This document shows, one piece after another, positions 1 to 64,000 of a DNA stretch of 64,000 nucleotides. The position numbers and the translations under genes were made by a program. Each line of letters begins with the position of its first letter. Within the stretch, counting starts at the first letter, position 1. The notes beneath the pieces were generated by a model. It saw nothing but the letters and a program-made list of their open reading frames with translations, made no database searches and was not told where the DNA came from. Origin of the DNA: Gramella sp. MAR_2010_147 (GTDB taxonomy: Bacteria > Bacteroidota > Bacteroidia > Flavobacteriales > Flavobacteriaceae); assembly GCF_900105135.1 (NCBI RefSeq), contig NZ_LT629741.1, positions 2,480,001 through 2,544,000 of the forward strand, written 5' to 3'.

Positions 1-625
1 GAATGATAAAGCTTCTGCTTCTTTGATAGACAATACTTTTATAGAACAAAAAGATGAAAGCAATGTTTCAGTCCATACATTTTCATTTGGCGGAAAACTT
101 ACCCGTAATAATCTGAATTTCTATCAGAAAGGCGAGCGTATAGATTCTACCATGAAAGGGGTGACGATCATTGAAGGTAAGCAGCACGTAGATCATAATA
201 CACTAGTTCATCATATAGAACCAAATTGTGAGAGTCACCAGGATTATAAAGGAATTTTTGGTGATAGTTCAACCGGTGTTTTCAATGGAAAAGTGCTGGT
301 AGAGAAAGAAGCTCAAAAGACAAATGCGTACCAGTCTAACAATAATATTCTGGCAGATGATAAAGCGACGATCAACTCTAAACCTCAATTAGAGATCTTT
401 GCAGATGATGTGGCCTGTAGTCACGGTTGTACCATTGGTCAGTTAGATGAAGATGCTTTATTTTATTTACAATCTCGTGGGATTCCTAGGAAGGAAGCTC
501 GTGGATTGATGATGTATGCTTTCGCCAACAACGTATTGGAGAGTGTAAAGATCCCGGAAGTAAAGAAAAGAATCAATAAACTGATCGCTTCTAAACTGGA
601 AGTAGAATTAGGTTTTAACCTGTAG
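1..625 (+). CDS. sufD: SufD, Fe-S cluster scaffold subunit (C-terminal part)
   Basis: The reading frame is open from the first bases of the window, so the gene starts upstream; an in-frame TTG at 23 is not a real start. About 207 C-terminal residues are visible. The segment with DVACSHGCTIGQLDEDALFY followed by a helix of the YLQSRGIPRKEAR type is the diagnostic SufB/SufD C-terminal region, and the ending matches SufD. SufD is part of the cytosolic SufBCD scaffold that builds Fe-S clusters. sufS follows on the same strand after 117 bases, fitting one suf operon. Family assignment is firm; SufD over SufB rests on the adjacency to sufS and the C-terminus. Confidence 0.93.
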   Translation, partial: NDKASASLIDNTFIEQKDESNVSVHTFSFGGKLTRNNLNFYQKGERIDSTMKGVTIIEGKQHVDHNTLVHHIEPNCESHQDYKGIFGDSSTGVFNGKVLVEKEAQKTNAYQSNNNILADDKATINSKPQLEIFADDVACSHGCTIGQLDEDALFYLQSRGIPRKEARGLMMYAFANNVLESVKIPEVKKRINKLIASKLEVELGFNL

Positions 626-742
626 TCAGTTAAAATATCCTGGTAATATAAATGTGTTTTTTTCAGCCTGAGCATATCAAAGGCTATGGGCGAGACACAA
701 AGTAGCGCCAGATAAATAAGAAATTATTTAAAATTATAAAGG

Positions 743-1981
743 ATGAGTCAGCAAACTCAGGCAAAGACATTTGAGGTTGAAAAGATCCGCAAGGATTTTC
801 CAATTCTTAACCGTGAGGTGAATGGCTATCCTTTGGTTTATTTTGATAATGCAGCGACTGCCCAAACACCTAAGCAGGTTATGGACGCGATCGTTGATTA
901 TTATTCAAATTACAACGCCAATATTCATAGAGGTGTACACTCCTTATCTCAGGAAGCCACCGATAAATATGAGGAAGCAAGGATTAAGATCCAGAAGCAT
1001 TTTAATGCTGAAAAGGCTCACGAGATCATTTTTACTTCAGGTACTACCCACGGGATTAACCTGGTAGCTAACGGATTTTCTTCAATTTTGAAGGAAGGAG
1101 ATGAGATACTGGTTTCGGCAATGGAACATCATTCTAATATCGTTCCGTGGCAAATGCTGTGTGAAAAGACGGGAGCCAAACTGAAGGTGATTCCAATGGA
1201 TCTTAAGGGAGAACTTGTTTATTCAGAATTTGAAAACCTAATAAATGCCAATACAAAACTGGTGTTTTTAAATCATGTTTCTAATGCGCTTGGTACCGTA
1301 AATCCAATAAAAAGTATTATTGAAAAAGCCCACGAAAAGGGTGCCGCGGTTTTAATTGATGGAGCACAGGCTGCACCGCATATTAAAGCTGATGTTCAGG
1401 AATTAGATGTTGACTTTTATGTAGTTTCTGCCCATAAAATGTGTGGTCCAACGGGAGTAGGAGTGCTTTACGGAAAAGAGAAGTGGTTGGAAAAACTTCC
1501 CCCCTACCAGGGTGGTGGTGAAATGATCGCCACGGTTTCTTTTGAGAAAACTACCTACGCCGGTCTTCCACATAAATTTGAAGCTGGAACGCCAAATATT
1601 TGCGGTGGAATCGCTTTTGGGGCGGCTATAGATTATATGAATGCACTAGGTTTTGATGAGATCGCTGCCTATGAGCATGAATTACTCGCCTACGGAACAA
1701 AGAAGCTAAAGGAAATAGAGGGAATGAAGATCTATGGGGAAGCTTCTGAGAAAACAGCGGTGATTTCATTTAATGTTGAAGGCCTTCACCCTTACGATAT
1801 AGGAACTTTGCTGGATAAAATGGGTATAGCAGTTCGTACCGGTCATCATTGCGCACAACCCGTGATGGACTTCTTTAAAATTCCTGGAACTGTAAGAGCA
1901 TCTTTCTCTTTCTATAATACATTTCATGAAATAGATCTTTTTATCGATGCGGTAAAAAAAGCTAAAACGATGCTGGAATAG
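743..1981 (+). CDS. sufS: SufS cysteine desulfurase
   Basis: 412 residues, the normal length for group II cysteine desulfurases. The PLP-binding lysine is Lys232 in VSAHKMCGPTGVG, and the persulfide-forming cysteine is Cys370 in RTGHHCAQPVMD. N-terminal YFDNAATAQTP and the HHSNIVPWQ motif are typical. The enzyme removes sulfur from cysteine and hands it to SufE for Fe-S assembly on SufBCD. It lies directly downstream of sufD, with AAAGG shortly before the ATG. sufE itself is 1.8 kb further on in a separate unit, so the suf genes are split here by two unrelated genes. Confidence 0.97.
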   Translation: MSQQTQAKTFEVEKIRKDFPILNREVNGYPLVYFDNAATAQTPKQVMDAIVDYYSNYNANIHRGVHSLSQEATDKYEEARIKIQKHFNAEKAHEIIFTSGTTHGINLVANGFSSILKEGDEILVSAMEHHSNIVPWQMLCEKTGAKLKVIPMDLKGELVYSEFENLINANTKLVFLNHVSNALGTVNPIKSIIEKAHEKGAAVLIDGAQAAPHIKADVQELDVDFYVVSAHKMCGPTGVGVLYGKEKWLEKLPPYQGGGEMIATVSFEKTTYAGLPHKFEAGTPNICGGIAFGAAIDYMNALGFDEIAAYEHELLAYGTKKLKEIEGMKIYGEASEKTAVISFNVEGLHPYDIGTLLDKMGIAVRTGHHCAQPVMDFFKIPGTVRASFSFYNTFHEIDLFIDAVKKAKTMLE

Positions 1982-2281
1982 TAACTTATTTCCAAAAATT
2001 CTAAGATTTTTTAAATTTTAACATCTCTTCTCGTTCGACGAATAGCCTTGTTTCACCGTCGAAACAACTTGTTGTGTTAACAGAATCTTTCCTTTCCGTT
2101 AATGATTGCTTAAGACTTTGGCTATATTCGGCTCGTATTTTTCATAAAAACCTATGAAATAGTGTCAAAAATATCAAACTTGAACCAAACAATTAACAAG
2201 TCGGTATTTTTCACATTTTTGGCCAATACAATTTAAAACTACCGACGGGAAATAATTTTTTAACCAAAAACTTATTACTAC
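1982..2281. other. 300-base gene-free region upstream of the M43 protease
   Basis: AT-rich and without a credible coding frame on either strand. No terminator is visible after sufS. It holds an inverted repeat, GTCGGTA at 2200-2206 against TACCGAC at 2240-2246. The pairing can extend through TTTT/AAAA with one bulged C, and the whole lies 35-80 bases before the protease start. It presumably contains the protease promoter, but I see no clean TTG/TAnnTTTG pair. Confidence 0.5.
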
Positions 2282-3256
2282 ATGAAAAGAATTTATTTAC
2301 TGGCTTCGGCCCTGACCCTGGTATTCACATCCTGCCAGAAATCTTCAGAAGAAAGTGTTGAAGAATCTATGGCAGCACCACAGGAAACCCTTGCAATTGC
2401 AAAAGAGCAATGTGGAACTATGGGAGTTCTTGACGAGAAGATCGCTGAGAATCCAGGTCTTGTTGCAAAAATGGCTGCTGTAGAAGAGCATACTCAAAAA
2501 GCTGTTAGCAACGGTTGGACAAAGCGTCTTGCGGCTGATGGAAAAATTGAAATTCCAATCGTTTTCCATGTACTTTATAAAGATGCAAGTGAGAATATTC
2601 CACTTTCTCAACTTCAGGATCAGGTTACTGCCTTAAACGAAGATTTTAGCCTGAACAACCCTGGAAGAAATTCTATTCCGGCAGAATTTCAGAGCGTAGA
2701 AGCAAACATAGGTGTTCGTTTCGTTCTGGAAGACGTTATTCGTGTTAAAACCAAAAAACGTCAATGGAGACCAGATGATAGTATGAAATTTGCTTCCAGT
2801 GACGGGTCTGACGTTGTAAATCCACAAGAATTCCTTAACATCTGGGTGGTAAGTAATATGCCATACCGTGGAGGTAATATCCTCGGTTATGCTCAATTTC
2901 CTGGAGGAAGCTGGGCTACAGATGGTGTAGTTATGGACCACAGGTTTACGGGAACAACTCAGTATTCAACCGGGAGAACTGCAACTCACGAAGTAGGTCA
3001 CTGGTTAAATTTACGTCACATTTGGGGTGACGGTGGATGTGGTGCTACAGATTTTGTAGCTGATACTCCAGATTCTGATGCTGCTTCAAGAGGATGCCCT
3101 ACGTATCCAACTGTAAACTGTGGAACTGCAGATATGACCATGAATTTCATGGACTATTCTGACGATCCATGTTTGAACATGTTTACTGAAGGTCAAAAGT
3201 CTAGAATGCTTAGTGTATTTGCTAACGGAGGTTTCCGTGAGACAATGGCTGACTAA
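2282..3256 (+). CDS. M43 (pappalysin-like) zinc metalloprotease lipoprotein
   Basis: 324 residues. The N-terminus is a lipoprotein signal peptide with lipobox FTSC, so the mature protein is probably lipid-anchored outside the cytoplasm. The zinc site is HEVGHWLNLRH (His236, Glu237, His240, His246), the extended metzincin form. The Met-turn follows as NFMDYSDD about 50 residues later, and paired cysteines around both match M43B proteases such as ulilysin. The likely role is extracellular protein or peptide breakdown. It is monocistronic, with a terminator at 3282-3306. The family is clear; the substrate is unknown. Confidence 0.9.
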   Translation: MKRIYLLASALTLVFTSCQKSSEESVEESMAAPQETLAIAKEQCGTMGVLDEKIAENPGLVAKMAAVEEHTQKAVSNGWTKRLAADGKIEIPIVFHVLYKDASENIPLSQLQDQVTALNEDFSLNNPGRNSIPAEFQSVEANIGVRFVLEDVIRVKTKKRQWRPDDSMKFASSDGSDVVNPQEFLNIWVVSNMPYRGGNILGYAQFPGGSWATDGVVMDHRFTGTTQYSTGRTATHEVGHWLNLRHIWGDGGCGATDFVADTPDSDAASRGCPTYPTVNCGTADMTMNFMDYSDDPCLNMFTEGQKSRMLSVFANGGFRETMAD

Positions 3257-3281
3257 TCTTTCAGTTAATAAAATTTAAAAG

Positions 3282-3306
3282 AGGCACCCTTGTGGTGCCT
3301 TTTTTT
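3282..3306 (+). terminator. Rho-independent terminator after the M43 protease
   Basis: Perfect 7-bp stem AGGCACC/GGTGCCT with a 5-base loop, followed by a run of T. It lies 26 bases after the stop codon. Confidence 0.9.
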
Positions 3307-3339
3307 GTAATATGCTATAAATACAAAAAGAATAGAGAT

Positions 3340-3771
3340 ATGAAAATTTCCTTTTTAGCCATTATACTTATGTTTTTCTCTACTAATGATTGTTCTAATC
3401 AGGAAGGAGACCTGATAGCATCTTTTAGCTATGAAACTTTTACAAGAGGCTCATCTACCATGTATACTGTTACACCGAAAAAGGTTACCGTGAAAAGTAC
3501 AGGTTTAAATGCTGATGAAAATTCTAATAATATTGCTGCAGATGACTGGTCAGCTTTAATAGAAATTACTAATACTATAGATGTTTCAAAGATGAGTCAG
3601 TTAAAAGCCCCTTCAGATTCAAGAGCTTCAGATGCTGCTTTACATGCAATTTTGAGTGTGCGTAAGAATGATACTATTTATAAGACTAATTCCTTTGATC
3701 ATGGGAATCCACCGGAAGATGTGAAACCATTAGTTGAGGCTATTCTAAGATTGGCAGAAAATGTTGAATAG
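3340..3771 (+). CDS. Small exported hypothetical protein
   Basis: 143 residues from ATG 3340. A longer in-frame reading from GTG 3292 would start inside the preceding terminator and is rejected. The hydrophobic N-terminus (MKISFLAIILMFFS) looks like a signal peptide; the following NDC is a poor lipobox, so anchoring is uncertain. The C-terminal half has a conserved-looking stretch around NSFDHGNPPEDV. I recognise no catalytic motif. The promoter of the sufE operon starts within its last codons, so it is probably a separate small unit between two suf segments. Confidence 0.7.
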   Translation: MKISFLAIILMFFSTNDCSNQEGDLIASFSYETFTRGSSTMYTVTPKKVTVKSTGLNADENSNNIAADDWSALIEITNTIDVSKMSQLKAPSDSRASDAALHAILSVRKNDTIYKTNSFDHGNPPEDVKPLVEAILRLAENVE

Positions 3772-3794
3772 CACTGCTGCTTATTGTACTTTTG
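3764..3794 (+). promoter_or_regulatory. Promoter of the sufE operon
   Basis: TTG at 3764-3766, a 20-base spacer, then TACTTTTG at 3787-3794. This matches the Bacteroidota sigma-A form (TTG-N19/20-TAnnTTTG) in both elements. It overlaps the 3' end of the preceding gene and leaves 14 bases to the sufE ATG, implying a short leader. Confidence 0.75.
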
Positions 3795-3808
3795 CATAAA
3801 ATTGAAAT

Positions 3809-4231
3809 ATGACGATTCAGGAAAAACAACAGGAAGTAGTTGATGAGTTTTCAATGTTTGATGACTGGATGCAGCGCTATGAGTATATGATAGAGCTGGG
3901 CAAGTCATTACCTCTTATTGACGAGAAATATAAGATCGATGAGAACCTCATAAAAGGTTGTCAGAGCAAGGTATGGGTTCATGCTGAACTTGAAGGTGAT
4001 AAACTGGCTTTTACTGCAGATAGTGATGCTATTATAACAAAGGGAATTGTAGCCATTCTTATTAGAGTATTTTCAGACCAACATCCTTCAGAAATTATCG
4101 ATGCCGATACTGAATTTATTGATGAAATTGGTTTAAAAGAGCATTTGTCTCCAACCAGAGCCAACGGACTGGTAAGTATGATCAAACAATTAAAAATGTA
4201 TGCGATAGCATATCAAACACAATTAAATTAA
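3809..4231 (+). CDS. sufE: SufE sulfur-transfer protein
   Basis: 140 residues, typical SufE size. The acceptor cysteine is Cys51 in GCQSKVWV, the family signature. N-terminal FDDWMQRYEYMIELGKSLP is also characteristic. SufE takes the persulfide from SufS and stimulates it in the cytosol. It is the first gene of a compact unit: sufT starts one base after its stop, then DUF2480 and DUF3078 follow with gaps of 9 and 2 bases. The separate promoter at 3764-3794 suggests it can be expressed apart from sufD-sufS. Confidence 0.95.
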   Translation: MTIQEKQQEVVDEFSMFDDWMQRYEYMIELGKSLPLIDEKYKIDENLIKGCQSKVWVHAELEGDKLAFTADSDAIITKGIVAILIRVFSDQHPSEIIDADTEFIDEIGLKEHLSPTRANGLVSMIKQLKMYAIAYQTQLN

Positions 4232-4232
4232 G

Positions 4233-4556
4233 ATGGAACAGGAAATAAATACACAGGAATTAGGGGAGAAGATCGTAACTGTTCTAAAAACAATATATGA
4301 TCCTGAGATCCCTGTAGATATATATGAGCTTGGGCTTATTTATGATGTGATGGTAAGTACAGATTATGATGTGAAGATCTTAATGACGCTTACCACTCCA
4401 AATTGTCCCGTAGCTGAAACGCTTCCCCTGGAAGTGGAAGAAAAGGTGAAATCTCTGGATATGGTAAAAGATGCTGAAGTGGAGATCACTTTTGATCCAC
4501 CGTGGAGTCAGGATTTGATGAGTGAAGGTGCCAAGCTGGAACTCGGACTTTTATAA
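4233..4556 (+). CDS. sufT: SufT-like MIP18-family (DUF59) Fe-S assembly factor
   Basis: 107 residues. The DUF59 signature is complete: IYDPEIPVDIYELGLIYDV near the N-terminus, LTTPNCPVAE with the conserved cysteine in the middle, and FDPPWSQDLMSEGAK at the end. Proteins of this family act in maturation of Fe-S proteins and are often called SufT when inside suf operons. It follows sufE immediately. The symbol is given from family and context; the biochemical step is not established by sequence. Confidence 0.9.
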   Translation: MEQEINTQELGEKIVTVLKTIYDPEIPVDIYELGLIYDVMVSTDYDVKILMTLTTPNCPVAETLPLEVEEKVKSLDMVKDAEVEITFDPPWSQDLMSEGAKLELGLL

Positions 4557-4565
4557 TTCAGAATT

Positions 4566-5078
4566 ATGGCGGAAGAGATATTAAATCGGGTCGCTCAAAG
4601 TAAACTAATAACCTTTAATCTTGAGGATCATTATCCAAAAGGTCAAAGGTTGGTTTTTGATATTAGCCAGTGGTTGTATGAGGGCTTTGTATTGAGAGAA
4701 AAGGAGTTTAGAAATCAGGCAAAGGAGTATGATTGGTCAAAGCATAAAGATCAATTCATAGCTTTAAATTGTTCTACAGATGCTATAGTGCCCGCCTGGG
4801 CTTATATGCTTATAAGTTCATATTTAGAGCCATATGCTAAAAAGGTAGTGGTTGGTGATCTTGAAATGCTGGAAAGTCATCTTTATCAGGAGGTTATAGA
4901 AAATATTGATGTCGCAGATTTAAAGGATAAAGCTGTGATTGTGAAAGGATGTTCAAATAAACCAGTACCCAAAAACGCCTATATTTTCCTAATACAAAAA
5001 TTACAACCTGTTGTAAAAAGTCTCATGTACGGTGAGGCATGCTCATCAGTTCCTTTATATAAAAAATCAAAAAAATAG
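4566..5078 (+). CDS. DUF2480 family protein
   Basis: 170 residues, no signal peptide and no membrane segment, so probably cytosolic. I recognise it as DUF2480, a family seen mainly in Bacteroidota. Visible landmarks are FDISQWLYEGFVLREKEFR, ALNCSTDAIVPAWAYML with one cysteine, and KGCSNKPVPKNAY with another. Its function is unknown. The constant position behind sufE and sufT suggests a link to Fe-S metabolism, which is inference only. Confidence 0.85.
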   Translation: MAEEILNRVAQSKLITFNLEDHYPKGQRLVFDISQWLYEGFVLREKEFRNQAKEYDWSKHKDQFIALNCSTDAIVPAWAYMLISSYLEPYAKKVVVGDLEMLESHLYQEVIENIDVADLKDKAVIVKGCSNKPVPKNAYIFLIQKLQPVVKSLMYGEACSSVPLYKKSKK

Positions 5079-5080
5079 AA

Positions 5081-5980
5081 ATGAAGAAAACTTTGCTCTT
5101 TGCATTTTCATTAATGCTCAGTATAACGATTTCCTACGCACAAGAAGAAGAGAACGATACCATTCCAAATGGCTGGAAAAAAGAAGGAAATGTCCAGCTG
5201 CTTTTTAATCAATCGGCATTTAATAAAGAGTGGACCGGTGGTGGAACTTCCAGCGTTGCCGGAAATCTAACCGTAGACTATGAGTTCAATTATAGAATGA
5301 ATGAGTTTACCTGGGATAATAAAATTATTGCGAATTACGGGCTAACAAAGGTAAAGGGAGATGAATTTGCAAGAAAGACCAGTGACAGGCTGGAGTTAAA
5401 CTCTATTGCAGGTAAACAAATTGAAGAAACCGATTTTTATTATTCGTGGTTCCTGAATTTCAGAACCCAGTTTGCAAAAGGATATGAATTTGGTGAGGAT
5501 CCGGAAACAGGAGAAACTATTCGTACCGAAACCACTCATTTTATGTCTCCTGCATATTTACAATCAGGCCCGGGTATCATGTATAAAAAAGGTGACAATT
5601 TTGTATTGAACCTTGCACCTGCCACGGCAAGATTCATTTTTGTAGATAAAGATTTTACTAGCGTTGAAGGTTATGAAGATGGTCAGTATTTTGGAGTAGA
5701 TCAGGGTAAATCTATGCGATTTGAATTAGGTGCGGCCCTTAGTGCATTTTTGAGTTATGAAGTACTTGAAAATGTGAATATGGAGCATTCACTTTCATTA
5801 TATTCAAATTATCTCGATAAACCAGGAAATGTAGATATAGATTATTTACTAAATCTTGAGATGGGTATTAACGATTATCTATCGGCTAATTTAATATTCC
5901 AGGCGATTTATGATGACAATGCTGTTGCTGCGTTCCAGATTAGAGAAGTTTTTGGATTAGGAGTCAATTTTGGATTTTAA
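5081..5980 (+). CDS. DUF3078 outer-membrane beta-barrel-like protein
   Basis: 299 residues with a cleavable signal peptide ending near SYAQ. The mature part is rich in alternating aromatic strands (WTGGGTSSVAGNL, ADYEFNY-like segments, ANLIFQAIYDDN) and ends in a terminal Phe (VNFGF), as expected for an outer-membrane barrel. I assign it to DUF3078, whose role is unknown. It is the last gene of the sufE operon, 2 bases after DUF2480, and is followed by a strong terminator. Why an envelope protein should be cotranscribed with cytosolic Fe-S factors is unclear. Confidence 0.85.
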   Translation: MKKTLLFAFSLMLSITISYAQEEENDTIPNGWKKEGNVQLLFNQSAFNKEWTGGGTSSVAGNLTVDYEFNYRMNEFTWDNKIIANYGLTKVKGDEFARKTSDRLELNSIAGKQIEETDFYYSWFLNFRTQFAKGYEFGEDPETGETIRTETTHFMSPAYLQSGPGIMYKKGDNFVLNLAPATARFIFVDKDFTSVEGYEDGQYFGVDQGKSMRFELGAALSAFLSYEVLENVNMEHSLSLYSNYLDKPGNVDIDYLLNLEMGINDYLSANLIFQAIYDDNAVAAFQIREVFGLGVNFGF

Positions 5981-6007
5981 TTAAATCAAGCCTTAAAATA
6001 ATAAGAG

Positions 6008-6038
6008 GCCTGTGTATTTTAAATACACAGGCTTTTTT
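6008..6038 (+). terminator. Terminator of the sufE operon
   Basis: Near-perfect palindrome GCCTGTGTAT/ATACACAGGC with an A/T loop, followed by six T. It lies 28 bases after the DUF3078 stop. Confidence 0.93.
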
Positions 6039-6093
6039 CAGTTAAAATTTTGTTGAAGTATTTTCAGTTTTAAACTGATAGCTTTCTATTGAT

Positions 6094-6101
6094 TACCTTT
6101 G
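6094..6101 (+). promoter_or_regulatory. -7 element before hflX
   Basis: TACCTTTG matches TAnnTTTG and ends 5 bases before the ATG at 6107. No TTG is found at the right distance. It also shows that an in-frame TTG at 6089 cannot be the start. Confidence 0.5.
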
Positions 6102-6106
6102 TGCTT

Positions 6107-7330
6107 ATGATTGAAAAGACCGATTTATCTTATGAAAGAACTGTTCTAATTGGTATAGTTACCAGAGATCAGGATCAGGAAAAACTGGAGGAGTATCTGG
6201 ACGAATTAGAGTTTCTTACTTATACCGCCGGTGGGGAAGTGATTAAAAGATTTTCGCAACGAATGGATAGACCAGATCCAAAAACTTTTATTGGTTCTGG
6301 AAAGATGAATGATGTGAAAGAATTTGCCGCAGAGAACGATATTGGGGCGGTTATTTTTGATGATGAACTTTCACCGGCACAACAGAAAAATATTGAAAAG
6401 CTATTAAAGTGTAAAATTCTGGACAGGACCGGTCTTATCCTTGATATTTTCGCGCAGAGAGCTAAAACAAGCTATGCAAGAACCCAGGTAGAACTTGCGC
6501 AATATGAGTACCTGTTACCAAGATTAGCGGGAATGTGGACACACCTTGAAAGACAGCGTGGAGGTATTGGAATGCGTGGTCCCGGAGAAACAGAGATCGA
6601 GACCGACCGTAGGATAGTTCGCGATAAAATTTCCCTTCTTAAAAAACAACTGAAGACCATAGATAAACAAATGGAGGTTCAGCGGGGTAACAGGGGGCAA
6701 TTAGTACGAGTGGCACTTGTGGGATATACCAATGTTGGAAAATCCACATTGATGAATGTAATAAGTAAAAGTGATGTTTTTGCAGAGAACAAACTTTTCG
6801 CTACTCTGGATACAACCGTTAGAAAAGTGGTTATACGCAATTTACCCTTCTTGTTAAGTGATACGGTGGGATTCATTAGGAAGTTACCTACACAGCTTGT
6901 AGAGTCCTTTAAATCGACTCTTGATGAGGTGAGGGAGGCCGATCTTTTACTTCATGTCGTAGATATTTCACACCCTAACTTTGAAGATCATATAGATTCA
7001 GTAAATAAAATCCTCACTGAAATTGAAACGCTGGGAAAACCAACGATCATGGTCTTTAATAAAATAGACTCTTATCAACCTGAAAAGATTGAAGAGGACG
7101 ACCTTATTACCGAAAAGACTTCAGCACATTATTCCTTAAAGGAGTGGAAAAGGACATGGATGAATCGTGTAGGTGATAATGCCCTTTTTATTTCGGCGTT
7201 AAATAAGGAAAATATGGAAGATTTCCGCAAGAAAGTATACGAGGCAGTAAGAGATATTCATATAACAAGGTTTCCTTATAACAATTTTCTATATCCTGAG
7301 TATGATAAATACGGAGAAGAAAAGGAATAG
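6107..7330 (+). CDS. hflX: HflX ribosome-associated GTPase
   Basis: 407 residues from ATG 6107. The N-terminal HflX domain (residues about 10-190) includes GSGKMNDV, and the GMRGPGETEIETDRR motif precedes the G domain. The P-loop is GYTNVGKST (206-214), G3 is DTVGF and G4 is NKID. HflX splits stalled or hibernating 70S ribosomes and acts in stress recovery. It has its own -7 element and no operon partner. A TTG-started longer form would begin upstream of the promoter element and is rejected. Confidence 0.95.
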   Translation: MIEKTDLSYERTVLIGIVTRDQDQEKLEEYLDELEFLTYTAGGEVIKRFSQRMDRPDPKTFIGSGKMNDVKEFAAENDIGAVIFDDELSPAQQKNIEKLLKCKILDRTGLILDIFAQRAKTSYARTQVELAQYEYLLPRLAGMWTHLERQRGGIGMRGPGETEIETDRRIVRDKISLLKKQLKTIDKQMEVQRGNRGQLVRVALVGYTNVGKSTLMNVISKSDVFAENKLFATLDTTVRKVVIRNLPFLLSDTVGFIRKLPTQLVESFKSTLDEVREADLLLHVVDISHPNFEDHIDSVNKILTEIETLGKPTIMVFNKIDSYQPEKIEEDDLITEKTSAHYSLKEWKRTWMNRVGDNALFISALNKENMEDFRKKVYEAVRDIHITRFPYNNFLYPEYDKYGEEKE

Positions 7331-7399
7331 CTTAATAAAGCTTTGACTGAATTTTGAAAGTATCTTTTTAAATTTATGAGGATCAAAAACTTATAAATT

Positions 7400-8125
7400 A
7401 TGAAAAAGTTATATATACTTTTAGTTGTCTTAGCGATGAGCTTTGGCGTTACGGCACAATCTCTCGAAGGTTCCTGGAAACTCACAGAAGAAAATGGTAA
7501 AAAGTTAACTGATAAAGAAATTATCAGGATCTATCAGGACAATTATTTTACTGAAGGTGCTAAGAAAACAGGTTCTAATGAATTTCTCTGGGCTCAAGGA
7601 GGTGAATATTCAAACGAAGATCACTCTGTAACTTTAGATTTTCATACTACATCTCCAGAATTAATCGGGCAAACCACAGAGTTTGATTTAACATGGGTGG
7701 ATGATCAAACCATAAAAATCGAAGGACCAAATTCTGTCCAGGTCTGGAAGCGAGTTTCAAGCAAAAAGAAAGATCTTGACGGGAATTGGGTAATTACCGG
7801 CAGAAAAAGAGGCGGAGAAATGAGCACTATGACTCCTGGAGATCGGCGTACCATCAAAATGCTGGGCGGTGGACGATTTCAATGGGTAGCGTTTAATTCG
7901 GCCACCAAAGAATTTTCCGGAACCGGTGGGGGAACCTATTCCGCAGAAAACGGAAAATATATTGAGAATATAGAATTCTTTTCAAGGGATAGTAACCGGG
8001 TAGGAGCCAGTCTTGATTTTAATTACGAACTAAAAGATGGAGAGTGGCATCACTCGGGAAAAAGCTCCAAAGGGGATCCTATTTATGAAATTTGGTCGCC
8101 TTATTCGGAAGCCTATTCAAAATAG
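7400..8125 (+). CDS. Secreted protein with two tandem lipocalin-like domains, unknown function
   Basis: 241 residues with a signal peptide ending at TAQS. Two halves share a layout: LEGSWKLTEENG ... VQVWKRV (about 22-118) and LDGNWVITGRKR ... YEIWSPY (about 125-235). Each opens with a Gly-x-Trp strand and closes with a Trp strand. This suggests an internal duplication of a small beta-barrel of the kind found in lipocalin-like domains of Bacteroidota. No catalytic residues are evident. It converges on the gene at 8127 with one base between stops and no terminator. Confidence 0.7.
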   Translation: MKKLYILLVVLAMSFGVTAQSLEGSWKLTEENGKKLTDKEIIRIYQDNYFTEGAKKTGSNEFLWAQGGEYSNEDHSVTLDFHTTSPELIGQTTEFDLTWVDDQTIKIEGPNSVQVWKRVSSKKKDLDGNWVITGRKRGGEMSTMTPGDRRTIKMLGGGRFQWVAFNSATKEFSGTGGGTYSAENGKYIENIEFFSRDSNRVGASLDFNYELKDGEWHHSGKSSKGDPIYEIWSPYSEAYSK

Positions 8126-8126
8126 A

Positions 8127-8933
8127 TTACCAGATAGATTTTGAGAACTCAAATTTGAGCTTACTTTTTATTTTTTCGGAGCTTATTTTTTTTCCTTTGG
8201 AGTTTCCTGAATCTTCAAATTCGGGTGCCGGCATTCCGCGATCTAAAGCTATTTTTGTATAATATTCTTTTTTTGGAGGATGTTCGGGATACACTACATT
8301 CCAGATCGAATTATCTTTTGGTTTATCTATTAGCTTAAAAATTGCAGAAATACAGTCTTCCTGATGAACCAGATTAATAGGCGCATCAGGATTTTTCACT
8401 CCATCTTTTCCTGATAAGTGATTAATGGGATGTCTTTTTTCTCCAATTAGACCACCAAACCTTAAAATGGAAGCGTTAAAACTTTTATTGTTCAGGAATA
8501 ACAATTCTACGTTACGTAGTTGTATAGAGGTGTCGTCATTTTGATTTGTATCTGAAGTTTCATCGTAAACAGTATATTCATTGGTGTCTTCATAGACCGA
8601 AGTGGAGCTGGTAAAGATCACTTTTTGAAGATATGATTTTTCGATATATGGAATAAGGTTTCTTATTTTCTTTACAAAATCGATTTCAGGATTTTTTCTT
8701 AATCCCGGAGGGACATCAACAATTAGAAGATTCGTTCCGGAAAGAAAAGATCTTATATCTCCCTGAATTCCTTTTTCAAAAAGTTTAATGGAGTAGGGAA
8801 CAATACCTGCAGAGCGTACTTCACTCATTTTATCCATGCTGGTAACCGATCCTCTAACTTCGTGGTTTTCTTTCCGAAGTCTTTTTCCAAGTTCCATTCC
8901 AAGCCATCCGCACCCCAATATTGCTATTTTCAT
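8127..8933 (-). CDS. NAD(P)-dependent epimerase/SDR-type protein
   Basis: 268 residues. The Rossmann motif GCGWLG is at residues 7-12, followed by a basic stretch consistent with NADP preference. SSTSVYEDT and a later proline-rich loop resemble YeeZ-like extended SDR proteins. The usual YxxxK pair is not obvious, so enzymatic activity is uncertain. It starts one base after the stop of the M28 peptidase gene and is surely cotranscribed with it. No biochemical link between the two is apparent. Confidence 0.75.
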   Translation of the reverse strand: MKIAILGCGWLGMELGKRLRKENHEVRGSVTSMDKMSEVRSAGIVPYSIKLFEKGIQGDIRSFLSGTNLLIVDVPPGLRKNPEIDFVKKIRNLIPYIEKSYLQKVIFTSSTSVYEDTNEYTVYDETSDTNQNDDTSIQLRNVELLFLNNKSFNASILRFGGLIGEKRHPINHLSGKDGVKNPDAPINLVHQEDCISAIFKLIDKPKDNSIWNVVYPEHPPKKEYYTKIALDRGMPAPEFEDSGNSKGKKISSEKIKSKLKFEFSKSIW

Positions 8934-8934
8934 C

Positions 8935-11256
8935 TTAATTTTTAATTCTAATTGTTTTCTTTAAAATGGTGACATCATTCAATATAAAAGGTCTAGGGAT
9001 CATGCCCTCAGGTCTTTCTTTTACATTTAGATCCTTATTCCCTATAAGATCGTAAGCAGATTCATAGATCACAAATTCCGGAAGATCTCCTTTCTCCACG
9101 CTAAAGTCTATTCTTAATGTATCCTGATTGGATGCGTAATATGTCAATAACCGCTCTTTCCAGCGTCTCTTGAACATATGAAAGGCATTCTCTCCTAAAT
9201 ATACTTCACCGGCTTCAAGCCCGTTTACTTTAAATTCTTTGAAATCTACATCTTTTGTCTCATAGATCTCCATCCTGTTAATCACCCTGTTTGGCGCTAT
9301 TTTCAAAGAATAGTTCTGGTTGCTCAAACTATCCAGTCCCCTGTTTTCAATAATAATTTTGGGTTCTGGAATATTTATATATGGAGCTTCTGCCTTAAAG
9401 GTGAAACCGCTTCCATATTTACTGCTAAAATTAGATTCTGTATGAGAGGTTTTAACAGGGTTTTCCCCAAAATATTCTGAAGTCCAGTCATCTACCATAC
9501 TGTCATAGGAATACCAGGTAGAGGTGTTTTCATCCAGATCCTGCAAATATACCAAACTGTTAGGTTTTGGCTTGTCTATACTGAAATCTGAATAATAATG
9601 CGCCACGAAAATAAGAACATTAAATATTAGGAAACATAGCACCGCAAAAGATTTTAAACGTCTAAAATATCCAAATAAAGGCAGGAATAGAAAAAATAAC
9701 AGGCTTACAAGTATCGCAGTAACGAACAACATTTTTAGTCCTAATGCAACGGGAAGACTCCATATAAAAGGTAATAAGATAAATATCGCAGGGCTGGAGA
9801 GCACGACCATTAGAATTCGGTTTGGTTTTTCCTGGCGTATCATTACAAAAAGCTGTAATAATCCAAAATAAACCGGGATTATAAAGTAAGCAGCACCTTT
9901 AAGGTACACAGAGATCAATCCGCATATTATTAACCATAAAGTTAATGGAGCTATAAACACAGAAGCTGTTCTTAGACTTCTCCTGAGTAAATGATAGATC
10001 ATAAAACAAACGGCCAGTGCCAGAAATATGCAAGAAGAAATATACCAGTAGCCATTGTAGGTAAATCCATGTTCCATTTCAGAATATTCTGGATAGATAA
10101 AAAGGCAGAATTGCCAGAAACCCCAAACAAGTAAACCAGAAACGATCAAACTTAATATTACTGGAATAAAACCTTTAAAGATCCCAATTATATTAAGGCT
10201 TTCTCTTCTTATGCCATAGATCACAAGCGCTATAAACAGGATAATTGCCAATATAAGCATTGGAGAGATCCAGTTAAATGGATAGGTTACAAATTCCCCA
10301 AAAGGCAGGCTGAAATAGATAAGATCCCTGTCACTGGAAAGATTTTCTATATCCCTATTGCTAAAATAATCAAGAAGAGGCATCAGGTAGCTTCCCTGGT
10401 GCGCGAGCGTTTCCTTATCAAGGTTTTTTGGAAGATCATTTGCCGTATGATAATCAAAATGGTCATCTATAAAAGCAAAATTATATCCATTGATATCTCC
10501 CTCTTCCCTTAAAACCGTGAGATCTGTATCGTTAGGAAGCATTTTGTAAATGCTATATGCCAGGGAGTTAGTGACCGGGAAATCAACATCAGCCTCTTTA
10601 AAGGCTTCAATTAATTTTGCGTTTTTCCCATTAGTTTCCAGGAGCATAAAAGGATTTCCTCCACTGCCGCGTGCTTCAAAATTTAAAGCAAGCTTTGCGT
10701 CTTTAGCCCATGGATGATCTTTAATAAAAAGTCCGGCACCATTTAATCCCAGCTCTTCAGCATCTGTAAAAAGGAGAATAATATCATTTTGATGTTCTGG
10801 GTTCTTTTCAAGAAAAGCTCTTATGCCTTCCAGTATGGTTGCTACCCCACTTCCGGCATCACTTGCGCCATATGAAGAATGCATCGCAGAATCATAATGC
10901 GTCATTAATACAAGTGCATCACCATTCCTGGAGCCGTCAATTCTGGCAAGTATATTTTGTGGTTTAACAAGGACTCCGTGTTTATTAAGATGATAAGCCT
11001 CCTGGGTTTGGACTTCGAGACCCATTTTTTGAAGTTGATCTACGATATAGTTTCTCGCCTTACTGTGAGCAGGACTACCCACGTAATGAGGTTCTTTTGC
11101 TATCGCTTCTACATGCTCAAAAGCACGGGAGGTAGAAAAGTTGGTTAAATTACCATTTGTATCAGGATCAAAATCAGGTTGGTCAAAATTAAAACTTAAC
11201 CATACCGTGAAGATGATCAGGAGAAAGGCGATTAAGCCAGTAAATCGGTTAGTCAT
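8935..11256 (-). CDS. Membrane-bound M28 family zinc aminopeptidase
   Basis: 773 residues. One N-terminal membrane helix (residues about 5-24) is followed by the M28 domain with MTHYDSA (His120), Asp133 in GASDAGSG and Glu167-Glu168 in DAEELG, i.e. zinc ligands plus the catalytic glutamate. After about residue 330 come at least eight hydrophobic segments, then a soluble C-terminal domain. This resembles Fxna/ER-aminopeptidase-like M28 proteins with a polytopic tail. The peptidase domain probably faces the periplasm. The first gene of a two-gene unit with the SDR protein. Confidence 0.88.
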   Translation of the reverse strand: MTNRFTGLIAFLLIIFTVWLSFNFDQPDFDPDTNGNLTNFSTSRAFEHVEAIAKEPHYVGSPAHSKARNYIVDQLQKMGLEVQTQEAYHLNKHGVLVKPQNILARIDGSRNGDALVLMTHYDSAMHSSYGASDAGSGVATILEGIRAFLEKNPEHQNDIILLFTDAEELGLNGAGLFIKDHPWAKDAKLALNFEARGSGGNPFMLLETNGKNAKLIEAFKEADVDFPVTNSLAYSIYKMLPNDTDLTVLREEGDINGYNFAFIDDHFDYHTANDLPKNLDKETLAHQGSYLMPLLDYFSNRDIENLSSDRDLIYFSLPFGEFVTYPFNWISPMLILAIILFIALVIYGIRRESLNIIGIFKGFIPVILSLIVSGLLVWGFWQFCLFIYPEYSEMEHGFTYNGYWYISSCIFLALAVCFMIYHLLRRSLRTASVFIAPLTLWLIICGLISVYLKGAAYFIIPVYFGLLQLFVMIRQEKPNRILMVVLSSPAIFILLPFIWSLPVALGLKMLFVTAILVSLLFFLFLPLFGYFRRLKSFAVLCFLIFNVLIFVAHYYSDFSIDKPKPNSLVYLQDLDENTSTWYSYDSMVDDWTSEYFGENPVKTSHTESNFSSKYGSGFTFKAEAPYINIPEPKIIIENRGLDSLSNQNYSLKIAPNRVINRMEIYETKDVDFKEFKVNGLEAGEVYLGENAFHMFKRRWKERLLTYYASNQDTLRIDFSVEKGDLPEFVIYESAYDLIGNKDLNVKERPEGMIPRPFILNDVTILKKTIRIKN

Positions 11257-11377
11257 GAATTTAGGTTCAGAAGTCTTAAAGTTAAATAAGTTTTATAATT
11301 AGACAAGAAAATAACTCCTGTGCCACTAAACTAAAAATCCTTATATTTAAGTAATTAGTAATCAAAAACTTAATGCT

Positions 11378-11845
11378 ATGGGTATAAAAAGTTTTATGGG
11401 AAGGCGGGCAGCGCCAGAAAAACCTGCAGAAACACCTATTTCTGTAAAGGATTATATGACTCAAAATCTTGTCACTTTTACAGAAAATGAAAATATCATG
11501 GATGTGATGGAAAAACTAATCAAGCATGGTATTTCTGGTGGTTGCGTGGTCAACGAAAAAATGGAATTACTGGGAATGATTTCTGAAGGGGACTGTATGA
11601 AAGAGATTTCAGATAGCCGTTACTACAATATGCCTATGACAGATTTAACTGTTGGTAAAAGAATGATAACGACTGTGGAAACGATAGATGGTAATATGAA
11701 TGTGCTGGAGGCAGCACGAAAATTTACAGAACTTAAATTTAGGAGGTTTCCAATTATTGAGAATGGAAAACTTGTAGGGCAAATTAGCCAAAGGGATGTT
11801 TTAAATGCAGCTTTAAAATTAAAAGGTCATACCTGGAATTATTGA
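11378..11845 (+). CDS. CBS-domain pair protein
   Basis: 155 residues. After a basic N-terminus (GIKSFMGRRAAPEKP), two CBS motifs span about 21-80 (VKDYMTQNLVTFTENENIMDV) and 88-150 (VGKRMITTVETIDG ... FPIIENGKLVGQISQRDVL). Stand-alone CBS pairs usually sense adenine nucleotides and regulate a partner. No partner is evident here, since the neighbour is divergent. It stands alone between the M28 gene and a reverse-strand small gene. Confidence 0.85.
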   Translation: MGIKSFMGRRAAPEKPAETPISVKDYMTQNLVTFTENENIMDVMEKLIKHGISGGCVVNEKMELLGMISEGDCMKEISDSRYYNMPMTDLTVGKRMITTVETIDGNMNVLEAARKFTELKFRRFPIIENGKLVGQISQRDVLNAALKLKGHTWNY

Positions 11846-11967
11846 AGAATTTGAGTATTGTTTCCGGTCGAATAACAACAGGAGCTATAAAATAAATAAT
11901 TTATGGTTTAATAGGTTTTATGTTGTCTTGATCTCAGGTAAATCACATATGGCAGTCTGAAAAATTA

Positions 11968-12315
11968 CTATTTCCTTTTTACCAGCGCATAAAAATCATT
12001 TTCTAATTTTAGGTAACCCTGGTCATAAATAAAGAAATATTGATTCCCGGTTTTTGTAGTATAGATACTGGTAAAAAATTCAAAATTAAAGCCCCTTGTA
12101 AGTAATTTGTTTCTGGAAACCGATGTTTTCCCATTGGGATTTAATTCTTCCAGAATACGGTAATTTTTACGAAGCAGGTTATTGGTGTTTCTTATGAGTT
12201 TGCTAGAATCCTTATTTGCATTATTATGGAAAGCATTTCGACAGTAGTCGCTGCAAAACTTTTTATCGGTTCGGCCTATAATTTTCTCTCCGCACTCCGG
12301 GCAAGATTTTTCCAT
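11968..12315 (-). CDS. Small zinc-ribbon protein
   Basis: 115 residues. The N-terminus has CPEC (Cys5, Cys8) and CSDYC (Cys21, Cys25), a treble-clef or zinc-ribbon arrangement like DUF2116. The rest is basic and hydrophilic in the middle (about 30-75), then a hydrophobic C-terminal beta-rich part ending FYALVKRK. The function is unknown; nucleic-acid or ribosome binding is possible but unproven. No operon partner is tightly spaced. Confidence 0.7.
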   Translation of the reverse strand: MEKSCPECGEKIIGRTDKKFCSDYCRNAFHNNANKDSSKLIRNTNNLLRKNYRILEELNPNGKTSVSRNKLLTRGFNFEFFTSIYTTKTGNQYFFIYDQGYLKLENDFYALVKRK

Positions 12316-12363
12316 ATTGAAATATAACTAAAAAAAGCGGAGATGCGAATTAAGGAGAACATT

Positions 12364-12876
12364 CTAATTGGTGGGCTTAAAGGTACCTGAAGCATTAGCC
12401 TCAAAAGTCATTTCAGGAATATTATTTTCAGCTTCAATCAGTGCATTTACGTCCAGCGAGACCCTCCATTGCAAACTGCCTGTCTTTTCTCCGTTAATTT
12501 CTCCTGAGGTTATCGGGAAATACCCTGTTCGTCCGCAAAAACAGAATTTTCCCAGATAAGATTGGGTACTTTCAAAACTATCCTGGTTTATGGTGAAATT
12601 TTCCGTGGCTGGATCAAGTTCAAAATACACCACTTCCGTAAATTCGTCATCGGCAATTTCTGGTCTTCCTTCTGTAGAATATCGATACTCAAAAACGAGT
12701 TTGTTTCCGCTTTGAACTTCTATAAATGTACCATTTTCGGTATTGGTAAATACAAGTGAAGAGTCGGGGTAGACAATATAATTTGCATCATCTGGATTAT
12801 TGCGGGGATGATCATCAGATTTACTACAGGAGATTAAGAAGACCGATATTAGTAATAATAAAACTATATTTTTCAT
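12364..12876 (-). CDS. Hypothetical lipoprotein
   Basis: 170 residues with a clear lipobox (FLISC) after a hydrophobic stretch, then a polar Asp/Asn-rich linker. The body is predicted mostly beta (FTNTENGTFIEVQSGNKLVFEYRY) with a CFCG pair near residue 110. I recognise no family. It sits 49 bases upstream of the zinc-ribbon gene on the same strand, so the two may share a transcript. Confidence 0.7.
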   Translation of the reverse strand: MKNIVLLLLISVFLISCSKSDDHPRNNPDDANYIVYPDSSLVFTNTENGTFIEVQSGNKLVFEYRYSTEGRPEIADDEFTEVVYFELDPATENFTINQDSFESTQSYLGKFCFCGRTGYFPITSGEINGEKTGSLQWRVSLDVNALIEAENNIPEMTFEANASGTFKPTN

Positions 12877-12940
12877 GATGAAATTTTCTCTTTCTCTAAG
12901 TAGATGAGTTTAAGCCGGAAAGGTTGCGTCCTTATGTTCA

Positions 12941-13258
12941 TTAAACATTAAAATCATAATCTCTTTCTACTTTTGAAATCCTGATTTTATATGATCTATA
13001 CCATTGATCTTTTCCTAGTTTTTGCGCCATGATATGATCTGTATTTTCCTTCCATTTTCTAATGCTTTCCAGGTCTTGCCAGTAAGATATACTAATGCCA
13101 ATTTCAGATCTGGCCGATTCAAATCCAAGATATCCCGGTTGTAACTTAGCTAAAGCTTCCATTTTTTCAGCCATTTCAGAATATCCTTCATGATCATTTC
13201 TCATTTCAGAAATAAAAATTATTGCGTAATAAGGTGGTTTTGGTGTACTGGCTATCAT
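12941..13258 (-). CDS. Antibiotic biosynthesis monooxygenase (ABM) domain protein
   Basis: 105 residues matching the dimeric alpha/beta-barrel ABM fold. YYAIIFISEMRNDHEGYSEMAEKM opens the domain, followed by GYLGFESARSEIGISISYWQD and a C-terminal WYRSYKIRISKVERDY. Members include quinol monooxygenases and heme-degrading enzymes, but many are uncharacterised. Its ATG overlaps the stop of the upstream methyltransferase (ATGA), implying translational coupling. Confidence 0.85.
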   Translation of the reverse strand: MIASTPKPPYYAIIFISEMRNDHEGYSEMAEKMEALAKLQPGYLGFESARSEIGISISYWQDLESIRKWKENTDHIMAQKLGKDQWYRSYKIRISKVERDYDFNV

Positions 13259-13878
13259 GGTTTCAGGAAAAGAAGGTTTAATAATCTTGGAGAGGTGTTT
13301 CTATTTTCGTCGAACCACTCGTTCAATCTTTTTAGTTGAAAACCGGCGGCATGGGCGGCATTGAGATATTCTGAAATATGATGCGTAAAGGTTTCAAGTT
13401 CAATTAACCCATCTCCCGACTCAAATCTGGCTTTTGTGCCATTATATTGCTTAAATGGATGTAATTCTGAAATAAAAAAATATCCGCCAGATTCTAATTT
13501 TGAAAATGCCTGATTAAAGATGAATTCAAGATCTTTAATATGCTCCAGAATTAAATTGCAGGTAATAAGGTCATATTTCTCTAAGGTCCAGTCCCAAATT
13601 TTCGTAATATCTGCTTTCTGAAAAATTACTTTTGAATGACTGATCTTACTTTTTGCGAGATTCAGCATTTCCTCTGAAAAATCTACTGCCAAAATATTAG
13701 ATGCTCTGGATTGTAACCATTCAGTATTTTTTCCCGTACCGCAACCAAGTTCCAGAACAGAATTGAATTCTAAATCTGTTAGAACATGACGCGTAACTTT
13801 TTTATCCATGTCCCGGGTGCGATTTTTATTGGTGTCATACTGCGAAGACCATTGGTTGTATGCTTTTTCTATACTCAT
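13255..13878 (-). CDS. Class I SAM-dependent methyltransferase
   Basis: 207 residues. Motif I is VLELGCGTG (41-49), followed by the acidic ILAVDFSEEM and CNLILEHIKD, the usual class I pattern of UbiE/BioC-like enzymes. The substrate cannot be read from sequence. It is the first gene of a two-gene unit with the ABM protein (4-base overlap), so methylation and a monooxygenase-type step could act on the same small molecule; this is inference. Confidence 0.88.
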   Translation of the reverse strand: MSIEKAYNQWSSQYDTNKNRTRDMDKKVTRHVLTDLEFNSVLELGCGTGKNTEWLQSRASNILAVDFSEEMLNLAKSKISHSKVIFQKADITKIWDWTLEKYDLITCNLILEHIKDLEFIFNQAFSKLESGGYFFISELHPFKQYNGTKARFESGDGLIELETFTHHISEYLNAAHAAGFQLKRLNEWFDENRNTSPRLLNLLFLKP

Positions 13879-14063
13879 CTTGAAATAAAAAGTAAAATAA
13901 GGCTTAGGATAACTCCATAGATGGCGAAAAATACACTTTTTTTAAAAATTTTCTAGAATGTACTTATATCCAGAAGCAGATAAAGTAAAATGGAGGTGAA
14001 ATTCTGGAAAAATAATCAGCCAAGAAATGACCTAGGTTCATATTTACTTCAGTTTTCTAAAAT

Positions 14064-14097
14064 AGCTAATCCCAGTTATTTTTAGCTGGGATTAGCA
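14064..14097 (-). terminator. Terminator downstream of pyruvate carboxylase
   Basis: An 11-bp perfect stem, GCTAATCCCAG (14065-14075) against CTGGGATTAGC (14086-14096), loop of 10. On the reverse strand it is followed by TATTTTAG. It lies about 50 bases after the pyc stop. Confidence 0.8.
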
Positions 14098-14143
14098 TTT
14101 AAAATAAGCTTCTGAACAAAACCAGAATCAAAAGTTTATATTC

Positions 14144-17100
14144 TTACTCCATTTTCACAACGAGATCTTCAGATTTTACCAGGGCTCCTTCTTGAAGCTG
14201 AATTTTATCTATAATTCCATTAACGGGTGCCACAACAGTGGTTTCCATTTTCATAGCTTCGATTACGAATAGGGGCTGGTTCGTTTTAATTTTCTGTCCT
14301 TTCTTTACAAGTACACTGGACAATAGTCCCTGAAGGGGAGCTCCAATTTGTTTTGGGTTCCCGGCTTCTGCTTTAACATTTTCAACTTTGACCACCTTTA
14401 CGGTCTTATCTTTTACAACAACATTTCTTAGCTGCCCGTTAACCTTGAATAAAACATCCACATTTCCTTCATCATCAGGATCTGTAATAGAAACAAAGGA
14501 TATTAAAACATTCTTTCCTTTATCCAGTTCTACCATAATTTCTTCGCCAATTTCCATTCCATAAAAGAAATTTTTGGTGGGAATATTCATCACATTCCCG
14601 TATTTCACATGGTGGTTATATGATTCTGTAAATACTTTTGGGTATAAATTGTATGATAAAAATTCGGTAATATCCAGATCTCTGCCCATACCTTTAGAGA
14701 AAATGCGATTAAAATTTTCAAATTCTGCATCAAAATCTATAGGCTCTAAATGGGCATTAGGCTTTTCGGTGTATGGTTTTTCTCCTTTTAATACCAATTC
14801 CTGAATTTTTTTCGGGAAGCCTCCCACCGGTTTCCCCAGATCGCCTTTGAAAAAGCTAATTACAGATTGCGGAAAAGACATAGTATCTCCTTTATCCATT
14901 ACATCCTGTATACTTAGGTTGTTGGAAATAAGGTACTGAGCCATGTCACCAACCACTTTAGAACTAGGCGTAACTTTTACAATATCTCCAAAAAGCTGAT
15001 TGACCTCGCCATACATTTTGGTAACCTCCGGGAATTTATCTTCCAGTCCTAAAGCAATTGCCTGGCCTTTTAAGTTAGAATATTGGCCTCCCGGGATTTC
15101 ATGGGTATAAACGGCCCCGGTACCGGCTTTTAAACCAGATTCAAATGGATAGTAATAGTTTCTAACCAGTTCCCAGTAATCTGAATATTCTTCAAGCTTT
15201 TTGCTGTCTATTTTGTTGGCTCTTTCGTGAAATTGAAATATTTCAAGGATGGAATTAAAGTTGGGCTGTGAGGTGAGTCCAGAGAGTCCGCCAAGAGCCA
15301 CATCTATTACATCTACTCCGGCCTCTGCAGCTTTTAAATACATTGCGGCTTGTACAGATGAAGTATCATGTGTATGGAGGTGAATAGGGATATCTATTTC
15401 AGATTTTAATGCTGAAATCAGTTCAAAGGCAGCATTGGGCTTTAATAGGCCTGCCATATCTTTTATACCTAAAATATGGGCTCCTGCATTTTCTATATCT
15501 TTAGCTAATTGCACATAGTATTTCAGATCATATTTTGTTTTCTTAGGGTCTGAAATATCTCCGGTATAACAAATCGATCCTTCCGCCAGGCCACCGGTTT
15601 TAGTTCGTACATGTTCTATACAGGGCGCTATGGATTTCATCCAGTTTAAGGAATCAAATATTCTAAAGATGTCGACCCCATTTTCCCAGGATTGTTCTAC
15701 AAATTTTTCAATTAAATTATCTGGATAGGCAGTGTAGCCTACTCCGTTGGAACCCCTTATAAGCATTTGCAACAACATATTTGGCATCGCTTTTCGTAGC
15801 AATCTTAATCGCTCCCAGGGATTCTCATTTAAAAACCGAAGGCACACGTCAAAAGTGGCGCCTCCCCAAACTTCCATACTAAATACTTCCGGATGATTTT
15901 TTGCAAAACCCTCTGCGACCTTAAGCATATCTGTAGTCCGCATACGAGTAGCCAAAAGGCTTTGATGCGCATCCCGCATGGTCGTATCGGTAAAATGAAT
16001 TTTCTTTTCTTCCTTTAACCAGGTTGAAAATTTTTCGGGACCAAGTTCTGTTAATAGATCTTTGGTGCCTTTTGGATATTTAGCAGCTTTATCAAAAGCT
16101 GGAACTATGGGTTTTAGAAATTCTTTATTTGGCTCTTTGTTTTTTATATCCGGGTTTCCGTTTACAATAACTTCAGCTAAATATCCTACCAGCTTAGTGG
16201 CGCGATTTCGCGGTTCTGCAAATTCGAAAAGAGAAGGCTCATTCTTGATGAAATTTACCGTCACTTCTCCTTTACGAAAAGTAGGGTGATTTAAAATATT
16301 ATCTAAAAAGTAGATATTTGTTTTAACTCCTCTAATACGAAATTCGGCTAAAGCCCTACGCATTTTTCTACAGGCGCCATCTAAAGTTCTGCTACTGGCC
16401 GAAACTTTTACCAGCATGGAATCGAAAAAGGGAGAAACATTCACACCCTGGTACAAACTACCCGCATCTAAGCGAATACCAAAACCTGAAGCACTTCTAT
16501 AGGTTGATATTATTCCGTAATCTGGTTTAAAATCGTTTGTTGGGTCTTCAGTGGTAATACGACATTGTAAAGCAAAACCGGTAACCTTAACTGCTTCCTG
16601 ATTTGGAATTTTAATCTGCTTATCAGAAAGTTTGTATCCACCCGCTATAAAAATCTGGGTTTTTACCAGATCTATATTGGTTACAATTTCGGTAACTGTA
16701 TGTTCTACCTGGATTCTGGGGTTTACTTCTATAAAATAAATACTACCATCTTCATCCAGTAAGAATTCTACCGTCCCAATATTATTATAATCTACAGCCT
16801 TACATATTTTGATAGCGTAGGCATAGAGTTTATCTTTTACGTTCTGTTCCAGTCCAAAGGACGGTGCGTATTCAATAACTTTTTGATAACGTCTCTGTAC
16901 TGAGCAATCACGTTCAAACAAATGCACAATGTCACCATAGGCATCTGCGACAATCTGGATTTCTATATGTTTAGGGTTTTCCACATATTTTTCAAGAAAA
17001 ACAGTGTCGTCTCCAAAAGCATTAAGCGATTCCCGTCTGGATTCGTTAAAAGCATTTTTGAGCTCCTCTTTAGAACGAATAACACGCATCCCACGCCCAC

Positions 17101-17596
17101 CGCCACCAGAAGCGGCCTTAAGCATCACAGGATATCCTATTTTCTTAGCTTCAGATAATGCAATATCAATATCTACAAGATCTTTTTCGCTACTTTGAAT
17201 AATGGGAATATCATTATTTACAGCGACAGTTTTAGCCGTAATTTTATCTCCAAGTGCTTTTAATACTGAAACTTTAGGGCCGATAAAAATAATGCCGTTA
17301 TCTTCACATTTTTGAGCGAATTCAGCATTTTCAGAAAGAAATCCATAACCAGGATGAATCGCGTCAATATTATTGTCTAACGCAACCTGAATAATGGCAT
17401 CTATGTTTAAATATGGTTTTAAAGGTTCATGATCTTCCCCGATCTGATAAGATTCGTCAGCTTTATAACGGTGTAATGAATAACGGTCTTCGTATGTATA
17501 AATTCCTACGGTTCTAACACCAATTTCTACACAGGCTCTAAAAACACGTATTGCAATTTCTCCTCTATTAGCAACTAAAACTTTCTTTATTTTCAT
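14144..17596 (-). CDS. pyc: Pyruvate carboxylase
   Basis: 1150 residues, full length for a single-chain enzyme. Domains in order are biotin carboxylase (1-455, with ATP-grasp loop AASGGGGRGMR), carboxyltransferase (about 535-810, starting FTDTTMRDAHQSLLATRMR) and the C-terminal biotinyl domain with EAMKMET (biotinylated Lys1116). It converts pyruvate, bicarbonate and ATP to oxaloacetate, the anaplerotic entry to the TCA cycle. It is monocistronic with a terminator behind it. In this window it fits with sucA-sucB as central carbon metabolism. Confidence 0.97.
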   Translation of the reverse strand: MKIKKVLVANRGEIAIRVFRACVEIGVRTVGIYTYEDRYSLHRYKADESYQIGEDHEPLKPYLNIDAIIQVALDNNIDAIHPGYGFLSENAEFAQKCEDNGIIFIGPKVSVLKALGDKITAKTVAVNNDIPIIQSSEKDLVDIDIALSEAKKIGYPVMLKAASGGGGRGMRVIRSKEELKNAFNESRRESLNAFGDDTVFLEKYVENPKHIEIQIVADAYGDIVHLFERDCSVQRRYQKVIEYAPSFGLEQNVKDKLYAYAIKICKAVDYNNIGTVEFLLDEDGSIYFIEVNPRIQVEHTVTEIVTNIDLVKTQIFIAGGYKLSDKQIKIPNQEAVKVTGFALQCRITTEDPTNDFKPDYGIISTYRSASGFGIRLDAGSLYQGVNVSPFFDSMLVKVSASSRTLDGACRKMRRALAEFRIRGVKTNIYFLDNILNHPTFRKGEVTVNFIKNEPSLFEFAEPRNRATKLVGYLAEVIVNGNPDIKNKEPNKEFLKPIVPAFDKAAKYPKGTKDLLTELGPEKFSTWLKEEKKIHFTDTTMRDAHQSLLATRMRTTDMLKVAEGFAKNHPEVFSMEVWGGATFDVCLRFLNENPWERLRLLRKAMPNMLLQMLIRGSNGVGYTAYPDNLIEKFVEQSWENGVDIFRIFDSLNWMKSIAPCIEHVRTKTGGLAEGSICYTGDISDPKKTKYDLKYYVQLAKDIENAGAHILGIKDMAGLLKPNAAFELISALKSEIDIPIHLHTHDTSSVQAAMYLKAAEAGVDVIDVALGGLSGLTSQPNFNSILEIFQFHERANKIDSKKLEEYSDYWELVRNYYYPFESGLKAGTGAVYTHEIPGGQYSNLKGQAIALGLEDKFPEVTKMYGEVNQLFGDIVKVTPSSKVVGDMAQYLISNNLSIQDVMDKGDTMSFPQSVISFFKGDLGKPVGGFPKKIQELVLKGEKPYTEKPNAHLEPIDFDAEFENFNRIFSKGMGRDLDITEFLSYNLYPKVFTESYNHHVKYGNVMNIPTKNFFYGMEIGEEIMVELDKGKNVLISFVSITDPDDEGNVDVLFKVNGQLRNVVVKDKTVKVVKVENVKAEAGNPKQIGAPLQGLLSSVLVKKGQKIKTNQPLFVIEAMKMETTVVAPVNGIIDKIQLQEGALVKSEDLVVKME

Positions 17597-17867
17597 GGTT
17601 AGAAGTTAGTAAAATATATTTCTAGACATTAAACACCTTAAAGTTTATAATTATTTATGGATTTATCTGATAAAAACATAAAAAAGTATTGCATTTAGTA
17701 TCAGGTCTGTAATTGCATTGTAGGTTTTTCTTAAATCATTTTTAAACGTTTACAAACGAAAGTAAACAGATACAAATACTTTTTAGACGATTATGCTTTT
17801 AAGCTCATCGCATATTTGTCCTGTTGAAATGAACGAATGATTTTCAGCTGCAATAAATTCTATAGTT

Positions 17868-18200
17868 ATGAGCACTTTAAGAAACACAGTACAATTGATT
17901 GGGCATGTAGGGAATGATCCTGAGATCGTAAACCTTGAATCGGGGAAGAAGTTGGCAAAATTTTCAGTAGCAACTAACGAAAGTTATAAAAATGCGAAAG
18001 GTGAAAAGATCACAGATACTCAATGGCACAATATTGTAGCCTGGGGAAAAACCGCTGAGCTAGTAGAGAATTATGTTCCTAAAGGAAAGGAAATTGGCAT
18101 AGAGGGAAAGCTAACCAGCAGGAGTTATGAAGATAAAGATGGTATTAAAAGGTATATCACTGAAGTGGTTTGTCATGAACTTTTGCTTCTTGGTAAATAA
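17868..18200 (+). CDS. ssb: Short single-stranded DNA-binding protein
   Basis: 110 residues consisting of the OB fold only (LRNTVQLIGHVGNDPEIVNL, FSVATNESYKN, TQWHNIVAWGKTAE). The acidic C-terminal tail ending DDDIPF, which in canonical SSB recruits partner proteins, is absent. It is therefore probably a secondary, recombination- or competence-type SSB and not the replicative one. The gene is alone, divergent from pyc, and convergent with the deacetylase-like gene 4 bases away. Confidence 0.9.
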   Translation: MSTLRNTVQLIGHVGNDPEIVNLESGKKLAKFSVATNESYKNAKGEKITDTQWHNIVAWGKTAELVENYVPKGKEIGIEGKLTSRSYEDKDGIKRYITEVVCHELLLLGK

Positions 18201-18204
18201 ACTT

Positions 18205-19107
18205 CTAAAAGTAGATTTCCTGAGCTAATCGATATGTGTTGGCGTGAGCTTCAATAATGAGTTTAATCTCCTTAGAATAGCCGCCTCCCATACTACATTC
18301 CACTGGGATATTAAGATCGTGACAGGTTTGTAGAACGAACCTGTCTCTTTCTTTACAACCACTGATAGAACAGGAAAGCCTACCAAGTTTATCAGTGTCT
18401 AAAATATCCACCCCGCACAGATAGAAAATAAAGTCTGGGCTCGTTTTTTCAATAAGATCTGGTAGTATAGATTTTAGCTTTTTAAGATATGCTTCGTCTT
18501 TGGAACCGTCTTCCAATTCTATATCCAGATCTGACTTTTCTTTTCGGAAAGGATAATTCCCTTTTCCATGCATCGAAAAAGTGAATACGGAATCATCATT
18601 TTGAAAGATCTCTGCTGTTCCGTTGCCCTGGTGAACATCCAGGTCTATGATAAGAATCTTATGTGCAAGCTCTTTTTTCTGAAGATATCTGGCTCCAATC
18701 GCCTGATCATTGAACAAACAAAAGGCTTCAGCCCTGTTAGAAAAAGCATGATGGGTTCCCCCGGCGATATTCATGGAAATTCCATTTTCCAAAGCATAAT
18801 CACAGGCTCTTATGGTTCCATCAGCGATAATTTGCTCCCTGTTCACCAATTCTTTTGAAAGAGGAAATCCGGAAACCCTGATTTCTTTTTTTGTTAAATT
18901 CAGGTTTTTCAGCCGCTGTACATAATCTGGATCATGAACTTTTAAAATATGGGATTCATCGGGAAATTCTGGCTCAAAAAAATTGTTCTCCTCACAAGTC
19001 CCTTCATGAAGCAATTGCTTGGGCAGCAAATCATACTTCTCCATTGGAAACCGGTGACCTTCGGGCAACGGATGCTTATATATAGGATGGAAGGCGATTT
19101 TGAGCAT
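18205..19107 (-). CDS. Histone deacetylase-like (class IV/AcuC-type) hydrolase
   Basis: 300 residues from ATG at 19107; a longer reading to 19140 adds a non-conserved leader and is less likely. Family signatures are AGGTHHAF (His-His charge relay), the zinc-binding IIDLDVHQGNGTAEIF (Asp and His), FSMHGKGNYPF and a late CSMGGGY. Bacterial members deacetylate proteins, polyamines or acetylated metabolites. The substrate is not evident from context. It stands alone. Confidence 0.9.
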   Translation of the reverse strand: MLKIAFHPIYKHPLPEGHRFPMEKYDLLPKQLLHEGTCEENNFFEPEFPDESHILKVHDPDYVQRLKNLNLTKKEIRVSGFPLSKELVNREQIIADGTIRACDYALENGISMNIAGGTHHAFSNRAEAFCLFNDQAIGARYLQKKELAHKILIIDLDVHQGNGTAEIFQNDDSVFTFSMHGKGNYPFRKEKSDLDIELEDGSKDEAYLKKLKSILPDLIEKTSPDFIFYLCGVDILDTDKLGRLSCSISGCKERDRFVLQTCHDLNIPVECSMGGGYSKEIKLIIEAHANTYRLAQEIYF

Positions 19108-19144
19108 GATTTGGAAATACCGATTTAAAATGAAGTCCAATAAC

Positions 19145-19222
19145 CGTCATCCTAAACTTGTTTTAGGATCTGTTGGAAGTTCATAGTATAAAAGAGAAGC
19201 TGAAACAAGTTCAGCTTGACGA
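19145..19222. repeat. Paired-unit palindromic intergenic repeat, copy 1
   Basis: Two inverted half-units of about 27 bases. The left begins CGTCAT and contains CCTAAACTTGTTTTAGG; the right contains AGCTGAAACAAGTTCAGCT and ends TTGACG. Each half can form its own hairpin, and the outer CGTCA/TGACG also pair. The stems of the two halves differ by paired (compensatory) changes. It lies between the deacetylase-like gene and metG, near the start of the former. Confidence 0.75.
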
Positions 19223-19297
19223 ACATAATTTAAAACAGATTTTAGTAATAAGATTTTTCAACATATTTTGACTGTGCTCCATATGATAAAAACTAAA

Positions 19298-21373
19298 TTA
19301 GTTTATTGTAGTACCACTTGTTACTCCGTCTTCATCAGGATTCACAAAAACCAGTTTTCCTTCAGCATTTTCGGTCATTAGGATCATGCCTTCGCTTTCT
19401 ACTCCGCGTAACTTTCTTGGAGCAAGATTCACTAAAACAGTCACTTTTTTGCCAATGATATCTTCGGCTTTAAAATGTTCAGCAATTCCAGAAACTACTG
19501 TTCTTTGGTCTAATCCGGTATCAACTTTTAAAACCATCAGTTTTTTGGTTTTAGGCATTTTTTCAGCTTCGATAATCGTTCCAACGCGAAGATCCATTTT
19601 TGTGAAATCTTCAAAAGTGGCGATCTCTTTCTGAGGTTCGGCTTTCTGATCTTCCATGGCGTTTGCAGTTTTAGTAGCTTCTAATTTTTCCAGTTGCTTT
19701 TCCATTTGTTCATCTTCGATCTTGCTGAAAAGCAATTCAGCCTTGCCAATTTGATGACCTGCCGGAAGAAGCGCTTCTTTGGTTCCTATAATATCCCAAT
19801 CTGGGGTGTTATCTGAATTTTCATCCACATGATTCAGCATTTTCTTAAGTTTTGCTGAGGTAAATGGTAAAAATGGTTCTGAGATAATTGATAGTGCTGA
19901 AGCGATCTGTAGTGCTACATACATAATGGTTTTTACTCTTTCTTCATCAGTTTTGATCAGTTTCCACGGCTCTTCATCAGCCAGGTACTTATTACCCATT
20001 CTGGCCAGGTTCATCAATTCTCCCTGTGCTTCTCTAAATCGATATCTCTCGATAGAACTTGCAATTACAGATGGATAGGCTTTTAGCTCAGCGATCGTTT
20101 TCTCGTCAACTTCTGAATAGGCTTCTGGTTCAGGAACAATTCCGTCATAATATTTATTGGTAAGCACTACCACCCGGTTAATAAAGTTTCCGAAGATAGC
20201 CACCAGTTCATTATTATTTCTAGCCTGAAAATCTTTCCAGGTAAAGTCATTATCTTTTGTTTCTGGAGCGTTGGCGGTTAAAACGTATCTCAAGACATCC
20301 TGCTGATCTGGAAAATCTTCCAGATATTCATGCAACCAAACCGCCCAGTTCTTAGAAGTAGATAGTTTCTTTCCTTCCAGATTTAAAAACTCATTGGCAG
20401 GAACATTTTCAGGAAGTATATAATCTCCATGTGCTTTTAACATAACCGGAAAAATAATACAGTGAAATACAATGTTATCCTTTCCAATAAAGTGAACCAA
20501 CTTAGTATTGTCATCTTTCCAGTACGGTTCCCAATCTTTTCCTTCACGCTCAGCCCATTCTTTGGTAGATGAAATATATCCAATAGGTGCATCAAACCAC
20601 ACATATAGAACTTTACCGTCACCACCTTCAACAGGAACCGGGATTCCCCAGTCCAGGTCACGGGTTACTGCACGTGCACGAAGGCCATCATCTATCCATG
20701 ATTTTACCTGACCGTAAACATTAGATTTCCAGTCGGCTTTATGACCTTTAAGGATCCATTCTTTTAAGAAATCTTCATATTGATCTAACGGAAGAAACCA
20801 GTGTCTTGTTTCCTTTAAAGTAGGAACAGCGCCTGTGATTGCCGATTTTGGATTGATAAGATCTGTTGCATTCAGCGAAGATCCACAGCTTTCACATTGA
20901 TCGCCGTAAGCTTCTTCATTTCCACATTTTGGGCAGGTTCCGGTGACAAATCTGTCAGCTAAGAATTGTCCTGCTTCTTCATCGTATAATTGCTCGGTAG
21001 TTTCTTCAATGAATTTTCCATCTTCATACATTTTTTTGAAAAATGACGAAGCTGTGTCATGATGCGTTTTTCCTGAAGTTCTGGAATAATTGTCAAAACT
21101 TACCCCAAATTCCTCAAAGGATTTTTTAATGATTCCATCGTATTTATCAACTACATCCTGTGGAGTCACCCCTTCTTTTTTTGCTTTGATGGTAATAGGC
21201 ACCCCATGCTCATCACTACCGCAAACAAAGGCAACATCGTGGCCCTGCATTCGCAAAAAACGGGAATAAATATCTGCCGGTACATAAACGCCGGCTAAAT
21301 GTCCAATATGAATAGGCCCGTTGGTATAAGGTAAGGCCGCTGTAATCGTAAATCTCTTAGGATTTTTGTTCAT
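19298..21373 (-). CDS. metG: Methionyl-tRNA synthetase with C-terminal tRNA-binding domain
   Basis: 691 residues. The HIGH motif is in [10 protein letters not shown] (20-28) and the KMSKS equivalent is KKLSTSKN. A double zinc knuckle, CPKCG ... CESCG, lies near residue 150. The last 110 residues ([18 protein letters not shown] onwards) are the EMAP/Trbp111 tRNA-binding dimerisation domain after a charged linker. It charges initiator and elongator tRNA-Met. Alone on its strand; divergent from the lipoprotein at 21497. Confidence 0.97.
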
Positions 21374-21496
21374 TATTCTAATTCCTTTTTAAGAGGAGCA
21401 AAGTTACATAAAGGTGTTTGAATACGCGTTAAATTCTTGTAAAAGGCAAAAGCCATGAAGAATAACTTTCTAATTTTACCTAAAATCGAAACTAGA

Positions 21497-22078
21497 ATGC
21501 GTAAAATAGCAATGATCCTTGCAGTACTTGTAATAACTGCATGTAATAGTACAAAAAAGAGGACTTCAGGAAATACTTCAAAATTTACCGTAGAAAACCT
21601 GGGTGATTTGGCTGCTGAAGATATTAAAAGAAATTATCCTGATGCTAACGTGAAAGAAGGTGCCGATATGTTTGAAGAAGAGACTGAGGAAAGACCTTTT
21701 ACTATTTTATATCCCGGAACTACAGATGAACTTCATATAACCTGGCAGGATAAGGAAAGAACTAAAATTCATGATTTAAGATATGCTCAAAATGGCAGAT
21801 GGAAATCTGAAACTGGAGTAAACATAGGAACAACGTATGAAGATCTTAATAAAATGAACGGAAAGAAAATTTCTTTTTACGGTTTTGGCTGGGATTACAG
21901 TGGAGCAGTAGACTGGAATGGAGGAAAACTGGAAAAAAGCGGACTTAGAGTTTTTCTTAAACCGGGAAATGAGCTTTTAAATAAATTTTATGGTGATAAG
22001 ATTATAGAAGCAACGCCTGAAGAAATTGAAGCCCTGGACCTTAAAGTAGGTTCTATAATGATTAATTACGCTATCTAA
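21497..22078 (+). CDS. Hypothetical lipoprotein
   Basis: 193 residues from ATG 21497, which starts directly at a lipoprotein signal (MRKIAMILAVLVITACNS). An in-frame ATG at 21455 would add 14 residues ahead of the signal peptide and is less likely. The mature part has ADMFEEETEERPFTILYPGT and YEDLNKMNGKKISFYGFGWDYSG. No motif of known function. yraN follows after 11 bases on the same strand, so the two are probably cotranscribed. Confidence 0.75.
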   Translation: MRKIAMILAVLVITACNSTKKRTSGNTSKFTVENLGDLAAEDIKRNYPDANVKEGADMFEEETEERPFTILYPGTTDELHITWQDKERTKIHDLRYAQNGRWKSETGVNIGTTYEDLNKMNGKKISFYGFGWDYSGAVDWNGGKLEKSGLRVFLKPGNELLNKFYGDKIIEATPEEIEALDLKVGSIMINYAI

Positions 22079-22089
22079 AAACTTAATTC

Positions 22090-22449
22090 ATGGCAGAGCA
22101 TAACGAACTTGGGAAAAAAGGGGAAGAGCTTGCCGTGGAATATCTACGATTAAAGGAATACGAGATTCTTGAATTAAACTATCGTCATCAAAAGGCTGAG
22201 ATTGATATCATTGCCCAAAGAGGAAATACCCTTATCGCCGCGGAAGTAAAAACTCGTAGCACTCCGGAATTTGGAAATCCACAGGATTTTGTAAAGCGGA
22301 AGCAAATTCAGCAATTAGTAAAGGCGATGAATTTTTACGTGGAAGATCGAAATCTGGATGTTGAGGTAAGGTTTGATATTATAGCGATTATTAAGAACAA
22401 AACGGGTACCCGGATTGAGCATATTCAGGATGCATTTCTTTATTTCTGA
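22090..22449 (+). CDS. yraN: YraN family (UPF0102) endonuclease-like protein
   Basis: 119 residues. GKKGEELAVEYLRLKEYEIL, the restriction-endonuclease-like core AEIDIIAQRGNTLIAAEVKTR (Asp, Glu-x-Lys), and the final DAFLYF match UPF0102. The fold suggests nuclease activity, possibly in DNA processing, but the role is not settled. Its last 10 bases overlap the end of the convergent DUF6265-like gene. Confidence 0.92.
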   Translation: MAEHNELGKKGEELAVEYLRLKEYEILELNYRHQKAEIDIIAQRGNTLIAAEVKTRSTPEFGNPQDFVKRKQIQQLVKAMNFYVEDRNLDVEVRFDIIAIIKNKTGTRIEHIQDAFLYF

Positions 22450-22907
22450 TTTGCTTTACTAAATTCAAAAATTTCTTTTTTACGGTCATCTGAAATTTCC
22501 GCGATGAGTTTTTTATCTTCTGTACGGTAGCTTATTTTTTTAGGGAATTCATTTTCGGGATTTACCGCGGTAAAAGTGTTGTCAGAAATTGAGGTCAGCA
22601 AAAAATTAGTAGTTTCCTTATTAACACCGGTAACTTCATAAATCCACTTTTCTTCTTTTTTGATAATTCTTAGGTTTTCCCTGAAAACGGTCTCATTGTT
22701 CTTTTTTGTAACACCAGTGCCTTCATACAAATTAGAGGAAATCTTTTTCCAGTGTTCAGTAGTGGTTAATTTATGCATACCATTCGTCCTGATCCAGTCA
22801 CCAATTATCCAGTCAAAAGTTTCTGGATTTTGCCTAAAATCCATTTCTATAGTATTCGAGTCTAATGGAAAAACCATGAAGAGAATAAAGATTATATATA
22901 ATTTCAT
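22440..22907 (-). CDS. DUF6265-like exported protein
   Basis: 155 residues with a hydrophobic N-terminus (MKLYIIFILFMVFPL) that looks like a signal peptide. FDWIIGDWIRTNGMHKLTTTEHWKK is the opening signature of the DUF6265 family as I know it; the rest is a beta-rich lipocalin-like body. No function is known. It overlaps the 3' end of yraN tail-to-tail by 10 bases. Confidence 0.75.
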   Translation of the reverse strand: MKLYIIFILFMVFPLDSNTIEMDFRQNPETFDWIIGDWIRTNGMHKLTTTEHWKKISSNLYEGTGVTKKNNETVFRENLRIIKKEEKWIYEVTGVNKETTNFLLTSISDNTFTAVNPENEFPKKISYRTEDKKLIAEISDDRKKEIFEFSKANQK

Positions 22908-22934
22908 TATTAAATTTTAATAATCTGTTTAGGT

Positions 22935-22993
22935 GCGTCAGCCTGAGCTCGTTTCAGGCATGTAATCGATGCTGAATCAAGTTCAACATGACA
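22935..22993. repeat. Paired-unit palindromic intergenic repeat, copy 2
   Basis: Same family as 19145-19222. The left half starts GCGTCA and contains GCCTGAGCTCGTTTCAGGC; the right half contains ATGCTGAATCAAGTTCAACAT, then GACAT. Both halves form hairpins, the second with one G-U pair. The halves are only about 9 bases apart, closer than in copy 1. It lies between two reverse-strand genes. Confidence 0.72.
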
Positions 22994-23047
22994 TTTTTAT
23001 TTATTCAGAGTATGATTAAAATTAGTGAATTAAAGCTAATAAAATAA

Positions 23048-23077
23048 AAAAGGCCGGTCACAGACCAGCCTTTCTTT
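23048..23077 (-). terminator. Terminator of the M13 peptidase gene
   Basis: Stem AAAGGCCGGTC/GACCAGCCTTT with one mismatch and loop ACA; on the reverse strand it is followed by a T-run. It is 18 bases after the stop. Confidence 0.85.
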
Positions 23078-23094
23078 AAAATATATTCGAAGAA

Positions 23095-25176
23095 TTACCA
23101 GATTCTAACCCTGTCTTCTGGTTTTACATACATCGCATCGCCTTCTTCAATCGCAAATGCATCATACCATGCATCAATATTCTGAAGTGGCACATAAGCT
23201 CTGTACATTCCAGGAGAATGAGAATCGGTCTTTATTCTATTTCTCAAAGCCTCTTCGCGCATTTTAGTACGCCATACGGTAGCCCATGAAAGGAAGAAAC
23301 GTTGCTCCGGAGAAAATCCATCAATTTTTCCAGGATCTCCATTTTCTTCAAGATGAAGTTTTAGTCCGTCGTAAGCAGCATTCACACCACCAAGATCACC
23401 AATGTTCTCACCAAGCGTAAATTTACCGTTAATATAAACACTATCCATTACTTCAATAGCGCTGTATTGTTCAGCAAGATCATTTCCAAGACCTTCAAAC
23501 TGCTCAAGATCTTTATCAGTCCACCAGTTGTTCAGGTTTCCTTCGGCATCAAAACGAGCACCACTGTCATCAAACCCATGAGAGATTTCATGACCAATTA
23601 CAGCTCCAATTCCACCATAATTTACGGCCGCGTCAGCTTTATAATCATAGAATGGGGGTTGAAGAATAGCAGCAGGAAAAACAATTTCATTATAACGTGG
23701 ATTGTAATATGCATTTACGGTTTGTGGTGACATAAACCACTCGCTTTTATCTACCGGCTGTCCAAGATCTGCCATATTTTCGGCAACTCTCCATTTTTGA
23801 GCATTTAGCATATTCTGGAAATAAGAGCCGCCATCTGCAGGACTTATGATCTCCAGTTTGCTGTAATCTTTCCATTCATCTGGATAGCCAATCTTAACAT
23901 TGAAAGTACTTAGTTTTTCCAGAGCTTTCTTTTTCGTGTCCTCGCTCATCCAGCTAAGATTGTTGATTCTGGTTTCGTAAGCTTTAATAATATTTGCTAC
24001 CATCTCCTTAGCTGTTTCTTTAGCCTGAGGAGGGAAATGCTTTTCAACATATAATTTACCAAGGGCTTCACCTAGAACTCCATTTACTCTACCAAGGGCT
24101 CTTTCATCTCTAGGTCTTTGTTCTTTAGCGCCGCCTAATGTTTTGCTGTAGAATTCCCACGACTCGCGCTCAAGATCTGTAGTTAAAGAAGGTGCAGCGC
24201 TATTGAAAAGATCCCACTTTAAATAAGTTTTCCATTCTTCAACTGAATTTGCAGCAAGAATTCCCTGAAGCGCTTTCATGTACTTTGGTTGAGATACAAT
24301 TATTGTATCAAGCTCTTTAGCCCCAATACCTTCAAAATAGGCATTCCACTGCATTGCTGGAACTGTTTTCTGAAGCTCGGCAATAGTCATTGGATTATAG
24401 GTTTTTCTTGCATCACGACGCTCTACTTTATCTAAACGGGGTTCTGCCAGTTTGGTTTCAAAAGCAAGAATGGTTTCAGCAGCTTTAGAAGCTTCTTCTT
24501 CAGAATAATCTATATACTGTAGCATGTCTGTGATATAGGCCTTGTACTTTTCTCTTTTATCTTTAGAGTCTGAATCCTGGGTTAGATAATAATCCCTTTC
24601 AGGCAAACCTAAACCAGATGGATTAAGATAGGCAGCGTTCATATCTGAATTCTTACTATCGGCGCCAACACCAAATGAAAAGAAACCAGCACTTCCATAC
24701 TCACTCATTTCAATCAGAAAATCCTGAAGATCTTCTTTAGATTGAATAGCATCGATTTTTGCCAAATATGGCTTTACGGGCTCAATACCCTGCTCATTTC
24801 TGCTTACAGTATCCATGATGCTTTTGTACAGAAAAACAGCTTTGCCGGGATCTGTAGTTCCATCCAGGCTATCGCTTTCTGCTTGATTTTTAAGCAGCGC
24901 CAATGCGTCCTCATCGGTTCTTTGGCGTAATTCATCAAAACTTCCCCAACGGGTACGATCATCTGGAATTTCTGTGCTATCCAGCCAGGTTCCATTCACA
25001 TAACGAAAGAAATCTTCTTTTGGAGTTGTAGTAGTATCCATATAGGCAAGATTAATGCCATGGATCTCATCATCTTTTTCCTCTGCTTTTTTATCGTCAT
25101 CATTGCAAGCCGTAAATAATCCGGCTCCTACTAATGACAAAAGCAGAAATCTGTTTATTTTTTTCATTGTTTTCAT
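23095..25176 (-). CDS. M13 family (neprilysin/PepO-like) metallopeptidase lipoprotein
   Basis: 693 residues, a full-length M13 enzyme. The lipobox is LFTAC, followed by an Asp/Glu/Lys-rich linker. The zinc site is HEISH (His529, Glu530, His533) in GHEISHGFDDSGARFD, the third ligand is in GENIGDLGG, and NAYYNP earlier is the conserved substrate-binding motif. The C-terminal VRIW end is typical. It cleaves oligopeptides outside the cytoplasm. A second in-frame ATG at 25167 could be the start. Confidence 0.95.
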   Translation of the reverse strand: MKTMKKINRFLLLSLVGAGLFTACNDDDKKAEEKDDEIHGINLAYMDTTTTPKEDFFRYVNGTWLDSTEIPDDRTRWGSFDELRQRTDEDALALLKNQAESDSLDGTTDPGKAVFLYKSIMDTVSRNEQGIEPVKPYLAKIDAIQSKEDLQDFLIEMSEYGSAGFFSFGVGADSKNSDMNAAYLNPSGLGLPERDYYLTQDSDSKDKREKYKAYITDMLQYIDYSEEEASKAAETILAFETKLAEPRLDKVERRDARKTYNPMTIAELQKTVPAMQWNAYFEGIGAKELDTIIVSQPKYMKALQGILAANSVEEWKTYLKWDLFNSAAPSLTTDLERESWEFYSKTLGGAKEQRPRDERALGRVNGVLGEALGKLYVEKHFPPQAKETAKEMVANIIKAYETRINNLSWMSEDTKKKALEKLSTFNVKIGYPDEWKDYSKLEIISPADGGSYFQNMLNAQKWRVAENMADLGQPVDKSEWFMSPQTVNAYYNPRYNEIVFPAAILQPPFYDYKADAAVNYGGIGAVIGHEISHGFDDSGARFDAEGNLNNWWTDKDLEQFEGLGNDLAEQYSAIEVMDSVYINGKFTLGENIGDLGGVNAAYDGLKLHLEENGDPGKIDGFSPEQRFFLSWATVWRTKMREEALRNRIKTDSHSPGMYRAYVPLQNIDAWYDAFAIEEGDAMYVKPEDRVRIW

Positions 25177-25333
25177 TGATAATTATGAATATGCAGGCTA
25201 AAATAAAAAATCCACTAAAGAAATAAAGAATTTATTATCAGATTATTAATTTTAGTTCCTGGTGATCTGAAAAATTAAGAATAGCTCATATTGTGAAGTA
25301 AAAAAATATTTCTCGAAAGCTGGCAGGTTGAAA

Positions 25334-25864
25334 TCAATTCTTCTTTAGTTTGGAGATCAGCTTATTGTCAAATTCTTTTTTCATGGCTGTGATTTCATCT
25401 ACATTTTCATTAGGAATCGCGATAGAAAGTACATAATGATGAATTTTCCATATTCCATCCTCTTTCATCAATACCCCCGAACCGCGACAAATACCCATTT
25501 GTGTATCCAGGAGCTCATCAAACCAGGCCACCATGATGTTCTCGTGAACATACACATTTCTTTCAAGGCTGGAAAAACTCCAGGCTTTTCCGGAATCAAA
25601 ATAAGGTTTTGAGAATTTTTTGAACTTAGGTAAGGTCCAGTTCTCTGTAGCATCGGTGCCAATAAATACAGCATCCTTGGTCATTAAATCAAAGTAGTTT
25701 TCAAAATTAGCCGCCGCTGCTGCCTTATGCCAATTGCCAATTGTTTTATTGATCTGCCTTTTCACGGCATTAATATTCTCTTCGGTATTCTTAACCTGTG
25801 AGTTTACACTATTTACTGAAAAGAATAATGCCAGTATTAAAGTAATAAGAATTGATTTTTTCAT
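25334..25864 (-). CDS. Secreted SnoaL/NTF2-like (DUF4440-type) protein
   Basis: 176 residues with a signal peptide ending near SVNSQ. WHKAAAAANFENYFDLMTKDAVFIGTDATENW and the later GRSGVLMKEDGIWKIHHYVLS-type strand (GICRGSGVLMKED) are typical of NTF2-like domains. The fold binds small ligands; no catalytic assignment is possible. It follows the coiled-coil lipoprotein on the same strand after 18 bases, likely one unit. Confidence 0.82.
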   Translation of the reverse strand: MKKSILITLILALFFSVNSVNSQVKNTEENINAVKRQINKTIGNWHKAAAAANFENYFDLMTKDAVFIGTDATENWTLPKFKKFSKPYFDSGKAWSFSSLERNVYVHENIMVAWFDELLDTQMGICRGSGVLMKEDGIWKIHHYVLSIAIPNENVDEITAMKKEFDNKLISKLKKN

Positions 25865-25882
25865 GATCTAAGTTTTTCAGTA

Positions 25883-26455
25883 TTAACTTTCGAGGGTATC
25901 TAAATCTGCTGAAATTGAGTCTTGCTCTCTTTCTAATTGCTCAAATTCATCCAGTTCCTTTTCAAAGTCTTCCAGTGATTTTAAGAAAATCTCGTTCATC
26001 TGGAGTTTTAGATTATTGAATTCCAGATGAAGTTCCTGTGTAGTTTGAGCAATATCTTCAGCATCTGGCTCCTGCTTGCCTGAATATTGTTTTAAAAGTT
26101 GTGCCTTGGTATTAACAACATTCAGCCTGGATTCAACGGCTACCGACTTCAAACTATCGGGCAATGAACTTTTTAAAGATTCCATTATTTGTGCAATAGC
26201 AGGGGCGCTATTCATGACCTCTTTTACAGTTGAATTTTCAAGTCGGTTTATTTCATTCTGGGCCGTAATATATTCAACCCAGTTAAGTGCAAACTTTTTT
26301 GCTTCGGGTTCCAGTGTAAATTGGGATTCTGCAATTTCTAATTTTTTCTGAAATGCCGTAGTGTCCAGTTTATTTTCACCGGCGTTTTCGGCATCCTGCT
26401 CGCCTTTGCAGGAAATTAAAGCCAGAATGGATATAAAGCAGATGAGTTTTTTCAT
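25883..26455 (-). CDS. Coiled-coil hypothetical lipoprotein
   Basis: 190 residues from ATG at 26455, which begins the signal MKKLICFISILALISC; an in-frame ATG five codons earlier is less likely. After the lipobox the protein is almost entirely charged and helical, with coiled-coil character in the last 60 residues (FEKELDEFEQLEREQDSIS). No known family. Probably a lipid-anchored periplasmic protein cotranscribed with the NTF2-like gene. Confidence 0.7.
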   Translation of the reverse strand: MKKLICFISILALISCKGEQDAENAGENKLDTTAFQKKLEIAESQFTLEPEAKKFALNWVEYITAQNEINRLENSTVKEVMNSAPAIAQIMESLKSSLPDSLKSVAVESRLNVVNTKAQLLKQYSGKQEPDAEDIAQTTQELHLEFNNLKLQMNEIFLKSLEDFEKELDEFEQLEREQDSISADLDTLES

Positions 26456-26587
26456 AAAAAAAGAATTCAAAGTACTACAAAGTTATTCATTATTCGCCGA
26501 TATACATTTATTAAAATATCATTGAAAGATTCATAATAAAGAACGTCAAGAAAATACTAAGATTAGGATTTCCTCTGTTTAAATAAA

Positions 26588-26595
26588 TATATTTG
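26588..26595 (+). promoter_or_regulatory. -7 element before the threonine-dehydrogenase-like gene
   Basis: TATATTTG matches TAnnTTTG and lies 15 bases before the ATG at 26611. No TTG at the ideal distance. Confidence 0.5.
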
Positions 26596-26610
26596 CAAAA
26601 AATATAATTT

Positions 26611-27570
26611 ATGGCCGAAAGGATATTGATTATTGGTGCCTGCGGACAAATTGGTACTGAGCTTACGCTGAAGTTAAGAGAAATTCATGGGAACGACCAG
26701 GTGGTCGCCAGTGATATAAGGGAGGGAGCAGAAGAATTGATGGAATCGGGCCCATTTGAACTTTTGAATGCCACAGATGATGCACATATTAGGCAGGTAA
26801 TTAAAGATTATGATGTAAAGGAGGTTTACCTTATGGCAGCCATGCTTAGCGCCACTGCTGAAAAAGCTCCAATGAAAGCCTGGGATTTGAACATGGATTC
26901 TTTATTTCATATTCTAAATATAGCAAAAGAAGGAACCATAAAGAAAGTATTCTGGCCTTCAAGTATAGCGGTATTTGGTCCCACAACACCAAAAGTTGAT
27001 ACTCCTCAAACAACGGTGATGGAGCCAACTACGGTTTATGGGATTAGCAAACAAACCGGGGAGCGCTGGTGCGAATATTACCACCGTAAATTTGGTGTGG
27101 ATGTTAGAAGTATAAGATACCCTGGAATTATAAGTTATAAAACTTTGCCTGGTGGAGGAACTACAGATTATGCCATTGAGATCTTTCATGAAGCTTTGAA
27201 AAACTCGACGTATACCAGCTTTCTGGCAGAAGATGTCGCATTACCAATGATGTATATGGACGATGCTATAAAAGCAACCGTTGACGTCATGCAGGCTCCT
27301 TCAGAAAAAATTAAAGTGAGATCTTCTTATAATCTTGCGGCTATGAGCTTTACTCCGGAAGTCCTGGCTAATGAGATAAAAAAGCATATCAAAGATTTTA
27401 AGATCTCTTACGATCCAGATTTCAGACAGAGTATTGCTGAATCCTGGCCATCTAGTATAGACGATACTACTGCAAGAGATGATTGGGGTTGGGAACATGA
27501 GTTTGATCTTGATAAACTTACCACAACCATGCTGGAAGGAGTAGGGAAGACCCTGAAAGCACAAGACTAA
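26611..27570 (+). CDS. NAD-dependent epimerase, probable SDR-type L-threonine 3-dehydrogenase
   Basis: 319 residues. The NAD motif is GACGQIGTE (9-17). The SDR catalytic pair is Tyr143 and Lys147 in VYGISKQTGERW, with Ser in FWPSSIAVFGP. IRYPGIISYKTLPGGGTTDYA is characteristic of the short-chain (GalE-like) L-threonine 3-dehydrogenases known in flavobacteria. These oxidise threonine to 2-amino-3-ketobutyrate. The usual partner kbl is not in the window, so the assignment rests on sequence alone. Confidence 0.85.
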   Translation: MAERILIIGACGQIGTELTLKLREIHGNDQVVASDIREGAEELMESGPFELLNATDDAHIRQVIKDYDVKEVYLMAAMLSATAEKAPMKAWDLNMDSLFHILNIAKEGTIKKVFWPSSIAVFGPTTPKVDTPQTTVMEPTTVYGISKQTGERWCEYYHRKFGVDVRSIRYPGIISYKTLPGGGTTDYAIEIFHEALKNSTYTSFLAEDVALPMMYMDDAIKATVDVMQAPSEKIKVRSSYNLAAMSFTPEVLANEIKKHIKDFKISYDPDFRQSIAESWPSSIDDTTARDDWGWEHEFDLDKLTTTMLEGVGKTLKAQD

Positions 27571-27577
27571 AAATAAG

Positions 27578-27601
27578 AAAAGCCGCTGAAAAGCGGCTTT
27601 T
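27578..27601. terminator. Bidirectional terminator between TDH-like gene and csp
   Basis: Perfect 10-bp stem AAAAGCCGCT/AGCGGCTTTT with a GAAA tetraloop. It serves both convergent genes. Confidence 0.93.
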
Positions 27602-27628
27602 ACATTTTGGTAATCAGAAAAAAATATA

Positions 27629-27823
27629 TTATTCGATCACGCGTACTTCTGTAGCGTTCACTCCCTTTTTTCCTTCTGTTTCTTCGTACTCAACTCTATC
27701 CCCTTCCTGGAGAGTTTCACCGTTTAAACCGGTGATGTGTACAAAAATGTCTCTTTTGGTGTCGTCGTTGGTAATGAATCCATAACCTTTAGATTCATTG
27801 AAAAATTTTACTGTGCCTTGCAT
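27629..27823 (-). CDS. Cold-shock domain protein (CspA family)
   Basis: 64 residues. RNP1 is KGYGFI and RNP2 is DIFVH, in a complete five-strand cold-shock domain beginning MQGTVKFFNESKG. It binds single-stranded RNA/DNA as a chaperone. A -7 element (TATGTTTG, reverse strand, 27847-27854) lies 24 bases upstream, so the leader is short, unlike the long cold-responsive leader of E. coli cspA. It may therefore be constitutive. Confidence 0.95.
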   Translation of the reverse strand: MQGTVKFFNESKGYGFITNDDTKRDIFVHITGLNGETLQEGDRVEYEETEGKKGVNATEVRVIE

Positions 27824-27846
27824 AAAAAATAATAATTAATAAAGCA

Positions 27847-27854
27847 CAAACATA
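27847..27854 (-). promoter_or_regulatory. -7 element of the cold-shock gene
   Basis: Reverse-strand TATGTTTG fits TAnnTTTG, 24 bases before the ATG. The -33 TTG is not evident. Confidence 0.5.
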
Positions 27855-27915
27855 ATAGATAAAATTTTAGAATTGATTGAAAATCAGAATTTTTTATGAT
27901 TTTTTTTGTTGAGGT

Positions 27916-28158
27916 TTAGTCAATTCCCCTATCCTTCATTTTTTTCATATTCTCGTCAGAGAGAGTATAATCTTTCAATTTTTTTCCTCTCCAGCGTATC
28001 ACTAAGAAGATCGGCATTAATATAAATGCACTGGCAAGAACTGAAATTCCGATGATCCTGTCACCCGTTAAAACTCTATCGGTCAATCTAAAATAGAACC
28101 CAACGCCTATGGCTATTAAAATTGCAATTCCGAGTAATTTCATAAATAATTTCATCAC
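27916..28158 (-). CDS. Small two-helix membrane protein
   Basis: 80 residues. Two hydrophobic segments (about 6-23 and 36-56) flank a short loop with RLTDRVLTGDR, and a basic C-terminal tail ends KMKDRGID. Family unknown. It starts 20 bases after the ClC channel stop on the same strand and is likely cotranscribed. A second ATG four codons later (MKLFMKLL context) leaves the exact start open. Confidence 0.65.
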   Translation of the reverse strand: MMKLFMKLLGIAILIAIGVGFYFRLTDRVLTGDRIIGISVLASAFILMPIFLVIRWRGKKLKDYTLSDENMKKMKDRGID

Positions 28159-28178
28159 AAAAAGATATTATAAGGTGT

Positions 28179-29969
28179 TTAAACGGTTACTTCTATTAAC
28201 TTCTGTCGATAAGCTGTAAGAAGCTTGGATTTTGAAATAAAGCCAACATATTTTCCTTTCTTTACTACCGGAAGGTTCCAGGCATTACTATCCTGGAATT
28301 TTTTCATAATGGCTTTCATCCTGTCATTTTCAAGGTCAATGATTTCCGGAGCCTGCTGCATGATATCCCTAACTTTCACTTCAACATACAGTTTTTCATT
28401 GAACATAATAGACCTAATGTCGTCCAGCAGAATGATCCCCATGAATTTACGATTTTCATCAATAACCGGAAAAATATTCCTGGATGATTTTACAACACCC
28501 TGATGAATTACATCGCCCAGATTCATATCTATTTCCAGCGGAATAAAATTCTTTTCTACTACCTGCGAAATATTCATCAACGTAAGTACCGTTTGGTCTT
28601 TATCATGAGTTAGCAGGTCACCACGCTGCGCAAGCTCCATAGTGTACACTGAATGTGGCTGAAATTTGGTGGTGACCATAAAAGAGATGGCGGCAGTGAT
28701 CATTAATGGGATGAATAGTTCATAGCCGTGGGTAAGTTCAGCAATAAGGAAAATTGCGGTTAAGGGGGCATGTAGAACTCCAGCCATGAGGCCGGCCATA
28801 CCAACCAGCGTAAAATTACTCACGGAAATTTGATGTTTAAAAATTCCAAGATTATTAAGTAATAGCGCAAATCCATGACCCATGGCACTGCCCATAAACA
28901 TTACAGGAGCAAAAATACCTCCAACACCTCCTGCACTTAAGGTTAAGGAGGTTGCAACGATCTTAAACAATACCAGACCCGTTAATAATAAGATCACCAC
29001 CCAGATATTCTCGAGGTAGGCATTAAATAAATTGGTGCCCAGTGCTTCCAGATAATTTTCCTGAAGCAGATTATTAACCACGCTGTAGCCTTCTCCATAA
29101 AGAGGGGGAATAAAGTATATGATTAGACCTAAAAGGAGCCCGGAAGTTAAAAGCCGAACAATTTTAGACCTGATTTTCACCATTAATTGCATCAGCTTAA
29201 AGTGTACCCTGGTAAAATAGATGGAGCAACCTGCAGCAAGAATACCAAGTAATATGTAATAAGGAACTTCAGAAATGGTAAAGGCATCTTCCAGATTGAA
29301 AGGGAGGATGATCTCACTTCCGTAGAAAAAATAGGAGGTAAGTACTGCTGAAACAGATGCTATAAGCAATGGTAAAAGTGAGGTAAGGGTTAGGTCCAGG
29401 CTAAAAACTTCGATGGCAAAAATAATTGCGGCAATTGGTGCATTAAAAATGGAGGACATGGCGCCTGCGGCTGCACAACCAATAAGAAGTGTTCTTGTGG
29501 TTTGGTTCAATAAAAACATCCTGGAAAGGTTTGAACCAATGGAAGCACCCGTGGCTACTGTAGGTGCTTCTAATCCTACGGAACCACCAAAACCTACGGT
29601 TATAGGGGCTGTGATCAAAGAGGAATACATCTGAAATTTTTTCATGATCCCTTTTTGCCGGGAGATTGCATAGAGAGTAGCCGGGATGCCCTGCCCAACT
29701 TTTTTGCGCAGGATAAACTTAAAGATCAAATAGACTATTAAGAGTCCTATCACCGGAAAAATAAAATAAAAGGCATTGTGATAACTTATTACAGTTTCAC
29801 CTTTTAAAAGCACCTGAATAAAGTGGGTGAGGTTCTTGATGGTAACAGCGCAAATACCGGCTATAAACCCAATCAAGGCACTGATGATCATTAAAAACTG
29901 GCGATGGGAAAGGTTTCTGGATTTCCAGTTTAGGAACGTATGCAACAAAGATTTCCCAAATTTTGCCAC
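28179..29969 (-). CDS. ClC-family chloride channel/transporter with CBS pair
   Basis: 596 residues. About ten membrane segments in the first 440 residues carry the ClC anion-site motifs: GGSVGLEAPTVATGA (GREGP-equivalent) and GGVGGIFAPVMFMGSA (GxFxP). The C-terminal 140 residues form two CBS domains (VIHQGVVKSSRNIFPVID and VRDIMQQAPEIIDLEND). ClC proteins move chloride, alone or in exchange for protons; the CBS pair probably senses nucleotides. It is followed by the small membrane protein. Confidence 0.93.
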   Translation of the reverse strand: MAKFGKSLLHTFLNWKSRNLSHRQFLMIISALIGFIAGICAVTIKNLTHFIQVLLKGETVISYHNAFYFIFPVIGLLIVYLIFKFILRKKVGQGIPATLYAISRQKGIMKKFQMYSSLITAPITVGFGGSVGLEAPTVATGASIGSNLSRMFLLNQTTRTLLIGCAAAGAMSSIFNAPIAAIIFAIEVFSLDLTLTSLLPLLIASVSAVLTSYFFYGSEIILPFNLEDAFTISEVPYYILLGILAAGCSIYFTRVHFKLMQLMVKIRSKIVRLLTSGLLLGLIIYFIPPLYGEGYSVVNNLLQENYLEALGTNLFNAYLENIWVVILLLTGLVLFKIVATSLTLSAGGVGGIFAPVMFMGSAMGHGFALLLNNLGIFKHQISVSNFTLVGMAGLMAGVLHAPLTAIFLIAELTHGYELFIPLMITAAISFMVTTKFQPHSVYTMELAQRGDLLTHDKDQTVLTLMNISQVVEKNFIPLEIDMNLGDVIHQGVVKSSRNIFPVIDENRKFMGIILLDDIRSIMFNEKLYVEVKVRDIMQQAPEIIDLENDRMKAIMKKFQDSNAWNLPVVKKGKYVGFISKSKLLTAYRQKLIEVTV

Positions 29970-29994
29970 TCTTTAATGATTAGTCTGTGAATAT

Positions 29995-30019
29995 AAAAAA
30001 TCCCGCAATATGCGGGATC
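29995..30019 (-). terminator. Terminator of aspS
   Basis: Stem ATCCCGCA/TGCGGGAT with a short loop; on the reverse strand it runs into TTTTTT. It lies 7 bases beyond the aspS stop. Confidence 0.92.
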
Positions 30020-30025
30020 AATTTT

Positions 30026-31774
30026 TTATAATTTCAAACGAAGATGTAAATCGCTAAGTTGTTGTTCATCAATTTTTGCCGGAGCATCAATCATCACATC
30101 CCGTCCCGCATTGTTTTTAGGAAATGCAATGAAGTCCCTGATGCTTTCCTGACCTCCAAGAATAGCAACCAGCCTGTCAAATCCAAAAGCAATTCCACCG
30201 TGTGGGGGTGCTCCATACTGAAAGGCGTCCATTAAAAACCCGAATTGCTCTTTTGCTTCTTCAGGAGTAAATCCTAGATATTTGAACATTTGTGACTGCG
30301 TTTCCTTATCATGGATCCTTATGGAACCACCGCCAATTTCGTTTCCGTTTAAAACAAGATCATATGCATTAGCTCTTACTCTGCCCGGCTCGGTTTCAAG
30401 AAGTGCAAAGTCTTCCTTCTTTGGAGAGGTAAAAGGATGATGCATCGCATGGAACCTTTTTGTTTCTTCATCCCATTCTAAAAGAGGGAAATCTACCACC
30501 CATAAAGGAGCAAATTCATCAGCTTTTCTCAAACCGAGTTCATTTCCTAAATGCATTCTAAGAGCGCTTAGCTGAGTTCTAGTTTTGGTAGCATCGCCGG
30601 CCATAACTAAAATAAGATCACCTGGGTTTGCTTCGGTTGCCTCTGCCCAGTTTTTTAAATCATCCTGAGAGTAGAATTTATCTACAGAAGACTTTAAAGT
30701 TCCGTCTTCGTTATATTTGGCCCAAACCAGTCCGTTTGCACCCACCTGAGGTCTTTTCACCCAGGAAATAAGTTTGTCTATCTCTTTTCTGGTAAAGCTG
30801 GCAGCTCCCGGAACAGCAATTCCCACAACGAGTTCCTGCTGATCGAATACATTAAAACCTTTATTTTTTGCAAGGTCATTGAGTTCTGCAAACTCCATCC
30901 CGAATCTGATATCCGGTTTGTCATTTCCATATTTTTTCATGGCCTCATCGTAGGTCATTCTTGGGAATTCTGCTACTTCAACTCCTTTAATATCTTTCAA
31001 TAAATGTCTGGTAAGGCCTTCAAATATATTCAGAATATCTTCCTGCTCAACAAAGGCCATTTCACAGTCTATCTGGGTGAATTCAGGTTGTCTGTCGGCT
31101 CTTAGATCTTCATCCCTAAAACACTTTACGATCTGGAAGTACTTATCCATTCCACCAACCATCAGTAGTTGTTTGAATGTTTGAGGAGATTGCGGAAGTG
31201 CATAAAACTGGCCTTCATTCATTCTGCTTGGCACTACAAAATCACGAGCACCTTCGGGAGTAGATTTTATCAAATATGGGGTTTCAATTTCGATAAAACC
31301 TTCATTGGAAAGATAATTTCTCACTTTCATTCCTACCTGGTGGCGAAACATCAATTTATTCTTTACAGGATTTCTACGAATATCCAGGTAACGATATTTC
31401 ATTCTAAGATCTTCTCCGCCGTCGGTCTCGTCTTCAATAGTAAAAGGAGGAGTTTTTGAAGAATTGAGAATTTTAAAATCCTCTACAAGAACTTCGATCT
31501 CCCCGGTAGCAATATTTGGATTTTTGGACTCCCTCTCAATCACCGTTCCTTCAACCTGAATCACAAATTCGCGGGCAAGACTACCAGCCCTATCCATTAA
31601 ATTCTTTGAAGAACGTTCCTCATCAAATATTAGTTGAGTTAAACCGTAGCGATCACGAAGATCTACCCAAATCATGAATCCTTTATTTCTTACCTTTTGA
31701 ACCCATCCAGATAGGATTACTTTGTTACCAATTTGTTCTGCGTTTAGTTCCCCGCAGGTGTGACTTCTGTACAT
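30026..31774 (-). CDS. aspS: Aspartyl-tRNA synthetase
   Basis: 582 residues from ATG 31774 ([11 protein letters not shown]), the usual bacterial beginning. A GTG at 31801 would overlap the -7 element and is rejected. The anticodon-binding OB domain (1-105) precedes the class II core with [18 protein letters not shown] (motif 2) and [13 protein letters not shown] (motif 3), with the bacterial GAD insertion between. It charges tRNA-Asp. Monocistronic with its own promoter and terminator. Confidence 0.96.
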
Positions 31775-31800
31775 GTTGTCCTTCAAATTTAGAATGGGCA

Positions 31801-31808
31801 CAAAAGTA
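31801..31808 (-). promoter_or_regulatory. -7 element of aspS
   Basis: Reverse-strand TACTTTTG fits TAnnTTTG, 26 bases before the ATG at 31774. A near -33 (TTC) lies 20 bases upstream. Confidence 0.6.
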
Positions 31809-31946
31809 AGAAGTTAAACACTTTTACTGAACCTTTAGTACTTAAATATTATTGATTATTATTTCAGTGTTACCAAACATTAATAATGTAATACGCTGAA
31901 AAACAGTTAAAAAAATTTCTAATGTTAACTTAATGTTACCTGATTA

Positions 31947-31976
31947 TTGCTAATTTGTAAACTTTTGGTATATTTG
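31947..31976 (+). promoter_or_regulatory. Consensus promoter of the MORN-like gene
   Basis: TTG at 31947-31949, 19-base spacer, TATATTTG at 31969-31976: an exact match to the Bacteroidota housekeeping form. The ATG follows 28 bases later. Confidence 0.82.
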
Positions 31977-32004
31977 TGATATAAATGTTAACAGACAAGG
32001 ACTC

Positions 32005-32370
32005 ATGAAGACAATAAAAAACATACTTATGGCAACTGTATTCCTAGTAGGAGGAGTTGCAATGGCACAGGAAAAAGACTCTGAACCTGCATTTGAAAAG
32101 CAGGGAGATCTAATTAAAGGAACGTTTTATTATGAAGATGGAAGTGTTAGACAGGAAGGTACGTACAAGGACGGTAGACTCCACGGAGAATGGATTTCTT
32201 ACAACCAAGATGGTGAAAAGACAGCCATCGCGAATTACAAGCATGGAAAGAAAGACGGGAAATGGTTTTTTTGGACTGAAGATAAACTTACCGAAGTTGA
32301 CTATCAAAATAGCGTAATCGCCTCTATTAATAGTTGGAAAAGCGAAAGTTCTCTGGTTAATAACTTATAG
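32005..32370 (+). CDS. Secreted MORN-repeat (YwqK-like) protein
   Basis: 121 residues with a signal peptide ending VAMAQE. The mature part has three YYEDGSVRQEGTYKDGRLHG-type repeats (about 41-95), the MORN/YwqK pattern of strands with G-x-W/Y. YwqK-family proteins are labelled antitoxins in some databases, but an exported single copy like this is not evidence of a toxin system, and no toxin gene is adjacent. It has its own consensus promoter and a shared terminator. Confidence 0.8.
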   Translation: MKTIKNILMATVFLVGGVAMAQEKDSEPAFEKQGDLIKGTFYYEDGSVRQEGTYKDGRLHGEWISYNQDGEKTAIANYKHGKKDGKWFFWTEDKLTEVDYQNSVIASINSWKSESSLVNNL

Positions 32371-32390
32371 AGAAAAATTATATAAATAAA

Positions 32391-32420
32391 AAGCCCGAAG
32401 CAATGCTTCGGGCTTTTTTT
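32391..32420. terminator. Bidirectional terminator, MORN gene and RND operon
   Basis: Perfect 11-bp stem AAGCCCGAAGC/GCTTCGGGCTT, loop AAT, then T-run on the plus strand and A/T on the reverse. It lies between convergent units. Confidence 0.94.
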
Positions 32421-32437
32421 ATTTCTCATATGCGAAG

Positions 32438-35400
32438 TTACTCCGCATATTCCACCACTTCAGGATCTTTACTGGTGGAAGCTTCTGTACTACTTCTCAT
32501 AGAATGAACCCACATTTTAATCCTTATCGCGATGTAAAATAATATCGGAACGATGATCAACGTAAGAAAGGTTGCAACCATTAATCCGTAAATTACTGTC
32601 CATGCTAGTGGACCCCAGAAGATCACGTTATCTCCTCCAAAATAGATGTTTGCATCAAACTCGCTGAACAACGAGAAGAAATCAAGGTTAAGACCAATGG
32701 CTAAAGGTATCAATCCTAAGATCGTGGTTATCGCGGTTAGCAATACCGGTCTTAGACGTGCTTTACCTGCTCTAATAATCGTAAGTAAAAGTTCATCTTT
32801 TGAGAGAAATTCATTTTCAGGAATTCCAAGCCTTAGTTTCTTTCTATCTATGAGTAGTTGGGCATAATCTAATAGCACCACCCCGTTATTCACCACAATA
32901 CCTGCCAGGGAGATAATTCCCATCATGGTCATCATAATTACGAAAGCAGATCCCGTAATTACGATACCTCCAAATACTCCTATTAAACTCAGGAAAATTG
33001 CGATCATAATAATCAAAGGTTTTGAAACTGAATTAAACTGGAAGATTAGTATTAAAAATATCAGTCCAAGTCCGCTGAAGAAAGCTCCCATTAGAAAAGC
33101 CTGTTGTTTATTCTGTTCTTCTATCTGGCCGGTATAATCTATCTTGATATCCTCAGGAACCCCATGAAAATTTCGCATTTCATTCTGGATCTGGCTAACC
33201 GCAGCTCCTGCGTCGGTATAACCTGGGGATAAAGCTGAGTAGATAGTAACTACTCTTCTCGTATCTCTATGCTTAATAGCGCTAAATCCAGATTTATTGC
33301 TTTTAGAAGTCACTGCTGCAACCGGAATCTCTCTTAGTCGCCCCTGATTATTTCTGAATGTAATTGTTTGATTAAAAAGCGCACTATTATCGTAGCGGCT
33401 TTCTTCATCAAATCGAACATAGATATCATAATCTTCTCCGCCTTCTTTATATACTCCCGCTTTAGTACCAAAAATTGAATTTCTAAGCTGCGTACCAACC
33501 TGTCCTGCACTTACTCCAAGTTCTCCAGCCTTTTGACGATCAACTTCCACCTGCATAGAGGGTTTGTCTTTATTAACATCGATCTTTAATTCATCAATCG
33601 CAGGTATATTTTTCGTGTTGATATATTCACGCATCTGCTCGGCAGTCGCGATCAATTCATCATAATCTTCACCCTCCAGTTCAATATTAATTGGGGAACC
33701 TGCAGGCGGGCCATTTTGATCTTTTTCTACTGAAATAAGAACTCCCGGATAGATCCCAGCCAGATCTTCCTGAACTTTCTGGCGTAAAATCTCACTGTCT
33801 TTTCCTCTTCGGTATTTATACTCTCTCATGGATGCCGTAATCTTACCTTTGTGAGGCATCTCCGCAGCAGAACCTCCATCGGTTTGTGGGTTTCCGGCAC
33901 CTTCCCCTACCTGGGAAACAGCACTTTCTACCATGAAATTATAGCCATCGTCCATATATTCATCGCTGTTCAGAACCTTATAGACTCTTTGTTCAATCTC
34001 TTTGGTGATCGCGTTGGTCTTTTCAATATCGGTTCCTTCAGGATATTCAATGTAGACAATGATCTGGTTAGGTTTATTATCCGGAAAAAATTCAACTTTC
34101 GTTCTCTGGGAAGCAAGGGAAGCTCCAAATGCCATAAACGCTACGATAAGCAGCAGAAAAGTACTTCCAACGATCCAGTATGGTCGTTTTTTCTTGAAAG
34201 AAGAGGTGAGTTTTCGCTCATACCAGTTTTCAAGTCTTACCAATGCACTGGTCTGGAATTTATTGGCCATTTTTCTAAGAAACAATCTATAAACCCATAG
34301 CATGATCGCGGTGAAAATCATTAAAGTTCCAAGTGCGCGATATTCTCCACCAAAAATTAAGATTAAGAGTCCAATCCCGGCAATGATCGAAGAGGTTCGA
34401 ATAATAGTCCTTAATGGCATATTTCGATCTTCTGTTCTCATGAACTGGGAGACCAGTACCGAGTTAAAGAAAATTGCCACAAAAAGGGATGATCCCAGCA
34501 CTACCGATAGTGTGATTGGGAAGTAGATCATAAACTGTCCCATGAGTCCAGGCCATAAACCAAGGGGGATAAATGCAGCAACCGTGGTTGCTGTTGAGAT
34601 AATGATTGGAAATGCAATTTCACCAATCCCTTCTTTGGCGGCTTCGATTCTTGAATAACCTTCCTCGTCCATGAGTCGGTATACATTTTCCACAACCACA
34701 ATTCCGTTATCCACCAGCATTCCCAGCCCCATGATCAGACCAAAAAGGATCATCGTATTCATGGTATAGCCTAATTGGTTCAGGATCATCAGTGACATGA
34801 ACATGGACATTGGGATCGCGAATCCCACAAACAATGCATTTTTAAATCCTAAGAAGAACATCAATACGGTTACCACCAGGATAATCCCGAAAATAATGTT
34901 GTTTACAAGGTCATCTACCTGACCAATAGTTTTAGAAGATTGATCGTTGGTAATAGAAATATCAAGATTAGAAGGAAAAACATCTGCCTGTGCTTTTTCA
35001 ACTATTTCATCGATCTTCTCGGCAGCGGCCACCATGTTTTTACCTGAGCGTTTCTTTACATCAAGCATCACAACCTGATGTCCAAACTCCCTGGCGTAAG
35101 TGGTTTTTTCCTTCGCTTTGAAAGTGATATCTGCAATATCTTTTAAATATACATTATCACCATCTTCAGACTTTACAACAAAATTTTCCAGATCTGAAGG
35201 ACTTTCAATTTCTCCTAAGATTCTAATGGTCCTTCGTTGTCCACTGGCGACATAATTCCCGGCAGACATGGTCATATTTCCATTCCCTATGGCACTGGTG
35301 ATGTCGTTAAAGCTAACAGAGGAAGCCATCATTTTATAAATATCTACGGCTACTTCAATTTCTTTATCCTGAGCCCCTCGAATATCCACCTTTTTGATCT

Positions 35401-35953
35401 CTGGTAGATTTTCTATCTCATCCTGAAGATATTCTCCAAATTCTTTCAATTTCATAACAGGATAGTCTCCCGAGATATTGATGTTAAGAATAGGCATTTC
35501 TTCAGAAAGGCTAAGTTCAAAAACATTAGGTTCTACTTTGGCGCCATTAAAGGTTGGCCAATCTTCTCCTGAAGTCTCTGAATCTATTTCGTCCTTTACC
35601 TTTTGTTTGGCAAGTTCAACAGTAATATCCTCGTCAAACTCTATTACGATCATGGAGTAATCTTCCTGAGAAGTAGAAGTGATCTCCACAACATTGCTTA
35701 CCGTCTTTAGTTTATCTTCCAACGGATTGGTTAGGAGCTTCTCAATATCCTCGGCAGTATTTCCGGGGTAAAGAGAGCTTACATAGATCTTTGTTTCTTT
35801 CACTTCCGGGAAACTTTCCCTTGGCATGCTAAAATATGCAGAGATACCAAAGAAGAGAATAAGAATCATACTCACATAGATCGTGGTCTTGTTCTTTATA
35901 GCCCAGGAAGAGAGCCCAAACTCTTTTTCCAGATATGTTTTCTTTTTCGCCAT
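32438..35953 (-). CDS. RND efflux transporter, inner-membrane permease
   Basis: 1171 residues with the AcrB/HAE1-like layout: one N-terminal helix, a large periplasmic loop, helices 2-6, a long linker, second periplasmic loop and final helices. GLGMLVDNGIVVVENVYRLM is the conserved helix-4 motif with the proton-relay aspartate. ASQRTKVEFFP begins the second half. It exports drugs or other toxic compounds with proton uptake. Last gene of the tetR-tolC-adaptor-RND operon; the adaptor stops 7 bases upstream. Confidence 0.95.
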   Translation of the reverse strand: MAKKKTYLEKEFGLSSWAIKNKTTIYVSMILILFFGISAYFSMPRESFPEVKETKIYVSSLYPGNTAEDIEKLLTNPLEDKLKTVSNVVEITSTSQEDYSMIVIEFDEDITVELAKQKVKDEIDSETSGEDWPTFNGAKVEPNVFELSLSEEMPILNINISGDYPVMKLKEFGEYLQDEIENLPEIKKVDIRGAQDKEIEVAVDIYKMMASSVSFNDITSAIGNGNMTMSAGNYVASGQRRTIRILGEIESPSDLENFVVKSEDGDNVYLKDIADITFKAKEKTTYAREFGHQVVMLDVKKRSGKNMVAAAEKIDEIVEKAQADVFPSNLDISITNDQSSKTIGQVDDLVNNIIFGIILVVTVLMFFLGFKNALFVGFAIPMSMFMSLMILNQLGYTMNTMILFGLIMGLGMLVDNGIVVVENVYRLMDEEGYSRIEAAKEGIGEIAFPIIISTATTVAAFIPLGLWPGLMGQFMIYFPITLSVVLGSSLFVAIFFNSVLVSQFMRTEDRNMPLRTIIRTSSIIAGIGLLILIFGGEYRALGTLMIFTAIMLWVYRLFLRKMANKFQTSALVRLENWYERKLTSSFKKKRPYWIVGSTFLLLIVAFMAFGASLASQRTKVEFFPDNKPNQIIVYIEYPEGTDIEKTNAITKEIEQRVYKVLNSDEYMDDGYNFMVESAVSQVGEGAGNPQTDGGSAAEMPHKGKITASMREYKYRRGKDSEILRQKVQEDLAGIYPGVLISVEKDQNGPPAGSPINIELEGEDYDELIATAEQMREYINTKNIPAIDELKIDVNKDKPSMQVEVDRQKAGELGVSAGQVGTQLRNSIFGTKAGVYKEGGEDYDIYVRFDEESRYDNSALFNQTITFRNNQGRLREIPVAAVTSKSNKSGFSAIKHRDTRRVVTIYSALSPGYTDAGAAVSQIQNEMRNFHGVPEDIKIDYTGQIEEQNKQQAFLMGAFFSGLGLIFLILIFQFNSVSKPLIIMIAIFLSLIGVFGGIVITGSAFVIMMTMMGIISLAGIVVNNGVVLLDYAQLLIDRKKLRLGIPENEFLSKDELLLTIIRAGKARLRPVLLTAITTILGLIPLAIGLNLDFFSLFSEFDANIYFGGDNVIFWGPLAWTVIYGLMVATFLTLIIVPILFYIAIRIKMWVHSMRSSTEASTSKDPEVVEYAE

Positions 35954-35960
35954 GTTGCCC

Positions 35961-37127
35961 TTAGTAATTAATTAGTTTGACGGTTTGTCCTTCCTTCACA
36001 CTACGTGCGCCTTCCTGAATGATCATATCTCCATTTTTTAATCCCTTAAGGATCTCTATTTTGTCGCCCTGAGATTTTCCTGTCTCTATGATCACTCTTT
36101 TTGCGACAGCAGTATCTCCTTTAGTCTCGGTAAGAACGTATAAATATTGCTGTCCTTCTGCGTTTTCAGAAATGATATTTTGAGGCACCAAAATCGCCTT
36201 TTCATTTGTGTAATCATTGATCTTTACACGGGCCGTAAGATTTGGTTTGATATTTTTGTTCTTGTTTGGAACTTCAATCTCTGCATTAAAAGTCCTGTTG
36301 TTAGGATTAATGTAGGTGCCGGTTTGTTTTATCTTAGTATCCACGGTTTCTCCTAATACAGGAAAGCTTACCTCTACAGCTTTTCCTTCGGTAACATTAG
36401 AAATATAGCTTTCAGGTACGTCTGTCTTTATATACATGTCGTCAAGGTTTACCAGTCTAAGAATTGGGGTTTGACCTGGTGATACCACATTTCCCTGTTC
36501 AGTAATAATATCATCTATTACTCCTGAAAATGGAGCCGTAACTACAGATTTAGCAACCTGGCTTTTCATTTGGTTCACGGCATTTACCTGACCTTCGTAG
36601 CTTGATTTTGCCTGCAGGTATTGCATCTCGCTACCAATTTTCTGATCCCATAAACGCTTTTGACGTTCAAAAGTGGTTTTTGCAAGGTCTAATTGAGTTT
36701 GCATTTGAGCTAATTGCTGACTTAGTCCGCCATCATTAATAGAAGCAAGTCTTTGTCCCCTGGAAACTTTCTGCCCTTCTTCTACATAAACCCTTTCAAG
36801 AACACCGCTCATTTCAGCATTTAATACTACATTTTTCTTGGTCTCAACACTTCCCTGTAGCTCAAGAAAATGATCAAATTTTTCAGATTCTACTTCAAAG
36901 GAGGTTACCAGCGGGATGTTTCTTTCCGGATTAATTTCCTTCAATTTCGCATCCAATTGTTTTATTTCAGCTTCCAGTTCAACTTGCTGAGAGGTTAATT
37001 CATCTCTCTTCTGCTGAATCTTTTCAACATCATTGCTTTCTAAAATGGCTTCGGTAGAATCTTTCTTTGCTTCACCGCAGGAGATCAATATTAAAGGCAG
37101 TCCAATTATTAGGATTAACTTCTTCAT
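35961..37127 (-). CDS. RND periplasmic adaptor lipoprotein (MFP subunit)
   Basis: 388 residues from ATG 37127, which starts the lipoprotein signal (lipobox LISC). A longer reading to 37193 would add 22 residues and overlap the end of tolC. After a coiled segment (residues about 25-65) come the lipoyl/barrel-sandwich part (GVLERVYVEEGQKVSRGQRL) and the matching APFSGVIDDIITEQGNVVSPGQ, then beta-barrel and membrane-proximal domains. It bridges the RND pump and TolC channel across the periplasm. Confidence 0.93.
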   Translation of the reverse strand: MKKLILIIGLPLILISCGEAKKDSTEAILESNDVEKIQQKRDELTSQQVELEAEIKQLDAKLKEINPERNIPLVTSFEVESEKFDHFLELQGSVETKKNVVLNAEMSGVLERVYVEEGQKVSRGQRLASINDGGLSQQLAQMQTQLDLAKTTFERQKRLWDQKIGSEMQYLQAKSSYEGQVNAVNQMKSQVAKSVVTAPFSGVIDDIITEQGNVVSPGQTPILRLVNLDDMYIKTDVPESYISNVTEGKAVEVSFPVLGETVDTKIKQTGTYINPNNRTFNAEIEVPNKNKNIKPNLTARVKINDYTNEKAILVPQNIISENAEGQQYLYVLTETKGDTAVAKRVIIETGKSQGDKIEILKGLKNGDMIIQEGARSVKEGQTVKLINY

Positions 37128-37149
37128 ATTCTTAATTATAAATGGGAAA

Positions 37150-38520
37150 TTATTGTTCATCATTGTAAGTTCTTGTGTCCAGTAAATTGTCAAGTTCAGC
37201 CTTGGCTGTAATTACATTCAGCATAGATTGTAGATAATCCTGCTGGGAGGAGTAAAGCTGTCGCTGAGCTTCGCTTAGTTCAAAACTGCTGGCGATACCT
37301 TCAAAGAATTTTATCTGGTTTTTATTTTCAATCCTTTCAGCCAGTTCTAAATTTCGAATAGCGTTTTGATAATTCTCAAGACTGAATTCGTATTCGCTCT
37401 TTGCCATATTTATCTGGCGCTTTACTTCATTTTCGGTACGCTCAAGATCCAGCATCGCCTGCTCGTATTCAAGTTCTCTTTGTTGGGTTCTGGAACTTCT
37501 CATCCCACTGCTGAAAATTGGAATATTTAGACTTACTCCTAAAATTGACTGACCAAAATATTCCTGATCATTGTTTAAGAATGTGAATTTCTCACTAAAT
37601 CCCTGGTACCCATAGTTTACAAACCCAGACAGTGTTGGCAGTGCTTTTGCCTTTTGTAGTCTTACCTGAATTTGAGCTGATTCTGCTGAATTCTTCGCGA
37701 TACGATAGTCGATATTTTCTTCAACTGGAATTTCTTCCCTTAAAAGCGAAATATCATAATATTTCATCGCCAGCTCATCCAGATCATCAGTTAGAGTCAC
37801 ATTATTATCCACTGGGATTCCCAGGCTAAGGTTCAGCATCTCATAAGCGATATCTCGCATCCTTTCATTGCGGCTTAAATTGTTCTTTAGACCAAGAAGT
37901 GTAATTTCTAACTGCTCTACATCTTCCTGTTCTGTTAATCCATTTTCATAGATCTTTTGGGTGTCGTTATAATTCTTCTGAAGTGTTTCCACATTCTTTT
38001 CCAGGATATCCACGCTTTCTTCTGCCAGAAGCACATTTCCATAAGCGCTAATCACTGCCTTCTTAATTTCGAGATCGGTCTTTGTTTTGGCATTTTTGGA
38101 GATCTGTAATAAAGTTTTTACAGATTGAATACCTACTATATAAGAACCATCAAAAATTAGCTGATTCCATGTTCCTGTAGCGTTCATGCTTTGCTGTGTT
38201 CCAAAGGTAACCGGGGTAAAGGTGCCTGGTTCACCACCCGTGATTTCGGCAGGAAGCAATGTGACCGGTTGCTGTAGATAATTTTGATAGTCTACAGATC
38301 CACTTATTTGCGGAAGCCCCTGAGATATGATTTCCCATTTTTGTTTTAGGGCAATGTCAACATCTTTTTGAGCAATTTGTGACTGATAATTATTGGTTAT
38401 TCCAAATTCTATCGCCTTCTGTAAAGAAAAGCGATAGGTTTTTAGGCTATCTTCCTGAGCGAATATTCCGGTTGATGCCAGTATAAGGAAGCTTAAAATT
38501 TTTAGGGTCTTATTTCTCAT
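37150..38520 (-). CDS. TolC-family outer-membrane efflux channel
   Basis: 456 residues with a signal peptide ending GIFAQ. Two similar halves of long helices and strand pairs carry the OEP signatures (LQKAIEFGITNN, NYNDTQKIYENGLTEQEDV, YQNAIRNLELAERIENKNQI). It forms the trimeric exit duct for the adjacent RND system. Its ATG overlaps the last codons of the tetR gene by 11 bases, which implies cotranscription and probably translational coupling. Confidence 0.93.
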   Translation of the reverse strand: MRNKTLKILSFLILASTGIFAQEDSLKTYRFSLQKAIEFGITNNYQSQIAQKDVDIALKQKWEIISQGLPQISGSVDYQNYLQQPVTLLPAEITGGEPGTFTPVTFGTQQSMNATGTWNQLIFDGSYIVGIQSVKTLLQISKNAKTKTDLEIKKAVISAYGNVLLAEESVDILEKNVETLQKNYNDTQKIYENGLTEQEDVEQLEITLLGLKNNLSRNERMRDIAYEMLNLSLGIPVDNNVTLTDDLDELAMKYYDISLLREEIPVEENIDYRIAKNSAESAQIQVRLQKAKALPTLSGFVNYGYQGFSEKFTFLNNDQEYFGQSILGVSLNIPIFSSGMRSSRTQQRELEYEQAMLDLERTENEVKRQINMAKSEYEFSLENYQNAIRNLELAERIENKNQIKFFEGIASSFELSEAQRQLYSSQQDYLQSMLNVITAKAELDNLLDTRTYNDEQ

Positions 38521-39121
38521 TACTATCTATTAGTTCTTCCAGAGTTTTAATTCCTTTTAAGGTGCAAATAGCTCTCAGGTGATATTCCAGAAAATATTCC
38601 ATGAGCTTTGGATGGGTATACTCTTCAATCGGGAAAAGTTCAGTGTCTTTAATCCCCATCATTCCAACAAAGTGAATTCTGGTGATAAAATCTACGGGGA
38701 TTCCTTTTCTATAAAAACCATCCTCAATACCTCTTTCAATATTTCCCACCATACAATTTTCAAGCAGTTCAAACTGTTTGCTCTTTAAGCTTTCGTATGC
38801 TTTTGGGTAATATTTTTGAAGTTGATAATGTGGGGAGGTTTTTTCCCCTTTTAGATGATGCGACACAAAGTGTTTAATGTCGAAATTCTCTTTTATGGGG
38901 TTTTGTTTTTTTTCTCTAATTTCTTCAATACCGCAATTTATTTTTTCGACCACATGAAAACTGGTAGCTAATACAAGTTTGTTCTTTGTGGAAAAATGCG
39001 TGTAAATGGTCTTTTTAGATATTCCCATGGCTTCAGCAATATCATCCATGGTAACACTTTTAAAGCCATATGTTAGAAACATATCTGCGGCTGTATTTAA
39101 AATTTTATCTCTCACCTTCAT
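38510..39121 (-). CDS. TetR/AcrR-family repressor of the efflux operon
   Basis: 203 residues from ATG 39121. The N-terminal helix-turn-helix is AADMFLTYGFKSVTMDDIAE ... GISKKTIYTHFSTKNKL (residues about 10-56), the TetR pattern. The C-terminal ligand domain is variable. It is the first gene of its operon, so it probably represses itself and the pump genes. A palindrome over the promoter (39148-39175) is the likely operator. An in-frame TTG at 39136 lies inside the -7 element and is rejected. Confidence 0.92.
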   Translation of the reverse strand: MKVRDKILNTAADMFLTYGFKSVTMDDIAEAMGISKKTIYTHFSTKNKLVLATSFHVVEKINCGIEEIREKKQNPIKENFDIKHFVSHHLKGEKTSPHYQLQKYYPKAYESLKSKQFELLENCMVGNIERGIEDGFYRKGIPVDFITRIHFVGMMGIKDTELFPIEEYTHPKLMEYFLEYHLRAICTLKGIKTLEELIDSNEK

Positions 39122-39133
39122 TAAAATTTGGCG

Positions 39134-39175
39134 CAAAAATAAAACAAGGAAACTTTAAAAACAATAAAAGTTTCC
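39134..39175 (-). promoter_or_regulatory. Promoter and operator of the tetR-RND operon
   Basis: Reverse-strand TTG (39162-39164), 20-base spacer, TATTTTTG (39134-39141). The inverted repeat GGAAACTTT (39148-39156) / AAAGTTTCC (39167-39175), perfect over 9 bases with 10 between, covers the -33 element and spacer. Its position and symmetry fit a TetR-type operator. Confidence 0.75.
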
Positions 39176-39208
39176 AAAGTTTACTATTTTTTAACATGCG
39201 CTTAAAAT

Positions 39209-39237
39209 TTGAATTATATTCAATTATGGTATTTTAG
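39209..39237 (+). promoter_or_regulatory. Probable promoter of the polyprenyl synthase gene
   Basis: TTG at 39209-39211, 18-base spacer, TATTTTAG at 39230-39237, one base off TAnnTTTG. The ATG follows at 39257. An in-frame reading starting at this TTG is therefore not translated. Confidence 0.55.
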
Positions 39238-39256
39238 CGGAAAAATTTGTGACCGC

Positions 39257-40231
39257 ATGCTTGCCATTTCTGAGTATAGAGAAGCCATAACCAATTATTT
39301 GCAGGAAAGAATTAAGGTGAAAGAACCTGCGAACCTGTATGAGCCAATGGTTTATATATTGGAACAGGGAGGGAAAAGACTTCGTCCTGTTCTGGTTCTA
39401 ATGGCTTCAGAAATTTTTGACTGTGATTATAGAAAGGCTCTGGATGCAGCGTTGGCTATAGAGGTTTTTCATAATTTTTCTTTGGTTCATGATGATATCA
39501 TGGACGATGCCCCAATTAGAAGAGGAAAAGAGACCGTTCACGAGAAATGGGATGTTAATACCGGAATTCTTTCAGGGGATGCTATGCTTATAAACGCATA
39601 TCAGCTATTCGAAAATTATGAAGGCGATACTTTTAAGGAGCTTTCAAAACTTTTTACGAAAACAGCGATAGAGGTTTGTGAAGGGCAGCAATATGATATT
39701 GATTTTGAGACTCGTGATAATGTAAGTATTGACGATTACCTTAAAATGATTGAGTATAAAACGGCGGTTCTGGTTGGTGCTTCACTACAAATGGGGGCTA
39801 TCGTAGCTCAAACTTCTAAAGAATGCAAGGAAGCGATCTATCAATATGGCAGATTACTGGGAATTGCTTTTCAGCTTCAGGACGATTATCTGGATGCTTT
39901 TGGTGATCCCAAAACTTTTGGGAAGCAACCCGGAGGTGATATTATAGAAAATAAAAAGACATTTTTATATCTTAAGACACTGGAGCTTGCAAATAGAAGT
40001 GAGGCGCTTCAACTTGAGCATTTGTACACTATAAATCCTGTGGAGAACACTGGCAAAATTGAAGCGGTAAAAGCATTGTTTGAAAGTAGCGGCGCTGCAG
40101 AACTTACCAGAAAAGAGATTGAAAAATATACAGATAAAGCTTTTAAGATTCTTGAAAAAATCCAGTTGCCTGAAGATAAGAAGGAGCCACTGCAAAAGTT
40201 TGGTGAAATGTTGATGGAGAGACAGGTCTAA
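39257..40231 (+). CDS. Polyprenyl (all-trans) diphosphate synthase
   Basis: 324 residues from ATG 39257. The first Asp-rich motif is DDIMD (79-83) in LVHDDIMDDAPIRRG. The second is DDYLD (209-213) in LQDDYLDAFGDPKTFGKQPGGD. GGKRLRP is the substrate loop. The enzyme adds isopentenyl units to an allylic diphosphate, for menaquinone side chains or carotenoids; chain length cannot be read reliably. It is followed after 170 bases by sucA, which has its own -7 element. Confidence 0.92.
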   Translation: MLAISEYREAITNYLQERIKVKEPANLYEPMVYILEQGGKRLRPVLVLMASEIFDCDYRKALDAALAIEVFHNFSLVHDDIMDDAPIRRGKETVHEKWDVNTGILSGDAMLINAYQLFENYEGDTFKELSKLFTKTAIEVCEGQQYDIDFETRDNVSIDDYLKMIEYKTAVLVGASLQMGAIVAQTSKECKEAIYQYGRLLGIAFQLQDDYLDAFGDPKTFGKQPGGDIIENKKTFLYLKTLELANRSEALQLEHLYTINPVENTGKIEAVKALFESSGAAELTRKEIEKYTDKAFKILEKIQLPEDKKEPLQKFGEMLMERQV

Positions 40232-40353
40232 TTCTTCTTCTAAGCTCCTTTAAATTCTTAGCAATAATTTATCCATTTTCAGGCACTGTTAAAATTCCTA
40301 TAATCCAATAGAGAATTATCATAATGCCTGCAAGCTGTTTTTTTTAAAAATTG

Positions 40354-40361
40354 TATTTTTG
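40354..40361 (+). promoter_or_regulatory. -7 element of sucA
   Basis: TATTTTTG fits TAnnTTTG, 40 bases before ATG 40402. It excludes an in-frame start at TTG 40351, which overlaps it. Confidence 0.55.
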
Positions 40362-40401
40362 TGATGTTTTTAAAAACAAAAGAAACATTTGTTTCAATTT
40401 T

Positions 40402-43182
40402 ATGGATAGATTTTCATTTCTAAACGCTGCTCACACTGCATATTTCGCAGAACTTTACGATCAATATTTAAAACATCCTGATAGTGTTGAGCCCAGTTGG
40501 AGGGCTTTTTTTCAGGGATTTGACTTTGGAATGCAACAGGATGGCGTTTCTGAAGATATATTGGGAGAGGCTCCTGTAGATTTTGCCGAAGGAGAAATAC
40601 CAACTCATGTAATTAAAGAATTTCAGGTAATTCGATTAATTGACGGTTACAGAACCAGGGGACATTTATTTACCAAAACAAACCCCGTAAGAGAACGAAG
40701 AAAGTATACGCCAACACTGGATATTTCCAATTTTGGTCTGGATGAAAATGATCTAAATACCACTTTTAATGCAGGAGATATTCTGGGTATTGGGCCTACA
40801 TCTTTAAAAGAGATCATTAGACATCTTGAAAGGATCTATTGTGAATCTATTGGGATTGAATATATGTATATTCGAAAACCTGAGGAGATAGAATGGATTC
40901 AAAGCAAATTGAATGTTAATGAAAATCATCCAAAATTTGATGATTCCCAAAAGAAACAGATATTAAAGAAACTCAACGAAGCAGTTTCTTTTGAATCTTT
41001 CCTTCACACAAAATATGTTGGTCAAAAACGTTTTTCGCTGGAAGGTGGGGAAAGTTTGATTCCTGCGCTTGATGCGCTTGTTGAGAAAGCAGCTGAAATT
41101 GGAGTCAAAGAATTTGTAATGGGAATGGCTCACCGTGGAAGGCTTAATACCCTTACCAATATCTTCGGAAAAAGTGCTAAAGACATTTTTAGTGAGTTTG
41201 ACGGGAAAGACTACGAGCAGGATATTTTTGATGGAGATGTAAAATATCATCTTGGCTGGACTTCCTGCAGAACTACTGATAACGGAAAAGAGATCAATAT
41301 AAATATTGCGCCAAATCCTTCACACCTTGAAACCGTAGGGGCCGTAGTAGAAGGAATTACGCGTGCAAAGCAGGATCGTCGTTACGAAGGCGATAATTCT
41401 AAGGTACTTCCTATTCTTGTACATGGTGATGCAGCCATTGCAGGTCAGGGAATAGTTTACGAACTTGTACAGATGGCTCAGCTGGAAGGTTATGAAACCG
41501 GCGGGACCATTCATATTGTGGTAAATAACCAGATTGGATTTACAACGAATTATCTTGATGCGAGAAGCTCAACTTACTGTACAGATGTTGGGAAAGTCAC
41601 GCTGTCACCGGTATTGCATGTAAATGCAGATGATGCTGAGGCTGTAGTGCACGCAATACTCTTTGCACTGGATTTCAGAATGAAATTTAAGAGGGACGTA
41701 TTTATTGATCTTTTAGGTTATAGAAAATACGGTCATAACGAAGGAGATGAACCAAGGTTTACCCAGCCTAAGTTGTATAAAGCTATATCCAAGCATGAAA
41801 ATGCCAGGGATATTTATGCAGAGAAGCTTAAAAAGAGCAATATCATAGATGACAGCTATCTTCAAAAGCTGGAAGAAGAATATAAAGCTTCTCTGGAAGA
41901 GGAACTGGAAGACTCCAGAAAGGAGAAAACTACCAGGATCACTCCATTTATGGAAGATGAATGGGAAGGCTTTGAAAATGTTCAGGAAGATGAAATGATG
42001 AAGAATGTGGATACCACATTCGATCTTGAGAAACTTGATAAAGTAGCTGAAGCTATCTCTGAATTGCCGGAAGGCAAAAAGTTTATGAGAAAGATCAAAA
42101 AGATCATAGACGGCAGAAAGAAAATGTATTTTGAAGATAATAAGCTGGACTGGTCTATGGCTGAACATTTGGCGTATGGATCTTTGATGGCAGAAGGTTA
42201 TAATATTAGAATAAGCGGCCAGGATAGCGAGCGTGGAACGTTCTCTCATCGTCATGCCGTGGTGAAAGTAGAAGACAGTGAAGAAGAGATCATTCTTCAT
42301 AATAATATAAAAGACAGGGACGGAGATTTTTTCATTTATAACTCTCTGCTATCAGAATATGGAGTGGTAGGTTTCGATTATGGTTATGCTATGGCAAGCC
42401 CAACCACGCTTGCCATATGGGAAGCACAATTTGGAGATTTTGTGAATGGTGCGCAGATCATGATAGATCAATATATCTCTGCAGCAGAAGATAAATGGAA
42501 ACTTCAAAACGGACTGGTAATGTTACTGCCGCATGGTTATGAAGGCCAGGGAGCAGAACACTCTTCAGGTAGAATGGAGCGTTTTCTTCAGCTTTGTGCA
42601 AAAGATAATATGTATGTGGCAGATGTTTCTACTCCTGCGAACATGTTCCATATTTTAAGAAGACAAATGAAGGCGAAGTTCAGAAAGCCATTGATCATCT
42701 TTACGCCAAAAAGTTTATTGCGTCATTCAAGAGTAATTTCTATTAAAGAAGAATTTGCAACTGGAAGTTTTCAGACTCTTATAGATGATGATGAGGCTAA
42801 AGTGGAGAAGATCAAAACACTGGTATTTTGTACAGGAAAGTTTTATTACGATCTTTTGAAGCATAGAGAAGAGAATGAAAGAGATGATGTGGCACTGGTA
42901 AGGATAGAACAACTTTTCCCATTACCAATTTCTAAGATGAAAGAGATGATGGAGAAGTACAAGAATGCTGATGATGTAGTATGGGCTCAGGAAGAACCAA
43001 GAAATATGGGGGCTTATGGCCATTTACTACTTCATTTTGAAGAAGCTAGAAAATTCAGGGTTTGCAGCCGTAAATTTTATGGATCTCCAGCAGCTGGTAG
43101 TTCGGTTCGTTTTAAAAAGCGTCACGAACGTGTAATTAACAGCGTGTTTGATAAGAATTTAAACGAAGAAGAGAATAATTAA
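40402..43182 (+). CDS. sucA: 2-oxoglutarate dehydrogenase E1 component
   Basis: 926 residues from ATG 40402 (MDRFSFLNAAHTAYFAELYD), the conserved beginning that docks to E2. GMAHRGRLN, the ThDP motif GDAAIAGQGIVYE ... NNQIGFTTN and the second-half LLPHGYEGQGAEHSS are diagnostic. It decarboxylates 2-oxoglutarate and passes the succinyl group to the lipoyl arm of E2. sucB starts 43 bases downstream. The gene for E3 is not in the window. Confidence 0.97.
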   Translation: MDRFSFLNAAHTAYFAELYDQYLKHPDSVEPSWRAFFQGFDFGMQQDGVSEDILGEAPVDFAEGEIPTHVIKEFQVIRLIDGYRTRGHLFTKTNPVRERRKYTPTLDISNFGLDENDLNTTFNAGDILGIGPTSLKEIIRHLERIYCESIGIEYMYIRKPEEIEWIQSKLNVNENHPKFDDSQKKQILKKLNEAVSFESFLHTKYVGQKRFSLEGGESLIPALDALVEKAAEIGVKEFVMGMAHRGRLNTLTNIFGKSAKDIFSEFDGKDYEQDIFDGDVKYHLGWTSCRTTDNGKEININIAPNPSHLETVGAVVEGITRAKQDRRYEGDNSKVLPILVHGDAAIAGQGIVYELVQMAQLEGYETGGTIHIVVNNQIGFTTNYLDARSSTYCTDVGKVTLSPVLHVNADDAEAVVHAILFALDFRMKFKRDVFIDLLGYRKYGHNEGDEPRFTQPKLYKAISKHENARDIYAEKLKKSNIIDDSYLQKLEEEYKASLEEELEDSRKEKTTRITPFMEDEWEGFENVQEDEMMKNVDTTFDLEKLDKVAEAISELPEGKKFMRKIKKIIDGRKKMYFEDNKLDWSMAEHLAYGSLMAEGYNIRISGQDSERGTFSHRHAVVKVEDSEEEIILHNNIKDRDGDFFIYNSLLSEYGVVGFDYGYAMASPTTLAIWEAQFGDFVNGAQIMIDQYISAAEDKWKLQNGLVMLLPHGYEGQGAEHSSGRMERFLQLCAKDNMYVADVSTPANMFHILRRQMKAKFRKPLIIFTPKSLLRHSRVISIKEEFATGSFQTLIDDDEAKVEKIKTLVFCTGKFYYDLLKHREENERDDVALVRIEQLFPLPISKMKEMMEKYKNADDVVWAQEEPRNMGAYGHLLLHFEEARKFRVCSRKFYGSPAAGSSVRFKKRHERVINSVFDKNLNEEENN

Positions 43183-43225
43183 GAATCAATTTCCTGAATT
43201 TCAGGAACCAAAATAGATAACAATC

Positions 43226-44506
43226 ATGGCCTTAGAAATGAAAGTTCCTTCACCCGGGGAATCCATCACTGAAGTTGAAATAGCCCAGTGGCTGGTAGAA
43301 GACGGGGATTACGTTGAAAAAGATCAGGCAGTTGCCGAAGTAGATAGTGATAAAGCAACCCTTGAACTTCCTGCGGAGGCGAGTGGTGTTATTACATTAA
43401 AGGCTGAAGAAGGTGATGTGGTAGAGGTTGGCGAGGTTGTTTGCCTAATTGATACCGAAGCAGAAAAATCAGGCGGAGATAAGAAGGATGACTCAGGTGA
43501 TAAATCAGCTGAAAAGGAGGAGAAAGAACGCCAGGAAAAGACGGAAGACAAGAAAGATAGTGATAAAGCAGAGGCTAAAACTGAAACTCCTTCAAAATCC
43601 AGTACTCCAAATCAGAAGCAGGATACCTATGCTACAGGAAGTCCATCTCCTGCAGCCAAGAAGATATTGGATGAAAAAGGAATGGATCCAAAAGAGGTAA
43701 AAGGTTCGGGTAAAGACGGTCGTGTTACTAAACAGGATGCAGTTGAAGCTAAAGCTTCTATGGGATCTCCGGGAACTGGTTCGCGAGGAGAAGAGAAGAA
43801 AAAAATGTCTATGTTTCGTCGTAAACTGGCAGAACGTCTGGTAAGTGCTAAAAACGATACGGCGATGCTAACTACTTTTAACGAAGTAGATATGTCTCCA
43901 ATTTTTGAGCTTAGAAAGAAATATAAGGAAGAATTTAAAGATAAACACGGGGTGAGCTTAGGGTTTATGTCTTTCTTTACTTTGGCGGTTATTCGTGCTT
44001 TAGATGAATATCCTGCAGTAAACTCCATGATAGATGGGGATTATCAGGTAAGTTATGATTATAAAGATATTAGTATAGCGGTTTCCGGTCCTAAAGGTCT
44101 TACAGTGCCGGTAATTAGAAATGCTGAAAACTTAAGTTTCCGCGGAGTGGAAGCTGAAGTGAAACGCCTTGCTTTAAGAGCTCGTGATGGAAAGATCACA
44201 GTAGATGAAATGACTGGAGGGACCTTTACAATTACCAATGGTGGTGTTTTTGGATCTATGCTTTCAACACCAATTATCAACCCTCCACAAAGTGCAATTT
44301 TAGGAATGCATAATATCGTTGAGAGACCGGTGGCGATCGATGGGCATGTAGAGATTAGGCCTATTATGTACGTTGCCTTGTCTTACGATCATAGGATCAT
44401 TGACGGTAAAGAATCTGTTGGATTTCTTGTTGCTATTAAAGAGGCTTTAGAAAATCCAGAGGAATTATTAATGGATAATGATATAAAAAGAGCTCTGGAA
44501 TTGTAG
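43226..44506 (+). CDS. sucB: Dihydrolipoyllysine succinyltransferase (OGDH E2)
   Basis: 426 residues. The lipoyl domain has Lys43 in [14 protein letters not shown] long acidic/Lys-rich linker (about 85-135) precedes the peripheral-subunit-binding domain ([20 protein letters not shown]). The catalytic domain ends with [15 protein letters not shown], with the HxxxDG site. It forms the core of the 2-oxoglutarate dehydrogenase complex with SucA. A terminator follows. Confidence 0.97.
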
Positions 44507-44527
44507 AGTTTTTGGTGAAAGGAAATA

Positions 44528-44560
44528 AAAAAAGGGTTAGCAGGAGCTGACCCTTTTTTA
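44528..44560 (+). terminator. Terminator of sucAB
   Basis: Stem AAAGGGTTAGC/GCTGACCCTTT with one G-U pair, loop AGGA, T-run after it. 22 bases from the sucB stop. Confidence 0.9.
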
Positions 44561-44748
44561 TTCTAACAAAAATTAAAACAAAACTAACAAACGAAGTACA
44601 TTCAATGCTAAGATCCCCACAACTGAAATGGCCAGGATAAGAAAAATTAGATGTGTGGAAACTTTAGTTTTGATACGTCTTAAAATTTAAATTGTAATCA
44701 TTCAAATTTAAAATTTTAAGCTGCTCGGGTCAAAGGGGATTTTTCCCT

Positions 44749-45183
44749 TTATTTTAAATATAAAGCCTTGTTTTTATAATCAATCACGGCTTTTCCTTTT
44801 TTGAGAATATCTGCACCTATAATACCCTGTACTTTTTCAGCTTTATGATTTATAAGGGCTTCGTTTACATGTTTAAGATCGAATAAAACAAGATCTATTT
44901 TCTTCTTTTTCCAGGTTTTTATTTCTATTCGATTTTTTTGAGACACCTGAGTAAGCATATTGGTAGCTCCGGCTCCTGCAGCTTTTATATCACTATCTTC
45001 TGACAGCAGATCAAAATGTTCAACTGCATCGATGCCCACACAAGTACTGGAAGCACCAGTATCCAGAATAAAATTTCCTTCAATATCGTTGATCTTAGCA
45101 ACTAATTCCAGATGATTTGTTTTAGTATATTTTAGTTTTATGCGGTGGTAACCTTTTTCTTCTAGCAGCTTTTTTAGAGACAT
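44749..45183 (-). CDS. Retropepsin-like aspartic protease
   Basis: 144 residues, no signal peptide. The catalytic motif is ILDTGASST (Asp41), followed by a flap-like region and the second-half hydrophobic segment VQGIIGADILKKGKAVIDY, the retroviral-protease-like (clan AA) fold. Such single-domain proteins would act as homodimers. No partner gene is adjacent; it is divergent from the FAD protein. Substrate unknown. Confidence 0.85.
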   Translation of the reverse strand: MSLKKLLEEKGYHRIKLKYTKTNHLELVAKINDIEGNFILDTGASSTCVGIDAVEHFDLLSEDSDIKAAGAGATNMLTQVSQKNRIEIKTWKKKKIDLVLFDLKHVNEALINHKAEKVQGIIGADILKKGKAVIDYKNKALYLK

Positions 45184-45278
45184 TCTTTTTATTGCAAATA
45201 TATGATTATAGGGGATAGGTAAATAATGATTTACTTTTCTGAAAGCAGTTAAATTTCAATTTTAGCATAAATCCGTAC

Positions 45279-45286
45279 TATCTTTG
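45279..45286 (+). promoter_or_regulatory. -7 element of the FAD-dependent oxidoreductase gene
   Basis: TATCTTTG fits TAnnTTTG and ends 6 bases before ATG 45293. An upstream in-frame TTG (45284) overlaps it and cannot be the start. Confidence 0.5.
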
Positions 45287-45292
45287 CGCCTT

Positions 45293-46852
45293 ATGAGCAC
45301 AATGGTACAAATTACGGCATTGCCACATGAACAGGATGATCATCACCTATTGTTAAATAGAGCGATTCGGAAATCAAATATTCGAAAAGATGATATTGGA
45401 GACTGGCGAATTAGAAAACGTTCTATAGATGCCCGTAAAAACCCTGTAAGACTTAATCTTCAAATAGAAATTTGGAGAAATGGTGAAGAAAAGTCTGCGA
45501 TTACACCATTCGTGTATCAAAATGTTTCAGAAGCTAAAAAAATAGCTATTGTTGGTGCAGGACCTGCAGGTTTATACGCAGCATTGCGCGCTGTGGAAGC
45601 GGGGCTAAAACCAATAGTTTTTGAAAGGGGAAAAGATGTAAGATCCAGAAGGCACGATCTGGCTAAGATCAATAAAGAACAAATTGTAAATCCGGAATCA
45701 AATTATTGTTTTGGAGAAGGTGGTGCTGGAACATATTCAGATGGGAAATTGTATACACGATCCAAAAAGCGGGGTAACGTTTTAAAAGCTTTAGAGTGGT
45801 TCGTAGAATTTGGGGCAGATCCTGATATTCTGGTAGATGCGCATCCTCATATTGGCACTAATAAATTACCCAGGATTATTACAGCCATGCGTGAAGCCAT
45901 TATAAAGGTTGGAGGAGAAGTACACTTTAACTCCAAACTTACCGATCTTAAATTGAAAGAAGATAGTATTGAGGCGATTGAGATCAATGCAGAGAAATGG
46001 CATTCTTTTGATGATGTTATTCTGGCAACAGGCCATTCAGCCAGAGATATATTTCACCTGTTACATGACAAAAAAATTAAAATAGAAGCTAAGCCTTTCG
46101 CTTTAGGTGTTCGTATTGAACATCAACAAAAATTAATTGATCATATTCAATATCATGGGGATGATGAAAATCCTTATTTGCCGCCTGCTTCTTATACTTT
46201 GGTAGAGCAGGTAGATGGGATGGGGGTTTATTCATTTTGTATGTGCCCGGGAGGTATTATCGCTCCCTGTGCTACACAACAGGAAGAGGTAGTAACGAAT
46301 GGCTGGAGTCCAAGTAAGCGCAATAATCCATATTCTAATTCAGGTATAGTGGTAAGTATTGAGCCAGCCGATCTCCCGAACTTTAAGCCGAATGATCCTT
46401 TTGTATGTCTTGATTTTCAGAAATTAGTGGAAAAAAAATGCTGGGAAGCTGCGGGGAGAACTCAAAGGGTTCCGGCACAGCGTATGAAAGATTTTGTAGA
46501 AAGGAAGGTTTCGAAAGATTTTCCGAAAACCTCTTATCAACCGGGTATAGTAAGCGTGGATCTTAATAAGGTTCTTCCAGATCTTATAGCGCGCCGATTA
46601 AGAAAAGCATTTATGAAATTCGGTAAAAAACTGAAAGGCTATTATACTAATGATGCCGTATTACATGCCCCGGAAAGCAGGACTTCCTCTCCTATATTAA
46701 TTCCGCGTAATGCTGAAACTTTAGAACATGTAGAAGTAAAAGGACTCTATCCATGTGGAGAGGGCGCTGGTTATGCCGGAGGAATTGTTTCCGCAGCAAT
46801 AGATGGGATTAATTGTGTAGATGCGATTGTAAAGAAATATGAGTTACGTTGA
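45293..46852 (+). CDS. FAD-dependent oxidoreductase (COG2509-like)
   Basis: 519 residues from ATG 45293. An N-terminal domain of about 80 residues precedes the FAD-binding GxGxxG in VGAGPAGLYAALRA (88-93). GEGGAGTYSDGKLYTR and the late GEGAGYAGGIVSAAIDG are characteristic of this uncharacterised family of large flavoproteins. No operon partner. The reaction is unknown. Its 3' side is followed by the dnaE-derived fragment rather than by a terminator. Confidence 0.88.
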   Translation: MSTMVQITALPHEQDDHHLLLNRAIRKSNIRKDDIGDWRIRKRSIDARKNPVRLNLQIEIWRNGEEKSAITPFVYQNVSEAKKIAIVGAGPAGLYAALRAVEAGLKPIVFERGKDVRSRRHDLAKINKEQIVNPESNYCFGEGGAGTYSDGKLYTRSKKRGNVLKALEWFVEFGADPDILVDAHPHIGTNKLPRIITAMREAIIKVGGEVHFNSKLTDLKLKEDSIEAIEINAEKWHSFDDVILATGHSARDIFHLLHDKKIKIEAKPFALGVRIEHQQKLIDHIQYHGDDENPYLPPASYTLVEQVDGMGVYSFCMCPGGIIAPCATQQEEVVTNGWSPSKRNNPYSNSGIVVSIEPADLPNFKPNDPFVCLDFQKLVEKKCWEAAGRTQRVPAQRMKDFVERKVSKDFPKTSYQPGIVSVDLNKVLPDLIARRLRKAFMKFGKKLKGYYTNDAVLHAPESRTSSPILIPRNAETLEHVEVKGLYPCGEGAGYAGGIVSAAIDGINCVDAIVKKYELR

Positions 46853-47245
46853 GCACAGTTGAATTGTGAGTTTAATTCCCAACTCTTATTTTAAAGCCCG
46901 ATTCCACCAGTCTTGGATCTGTTTAGGTGGGCTGTTTCGAGATCCTCTTTATATCCAGAAATATATAAAATAGATCTTTTATATAGAGTAAAACATATAG
47001 TTAGATTTAATTTATTTTTTTTTAGTCTTAAAGGTTGCACAGTGTTTTTGGCAAATTTTAATAATAAAATTAACAATGCATAAATAGGAATTTTCAAAGG
47101 TTTCTTACATTCTATTGTGTTATAAATCAATATAATAAGTGTTTTGGACGGATATTTTTGAAAGATATCGAGTATTCTAATGATACCAATAATTTCGATT
47201 TTCTTATAATTACTTTTATCATGAAAACATTGATAATCATTTATT
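46853..47245. other. Gene-free AT-rich region upstream of the islet lipoprotein
   Basis: Holds the dnaE 3'-end remnant (46891-46985), then about 260 very AT-rich bases without a credible gene. A reverse-strand frame of 133 codons across it lacks any recognisable domain and is treated as chance. TATTTTTG at 47153-47160 is a possible -7 element for the lipoprotein gene, 85 bases from its ATG. Confidence 0.55.
46891..46985 (-). pseudogene. Decayed fragment of a dnaE 3' end
   Basis: Bases 46891-46924 match the end of dnaE (48148-48181) at 32 of 34 positions in the same orientation. Both differences are synonymous in the dnaE frame (TDPRLVESGFK encoded in both). Upstream on the reverse strand the same frame reads KDLFYIFLDIKRISKQPT, a stop, then TDPRLVESG. 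This resembles dnaE's EDLGYISINVKWISRQAVQ. It is too short to be functional. It marks the far edge of the islet holding the lipoprotein gene. Confidence 0.7.
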
Positions 47246-48085
47246 ATGAAGAAGTATTTTTTTATTAACGCTATGCTGGGGTTATTATTCATGGGGTGCT
47301 CCGTAGATAATGGCGAAATGAATTTAGAAGAAGATCAACTTTTAATTGCAAATTCGATATTAGATGTTGAGGGATGTGTATCAGAAACCTATGATTTAAA
47401 TAGTAATTCTGAAGAAAAATTAGGAACATTCATTATTACCAATGATTTGGATGAGCTATACTTAAATTTCACCTCTGTTGAAGGCTATAAAATTTCTAAA
47501 ATTAATTATGAGGTAGCGGTGAGTGAAGATGACTTACCTATCAATAACGGAGGTATTATTGTTAGTCAGTTAGAGCATTCTGAAAAGTTTTCACCTGCTA
47601 TTGATTATTTGGGAGATAGTTTTTCTCTGGATAGTTTCGGAGAGACAATTCCTGCTTTTTTAGTTGTAGCAGCTAGAATTCAATATATGGATGAATCTGG
47701 AGAAACCTATGCAGTTTGGGTTGGAAATAAAATGGCTGGAAAAAACAACAGTAAATTTTTAGAATATCCAATTTGCATACCTCAACAGGAGCCGGTGTGT
47801 GAGGTTGATGCAGGTTCAGATAATTCGGTAACTCATTCTTATAGACAATTACTTACACTTGGGTTAGTATCTGCTGACGTTAAAGAGATGTATTTAGATT
47901 TATTAGAAGATGGTGTTAGCCGTGAAGGCACTTTTGATCCTACGATCACACAAATTCTTAATTTTATATATGCGAATGAAGCTAATAGATATGGAGAACA
48001 CTCTACAACTTATACTGTCACAAATGAATTAAATGGTGAATTTTGCACAGATTCTACCTTATTGACTATTACCATTACTCCATAG
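47246..48085 (+). CDS. Hypothetical surface lipoprotein inside the islet
   Basis: 279 residues with lipobox LFMGC. The N-terminal part is beta-rich with no known match. The C-terminal 80 residues (CEVDAGSDNSVTHSYRQLLT ... LLEDGVSREGTF ... TTYTVTNELNGEFCTDST) resemble a small cysteine-bracketed domain that I recall in flavobacterial surface proteins. It is markedly AT-rich. It is flanked by the two dnaE 3'-end copies and converges on dnaE with a shared long palindrome. Confidence 0.72.
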   Translation: MKKYFFINAMLGLLFMGCSVDNGEMNLEEDQLLIANSILDVEGCVSETYDLNSNSEEKLGTFIITNDLDELYLNFTSVEGYKISKINYEVAVSEDDLPINNGGIIVSQLEHSEKFSPAIDYLGDSFSLDSFGETIPAFLVVAARIQYMDESGETYAVWVGNKMAGKNNSKFLEYPICIPQQEPVCEVDAGSDNSVTHSYRQLLTLGLVSADVKEMYLDLLEDGVSREGTFDPTITQILNFIYANEANRYGEHSTTYTVTNELNGEFCTDSTLLTITITP

Positions 48086-48089
48086 TATA

Positions 48090-48149
48090 AAATTTGTTTA
48101 AAATAAAAAACGATACTTAAAAGTGTCGTTTTTTATTTTAAACAAATTT
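48090..48149. terminator. Long palindrome serving as bidirectional terminator
   Basis: Arms 48090-48118 and 48121-48149 are complementary over 29 positions with a single G-U and a 2-base centre. T-rich runs in both arms suit termination in both directions. The right arm includes the last four codons and stop of dnaE, so the left arm is an inverted copy of coding sequence. Confidence 0.85.
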
Positions 48150-51113
48150 AAAACCCGATTCCACTAGTCTTGGATCTGTTTGGACTGCCTGTCTGGAAAT
48201 CCATTTTACATTGATTGAGATGTACCCAAGATCTTCTGTTGCTGTTCCATGGCATAAATAAATACCTTTATGAATATGCGGGTGTTTTATTGCAACTGCA
48301 GGGAAGAGAACTATGTCAAAAATATTACCTTCTATATCGTAGAAAGTTCCAAAATACATATACTTCCCATTAGAGGTGCCGGTTTTTTTTGAGTTCACAA
48401 GATTCCCATAGATCTCTACATTTTTGCCAGTAAGAACTTTGAGGTCTTTAGCAGTTATTGAATTTCTTACAGGTTCTTTCAAGAGATCAAACTGGCTGCA
48501 TAGCGGAAAACCTAATAGCTCCATTTGATCATAAGCTTCTATAAGTTTTGAGAATTCAAATTCCGGAAGCTCGAAATCTCTGTGTTTTGGTTTAAAAAGT
48601 AATGCCTGATTGCTTGTGGGTTTACTGTTTTGAAGTTTAAAATAGGCTTTCCATAATAGGTGATGCTTGTCAAAATTTGTAAATCTGAATGCGTTAATTT
48701 TAAGTAGCAGGCTTATCTGTTCTATTGAAATATGTACGCGATCTATAAAATCGTCCAGAGATTTAAATATGCCAAAAAACTGCCTGTTCTCAAGGATCTG
48801 TCTAATAGTTTTATCTTCAAGCTCTTTAATATACCCCAGCCCCAGGTAAATGTCTTTACCATAAATTGTGTTGGGATGGTCGCTTTTATTAATACAGGGA
48901 GGATGTATCTCACCTCCGCATCTTCTAATTTCCTGAATATAGGTTTGAAGGTCATAGAAACCTCCCCCGTTATTGATTGCTGCTACCATAAATTCCAGCG
49001 GAAAGTATTTTTTGAGATATAAGCTCTGATAACTTTCTACCGCATAGGAAGCGGAATGACCTTTTGGAAAAGCATAACCGGCAAAAGAAGAGATCTGTTC
49101 CCAGACTTCATTGGCTAGTTGATCTTTGTGTCCTCGTTTCTTACAATTCACACGAAACGTCTGTTCAATCTTTTCCATCTGACCTTTGGAAGTCTTTTTT
49201 CCGCTCATTCCGCGACGAAGCACATCAGCATCATCTAAATCCAGTCCGGCAAATTCAAAAGCGACCTTCATTACATCTTCCTGGTAGACCATTACCCCAT
49301 AAGTCTCTTCCATGATTTTAAACATCACAGGATGAGCTTGTTTTCTACGTTCGGGATCACGATGCCTGCGAATAAACTCCTCTTTCATTCCGGCACTTGA
49401 AATTCCCGGTCTTATTACTGAACTGGCGGCTACCAGATTGTTATAATTATCGGTTTGGAGTTTAGTAAGCAGTCCGCGCATTGCCGGAGACTCTACATAG
49501 AAAACTCCTATACAATCACCAACTTTCAGTAGATCATTAATCGCCGGGTCTTTCTTGAACGCATCTATATTCTCCATATCTTCAATTTTCGCGGTGGGTT
49601 GATTTTGCTTTATAATTTCAATGGCATCGGTGATCTTGGAGAGTCCGCGCTGGGCAAGAATATCGAATTTATGAATACCCACTTCTTCAGCAATATTCAT
49701 GTCTATCTGGATAGTCCTGAAACCTTTGGGAGGGAGAAAAGTTCCTGCATAATTATGAACAGAATCATTTAGTATAAGAATTCCACCTGAATGCACGCTT
49801 AGATAATTTGGGAAACCATCGATTAACCTGCTGTATCTAAGCACAAGTTTTTCGAGGTGATCCAATTCTTTAAAATTGAAAAATCCCTGAGAGAGCTTAT
49901 CAATATTCTCTTTTGGGAGTCCAAAGACTTTGCCGAGTTCTCTAGCCACGGCACGACGTTTAAAAGTGACATAGGTTCCCATAAGGGCAGTATTTTCATA
50001 CTTTTCAAAAATATAGCGGGTTACATCATTTCTGTCTTTCCAGGAAAAATCGATATCAAAATCGGGTGGAGAACTTCTGTTGGGATTAATAAAGCGCTCA
50101 AAATAAAGTTTCAGTTCAATAGGGTCTACGTTGGTAATTCCCAGAATATAAGCGACGATAGAATTTGCGCCACTACCACGCCCCACAAACGGATAATCCA
50201 TCTTTTTGGCATATTCGATAATACTGAGATTGATAAGGAAATAGGACACAAACCCAAGTTCTATAATTACTCTCAGCTCTTTTTCCAGCCTTGCATGTAC
50301 CTCCTCTTTCGCTTCTGGATATCTGTCAGAAAGTTTTTCATAGCATAGATTAATGAGTCTTTCTTTATCCTCTTCGGCAGAATTTCCGGCAACCTGTAAA
50401 TTTCTATTCTGGGATTTTCCAAATTCAAAATTTACATGACAGGCATCCATCAAAATTTGAGTGTTTTCAAGAATATGTGAAAAATCTTCAAATTCTTTTT
50501 CAATGTCTTCTGGCGGAATCATTTGATGATAAAAAGAACCCTGTTCACTTTCCGGAAGCTTACTCAACAAGGTGTTATTATCTATTGCCCGAAGTAGTCG
50601 GTGAGCATTATAATCTCTTTTGTTCCTGAAACTCACGGTTTGAAGAACTACCAGTTTATCATTTAGTTTTCTGTATGCTGAAAACTTTAATTTTCGAAGA
50701 CTCTCTGTAGAAACTCCAATAAACTCATTCTTTTGATAATCGTTCTTCTGCTTGCTGATCACTTTTTCCAGCGGATAAATAATAAAGCAGTCGGGCAGGA
50801 AAGGAGCTTCAGCTGGAAAATCTTTCTGAGCATGGATGTAATTTGAAAGATGCTCATTTAACTGCCTGTAACCTTCATTGTTTTTAGCAATGCCCACATA
50901 TTGTTGCTGTGCTCCATTTCTAAAATCGATCCCTGCCAGCGCTTTAAAATTTGCCTCTTTTGCGATTTTTAAAAACTCAAGACAGGCTGATGTATTGTTA
51001 ATATCGGTAACAGCAAATTGTTTGATTCCATTTTTTTGAGCGAGCTCACATAGCTCTTCTGTAGGCATTGTGCCGTAGCGTAAAGAATAATATGTATGGC
51101 AGTTTAAGTACAA
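48138..51113 (-). CDS. dnaE2: Second DNA polymerase III alpha subunit (error-prone DnaE2/ImuC-like)
   Basis: 991 residues, shorter than replicative DnaE (about 1150 or more). The polymerase triad is PDFDIDF (Asp351, Asp353, Asp355). The N-terminal PHP domain is degenerate: NCHTYYS in place of HxH, and TDINNTS in place of TDHGN. A helix-hairpin-helix region and a C-terminal OB domain (VEIYGNLVNSKKTGTSNGKY) follow, with no tau-binding tail. It lies downstream of dinB on the same strand, the usual partner in a translesion mutasome. The symbol is by family and context; it could also be annotated dnaE. Confidence 0.85.
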   Translation of the reverse strand: MYLNCHTYYSLRYGTMPTEELCELAQKNGIKQFAVTDINNTSACLEFLKIAKEANFKALAGIDFRNGAQQQYVGIAKNNEGYRQLNEHLSNYIHAQKDFPAEAPFLPDCFIIYPLEKVISKQKNDYQKNEFIGVSTESLRKLKFSAYRKLNDKLVVLQTVSFRNKRDYNAHRLLRAIDNNTLLSKLPESEQGSFYHQMIPPEDIEKEFEDFSHILENTQILMDACHVNFEFGKSQNRNLQVAGNSAEEDKERLINLCYEKLSDRYPEAKEEVHARLEKELRVIIELGFVSYFLINLSIIEYAKKMDYPFVGRGSGANSIVAYILGITNVDPIELKLYFERFINPNRSSPPDFDIDFSWKDRNDVTRYIFEKYENTALMGTYVTFKRRAVARELGKVFGLPKENIDKLSQGFFNFKELDHLEKLVLRYSRLIDGFPNYLSVHSGGILILNDSVHNYAGTFLPPKGFRTIQIDMNIAEEVGIHKFDILAQRGLSKITDAIEIIKQNQPTAKIEDMENIDAFKKDPAINDLLKVGDCIGVFYVESPAMRGLLTKLQTDNYNNLVAASSVIRPGISSAGMKEEFIRRHRDPERRKQAHPVMFKIMEETYGVMVYQEDVMKVAFEFAGLDLDDADVLRRGMSGKKTSKGQMEKIEQTFRVNCKKRGHKDQLANEVWEQISSFAGYAFPKGHSASYAVESYQSLYLKKYFPLEFMVAAINNGGGFYDLQTYIQEIRRCGGEIHPPCINKSDHPNTIYGKDIYLGLGYIKELEDKTIRQILENRQFFGIFKSLDDFIDRVHISIEQISLLLKINAFRFTNFDKHHLLWKAYFKLQNSKPTSNQALLFKPKHRDFELPEFEFSKLIEAYDQMELLGFPLCSQFDLLKEPVRNSITAKDLKVLTGKNVEIYGNLVNSKKTGTSNGKYMYFGTFYDIEGNIFDIVLFPAVAIKHPHIHKGIYLCHGTATEDLGYISINVKWISRQAVQTDPRLVESGFKFV

Positions 51114-51460
51114 TGATCAATCAACAATTATCAGTTATCATCTTTTTTTTTGTCATGCTAGCCTCATCTCAGCATCTATTGTGTGTTACTTCCACCTTGG
51201 AGAGTAGGTTCTCTATCTTTTCTTTTTCCATTGATGAAAAAGAAACAAAAAAATCTAGTCTTCATTTTCTTGTTCACCCGTTATGGCTCGGAAGCTAAAA
51301 GAATGGAACTTCCTTCGGTCAAACAGCAATTCTTTTTTAACGCTTCCCTCACCTACGGGTCCCGAAGTCGAAACTGAGGACGTTGTATTCTATTTGAGAC
51401 CCTGCAACGAGTTCAGGGTGACGTTCTGTTTTCGTCATTTCGACCAGTGGGAGAAATCTC
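51114..51460. repeat. Composite intergenic repeat between dinB and dnaE
   Basis: No coding capacity. A half-unit of the paired repeat family is at 51152-51177 (GTCATGCT ... AGCATCT), and its inverted partner is at 51396-51423 (CCCTG ... CAGGGTGACG). Between them is a hairpin with a perfect 10-bp stem, TTTCTTTTTC (51219-51228) / GAAAAAGAAA (51236-51245). A second unit type starting CGTCATTTCGACC and ending GAGAAATCTC is at 51433-51460. I recall similar sequences scattered in flavobacterial genomes; this was not checked. Confidence 0.65.
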
Positions 51461-51462
51461 AG

Positions 51463-51497
51463 AATCTAAAGTCTAACGTCTAAAATCTACTGTCTAA
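51463..51497. repeat. Tandem heptamer array abutting the dinB stop
   Basis: Five consecutive 7-base units of the form NNTCTAA (AATCTAA, AGTCTAA, CGTCTAA, AATCTAC, TGTCTAA), ending at the base before the dinB stop codon (reverse strand). A shorter relative lies beside the ahcY stop at 59061-59088. Confidence 0.75.
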
Positions 51498-52718
51498 TTA
51501 TTGCTTCCTATGCGCAAGTACAATCGGTGGTTCCCCATTAAAAGGATTTCCCATTCTCCCAATGGTTTTTACATCCATACTTACGGCACGCATCACACTA
51601 TGTTCTCCAAAGCGTTTTTTTATTTTATCTAACGAATTATAGAGATTGAGCATCTCTTGAGAATCATCAAAAAGATTGATCTGATAATGCCCGCCTACGA
51701 GTCCGCTAAAACGAACCCCAATTAGTCTTATAAGCATTCGTCTTGAATAAAGCTGTTTGAAAAGTTCTTCCACCTTCGGAATAAGAATATGATCAGCGCT
51801 GGTGTAGGAGATCTTAGCCTGTTTACTGTAGGTTTGAAAATCTGAATAGCGAATCCTTACACTTACATTAGAGGTGAGCTTGTTACCACGTCTTAGCTGG
51901 TAGGCAAGACTTTCAGCCATGGCGACCAGGGTTGCATGAAGCCGAACCAGATCGATGGTATCCCGGTTAAAGGTGCGTTCTGTCGAGATAGATTTTCGCT
52001 CATGAAAAGGAATGATTGGCGGATTATCGATTCCGTGAGCTCTTTTCCAAATGGTACGGCCATTCTTCCCAAGAACACTTTCCAGCACTTCTACCGGCAT
52101 TTTTTGGATAGTCTCTATTTTTCGAACTCCAAGATTCAGTAATTTTTGAAAAGTTTTATTTCCTACCATTGGAATTTTATTTACCGTAAGAGGAGCCAGA
52201 AAAGATCTTTCGGTACCGGGTTCGATGATCTTTTGCGCGTAGGGTTTTCCTTCGCCGGTCGCGATCTTAGAAACCACCTTGTTTTGAGAAAGCCCGAAAG
52301 AAATAGGCAATTTTGTCTCTTTAAGAATGCTTTGCTGGAGTTCTTTTGCAAACTGGTGGATCCCGAAAAAGCGATCCATTCCGGTAAGGTCTGCATAGAA
52401 TTCATCTACACTGGCCTTTTCAAAAGAAGGGACTTTATTTTGAATAATTTCAGTTACTTCATGGGAGAGTTTGGTGTAAATGGAGGCATTTCCTTTAATT
52501 ACAATGGCTGAGGGACATAAGTGCCTCGCTACTTTCATAGGCATCCCCGAGTGCACTCCAAATGTTCTGGTCTCATAACTACAGGCTGCTACCACACCTC
52601 GATCTCCCAGGCCGCCAACAATAACAGGTTTTTCAATTAATTCCGGGTGCTCTCTTCGTTCTGCTGAAACAAAAAAAGTGTCCAGATCCAGGTGAATTAT
52701 AGACTTTGTATTTTTCAT
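51498..52718 (-). CDS. dinB: DNA polymerase IV (DinB-type Y-family polymerase)
   Basis: 406 residues. Catalytic carboxylates are in HLDLDTFF (Asp11) and SVDEFYADL (near residue 103). ACSYETRTFGVHSGMP is the family fingerprint. A helix-hairpin-helix thumb and little-finger domain follow. QINLF (346-350) fits a beta-clamp binding peptide. It copies past damaged bases at low fidelity. dnaE follows 384 bases downstream across repeats. Twin palindromes at 52724-52755 directly upstream are a probable damage-response operator. Confidence 0.93.
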   Translation of the reverse strand: MKNTKSIIHLDLDTFFVSAERREHPELIEKPVIVGGLGDRGVVAACSYETRTFGVHSGMPMKVARHLCPSAIVIKGNASIYTKLSHEVTEIIQNKVPSFEKASVDEFYADLTGMDRFFGIHQFAKELQQSILKETKLPISFGLSQNKVVSKIATGEGKPYAQKIIEPGTERSFLAPLTVNKIPMVGNKTFQKLLNLGVRKIETIQKMPVEVLESVLGKNGRTIWKRAHGIDNPPIIPFHERKSISTERTFNRDTIDLVRLHATLVAMAESLAYQLRRGNKLTSNVSVRIRYSDFQTYSKQAKISYTSADHILIPKVEELFKQLYSRRMLIRLIGVRFSGLVGGHYQINLFDDSQEMLNLYNSLDKIKKRFGEHSVMRAVSMDVKTIGRMGNPFNGEPPIVLAHRKQ

Positions 52719-52723
52719 AAATA

Positions 52724-52760
52724 GGAATAATTCCTTTTAATTGGAAATATTCCAAAATTA
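52724..52760 (-). promoter_or_regulatory. Twin-palindrome operator and -7 element of dinB
   Basis: GGAATAATTCC (52724-52734) and TTGGAAATATTCCAA (52741-52755) have centres 19 bases apart. Reverse-strand TAATTTTG (52753-52760), a -7 match, overlaps the edge of the second palindrome, so bound repressor would cover the transcription start. The regulator gene is not in the window. Confidence 0.65.
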
Positions 52761-52832
52761 TAAAATTAATCTGGTTTGGGATGTGGAGAGAACGTTAAAA
52801 AGTAATAGGTGTTTTTAGAATATCTCTGAAAC

Positions 52833-53231
52833 CTAGAGCAGGTCTTTATTTTTAAGATCATCAAAAATAATATGATCAACAAATGAGCTTTCAGATTTTC
52901 TGGAGTATGGGAAAAAGACCAGTTCTTTAATTTCAGAAGCAGCGGAAAGAGTGCCGGTAAATTTAGCGGTATAACAAGTCATTCTAACAATGGTTCCCTC
53001 GGGATGGCCGTGAGCCTGAGCCTCAAAAACACCAAACTTCTCGATACTTTCCGGTAAAAGTTCTACAGAAAGTTCTTCTTTTACTTCTCTTGATAAAGCT
53101 GTAAGATCAGATTCGTTATTTTCTCGTTTTCCGCCGGGAATATACCATGTAGATTTTCCTTTGCTCAGGCTCATCAGGATCTTTTTATCCTGAATGTGGA
53201 TATAGGCGAGTTTATCGATGAATTTTTTCAT
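52833..53231 (-). CDS. NUDIX hydrolase
   Basis: 132 residues. The Nudix box runs from Gly34 (G-x5-E40-x7-R48-E49-V-x-E52-E53), with Ser55 where a glycine is usual. TWYIPGGKREN precedes it. Members hydrolyse nucleoside diphosphates linked to other groups, including oxidised nucleotides; the substrate here is open. It lies 114 bases upstream of dinB on the same strand, but the dinB operator/promoter sits between, so they are probably separate units. Confidence 0.88.
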   Translation of the reverse strand: MKKFIDKLAYIHIQDKKILMSLSKGKSTWYIPGGKRENNESDLTALSREVKEELSVELLPESIEKFGVFEAQAHGHPEGTIVRMTCYTAKFTGTLSAASEIKELVFFPYSRKSESSFVDHIIFDDLKNKDLL

Positions 53232-53428
53232 AAACTTATAAATTGAGAGATCAAGATTCCGAGTAATATTTAAATTACATTGCTTATCTACAAAGATGTC
53301 GCGAATTTGAGAAAATTTCGGAAGTAAAAGTTGAGAAAAAAAGCCTTAGATTTTGAAATTTATATGAGTCGATCAAATCAAACTTAATTTTTTCGTACCT
53401 TAATAGCTCTAACCAAAAACCAATTAAT

Positions 53429-53662
53429 ATGAAAGGCTCTTCCGGTAAACGTAGGTTGGTAAAGAAATATGTATCTGATTTTATCTTTTCTGAAAAGACG
53501 CGATTTGTTCTTGATGGTACAAATTATCAATTTTCCAGCGATGAGCCTGGAGGGAAATTTATCAAATTCCGGTTTGAGAAAAACCCTTCTATGAAAAAAC
53601 GGAAATACGTTTTTAAATGTATCTATAAGATGATGCGTAATTTTCAGTCATCATTGAACTAA
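53429..53662 (+). CDS. Small basic hypothetical protein
   Basis: 77 residues, strongly basic (about 18 Lys/Arg) with no signal peptide. KRRLVKKYVSDFIFSEKTRFVLDG and KKRKYVFKCIYKMMRN are the notable parts. The charge suggests nucleic-acid or ribosome binding, but no family is recognised. ATG is followed by a frame using normal flavobacterial codons. A weak hairpin with AAAGCTC/GAGC lies after the stop. Reality as a gene is likely but not certain. Confidence 0.55.
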   Translation: MKGSSGKRRLVKKYVSDFIFSEKTRFVLDGTNYQFSSDEPGGKFIKFRFEKNPSMKKRKYVFKCIYKMMRNFQSSLN

Positions 53663-53720
53663 ATACTAAAAAAGCTCCTTCAGTATGAAAGAGCCTTGCT
53701 TTTAATGAATAATTTTAATC

Positions 53721-54221
53721 TTATTCTTCTTCCATTTCTGTAGTGGTTGAATCTAATACTTTACTGGTAATATTCATTACCTCCAGTTTCCAGTCTTTAT
53801 TGGCTTTTTTCCAAATTAGAGTATAGGCGCCATTATAAGTGTTATTCAAACTGTCTCCCTTCACCTGATAGCTATACGTACCGGCCTCATACGCGATATT
53901 TTTTCCAGAATAATTTGCCTCAGGCTGTGTTTTAAGTCCTTTCATCATAGGAGCAGAAGTTTTGTACCATGCGCGAATACTATCAGCTGTCATACTGCTT
54001 CCTTCCATATAGAGCACTGCAGAAGAGGAGGTAAGACTGTCCAGACTTGCGGCGTCATTATTATTCCAGGAGTCTATCCATTGTCTATTCATTTCGGTAG
54101 CATCACGAACTTCAGCCTGCTCTGCCATATCGTCCATGTCGTCAGTTTCTTTCTTTTCAGCATCATTACAGCTGTAAATGAACAGCAGTGCGAAAAGTGG
54201 TAAAATCTTTAATAATTTCAT
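53721..54221 (-). CDS. NTF2-like/SnoaL lipoprotein
   Basis: 166 residues. The lipobox is IYSC, followed by an acidic linker (EKKETDDMDDMAEQAE). The NTF2-like domain includes MNRQWIDSWNNNDAASLDSL and YTLIWKKANKDWKLEVMNITSK. It is the second protein of this fold in the window (with 25334-25864) and probably lipid-anchored. Ligand or activity unknown. Confidence 0.82.
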   Translation of the reverse strand: MKLLKILPLFALLFIYSCNDAEKKETDDMDDMAEQAEVRDATEMNRQWIDSWNNNDAASLDSLTSSSAVLYMEGSSMTADSIRAWYKTSAPMMKGLKTQPEANYSGKNIAYEAGTYSYQVKGDSLNNTYNGAYTLIWKKANKDWKLEVMNITSKVLDSTTTEMEEE

Positions 54222-54378
54222 ATTGGTGGGTTTAAAATTTATACTCTAATTTACTTAAAAACAGTGAGTAAGTCTGTTTGATTCTTTTGTTCTTAAATTA
54301 AGGAAATGGATTTTAAGTTTATGTAAACCCTTGAATTCTATTCATATTTTTATTAAATTTAGAAAAGCCTGTTTCGTA

Positions 54379-55002
54379 ATGAAGATTAGAATAGTCATTT
54401 TCAGTATTTCATTATTGCTGTTTTCCTGTATGAGATCACAGGAGAATAGTTCATTCAGGCTCGTTGGCGGCCCTTGTGAAGGTTGCGAGGCCGTACAGGA
54501 ATATGGAGATGAAGATCTTAATGCTGTAGATACACTGCCTGAATTCGCTTCCGCAGAAAATAAGCTAAAAATCACCGGAACTATTTATGAATCAGATGCT
54601 AAAACACCTGCAGAAAATATTATTCTATATATCCACCATACCAATGTGGAGGGAATTTACCCAACTAAAGGTGATGAAAAGGACTGGGCAAGTCGACATG
54701 GCTATTTAAGGGGGTGGGTAAAAACTGATAAAACCGGTCATTATACTTTCTATACCCAGGTGCCGGGCAGTTATCCCGATGGTCGAAATCCAGCACATAT
54801 TCATCCATTTATACTGGAACCTGATGGCAGATATTACTATCTGTCTGCTTATTTCTTTGAAGGTGATCCATTGCTTACCAATGATCATCAAAAAGATCCT
54901 CCCAGGGGAAGTAATGGTATAGTCCAACTTCAGAAGAAAGGAGATATGTCCTTAATTCAAAGGGATTTTATTTTAGGTAAGGGAATTCCGGGTTATGAAT
55001 AA
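54379..55002 (+). CDS. Intradiol ring-cleavage dioxygenase-like lipoprotein
   Basis: 207 residues from ATG 54379, where the signal peptide (MKIRIVIFSISLLLFSC) begins; 16 extra upstream codons are rejected. The domain is the dioxygenase beta-sandwich with NPAHIHPFI, the usual His pair of the iron site, and upstream tyrosines (IYPTKGD, HYTFYTQVPGSYPDG). Exported members of this family exist in Bacteroidota with unknown substrates. It is alone and convergent with the GH65 gene. Confidence 0.85.
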   Translation: MKIRIVIFSISLLLFSCMRSQENSSFRLVGGPCEGCEAVQEYGDEDLNAVDTLPEFASAENKLKITGTIYESDAKTPAENIILYIHHTNVEGIYPTKGDEKDWASRHGYLRGWVKTDKTGHYTFYTQVPGSYPDGRNPAHIHPFILEPDGRYYYLSAYFFEGDPLLTNDHQKDPPRGSNGIVQLQKKGDMSLIQRDFILGKGIPGYE

Positions 55003-55015
55003 ATAATCCCTTTAT

Positions 55016-57052
55016 TTATGGATCGATTTTAAAAGTCTTATTATCGGGACCGATTCCTTTCAGGGTTAAAGACTTCCATTCTTCCGGAAGTATAGGATTT
55101 TTCTGTTCGATTCCATTTTTAGTAATTTCAAGCCCGCCAAAACCGAATAATACCGTTTGTAACATTCCACCGGCACCTGTGGCGAAATAAGAGAAATTAC
55201 TGGTAGCCACTTCAGATAATGCTCCAAAAGGAGCTTGCTGGTTTGGAATATAACTCTCTTTAAAAAGACGGTATGCATTTTCAGAATCTCCTAAACGGGC
55301 ATATAGTATGGCAAAGATAGCCTTTCCCATAGCAGGCCCCTCAGGAGAGAGCTTTGGTTCATAATACTCCAGGTCTTTTATAATCTCTTCTTTATTATTC
55401 ACCACATTCAATGGGTAAGATAGAAGATTTACATCAGCTTGTTTTATAATTTCTCCATCATAATCAGCGTGCTCACGGGTTACACCATTTTCAAATTTCA
55501 GGATTTTTATCCCGGATGAAACTTCCTGCCATTTTGGATTTGGAGTAATATCGAGTTCCTCAGCAGCCAAACGGGCGTATTCAAGCACTGTTTTGGCGGC
55601 ACCGTTGGTAAAAGCGTTATCGTTTACATTGGGAGCGAATTCATTGGCTCCAACAACATTATTGATAGAATAGGAGCCGTCATCATATGGCGAAACCCTA
55701 CTTACCCAGAAATCGGCAACCTCCTTCATAAGAGGATAGCCTTTTTCTCTTAACCATTCTTTATTTTGAGTTACGCGGTAATAATTCCAGAAGGCAATCC
55801 CTATATCAGCAGTAATATGATGTTCAAACGGGCCGGTTAATGCAAATGGCGGTGTAGCTTCCTCTCCGGTATCATCACTTTCCCAGGGAAACATTGCACC
55901 ATCATATCCATAATTTATTGCCCTCTTTATAGCCGGTTCCAATCTGTCTGAACGGTAATTAACCAGTGACCTCGCAATATCCTGATTTAAGAGCAGAAGA
56001 GGAGGGAACATCCAGAGTTCTGTATCCCAGAAAATATGCCCGTTGTATGGAGTTTGCAAGGATAACCCCATTGGCGCAATACTTAAATTAGAATCTCCAC
56101 GGGCAAATGCATAAAGATGGTATAAAGCCAGTCTTACATCCTGCTGACTTTTAAGGTCACCTTCAATTATAATATCGCCTTTCCAGAGATCTTCCCAGGC
56201 TGAGGTGTGTTGACCTATTAAAACTTCTTTTGAGTTCAGGAGATTGTATATGGCCATTCTTTCAGATTCTGAAACCGGATCTGAAAAATTCTTCGTGGTG
56301 CAAATAGAGCCTGCCCAGGCAAATTCTGAACTCTCTCCTTTGCTGATTTTTTTTTCAAAGCTTAAGGTGTTTTCATGATCAGATTTAACCTCATGTATCA
56401 ACTCAGGTCTTTGATGCTCGCGAGAAGAATTTATATCGTGCCAGATGAAAGTTGCAGAAGTACTTACAGTATGTTTTCCAAAGGGACTATCTGCTACAGA
56501 TTGTAATATAGGCATGGTAGTTTCCACATCGCGCAGAACTTCATAGGAGTTTTTAGGTTTTTGATATTCTTCCGGAGTGAGGATCTTACCTGAAACTTTA
56601 AGGCTGATATTTTCTTTAGCATTCACCTTTACATCTAAATATCCGCTATATGGTAGATTTCTCAGGGCATAAACCGAATAGGATATATCAGCCTTATTTT
56701 TGAATGAAAAATAAGTTGTTAGAACGGCTTCTTTGAGATTTAAGGTCTGCTTCCAATTCGAAATATTTGAGGAATCGATTTTCTCTCCATCAATATACAT
56801 ATCGAGATTTCCGAAATTCATTCCATGTAAAACCTGGCTCACCTCTAAGTTGGGATCAACATCATATACATTATTGAGTACGACATGCTGAATCTCCAGC
56901 GGATTTTTTGAGGATAACATTCCAATTCTTCCGTTTGCCAGTGCTATTCCCGTATATTCAGAATTATCATCAACGGTAATATTCCAGCCGTCATTCTGAG
57001 CATATGAAAATATGGAAATTTTGAAAAGCAGAATGATCAGGATTTTTTTCAT
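55016..57052 (-). CDS. Glycoside hydrolase family 65 protein, exported
   Basis: 678 residues with a signal peptide ending FSYAQ. An N-terminal beta-sandwich (to about 270) precedes the (alpha/alpha)6 barrel with HIFWDTELWMFPPLLL and YGYDGAMFPWESDDTGEE. The proposed catalytic acid is Glu471 in GANEFAPNVNDNAFTN. GH65 includes phosphorylases and hydrolases of alpha-glucosides; an exported form is more likely a hydrolase. No SusC/SusD or other carbohydrate genes are adjacent. Confidence 0.9.
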   Translation of the reverse strand: MKKILIILLFKISIFSYAQNDGWNITVDDNSEYTGIALANGRIGMLSSKNPLEIQHVVLNNVYDVDPNLEVSQVLHGMNFGNLDMYIDGEKIDSSNISNWKQTLNLKEAVLTTYFSFKNKADISYSVYALRNLPYSGYLDVKVNAKENISLKVSGKILTPEEYQKPKNSYEVLRDVETTMPILQSVADSPFGKHTVSTSATFIWHDINSSREHQRPELIHEVKSDHENTLSFEKKISKGESSEFAWAGSICTTKNFSDPVSESERMAIYNLLNSKEVLIGQHTSAWEDLWKGDIIIEGDLKSQQDVRLALYHLYAFARGDSNLSIAPMGLSLQTPYNGHIFWDTELWMFPPLLLLNQDIARSLVNYRSDRLEPAIKRAINYGYDGAMFPWESDDTGEEATPPFALTGPFEHHITADIGIAFWNYYRVTQNKEWLREKGYPLMKEVADFWVSRVSPYDDGSYSINNVVGANEFAPNVNDNAFTNGAAKTVLEYARLAAEELDITPNPKWQEVSSGIKILKFENGVTREHADYDGEIIKQADVNLLSYPLNVVNNKEEIIKDLEYYEPKLSPEGPAMGKAIFAILYARLGDSENAYRLFKESYIPNQQAPFGALSEVATSNFSYFATGAGGMLQTVLFGFGGLEITKNGIEQKNPILPEEWKSLTLKGIGPDNKTFKIDP

Positions 57053-57172
57053 AGTCTGATGTTTTTGTATTTTTTATAACCTGTTTTCAGGAAGGAAATG
57101 AGGATCTTTTCATCATCCTCTAAATGCTTAATATGCAATTGAATTGCAGTTTATTTATTCAGCTATTTAACT

Positions 57173-58966
57173 TTATTTGGTTTTAGCGATCCAGTTATCG
57201 ATTTTATTTTCCAGTAACTGAAGTGGTACACAACCGGTTTCCAGAACTTCTTTGTGATATTCTCTAATATCAAAATTGTCACCCAGCTCTGTTTTTGCTT
57301 TTTTTCTTAATTCCTGGATCTTTAGCTGTCCAATTTTATAAGATAGTGCCTGTCCTGGATTTGCCATATATCTTTCAATTTCTGATATAACACTAGCTTC
57401 CGGTTCAGCTTCATTTTCTAAAGAATACTGAATGGCTTCTTCGCGTGTCCAGCCTTTACTATGCAGACCAGTGTCCACAACCAGACGTACAGCACGATGC
57501 ATTTCGGCACCAAGTGTCCCGAAATACTGATAAGGGTCTGTATATAATCCCAATTCCTTTCCTAAAGATTCAGAATATAAAGCCCAGCCTTCACCGTAAC
57601 CACTATACCACAATGTTTTTCTGAAATCTGGTAAATCTTCATTTTCCTGGGTTAAAGAAATCTGGTAATGATGTCCTGGTATCGCTTCATGCAAAAATAA
57701 AGATTCATCACTATAAATATTGTAGGCAGAAGCATCTGGAATAGGAACATAGAAAATTCCGGGTCGTGTCCCATCCAGCGAGCCAGGATTATATTCGGCG
57801 CTGGCAGAATTTTCGCGAAATTCTTCTGTTCTTCTTACTTCAAAAGCTGTTTTTGGGGTAACGCTGAACAATTTGCTAATGTGTGGTTTCATGGTTTCAT
57901 GAATTTCTTCAAAATTAGCGATCACTTTTTCAGGCTTATCAAAAGGCATTAGATCTTTATTCTCCCGTACATGATTAAAGAAAGATTTAAGGTCACCTTC
58001 ATAACCCACTTCTTTCTTTACCTTTTCCATTTCTTTTGAAATTCGAGCTACTTCGTCCAGGCCTAGCTGATGAATTTCTTCTGCAGTCATATTGGTAGTG
58101 GTATAAAGCTTTATCTGGTGTTTGTAATATGTATCACCCTCAGGAATATCTGCGATTCCGCTTGATTTTCGTCCCTCTGGTAAATACTCGTTCTCAAGGA
58201 AAGAATGCATCTTTTTATACTGCGGAATCACTTTCTCAGTGATCATTGCCGTATATTCTTCTGTAATTCGCTGTTTCTCTTCTTCAGAAAAATTATCAGG
58301 TAAATTATTTAGCGGTCCATAGAATAAGTGGTTTTCAACATCAGCATTGGTCATGGATTCCATTTGAGGGATCACTTTTTTGATTAGCGATGCAGGTAAA
58401 ACATAACCTTGCTGCATTCCTTCCCGCATATTATTTTCAGCAGATTCCATCCAGCTAAGAAAACCATCCACACGTTTTAGCCAGTTTTCATAATCTTCCA
58501 CAGTTTTAAATGGTTGGGCTCCAGCGCCACTTGCGAGTTGTCCCATAAAAAGATTTACAGACCACATCTGGTCTATAGGCATGTATTTAGATTTTTTAAA
58601 TTCCATAGAGGCAAGGTTCATCTCGCATTCCCAAAGCAGAATTTCCTTGCTCATTTTTTCGGTCTCAGTAAGATCTTCATCGCTTATAGAATTGGCTTTC
58701 TCCTGATATTTTGTATAATAATTTCTCAGGCTATCTTCATATTCCTGAGAGAGCATATTAGGAAATTGATCGTTATAGCGCATATCTCCTGAGGTGGTTG
58801 CTGAAATTGGATTCAGCTTCAACCCATCTTCATAGTAATTATTCAGAATAGAGTCAAATTTAGCACTCACTTCAGCTTCATTATTTTGTTCCGAAGTTTT
58901 AGCTGTATCATTTTTACAACTTAACAAGCCCGCAATTATAAAAAGGAGAAAAATTTTCTTGTACAT
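57173..58966 (-). CDS. DUF885 family lipoprotein, probable metallopeptidase
   Basis: 597 residues with lipobox LLSC. DUF885 signatures are HEAIPGHHYQ (His426-Glu427 ... His432), a zinc-binding-like HExxxGHH motif, and GYGEGWALYSESLGKELG shortly after. The C-terminal YKIGQLKIQELR is typical. DUF885 proteins have been proposed as peptidases, but activity is not generally proven. Monocistronic, probably periplasmic. Confidence 0.88.
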   Translation of the reverse strand: MYKKIFLLFIIAGLLSCKNDTAKTSEQNNEAEVSAKFDSILNNYYEDGLKLNPISATTSGDMRYNDQFPNMLSQEYEDSLRNYYTKYQEKANSISDEDLTETEKMSKEILLWECEMNLASMEFKKSKYMPIDQMWSVNLFMGQLASGAGAQPFKTVEDYENWLKRVDGFLSWMESAENNMREGMQQGYVLPASLIKKVIPQMESMTNADVENHLFYGPLNNLPDNFSEEEKQRITEEYTAMITEKVIPQYKKMHSFLENEYLPEGRKSSGIADIPEGDTYYKHQIKLYTTTNMTAEEIHQLGLDEVARISKEMEKVKKEVGYEGDLKSFFNHVRENKDLMPFDKPEKVIANFEEIHETMKPHISKLFSVTPKTAFEVRRTEEFRENSASAEYNPGSLDGTRPGIFYVPIPDASAYNIYSDESLFLHEAIPGHHYQISLTQENEDLPDFRKTLWYSGYGEGWALYSESLGKELGLYTDPYQYFGTLGAEMHRAVRLVVDTGLHSKGWTREEAIQYSLENEAEPEASVISEIERYMANPGQALSYKIGQLKIQELRKKAKTELGDNFDIREYHKEVLETGCVPLQLLENKIDNWIAKTK

Positions 58967-59025
58967 CTTTAAATTTTAAAAGGATCTCTCAAAGATAAGG
59001 AAAACGGAAATAGATTTTCAGCAAT

Positions 59026-59055
59026 AAAAAAGCCCCGCTATTTGCGAGGCTTTCT
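59026..59055 (-). terminator. Terminator of ahcY
   Basis: Reverse-strand stem AAAGCCTCGC/GCGGGGCTTT, pairing through one G-U that is a mismatch on the plus strand, so it acts in the ahcY direction. A T-run follows. Confidence 0.88.
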
Positions 59056-59060
59056 TCTAA

Positions 59061-59088
59061 TATCTTAAATCTAAAGTCTAAGATCTAT
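59061..59088. repeat. Short heptamer array beside the ahcY stop
   Basis: TATCTTA, AATCTAA, AGTCTAA, GATCTAT: four 7-base units between the ahcY stop and its terminator. It shares AATCTAAAGTCTAA with the array at 51463-51497 and has the same position relative to the gene's stop. Confidence 0.6.
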
Positions 59089-59090
59089 TC

Positions 59091-60407
59091 TTAGTATCTG
59101 TAATACTCAGGTTTGTATGGACCTTCAACTTCAACACCAATATATTCAGCCTGGTCCTGCTTAAGCTCGGTAAGCTCCACTCCAATTCTTTCCAGGTGAA
59201 GTTTTGCTACTTTTTCATCTAAATGCTTAGGAAGCATATAAACTTCGTTTTTATACTGATCTGTATTTTTCCAAAGTTCTATCTGTGCTAAGGTTTGGTT
59301 GGTAAATGAGTTACTCATTACAAAACTTGGGTGGCCAGTGGCACATCCAAGATTTACCAAACGACCTTCAGCTAGAAGTATAATATCCTTTCCGTCGATA
59401 GTATATTTATCAACCTGAGGCTTGATCTCTACTTTCGTGTTTCCGTGGTTTTCGTTCAACCAGGCAACTGCGATCTCATTATCAAAGTGACCAATATTAG
59501 CAACAATAGTTTTGTCTTTCATCGCTTCAAAATGTTCTCCTCGAACAATGTCTTTATTTCCTGTAGTGGTGATCACGATATCGGCTTTTGGAAGTACTGT
59601 TTCCAGTTTCTTTACTTCAAAACCGTCCATCGCGGCCTGTAGCGCACAAATAGGATCAATTTCAGTAACAGTTACAATAGAACCGGCACCTTTAAAAGAT
59701 TGAGCGGTTCCTTTACCAACATCTCCATATCCACAAACAACTACACGTTTCCCGGCAAGCATTACATCGGTAGCACGACGAATCGCATCTACAGCACTCT
59801 CACGACATCCGTATTTATTGTCAAATTTCGATTTGGTCACAGAATCGTTTACATTGATCGCAGGCATAGGAAGTGTTCCTTTTTTCATACGCTCATATAA
59901 TCTGTGAACTCCTGTGGTAGTTTCTTCAGAAAGTCCTTTGATACCTTTACCAAGTTCAGGATATTCATCCAGCACCATATTGGTAAGATCTCCACCATCA
60001 TCAAGAATCATATTTAAAGGTGTACGCTCTTCTCCAAAGAAAAGTGTTTGCTCGATACACCAGTTAAATTCCTCTTCCGTCATTCCTTTCCATGCATACA
60101 CAGGGATTCCGGCAGCAGCAATTGCCGCAGCGGCGTGATCCTGGGTAGAGAAAATATTACATGAGCTCCAGGTAACATCAGCACCAAGCTCCACAAGAGT
60201 CTCGATTAATACTGCTGTCTGGATGGTCATATGTAAACATCCCGCAATTCTTGCTCCTTTTAAAGGCTTAGATTCACCATACTCTCTACGAAGGGCCATA
60301 AGACCTGGCATTTCTGCTTCAGCAAGTTCTATTTCACGGCGACCATATTCAGCAAGTTCAATATCTTTTACTTTATAGGCGGTATACGGTACTGTTTTAG
60401 TTGACAT
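59091..60407 (-). CDS. ahcY: Adenosylhomocysteinase
   Basis: 438 residues from ATG 60407 ([20 protein letters not shown]). The NAD site is [30 protein letters not shown] and [13 protein letters not shown] carry the substrate residues, and the C-terminal YKPEYYRY is conserved. It hydrolyses S-adenosylhomocysteine to adenosine and homocysteine, relieving inhibition of methyltransferases. A reading beginning eight codons earlier is less likely. No riboswitch was recognised in the 63-base divergent region. Confidence 0.97.
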
Positions 60408-60442
60408 ATTATTATATTTGAATATTAGCAATTTTGTGAATG

Positions 60443-60450
60443 CAAAAATA
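60443..60450 (-). promoter_or_regulatory. -7 element of ahcY
   Basis: Reverse-strand TATTTTTG fits TAnnTTTG, 35 bases before the ATG at 60407. No TTG at the usual distance. Confidence 0.5.
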
Positions 60451-60470
60451 AGGAAAAGCTTAGAAATTTT

Positions 60471-61118
60471 ATGCCTCTTTATAAAACAATAACAGTTGAT
60501 GAACGTACTAAAGTCTTCATTTGGAAGGTGGAAGAATCTTTTGAGTGGTTATCTGAAGGTGTTGAATTAACAGATCATTGCCAGAAGAGAGTTGATGGAA
60601 TGAAGTCTGAAATTCATAGACGGGGTTTTATGAGCATCAGGCATTTGATGGCTGAAGCTGGCTATACAGATCACGATCTTTATTATGATGATCATGGAAA
60701 ACCCCATCTTAAAGATGATAAGTATATTTCCATTACGCATTCCTTCAACTTTACTGCGATCATAATTAGCAATAGGGATGTTGGGATAGATATTGAAAAG
60801 CAACGAAACAAGATCCTTACCATTGCCAATAAATTTACTCCGCTGGATGAGTATCATACGCTGGCAAACGAAGAAGCTTTGATACGGAAATTAACCATTG
60901 TCTGGGGTGCTAAAGAATCGGTTTATAAAATGCTGGCCCAACCGGGAATTGGTTTTTTACAGCATATCAATGTGACCGATTTTGACTTTGATGATTTTAA
61001 AACCACCACTCATGTGAGGTTTAACGGGATTGACGATTGGTTTGATATCAACTTCCTGGAATTTGAAAATTTTACCTGCGTTTTTGGTACGCCTTCTAAT
61101 ACTAAGCCAAACGCCTGA
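60471..61118 (+). CDS. 4'-phosphopantetheinyl transferase superfamily protein
   Basis: 215 residues. Magnesium and CoA motifs are [11 protein letters not shown] and [11 protein letters not shown], as in Sfp/AcpT-type enzymes; [21 protein letters not shown] is the conserved approach loop. It transfers phosphopantetheine from CoA to carrier proteins. Its stop overlaps the ATG of the next gene (TGATG), so the two are translationally coupled. Confidence 0.92.
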
Positions 61119-61834
61119 TGATCGATATTCAAAGTTATCTGGAAGAAATTCAGGAGGCGGTCTATGAGAATCGAAAGCAGATGGCTGTACTTGTGGATCC
61201 CGATAAATTTGATGAATCCAGAACCTCAGAATTCTTTCAAAAATTACCGAAAGACACGACTCATGTTCTTGTTGGCGGAAGTGAAGTAGAAGAGGGCAGA
61301 ACATCTACAGTGGTAAAAGCCATTAAAAATGTTTGTGAATTACCAGTTATCCTGTTTCCGGGAGATCATAGCCAGATTTCTTCTCACGCTGATGCCTTGC
61401 TTTTTTTGAGTCTTATCTCTGGAAGAAATCCTGAATTTCTTATCGAGCAGCAGGTGCGTTCTGTAGAAAAAATCAGGAATACGAATCTTGAAATTATTCC
61501 AACCGGTTATATATTAATTGAAGGCGGTAAAAAAACTTCAGTGCAAAAAGTAAGCAATACGGTTCCATTAGTTCAAAGCGATATTCAGCAAATTGTGAAT
61601 ACGGCACTTGCGGGGCAATATTCCGGAAAAAAACTGATCTATCTGGAGGCTGGCAGTGGTGCTCAATTTCCTGTCTCTGCAGCAATTATCCGTTCAGTAA
61701 AAAAGGTTCTGGAAATACCAGTTATCGTTGGTGGAGGCATTCGCAGCATAGAACAACTTCATTTGGCTTATAATGCGGGAGCAGATTTGGTGGTAATAGG
61801 AACTGCTTTTGAAAATGATTCCTTTAAGCACTAA
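61118..61834 (+). CDS. Geranylgeranylglyceryl/heptaprenylglyceryl phosphate synthase family protein
   Basis: 238 residues, a TIM-barrel of the PcrB/GGGPS type. Motifs in order are AVLVDPDK, VGGSEVEEG, LFPGDHSQISSHADALLFLSL, EIIPTGYILIEGG, YLEAGSGA and VGGGIRSIEQLHLAYNAGAD. Such enzymes link a prenyl diphosphate to glycerol-1-phosphate by an ether bond. The source of glycerol-1-phosphate and the product in this organism are not shown. Coupled to the phosphopantetheinyl transferase gene by overlap. Confidence 0.92.
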   Translation: MIDIQSYLEEIQEAVYENRKQMAVLVDPDKFDESRTSEFFQKLPKDTTHVLVGGSEVEEGRTSTVVKAIKNVCELPVILFPGDHSQISSHADALLFLSLISGRNPEFLIEQQVRSVEKIRNTNLEIIPTGYILIEGGKKTSVQKVSNTVPLVQSDIQQIVNTALAGQYSGKKLIYLEAGSGAQFPVSAAIIRSVKKVLEIPVIVGGGIRSIEQLHLAYNAGADLVVIGTAFENDSFKH

Positions 61835-61884
61835 TTTTCATCCTGAATAAACTCAAATATTGCTTAATTAAACCTACAGTGTCA

Positions 61885-62703
61885 TTATAAAAAATCATTG
61901 CTTTCAACTAATTGATATTCTGGTGAACTTTCAAAAAGTAAATTGAGAACATTCATATGTCCCGCACCGTAAATAACTAAGATCTTATCTTCAGGCCTCA
62001 CTTTAATTCTCTGAATATTCCTAAAGATCTTTAAGTTCCTGTTGAACCAGCGTCCGGTTTCAAAGTTTACTCCAAAAAAGTCTCCGGTTTCACTTTCATA
62101 GGTAAATGGACCAATTAAATAATTTCCGAGGCTTTTTTTAATGTTTTCAGGATCATTTAATCTTTTCAACTCCGTCAAAATCCCTTTTTCTTTAAATATC
62201 TTTTTTGGATTATATTTCCTGGAAGAATCAAGATCGCTTTGATAGTATTTAGTGAATTTCTTCTTTTCTATGCTATCGTTGCCAAATAGTACGTTTTCAA
62301 CTTGTTGGTTAAAAGTACCCCATTCATCTACACAATAAAGTTTTTTTATCCCAATTTGTTTGGCTAATCTAAACCCTATTTGATCTCTTTCATTTCTTTT
62401 CAGATCATATTCATCAGCTAAATAGGAATTAAATAACGAATCAACTTCCTGCTGTTTTGAAGAAGGGTGTTCAATTACGATAATTGACGGATTGAAATTT
62501 TTTAGCTTTTCAACAATTAGCATTATTTCTTCTTGATGTTCAGGCTCTAGTACATCAATTTGATTTGATTCTTCGGTTTGAACAAAATCCTTATTAGGGA
62601 AATTGAAGTGAAAAGTGCCTAGTGTTAGAACTTTTGTCTTATTCTCCTGGGCATTAATTTGAAGCGTAAATAACAGGCTAAATAGCAGGATGTAAAATTT
62701 CAT
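61885..62703 (-). CDS. DUF5694 exported protein
   Basis: 272 residues with a signal peptide ending QINAQE. KVLTLGTFHFNFPNKDFVQ, IVIEHPSSKQQEVDS, GIKKLYCVDEWGTF and the end KILVIYGAGHMNVL match DUF5694, a relative of the TraB/GumN fold. The paired histidines (TFHF, GAGH) resemble a metal site in TraB proteins, but activity is unproven. Stands alone. Confidence 0.85.
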   Translation of the reverse strand: MKFYILLFSLLFTLQINAQENKTKVLTLGTFHFNFPNKDFVQTEESNQIDVLEPEHQEEIMLIVEKLKNFNPSIIVIEHPSSKQQEVDSLFNSYLADEYDLKRNERDQIGFRLAKQIGIKKLYCVDEWGTFNQQVENVLFGNDSIEKKKFTKYYQSDLDSSRKYNPKKIFKEKGILTELKRLNDPENIKKSLGNYLIGPFTYESETGDFFGVNFETGRWFNRNLKIFRNIQRIKVRPEDKILVIYGAGHMNVLNLLFESSPEYQLVESNDFL

Positions 62704-62879
62704 TATTATTTTTAATAATGACTGTAACCCTTTTTAATTTGTTACACTGTCTTTAGAAATTGTGAACATTATTGGTTTCAGGATCTCACTTTTATTGCGA
62801 AACTGTTTATGAAAAAAATTTTCCCGAAGCTGCTCAAAAAGCTTAAATTTAATGGTGTGTAACTGTAAATCAATCAATT

Positions 62880-63266
62880 ATGAAAATAGAGAATCCAGTC
62901 GTATGGTTTGAAATCTATGTAAACGACTTAAACCGAGCCCAGTCTTTTTATCAAAAAGTATTTAAAACTGAATTGACAGAAATTGGGGATCCGTCTGATG
63001 ATACCGTGAAAATGTTATCATTTCCCGGAGATATGGAATCTAAAGGAAAAGCTTCCGGGGCATTAGTATATATGAAAGAAATGACGGCGGGTGGGAATAG
63101 CACCATTGTTTATTTTGGGAGTGAAGATTGTAGTATAGAGGAGGCCCGAGTTAAAGATGCCGGCGGTGAGCTGTTAAGACCTAAAATGTCTATTGGCGAA
63201 TATGGTTTTATAAGTCTTGCAAAAGACACCGAAGGCAATATGATCGGGATCCATTCTATGCAGTAA
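62880..63266 (+). CDS. VOC (glyoxalase/bleomycin-resistance fold) protein
   Basis: 128 residues, two beta-alpha-beta-beta-beta modules: WFEIYVNDLNRAQSFYQKVF and the second half ending GFISLAKDTEGNMIGIHS. The end EGNMIGIHSM carries the Glu/His-type ligand region. These proteins bind metal and act as isomerases, dioxygenases or resistance proteins; no specific substrate is evident. No operon partner. Confidence 0.9.
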   Translation: MKIENPVVWFEIYVNDLNRAQSFYQKVFKTELTEIGDPSDDTVKMLSFPGDMESKGKASGALVYMKEMTAGGNSTIVYFGSEDCSIEEARVKDAGGELLRPKMSIGEYGFISLAKDTEGNMIGIHSMQ

Positions 63267-63632
63267 TTCGCTTTTCAGAAAAACCATTTTGTTCAAGCTC
63301 AACTAAATTAGATTTAAAAAAGATATTTCGTAGGCTTTGCTTTCTGGAAATGATGAAATTACCTCGGCTGTTTTGTCATAAATGATTATCATTTTTCCTT
63401 TCATTTATAGAGTTTGTCTAGCTGCTGAAAAAATTTCACCAGGATGTTTTTGGAGTTACTCGTTGCTACTACGTAGTAAAAATTTATTTATTAAGTAAAG
63501 AGTTTCACTTCCTCACTAAGATGACCTGAAAAAGAATAGCTATTTTAAATATTCCGTTATTTCCACCTTCATACCTCTAAATCTAAATTTTCATTTTGTT
63601 TTGGCTAACTTTGGGTGGAAAAATCAATTTCA
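63267..63632. other. 366-base gene-free region before the thiamine-binding gene
   Basis: AT-rich, no open frame of note, no tRNA, and no match to the THI-box riboswitch core (CTGAGA or ACCTGATCTGG type). A small palindrome CTACTACGTAGTA is present near 63466. The promoter element of the next gene (TAACTTTG, 63606-63613) is at its end. Confidence 0.5.
63606..63613 (+). promoter_or_regulatory. -7 element of the thiamine-binding gene
   Basis: TAACTTTG fits TAnnTTTG, 19 bases before ATG 63633. No TTG at the usual distance. Confidence 0.5.
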
Positions 63633-63893
63633 ATGAACATTTCAGTAGAACTTACCCTAACACCAATTCAGGATGATTACGAACCGGCGATCATCAATTT
63701 TATTAAAAAGATGCGTGAATCTGGACTCACAGTAAAAGAGAATCCTTTAAGTACCCAGGTTTACGGAGATTATGATGAGGTCATGGCATTATTAAATAAG
63801 GAGATCAAAAATGCTTTTGAGGCTATAGAACGTGGACTCCTGTATGTAAAGTTCGTAAAATCCGACCGTAGCGAGTATGCAGCCGATTTTTGA
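63633..63893 (+). CDS. Thiamine-binding (MTH1187/YkoF-like) protein
   Basis: 86 residues from ATG 63633. MNISVELTLTPIQDDYEPAI, LTVKENPLSTQVYGDYDEVM and the terminal LYVKFVKSDRSEYA fit the DUF77/MTH1187 family, small ferredoxin-like folds that bind thiamine or its precursors. Its last 17 bases overlap the start of the next gene, a PnuC-family transporter, in another frame. The pair is probably a thiamine uptake unit. Confidence 0.85.
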   Translation: MNISVELTLTPIQDDYEPAIINFIKKMRESGLTVKENPLSTQVYGDYDEVMALLNKEIKNAFEAIERGLLYVKFVKSDRSEYAADF

Positions 63894-64000
63894 TTTTTTC
63901 TTTGATCAATATTCCGGATACCCAACACTATTTATAATTCTAGAGATCATTGCCGTGATCTTCGGGTTTTTATCTGTATGGTATTCCAAGCAGAATAATA
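63877..64000 (+). CDS. PnuC-family vitamin transporter (N-terminal part), probable thiamine type
   Basis: ATG at 63877 overlaps the end of the thiamine-binding gene. The 41 codons in the window read MQPIFDFFFDQYSGYPTLFI, then an uninterrupted hydrophobic helix and FGFLSVWYSKQNN. This is the start pattern of PnuC proteins (first membrane helix followed by SVWYSK-N). PnuC members move nicotinamide riboside or, in Bacteroidota, thiamine (PnuT). The neighbour suggests thiamine. The gene continues past the window end. Confidence 0.8.
   Translation, partial: MQPIFDFFFDQYSGYPTLFIILEIIAVIFGFLSVWYSKQNN

Follow-up and report, generated by a model that had tools for sequence, protein, structure and literature searches.

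The stretch of DNA analyzed here, referred to as the window, comprises 64,000 nucleotides from the genome of the marine bacterium Gramella sp. MAR_2010_147, and the locus of interest is bounded by two convergent genes. The first (45,284 to 46,852, plus strand) encodes an FAD-dependent protein, recognized by the Pfam profile FAD-depend_C and by synteny. The second (48,138 to 51,113, minus strand) encodes a protein of 991 amino acids that ends in FKFV* and matches the Pfam profiles PHP, DNA_pol3_alpha, finger, and HHH_6, its C-terminus being compared among 23 genes. The first-pass annotation had called this gene dnaE; it is of the DnaE type, but it is not the frame of 1,461 amino acids elsewhere in the genome, and represents a second, short form, dnaE2, adjoining a gene for a DinB-type Y-family polymerase (51,498 to 52,718, minus strand; profile matches). 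The sole gene-sized frame of the islet between the two genes is lip (47,246 to 48,085, plus strand), which encodes a putative lipoprotein of 279 amino acids with a variable N-terminal half and a repeat-type C-terminal domain, and which is preceded by an upstream region at 47,016 to 47,245 on the same strand, whose boundary, taken from an alignment, is approximate. Between the convergent lip and dnaE2 genes lies a hairpin at 48,090 to 48,149, an inverted repeat without strand assignment whose 24-bp arms occupy 48,090 to 48,113 and 48,126 to 48,149. Its folding energy of −28.4 kcal/mol (z −6.9) was equaled by 0 of 200 shuffles, the dnaE2 stop codon sits inside one of its arms, and it probably acts as a two-way terminator for both genes.

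On the other side of lip, a short direct repeat of the dnaE2 end had been reported, and this repeat was confirmed: positions 46,891 to 46,924 agree in the same orientation with 48,148 to 48,181, within the intact dnaE2 end on the minus strand, at 32 of 34 bases, and neither mismatch alters the amino acid encoded in the dnaE frame (CTA/CTG for Leu and GGT/GGC for Gly). Pattern, shuffle, and both-strand scans found the block nowhere else in the window. A 28-base pattern derived from it, with three mismatches allowed, matched the two copies alone and 0 of 100 shuffles, no third place on either strand of the window reached 22 of 34 bases, and a 111-base query against the 3.16-Mb genome gave two matches at E ≤ 0.001, both at the known copies. 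Beyond 46,924, the resemblance to dnaE continues with a stop, as previously noted, but homology also extends from the other side of the block. Positions 46,925 to 46,976 follow the dnaE frame with no frameshift and one stop (CAA to TAA), so that 46,890 to 46,976 (minus strand) aligns as 29 codons of a dnaE2 end, and these are followed at 46,889 to 46,872 on the same strand by a tail of five codons and a stop, IRVGN*, which has no counterpart in the intact gene and lies 19 bp from the stop codon of the FAD gene. The whole remnant thus spans 105 nt (46,976 to 46,872) including tail and stop, and, from its sequence, it looks like a displaced 3′ end of dnaE2 that is now dead.

The similarity of the remnant to its possible sources is uneven along its length. 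The block matches the dnaE2 genes of 11 of 14 aligned relatives at 24 to 29 of 34 bases and the other three at 20 to 23, and in 13 of the 14 it matches better than the 53 bases preceding it; the 32 of 34 shared with the own gene therefore exceeds the general level by a few bases only, and a later conversion confined to this block, although conceivable, need not be invoked. When the part upstream of the block was compared alone with the own dnaE2 of the window, 60 of 300 shuffles scored as well, against 9 of 300 for the dnaE2 of G006, a weak match, and 0 of 300 each for those of C. aestuarii and C. sabulilitoris. Alignment of the remnant with the dnaE2 end of C. sabulilitoris continues past the stop and into intergenic DNA, with a score of 54 versus 41 for the own gene, and in topology tests the AU p values for its sister group were 0.06 for the own dnaE2, 0.37 for the clade of the window and G006, and 0.73 for C. 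sabulilitoris. This evidence establishes the remnant neither as a copy of the own gene nor as a foreign allele. Of the 23 dnaE2 genes, all entered the score list, 15 were used for alignments and trees, 12 for the ratio test, and 12 for the sliding comparison with the window. Neither sliding identity nor the ratio test disclosed a foreign 3′ end in the intact dnaE2 of the window; its divergence ratio versus G006 was 1.12, without excess, and hence no foreign tract is visible. Because a tail of two or three codons is present in the dnaE2 genes of 5 of 14 relatives, the shortness of the tail on the intact gene proves nothing by itself.

The Lip protein begins with a signal-like stretch ending in MGC, which is invariant in the 17 aligned sequences (16 of 20 collected proteins plus the protein of the window, to which P0001 is identical; P0004, P0017, and P0020 were excluded). 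It gave no match in Pfam or NCBIfam and no PDB sequence match at E ≤ 1. An AlphaFold2 model built on the 17-row alignment had a mean pLDDT of 82.3 and a pTM of 0.55, with residues 1 to 40 below 50, and no PDB structure matched its fold at E ≤ 0.001. Sequence comparison indicated that the two halves of the protein are shuffled among family members, and the C-terminal domain of this mosaic family is also found in a large type IX-sorted protein. A search at E ≤ 1e-15 across 299 genomes of the bacterial family, a sample that did not list G005 or G011, recovered lip in two, namely its own genome and one other at 30% identity. We infer that lip encodes a fast-changing putative lipoprotein, a surface protein under diversifying recombination.

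The comparison with relatives suggested by the first-pass annotation bore out its expectation, since all seven (7/7) genus genomes in which dnaE2 faces the FAD gene without lip lack the insert at this junction and carry a single dnaE2 end. Spacings between the two genes in these genomes are 24, 30, 102, 108, 108, 851, and 862 bp, five of the seven falling within 24 to 108 bp. It is therefore most likely, on this comparison of sequences, that lip was gained at a junction that formerly lacked it. A second dnaE2 end occurs in 2 of 24 genus genomes, that of the window and Christiangramia gaetbulicola, and the same two are the ones that carry lip beside dnaE2 among the 22 genomes in which the flank was read. 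An apparent second end in G019 looks like one gene split by contig ends, and a reversed match to the FAD gene in the gap of C. sabulilitoris (58 nt, E 0.006) is weak and was taken as chance.

The arrangement in C. gaetbulicola is larger and reads dnaE2, lip1, broken FAD end, broken dnaE2 end, lip2, FAD, that is, a tandem of the unit dnaE2 end, lip, and FAD end with two different lip alleles. By eye, the upstream region of the window lip resembles those of both C. gaetbulicola copies and of G011. Identity between Lip1 and Lip2 is 35% over the N-terminal half and 82% over the C-terminal half, and the N-terminal half of Lip1 is 97% identical to a protein on another contig, so these are two alleles and not a plain copy. 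At the seam, approximately codon 870 of dnaE2 is joined to approximately codon 238 of FAD; short similarity there is possible, as judged by eye, while the seam in the window is decayed. In a tree of ten FAD genes plus the broken copy, the latter is the sister of its own FAD gene (ultrafast bootstrap 99). The host-DNA copies flanking lip amount to about 87 nt twice in the window and about 360 nt in C. gaetbulicola, in which the dnaE2 copies are about 70% and the FAD copies about 86% identical, an inequality for which no single simple event accounts. The 3′ end of the C. gaetbulicola dnaE2 gave a divergence ratio of 1.55 with its sister G014, the top of 66 pairs, which is suggestive of a foreign tract; its pairings with C. 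sabulilitoris and C. lutea, at 1.13 and 1.10, are not extreme, which leaves the G014 pair alone in this respect. It is unlikely that the two events share an ancestor, given that their seams are not the same and that the broken FAD postdates the split from G014. This separate case hints, at the level of sequence, that the dnaE2-FAD spot is a repeated landing place.

A possible route to the arrangement in the window starts from dnaE2 and the FAD gene standing end to end. An incoming segment carrying a lipoprotein gene behind a dnaE2 3′ end would enter by recombination anchored in dnaE2, with its other end joined without homology, or else the segment would circularize and enter by a single crossover. 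The product would be an intact dnaE2 with a new end, lip, and the displaced dnaE2 end still beside the FAD gene, which would later decay. We consider it moderately probable that lip entered in this way. The displaced end keeps its own tail and the spacing of junctions lacking lip, and the intact gene has a different end. In E. coli, the sequencing of 14 clones showed that circularized fragments entering by a single crossover had duplicated 109 to 950 bp of the homologous arm, as described in PMC3240628. Against this route, the same source describes classical one-sided recombination as usually yielding deletion rather than duplication, and decay has made the seam in the window unreadable. The recombination route is inferred, as is the arrival of the segment from another strain and not from elsewhere in the same genome. 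Of the earlier proposal that an element integrated at or recombined through the dnaE 3′ end, the displaced gene end and the junctions lacking lip (7/7) hold, but the attachment-site route is not supported.

Less likely, the arrangement derives from tandem duplication, within one genome, of a segment with the dnaE2 end and lip, after which the second lip was lost and a dnaE2 end was left by the FAD gene. C. gaetbulicola has such a tandem with a seam of broken FAD and broken dnaE2, and the nearest relative of its broken FAD is the FAD gene of the same genome, but its lips are different alleles, and the remnant in the window has the tail and the 19-bp spacing to the FAD gene as in relatives lacking lip, so that a lost lip would need clean removal. 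The collapse of an old dnaE duplication, as proposed earlier, is possible but requires an extra clean deletion restoring that spacing. Rather improbable, too, is the birth of the whole arrangement, remnant included, in another species and its import by ordinary homologous recombination, with dnaE2 and FAD as the arms. The upstream part of the remnant matches C. sabulilitoris at 36 and C. aestuarii at 35 of 53 positions, versus 31 for the own gene, it beats shuffles only against such relatives, and the low AU value of the own gene as sister points the same way; however, the sites are few, the FAD 3′ end resembles those of G006 and G011, and no donor with such an arrangement was present among the 24 genus genomes. 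Very improbable is the suggestion that the 34-base dnaE2 end is the attachment site of a site-specific integrative element: a direct repeat does flank the islet and dnaE2 is left intact, but, instead of a short core at which homology ends, the dead end of 105 nt overruns the 34 bases on both sides, the C. gaetbulicola seam lies elsewhere, no dnaE2 or FAD piece is repeated around lip in G011, and all eight tyrosine-integrase matches (PF00589) of the genome lie outside the window, as its reported lack of an integrase implied, the nearest about 282 kb away.

Gene gain of this kind is already known. Helicobacter pylori restriction-modification genes are described as inserted with long target duplication (Nobusato et al. 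2000, cited in PMC1643837 and PMC3031569), and the window likewise holds a small gene, missing in relatives, between long direct copies of a host target; unlike in that system, the cargo is a lipoprotein gene, one copy has decayed, and the target is a gene end. Dependence on one homologous anchor is shared with homology-facilitated illegitimate recombination and the circularized-fragment crossover, whose circle route duplicates the arm (PMC3240628), but here the route is deduced from the product alone. In the displaced immunity-gene arrays of the Vibrio cholerae T6SS, alongside which Rhs C-terminal displacement is cited (PMC5361080), a variable module similarly arrives on a conserved anchor and the old end is shifted downstream, and the two alleles in a row in C. 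gaetbulicola resemble such arrays. Unlike in those arrays, the anchor here is an unrelated polymerase gene, and no toxin/immunity pair was recognized at the locus. Pneumococcal transformation merodiploids are also tandem duplications from DNA uptake, but, as described in PMC3784515, they need repeats common to donor and chromosome and involve very large duplications.

The locus illustrates how a conserved gene can acquire an accessory neighbor with a readable trace left and no tyrosine integrase near. Tentatively, the Christiangramia dnaE2-FAD junction might serve as a capture site for alleles of a modular surface lipoprotein (a phage receptor, adhesin, or kin-recognition factor), at which alleles would arrive on a dnaE2 end and displace older ends, the displaced ends forming a fossil record of captures under diversifying selection. 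If so, the displaced ends could serve as markers for locating replacements of mosaic-lipoprotein alleles and arranging them in order. As a minor observation on the remnants themselves, the proline of a QPT motif, a single codon, is present in both the window and C. gaetbulicola remnants and in 0 of 15 intact genes aligned, and it may hint at a common origin.

The window, positions 2480001-2544000 of a single-contig genome of 3.16 Mb, carries between convergent dnaE2 (a second, short DnaE gene; 48138..51113, minus strand) and the gene of an FAD-dependent protein (45284..46852, plus strand) the gene lip (47246..48085, plus strand), which encodes a 279-aa putative lipoprotein. The dnaE2 product is a protein of 991 aa with PHP, polymerase, finger and HHH domains (Pfam), for which the general superfamily model is the sole NCBIfam model above its cut-off. 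A DinB-type polymerase gene adjoins dnaE2, and a DnaE-like frame of 1461 aa sits elsewhere in the genome. Nine named loci matching dnaE2 were found, seven from Christiangramia, the genus once named Gramella (76-82% identity), and two from other genera (63% and 53%); on this basis the window is assigned to Christiangramia.

The near-identical direct repeat of the dnaE 3' end that the first-pass annotation had placed around lip was confirmed: the copies of this 34-base block (46891-46924 and 48148-48181) are identical at 32 of 34 positions, both differences are synonymous, and the window and genome hold no further copy. The distal copy belongs to a longer dead gene end, the remnant, which comprises on the minus strand a frameshift-free body of 29 codons with one stop (46976-46890) and a tail of five codons and a stop (46889-46872), and which translates as DLFYIFLDIKRISKQPT, a stop, TDPRLVESGFKIRVGN and a final stop. 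In the dnaE2 genes of 14 relatives, FK is followed by five codons in eight (including G006, the nearest relative), by two or three in five and by eight in C. gaetbulicola; the intact window gene has two, namely FV. Between the end of the remnant and the stop of the FAD gene lie 19 bp. Relatives without lip in which the FAD gene faces dnaE2, as had been anticipated, were found in seven genus genomes, with spacings of 24, 30, 102, 108, 108, 851 and 862 bp. Because it has its own tail and a short FAD spacing as in lip-less relatives, the remnant side appears to preserve the old lip-less junction; the intact dnaE2 end is tied to lip, since dnaE2 stops within a hairpin with 24-bp arms common to both genes.

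The remnant could be aligned to C. sabulilitoris dnaE2 past the stop into intergenic DNA, with a lone gap of 1 nt after the stop. Among 23 genes scored, C. sabulilitoris dnaE2 reached 54, the window's own dnaE2 41 and that of G006 39. Compared with C. sabulilitoris, C. aestuarii and G021, the part of the remnant before the block exceeded every one of 300 shuffles; compared with the window's own dnaE2, 60 of 300 shuffles scored equally well. In tests of the remnant's sister, AU p was 0.06 for its own dnaE2, 0.37 for the clade of the window and G006, and 0.73 for C. sabulilitoris.

The best reading of the islet is that it arose by recombination anchored in dnaE2. DNA carrying a dnaE2 end and lip would enter through such recombination, either one-sidedly or as a circularised fragment by a single crossover, and a displaced dnaE2 end would be left behind; the remnant would be resident after one-sided entry, and part donor and part resident after a single crossover. 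Insertion at an attachment site, for which the first-pass annotation had suggested the repeat as a possible core, is rejected because homology outruns the block on both sides, the seam in C. gaetbulicola is different, and the nearest tyrosine integrase lies about 282 kb away.

Recombination of this kind is already known. Passages of one source describe duplications of 109-950 bp of the homologous arm by the circularised-fragment route in E. coli, and deletions from classical one-sided events (PMC3240628). Excerpted accounts also cover tandem duplications generated by pneumococcal transformation (PMC3784515), V. cholerae immunity arrays accounted for by displaced ends (PMC5361080), and insertion with long target duplication in H. 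pylori (Nobusato 2000, as cited in PMC1643837 and PMC3031569). No paper on the window locus was found in the open-access literature, going by titles and abstract openings, which is a weak absence.

In C. gaetbulicola, dnaE2 is followed by lip1, then by broken ends of the FAD gene (codons about 515-238) and of dnaE2 (codons 870-989), and finally by lip2 and an intact FAD gene; this is the product expected if one dnaE2-lip-FAD segment came to lie in tandem with a second. The broken FAD piece is sister to the intact FAD gene of the same genome (ultrafast bootstrap 99). lip1 and lip2 share 82% identity in the C half and 35% in the N half; the N half of lip1 is 97% identical to P0014 and 94% to P0011, lip-related proteins from other contigs, and that of lip2 best matches P0019 (74%). 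These values mark lip1 and lip2 as distinct alleles and favour recombination between strains over plain copying. The 3' end of C. gaetbulicola dnaE2 is unusually distant from that of its sister G014: the ratio is 1.55, the highest among 66 pairs with a mean of 1.19 and an sd of 0.11. The ratios of 1.13 against C. sabulilitoris and 1.10 against C. lutea are ordinary. However, the identities of the two copies, about 70% for dnaE2 and about 86% for FAD, and the lack of a firm tree position for the broken dnaE2 end tell against any simple account.

Sequence 3' of dnaE2 was examined in 22 genomes of the genus, comprising the window's and those of 21 relatives, out of 24 in all; the two others are G019 and G023. 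Two flanks, those of the window and C. gaetbulicola, have lip beside dnaE2, seven have dnaE2 facing the FAD gene without lip, and in four (G003, G017, G009 and G021) dnaE2 adjoins an aspartyl-protease gene with no FAD gene between; the contig of G018 stops about 1.2 kb past dnaE2, and in the remaining eight the stretch after dnaE2 yielded neither the FAD gene nor the protease gene. With the 127 C-terminal residues as query, a second dnaE2-end match was obtained in three of 24 genomes: the window's, C. gaetbulicola and G019. The last was not counted, as its stop-free pieces, at or near the ends of two contigs, look like one gene cut by assembly. The dnaE2-FAD gaps of G006 (L062:5084-5934, 851 bp) and C. 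sabulilitoris (L067:4955-5816, 862 bp), in coordinates oriented with dnaE2 forward, contain intergenic motifs such as ACACTTCGACTGCGCTCAGTGTGACA in repeated form, but no frame longer than 68 aa.

Two lip-like genes in C. gaetbulicola and one in G011 have 42-47% identity over almost the full length; matches of the full-length type but weaker occur in G015 (29%), G003 (26%), G013 (25%) and G020 (24%), and the others among those listed cover chiefly the C-terminal domain. The G011 gene, from Christiangramia sediminis in the protein listing, sits between FAD and protease genes with no dnaE2 at that place, and no repeated dnaE2 or FAD piece was seen around it. The dnaE2 genes of G011 and G004 (L082, L083) are 58% identical to the window's, against 71-86% in the other listed genus genomes. 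The FAD, protease and odhB genes of G011 remain close relatives at a different place, which suggests that its dinB-dnaE2 pair was lost or replaced.

The lip halves are shuffled among 17 aligned proteins: the N and C halves are 95% and 60% identical in P0002/P0005, 94% and 61% in P0011/P0015, 45% and 92% in P0006/P0016, and 51% and 85% in P0007/P0011. Lip itself has no Pfam or NCBIfam family match, no PDB sequence match at E <= 1 and no PDB fold match at E <= 0.001. P0004, a lip relative of 466 aa, has three near-identical C-terminal repeats in tandem, and a domain related to the lip C terminus also occurs in a 1813-aa protein of the same genome (L126:3310-8751), which has a type IX sorting domain and is adjoined by PorP/SprF and OmpA-like genes. 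Lip may be surface exposed and could act as an adhesin, receptor or recognition protein. A mechanical frame of 133 aa on the minus strand (46891-47292), which begins antisense to the lip start, extends across the remnant and differs in frame from dnaE2, is probably spurious.
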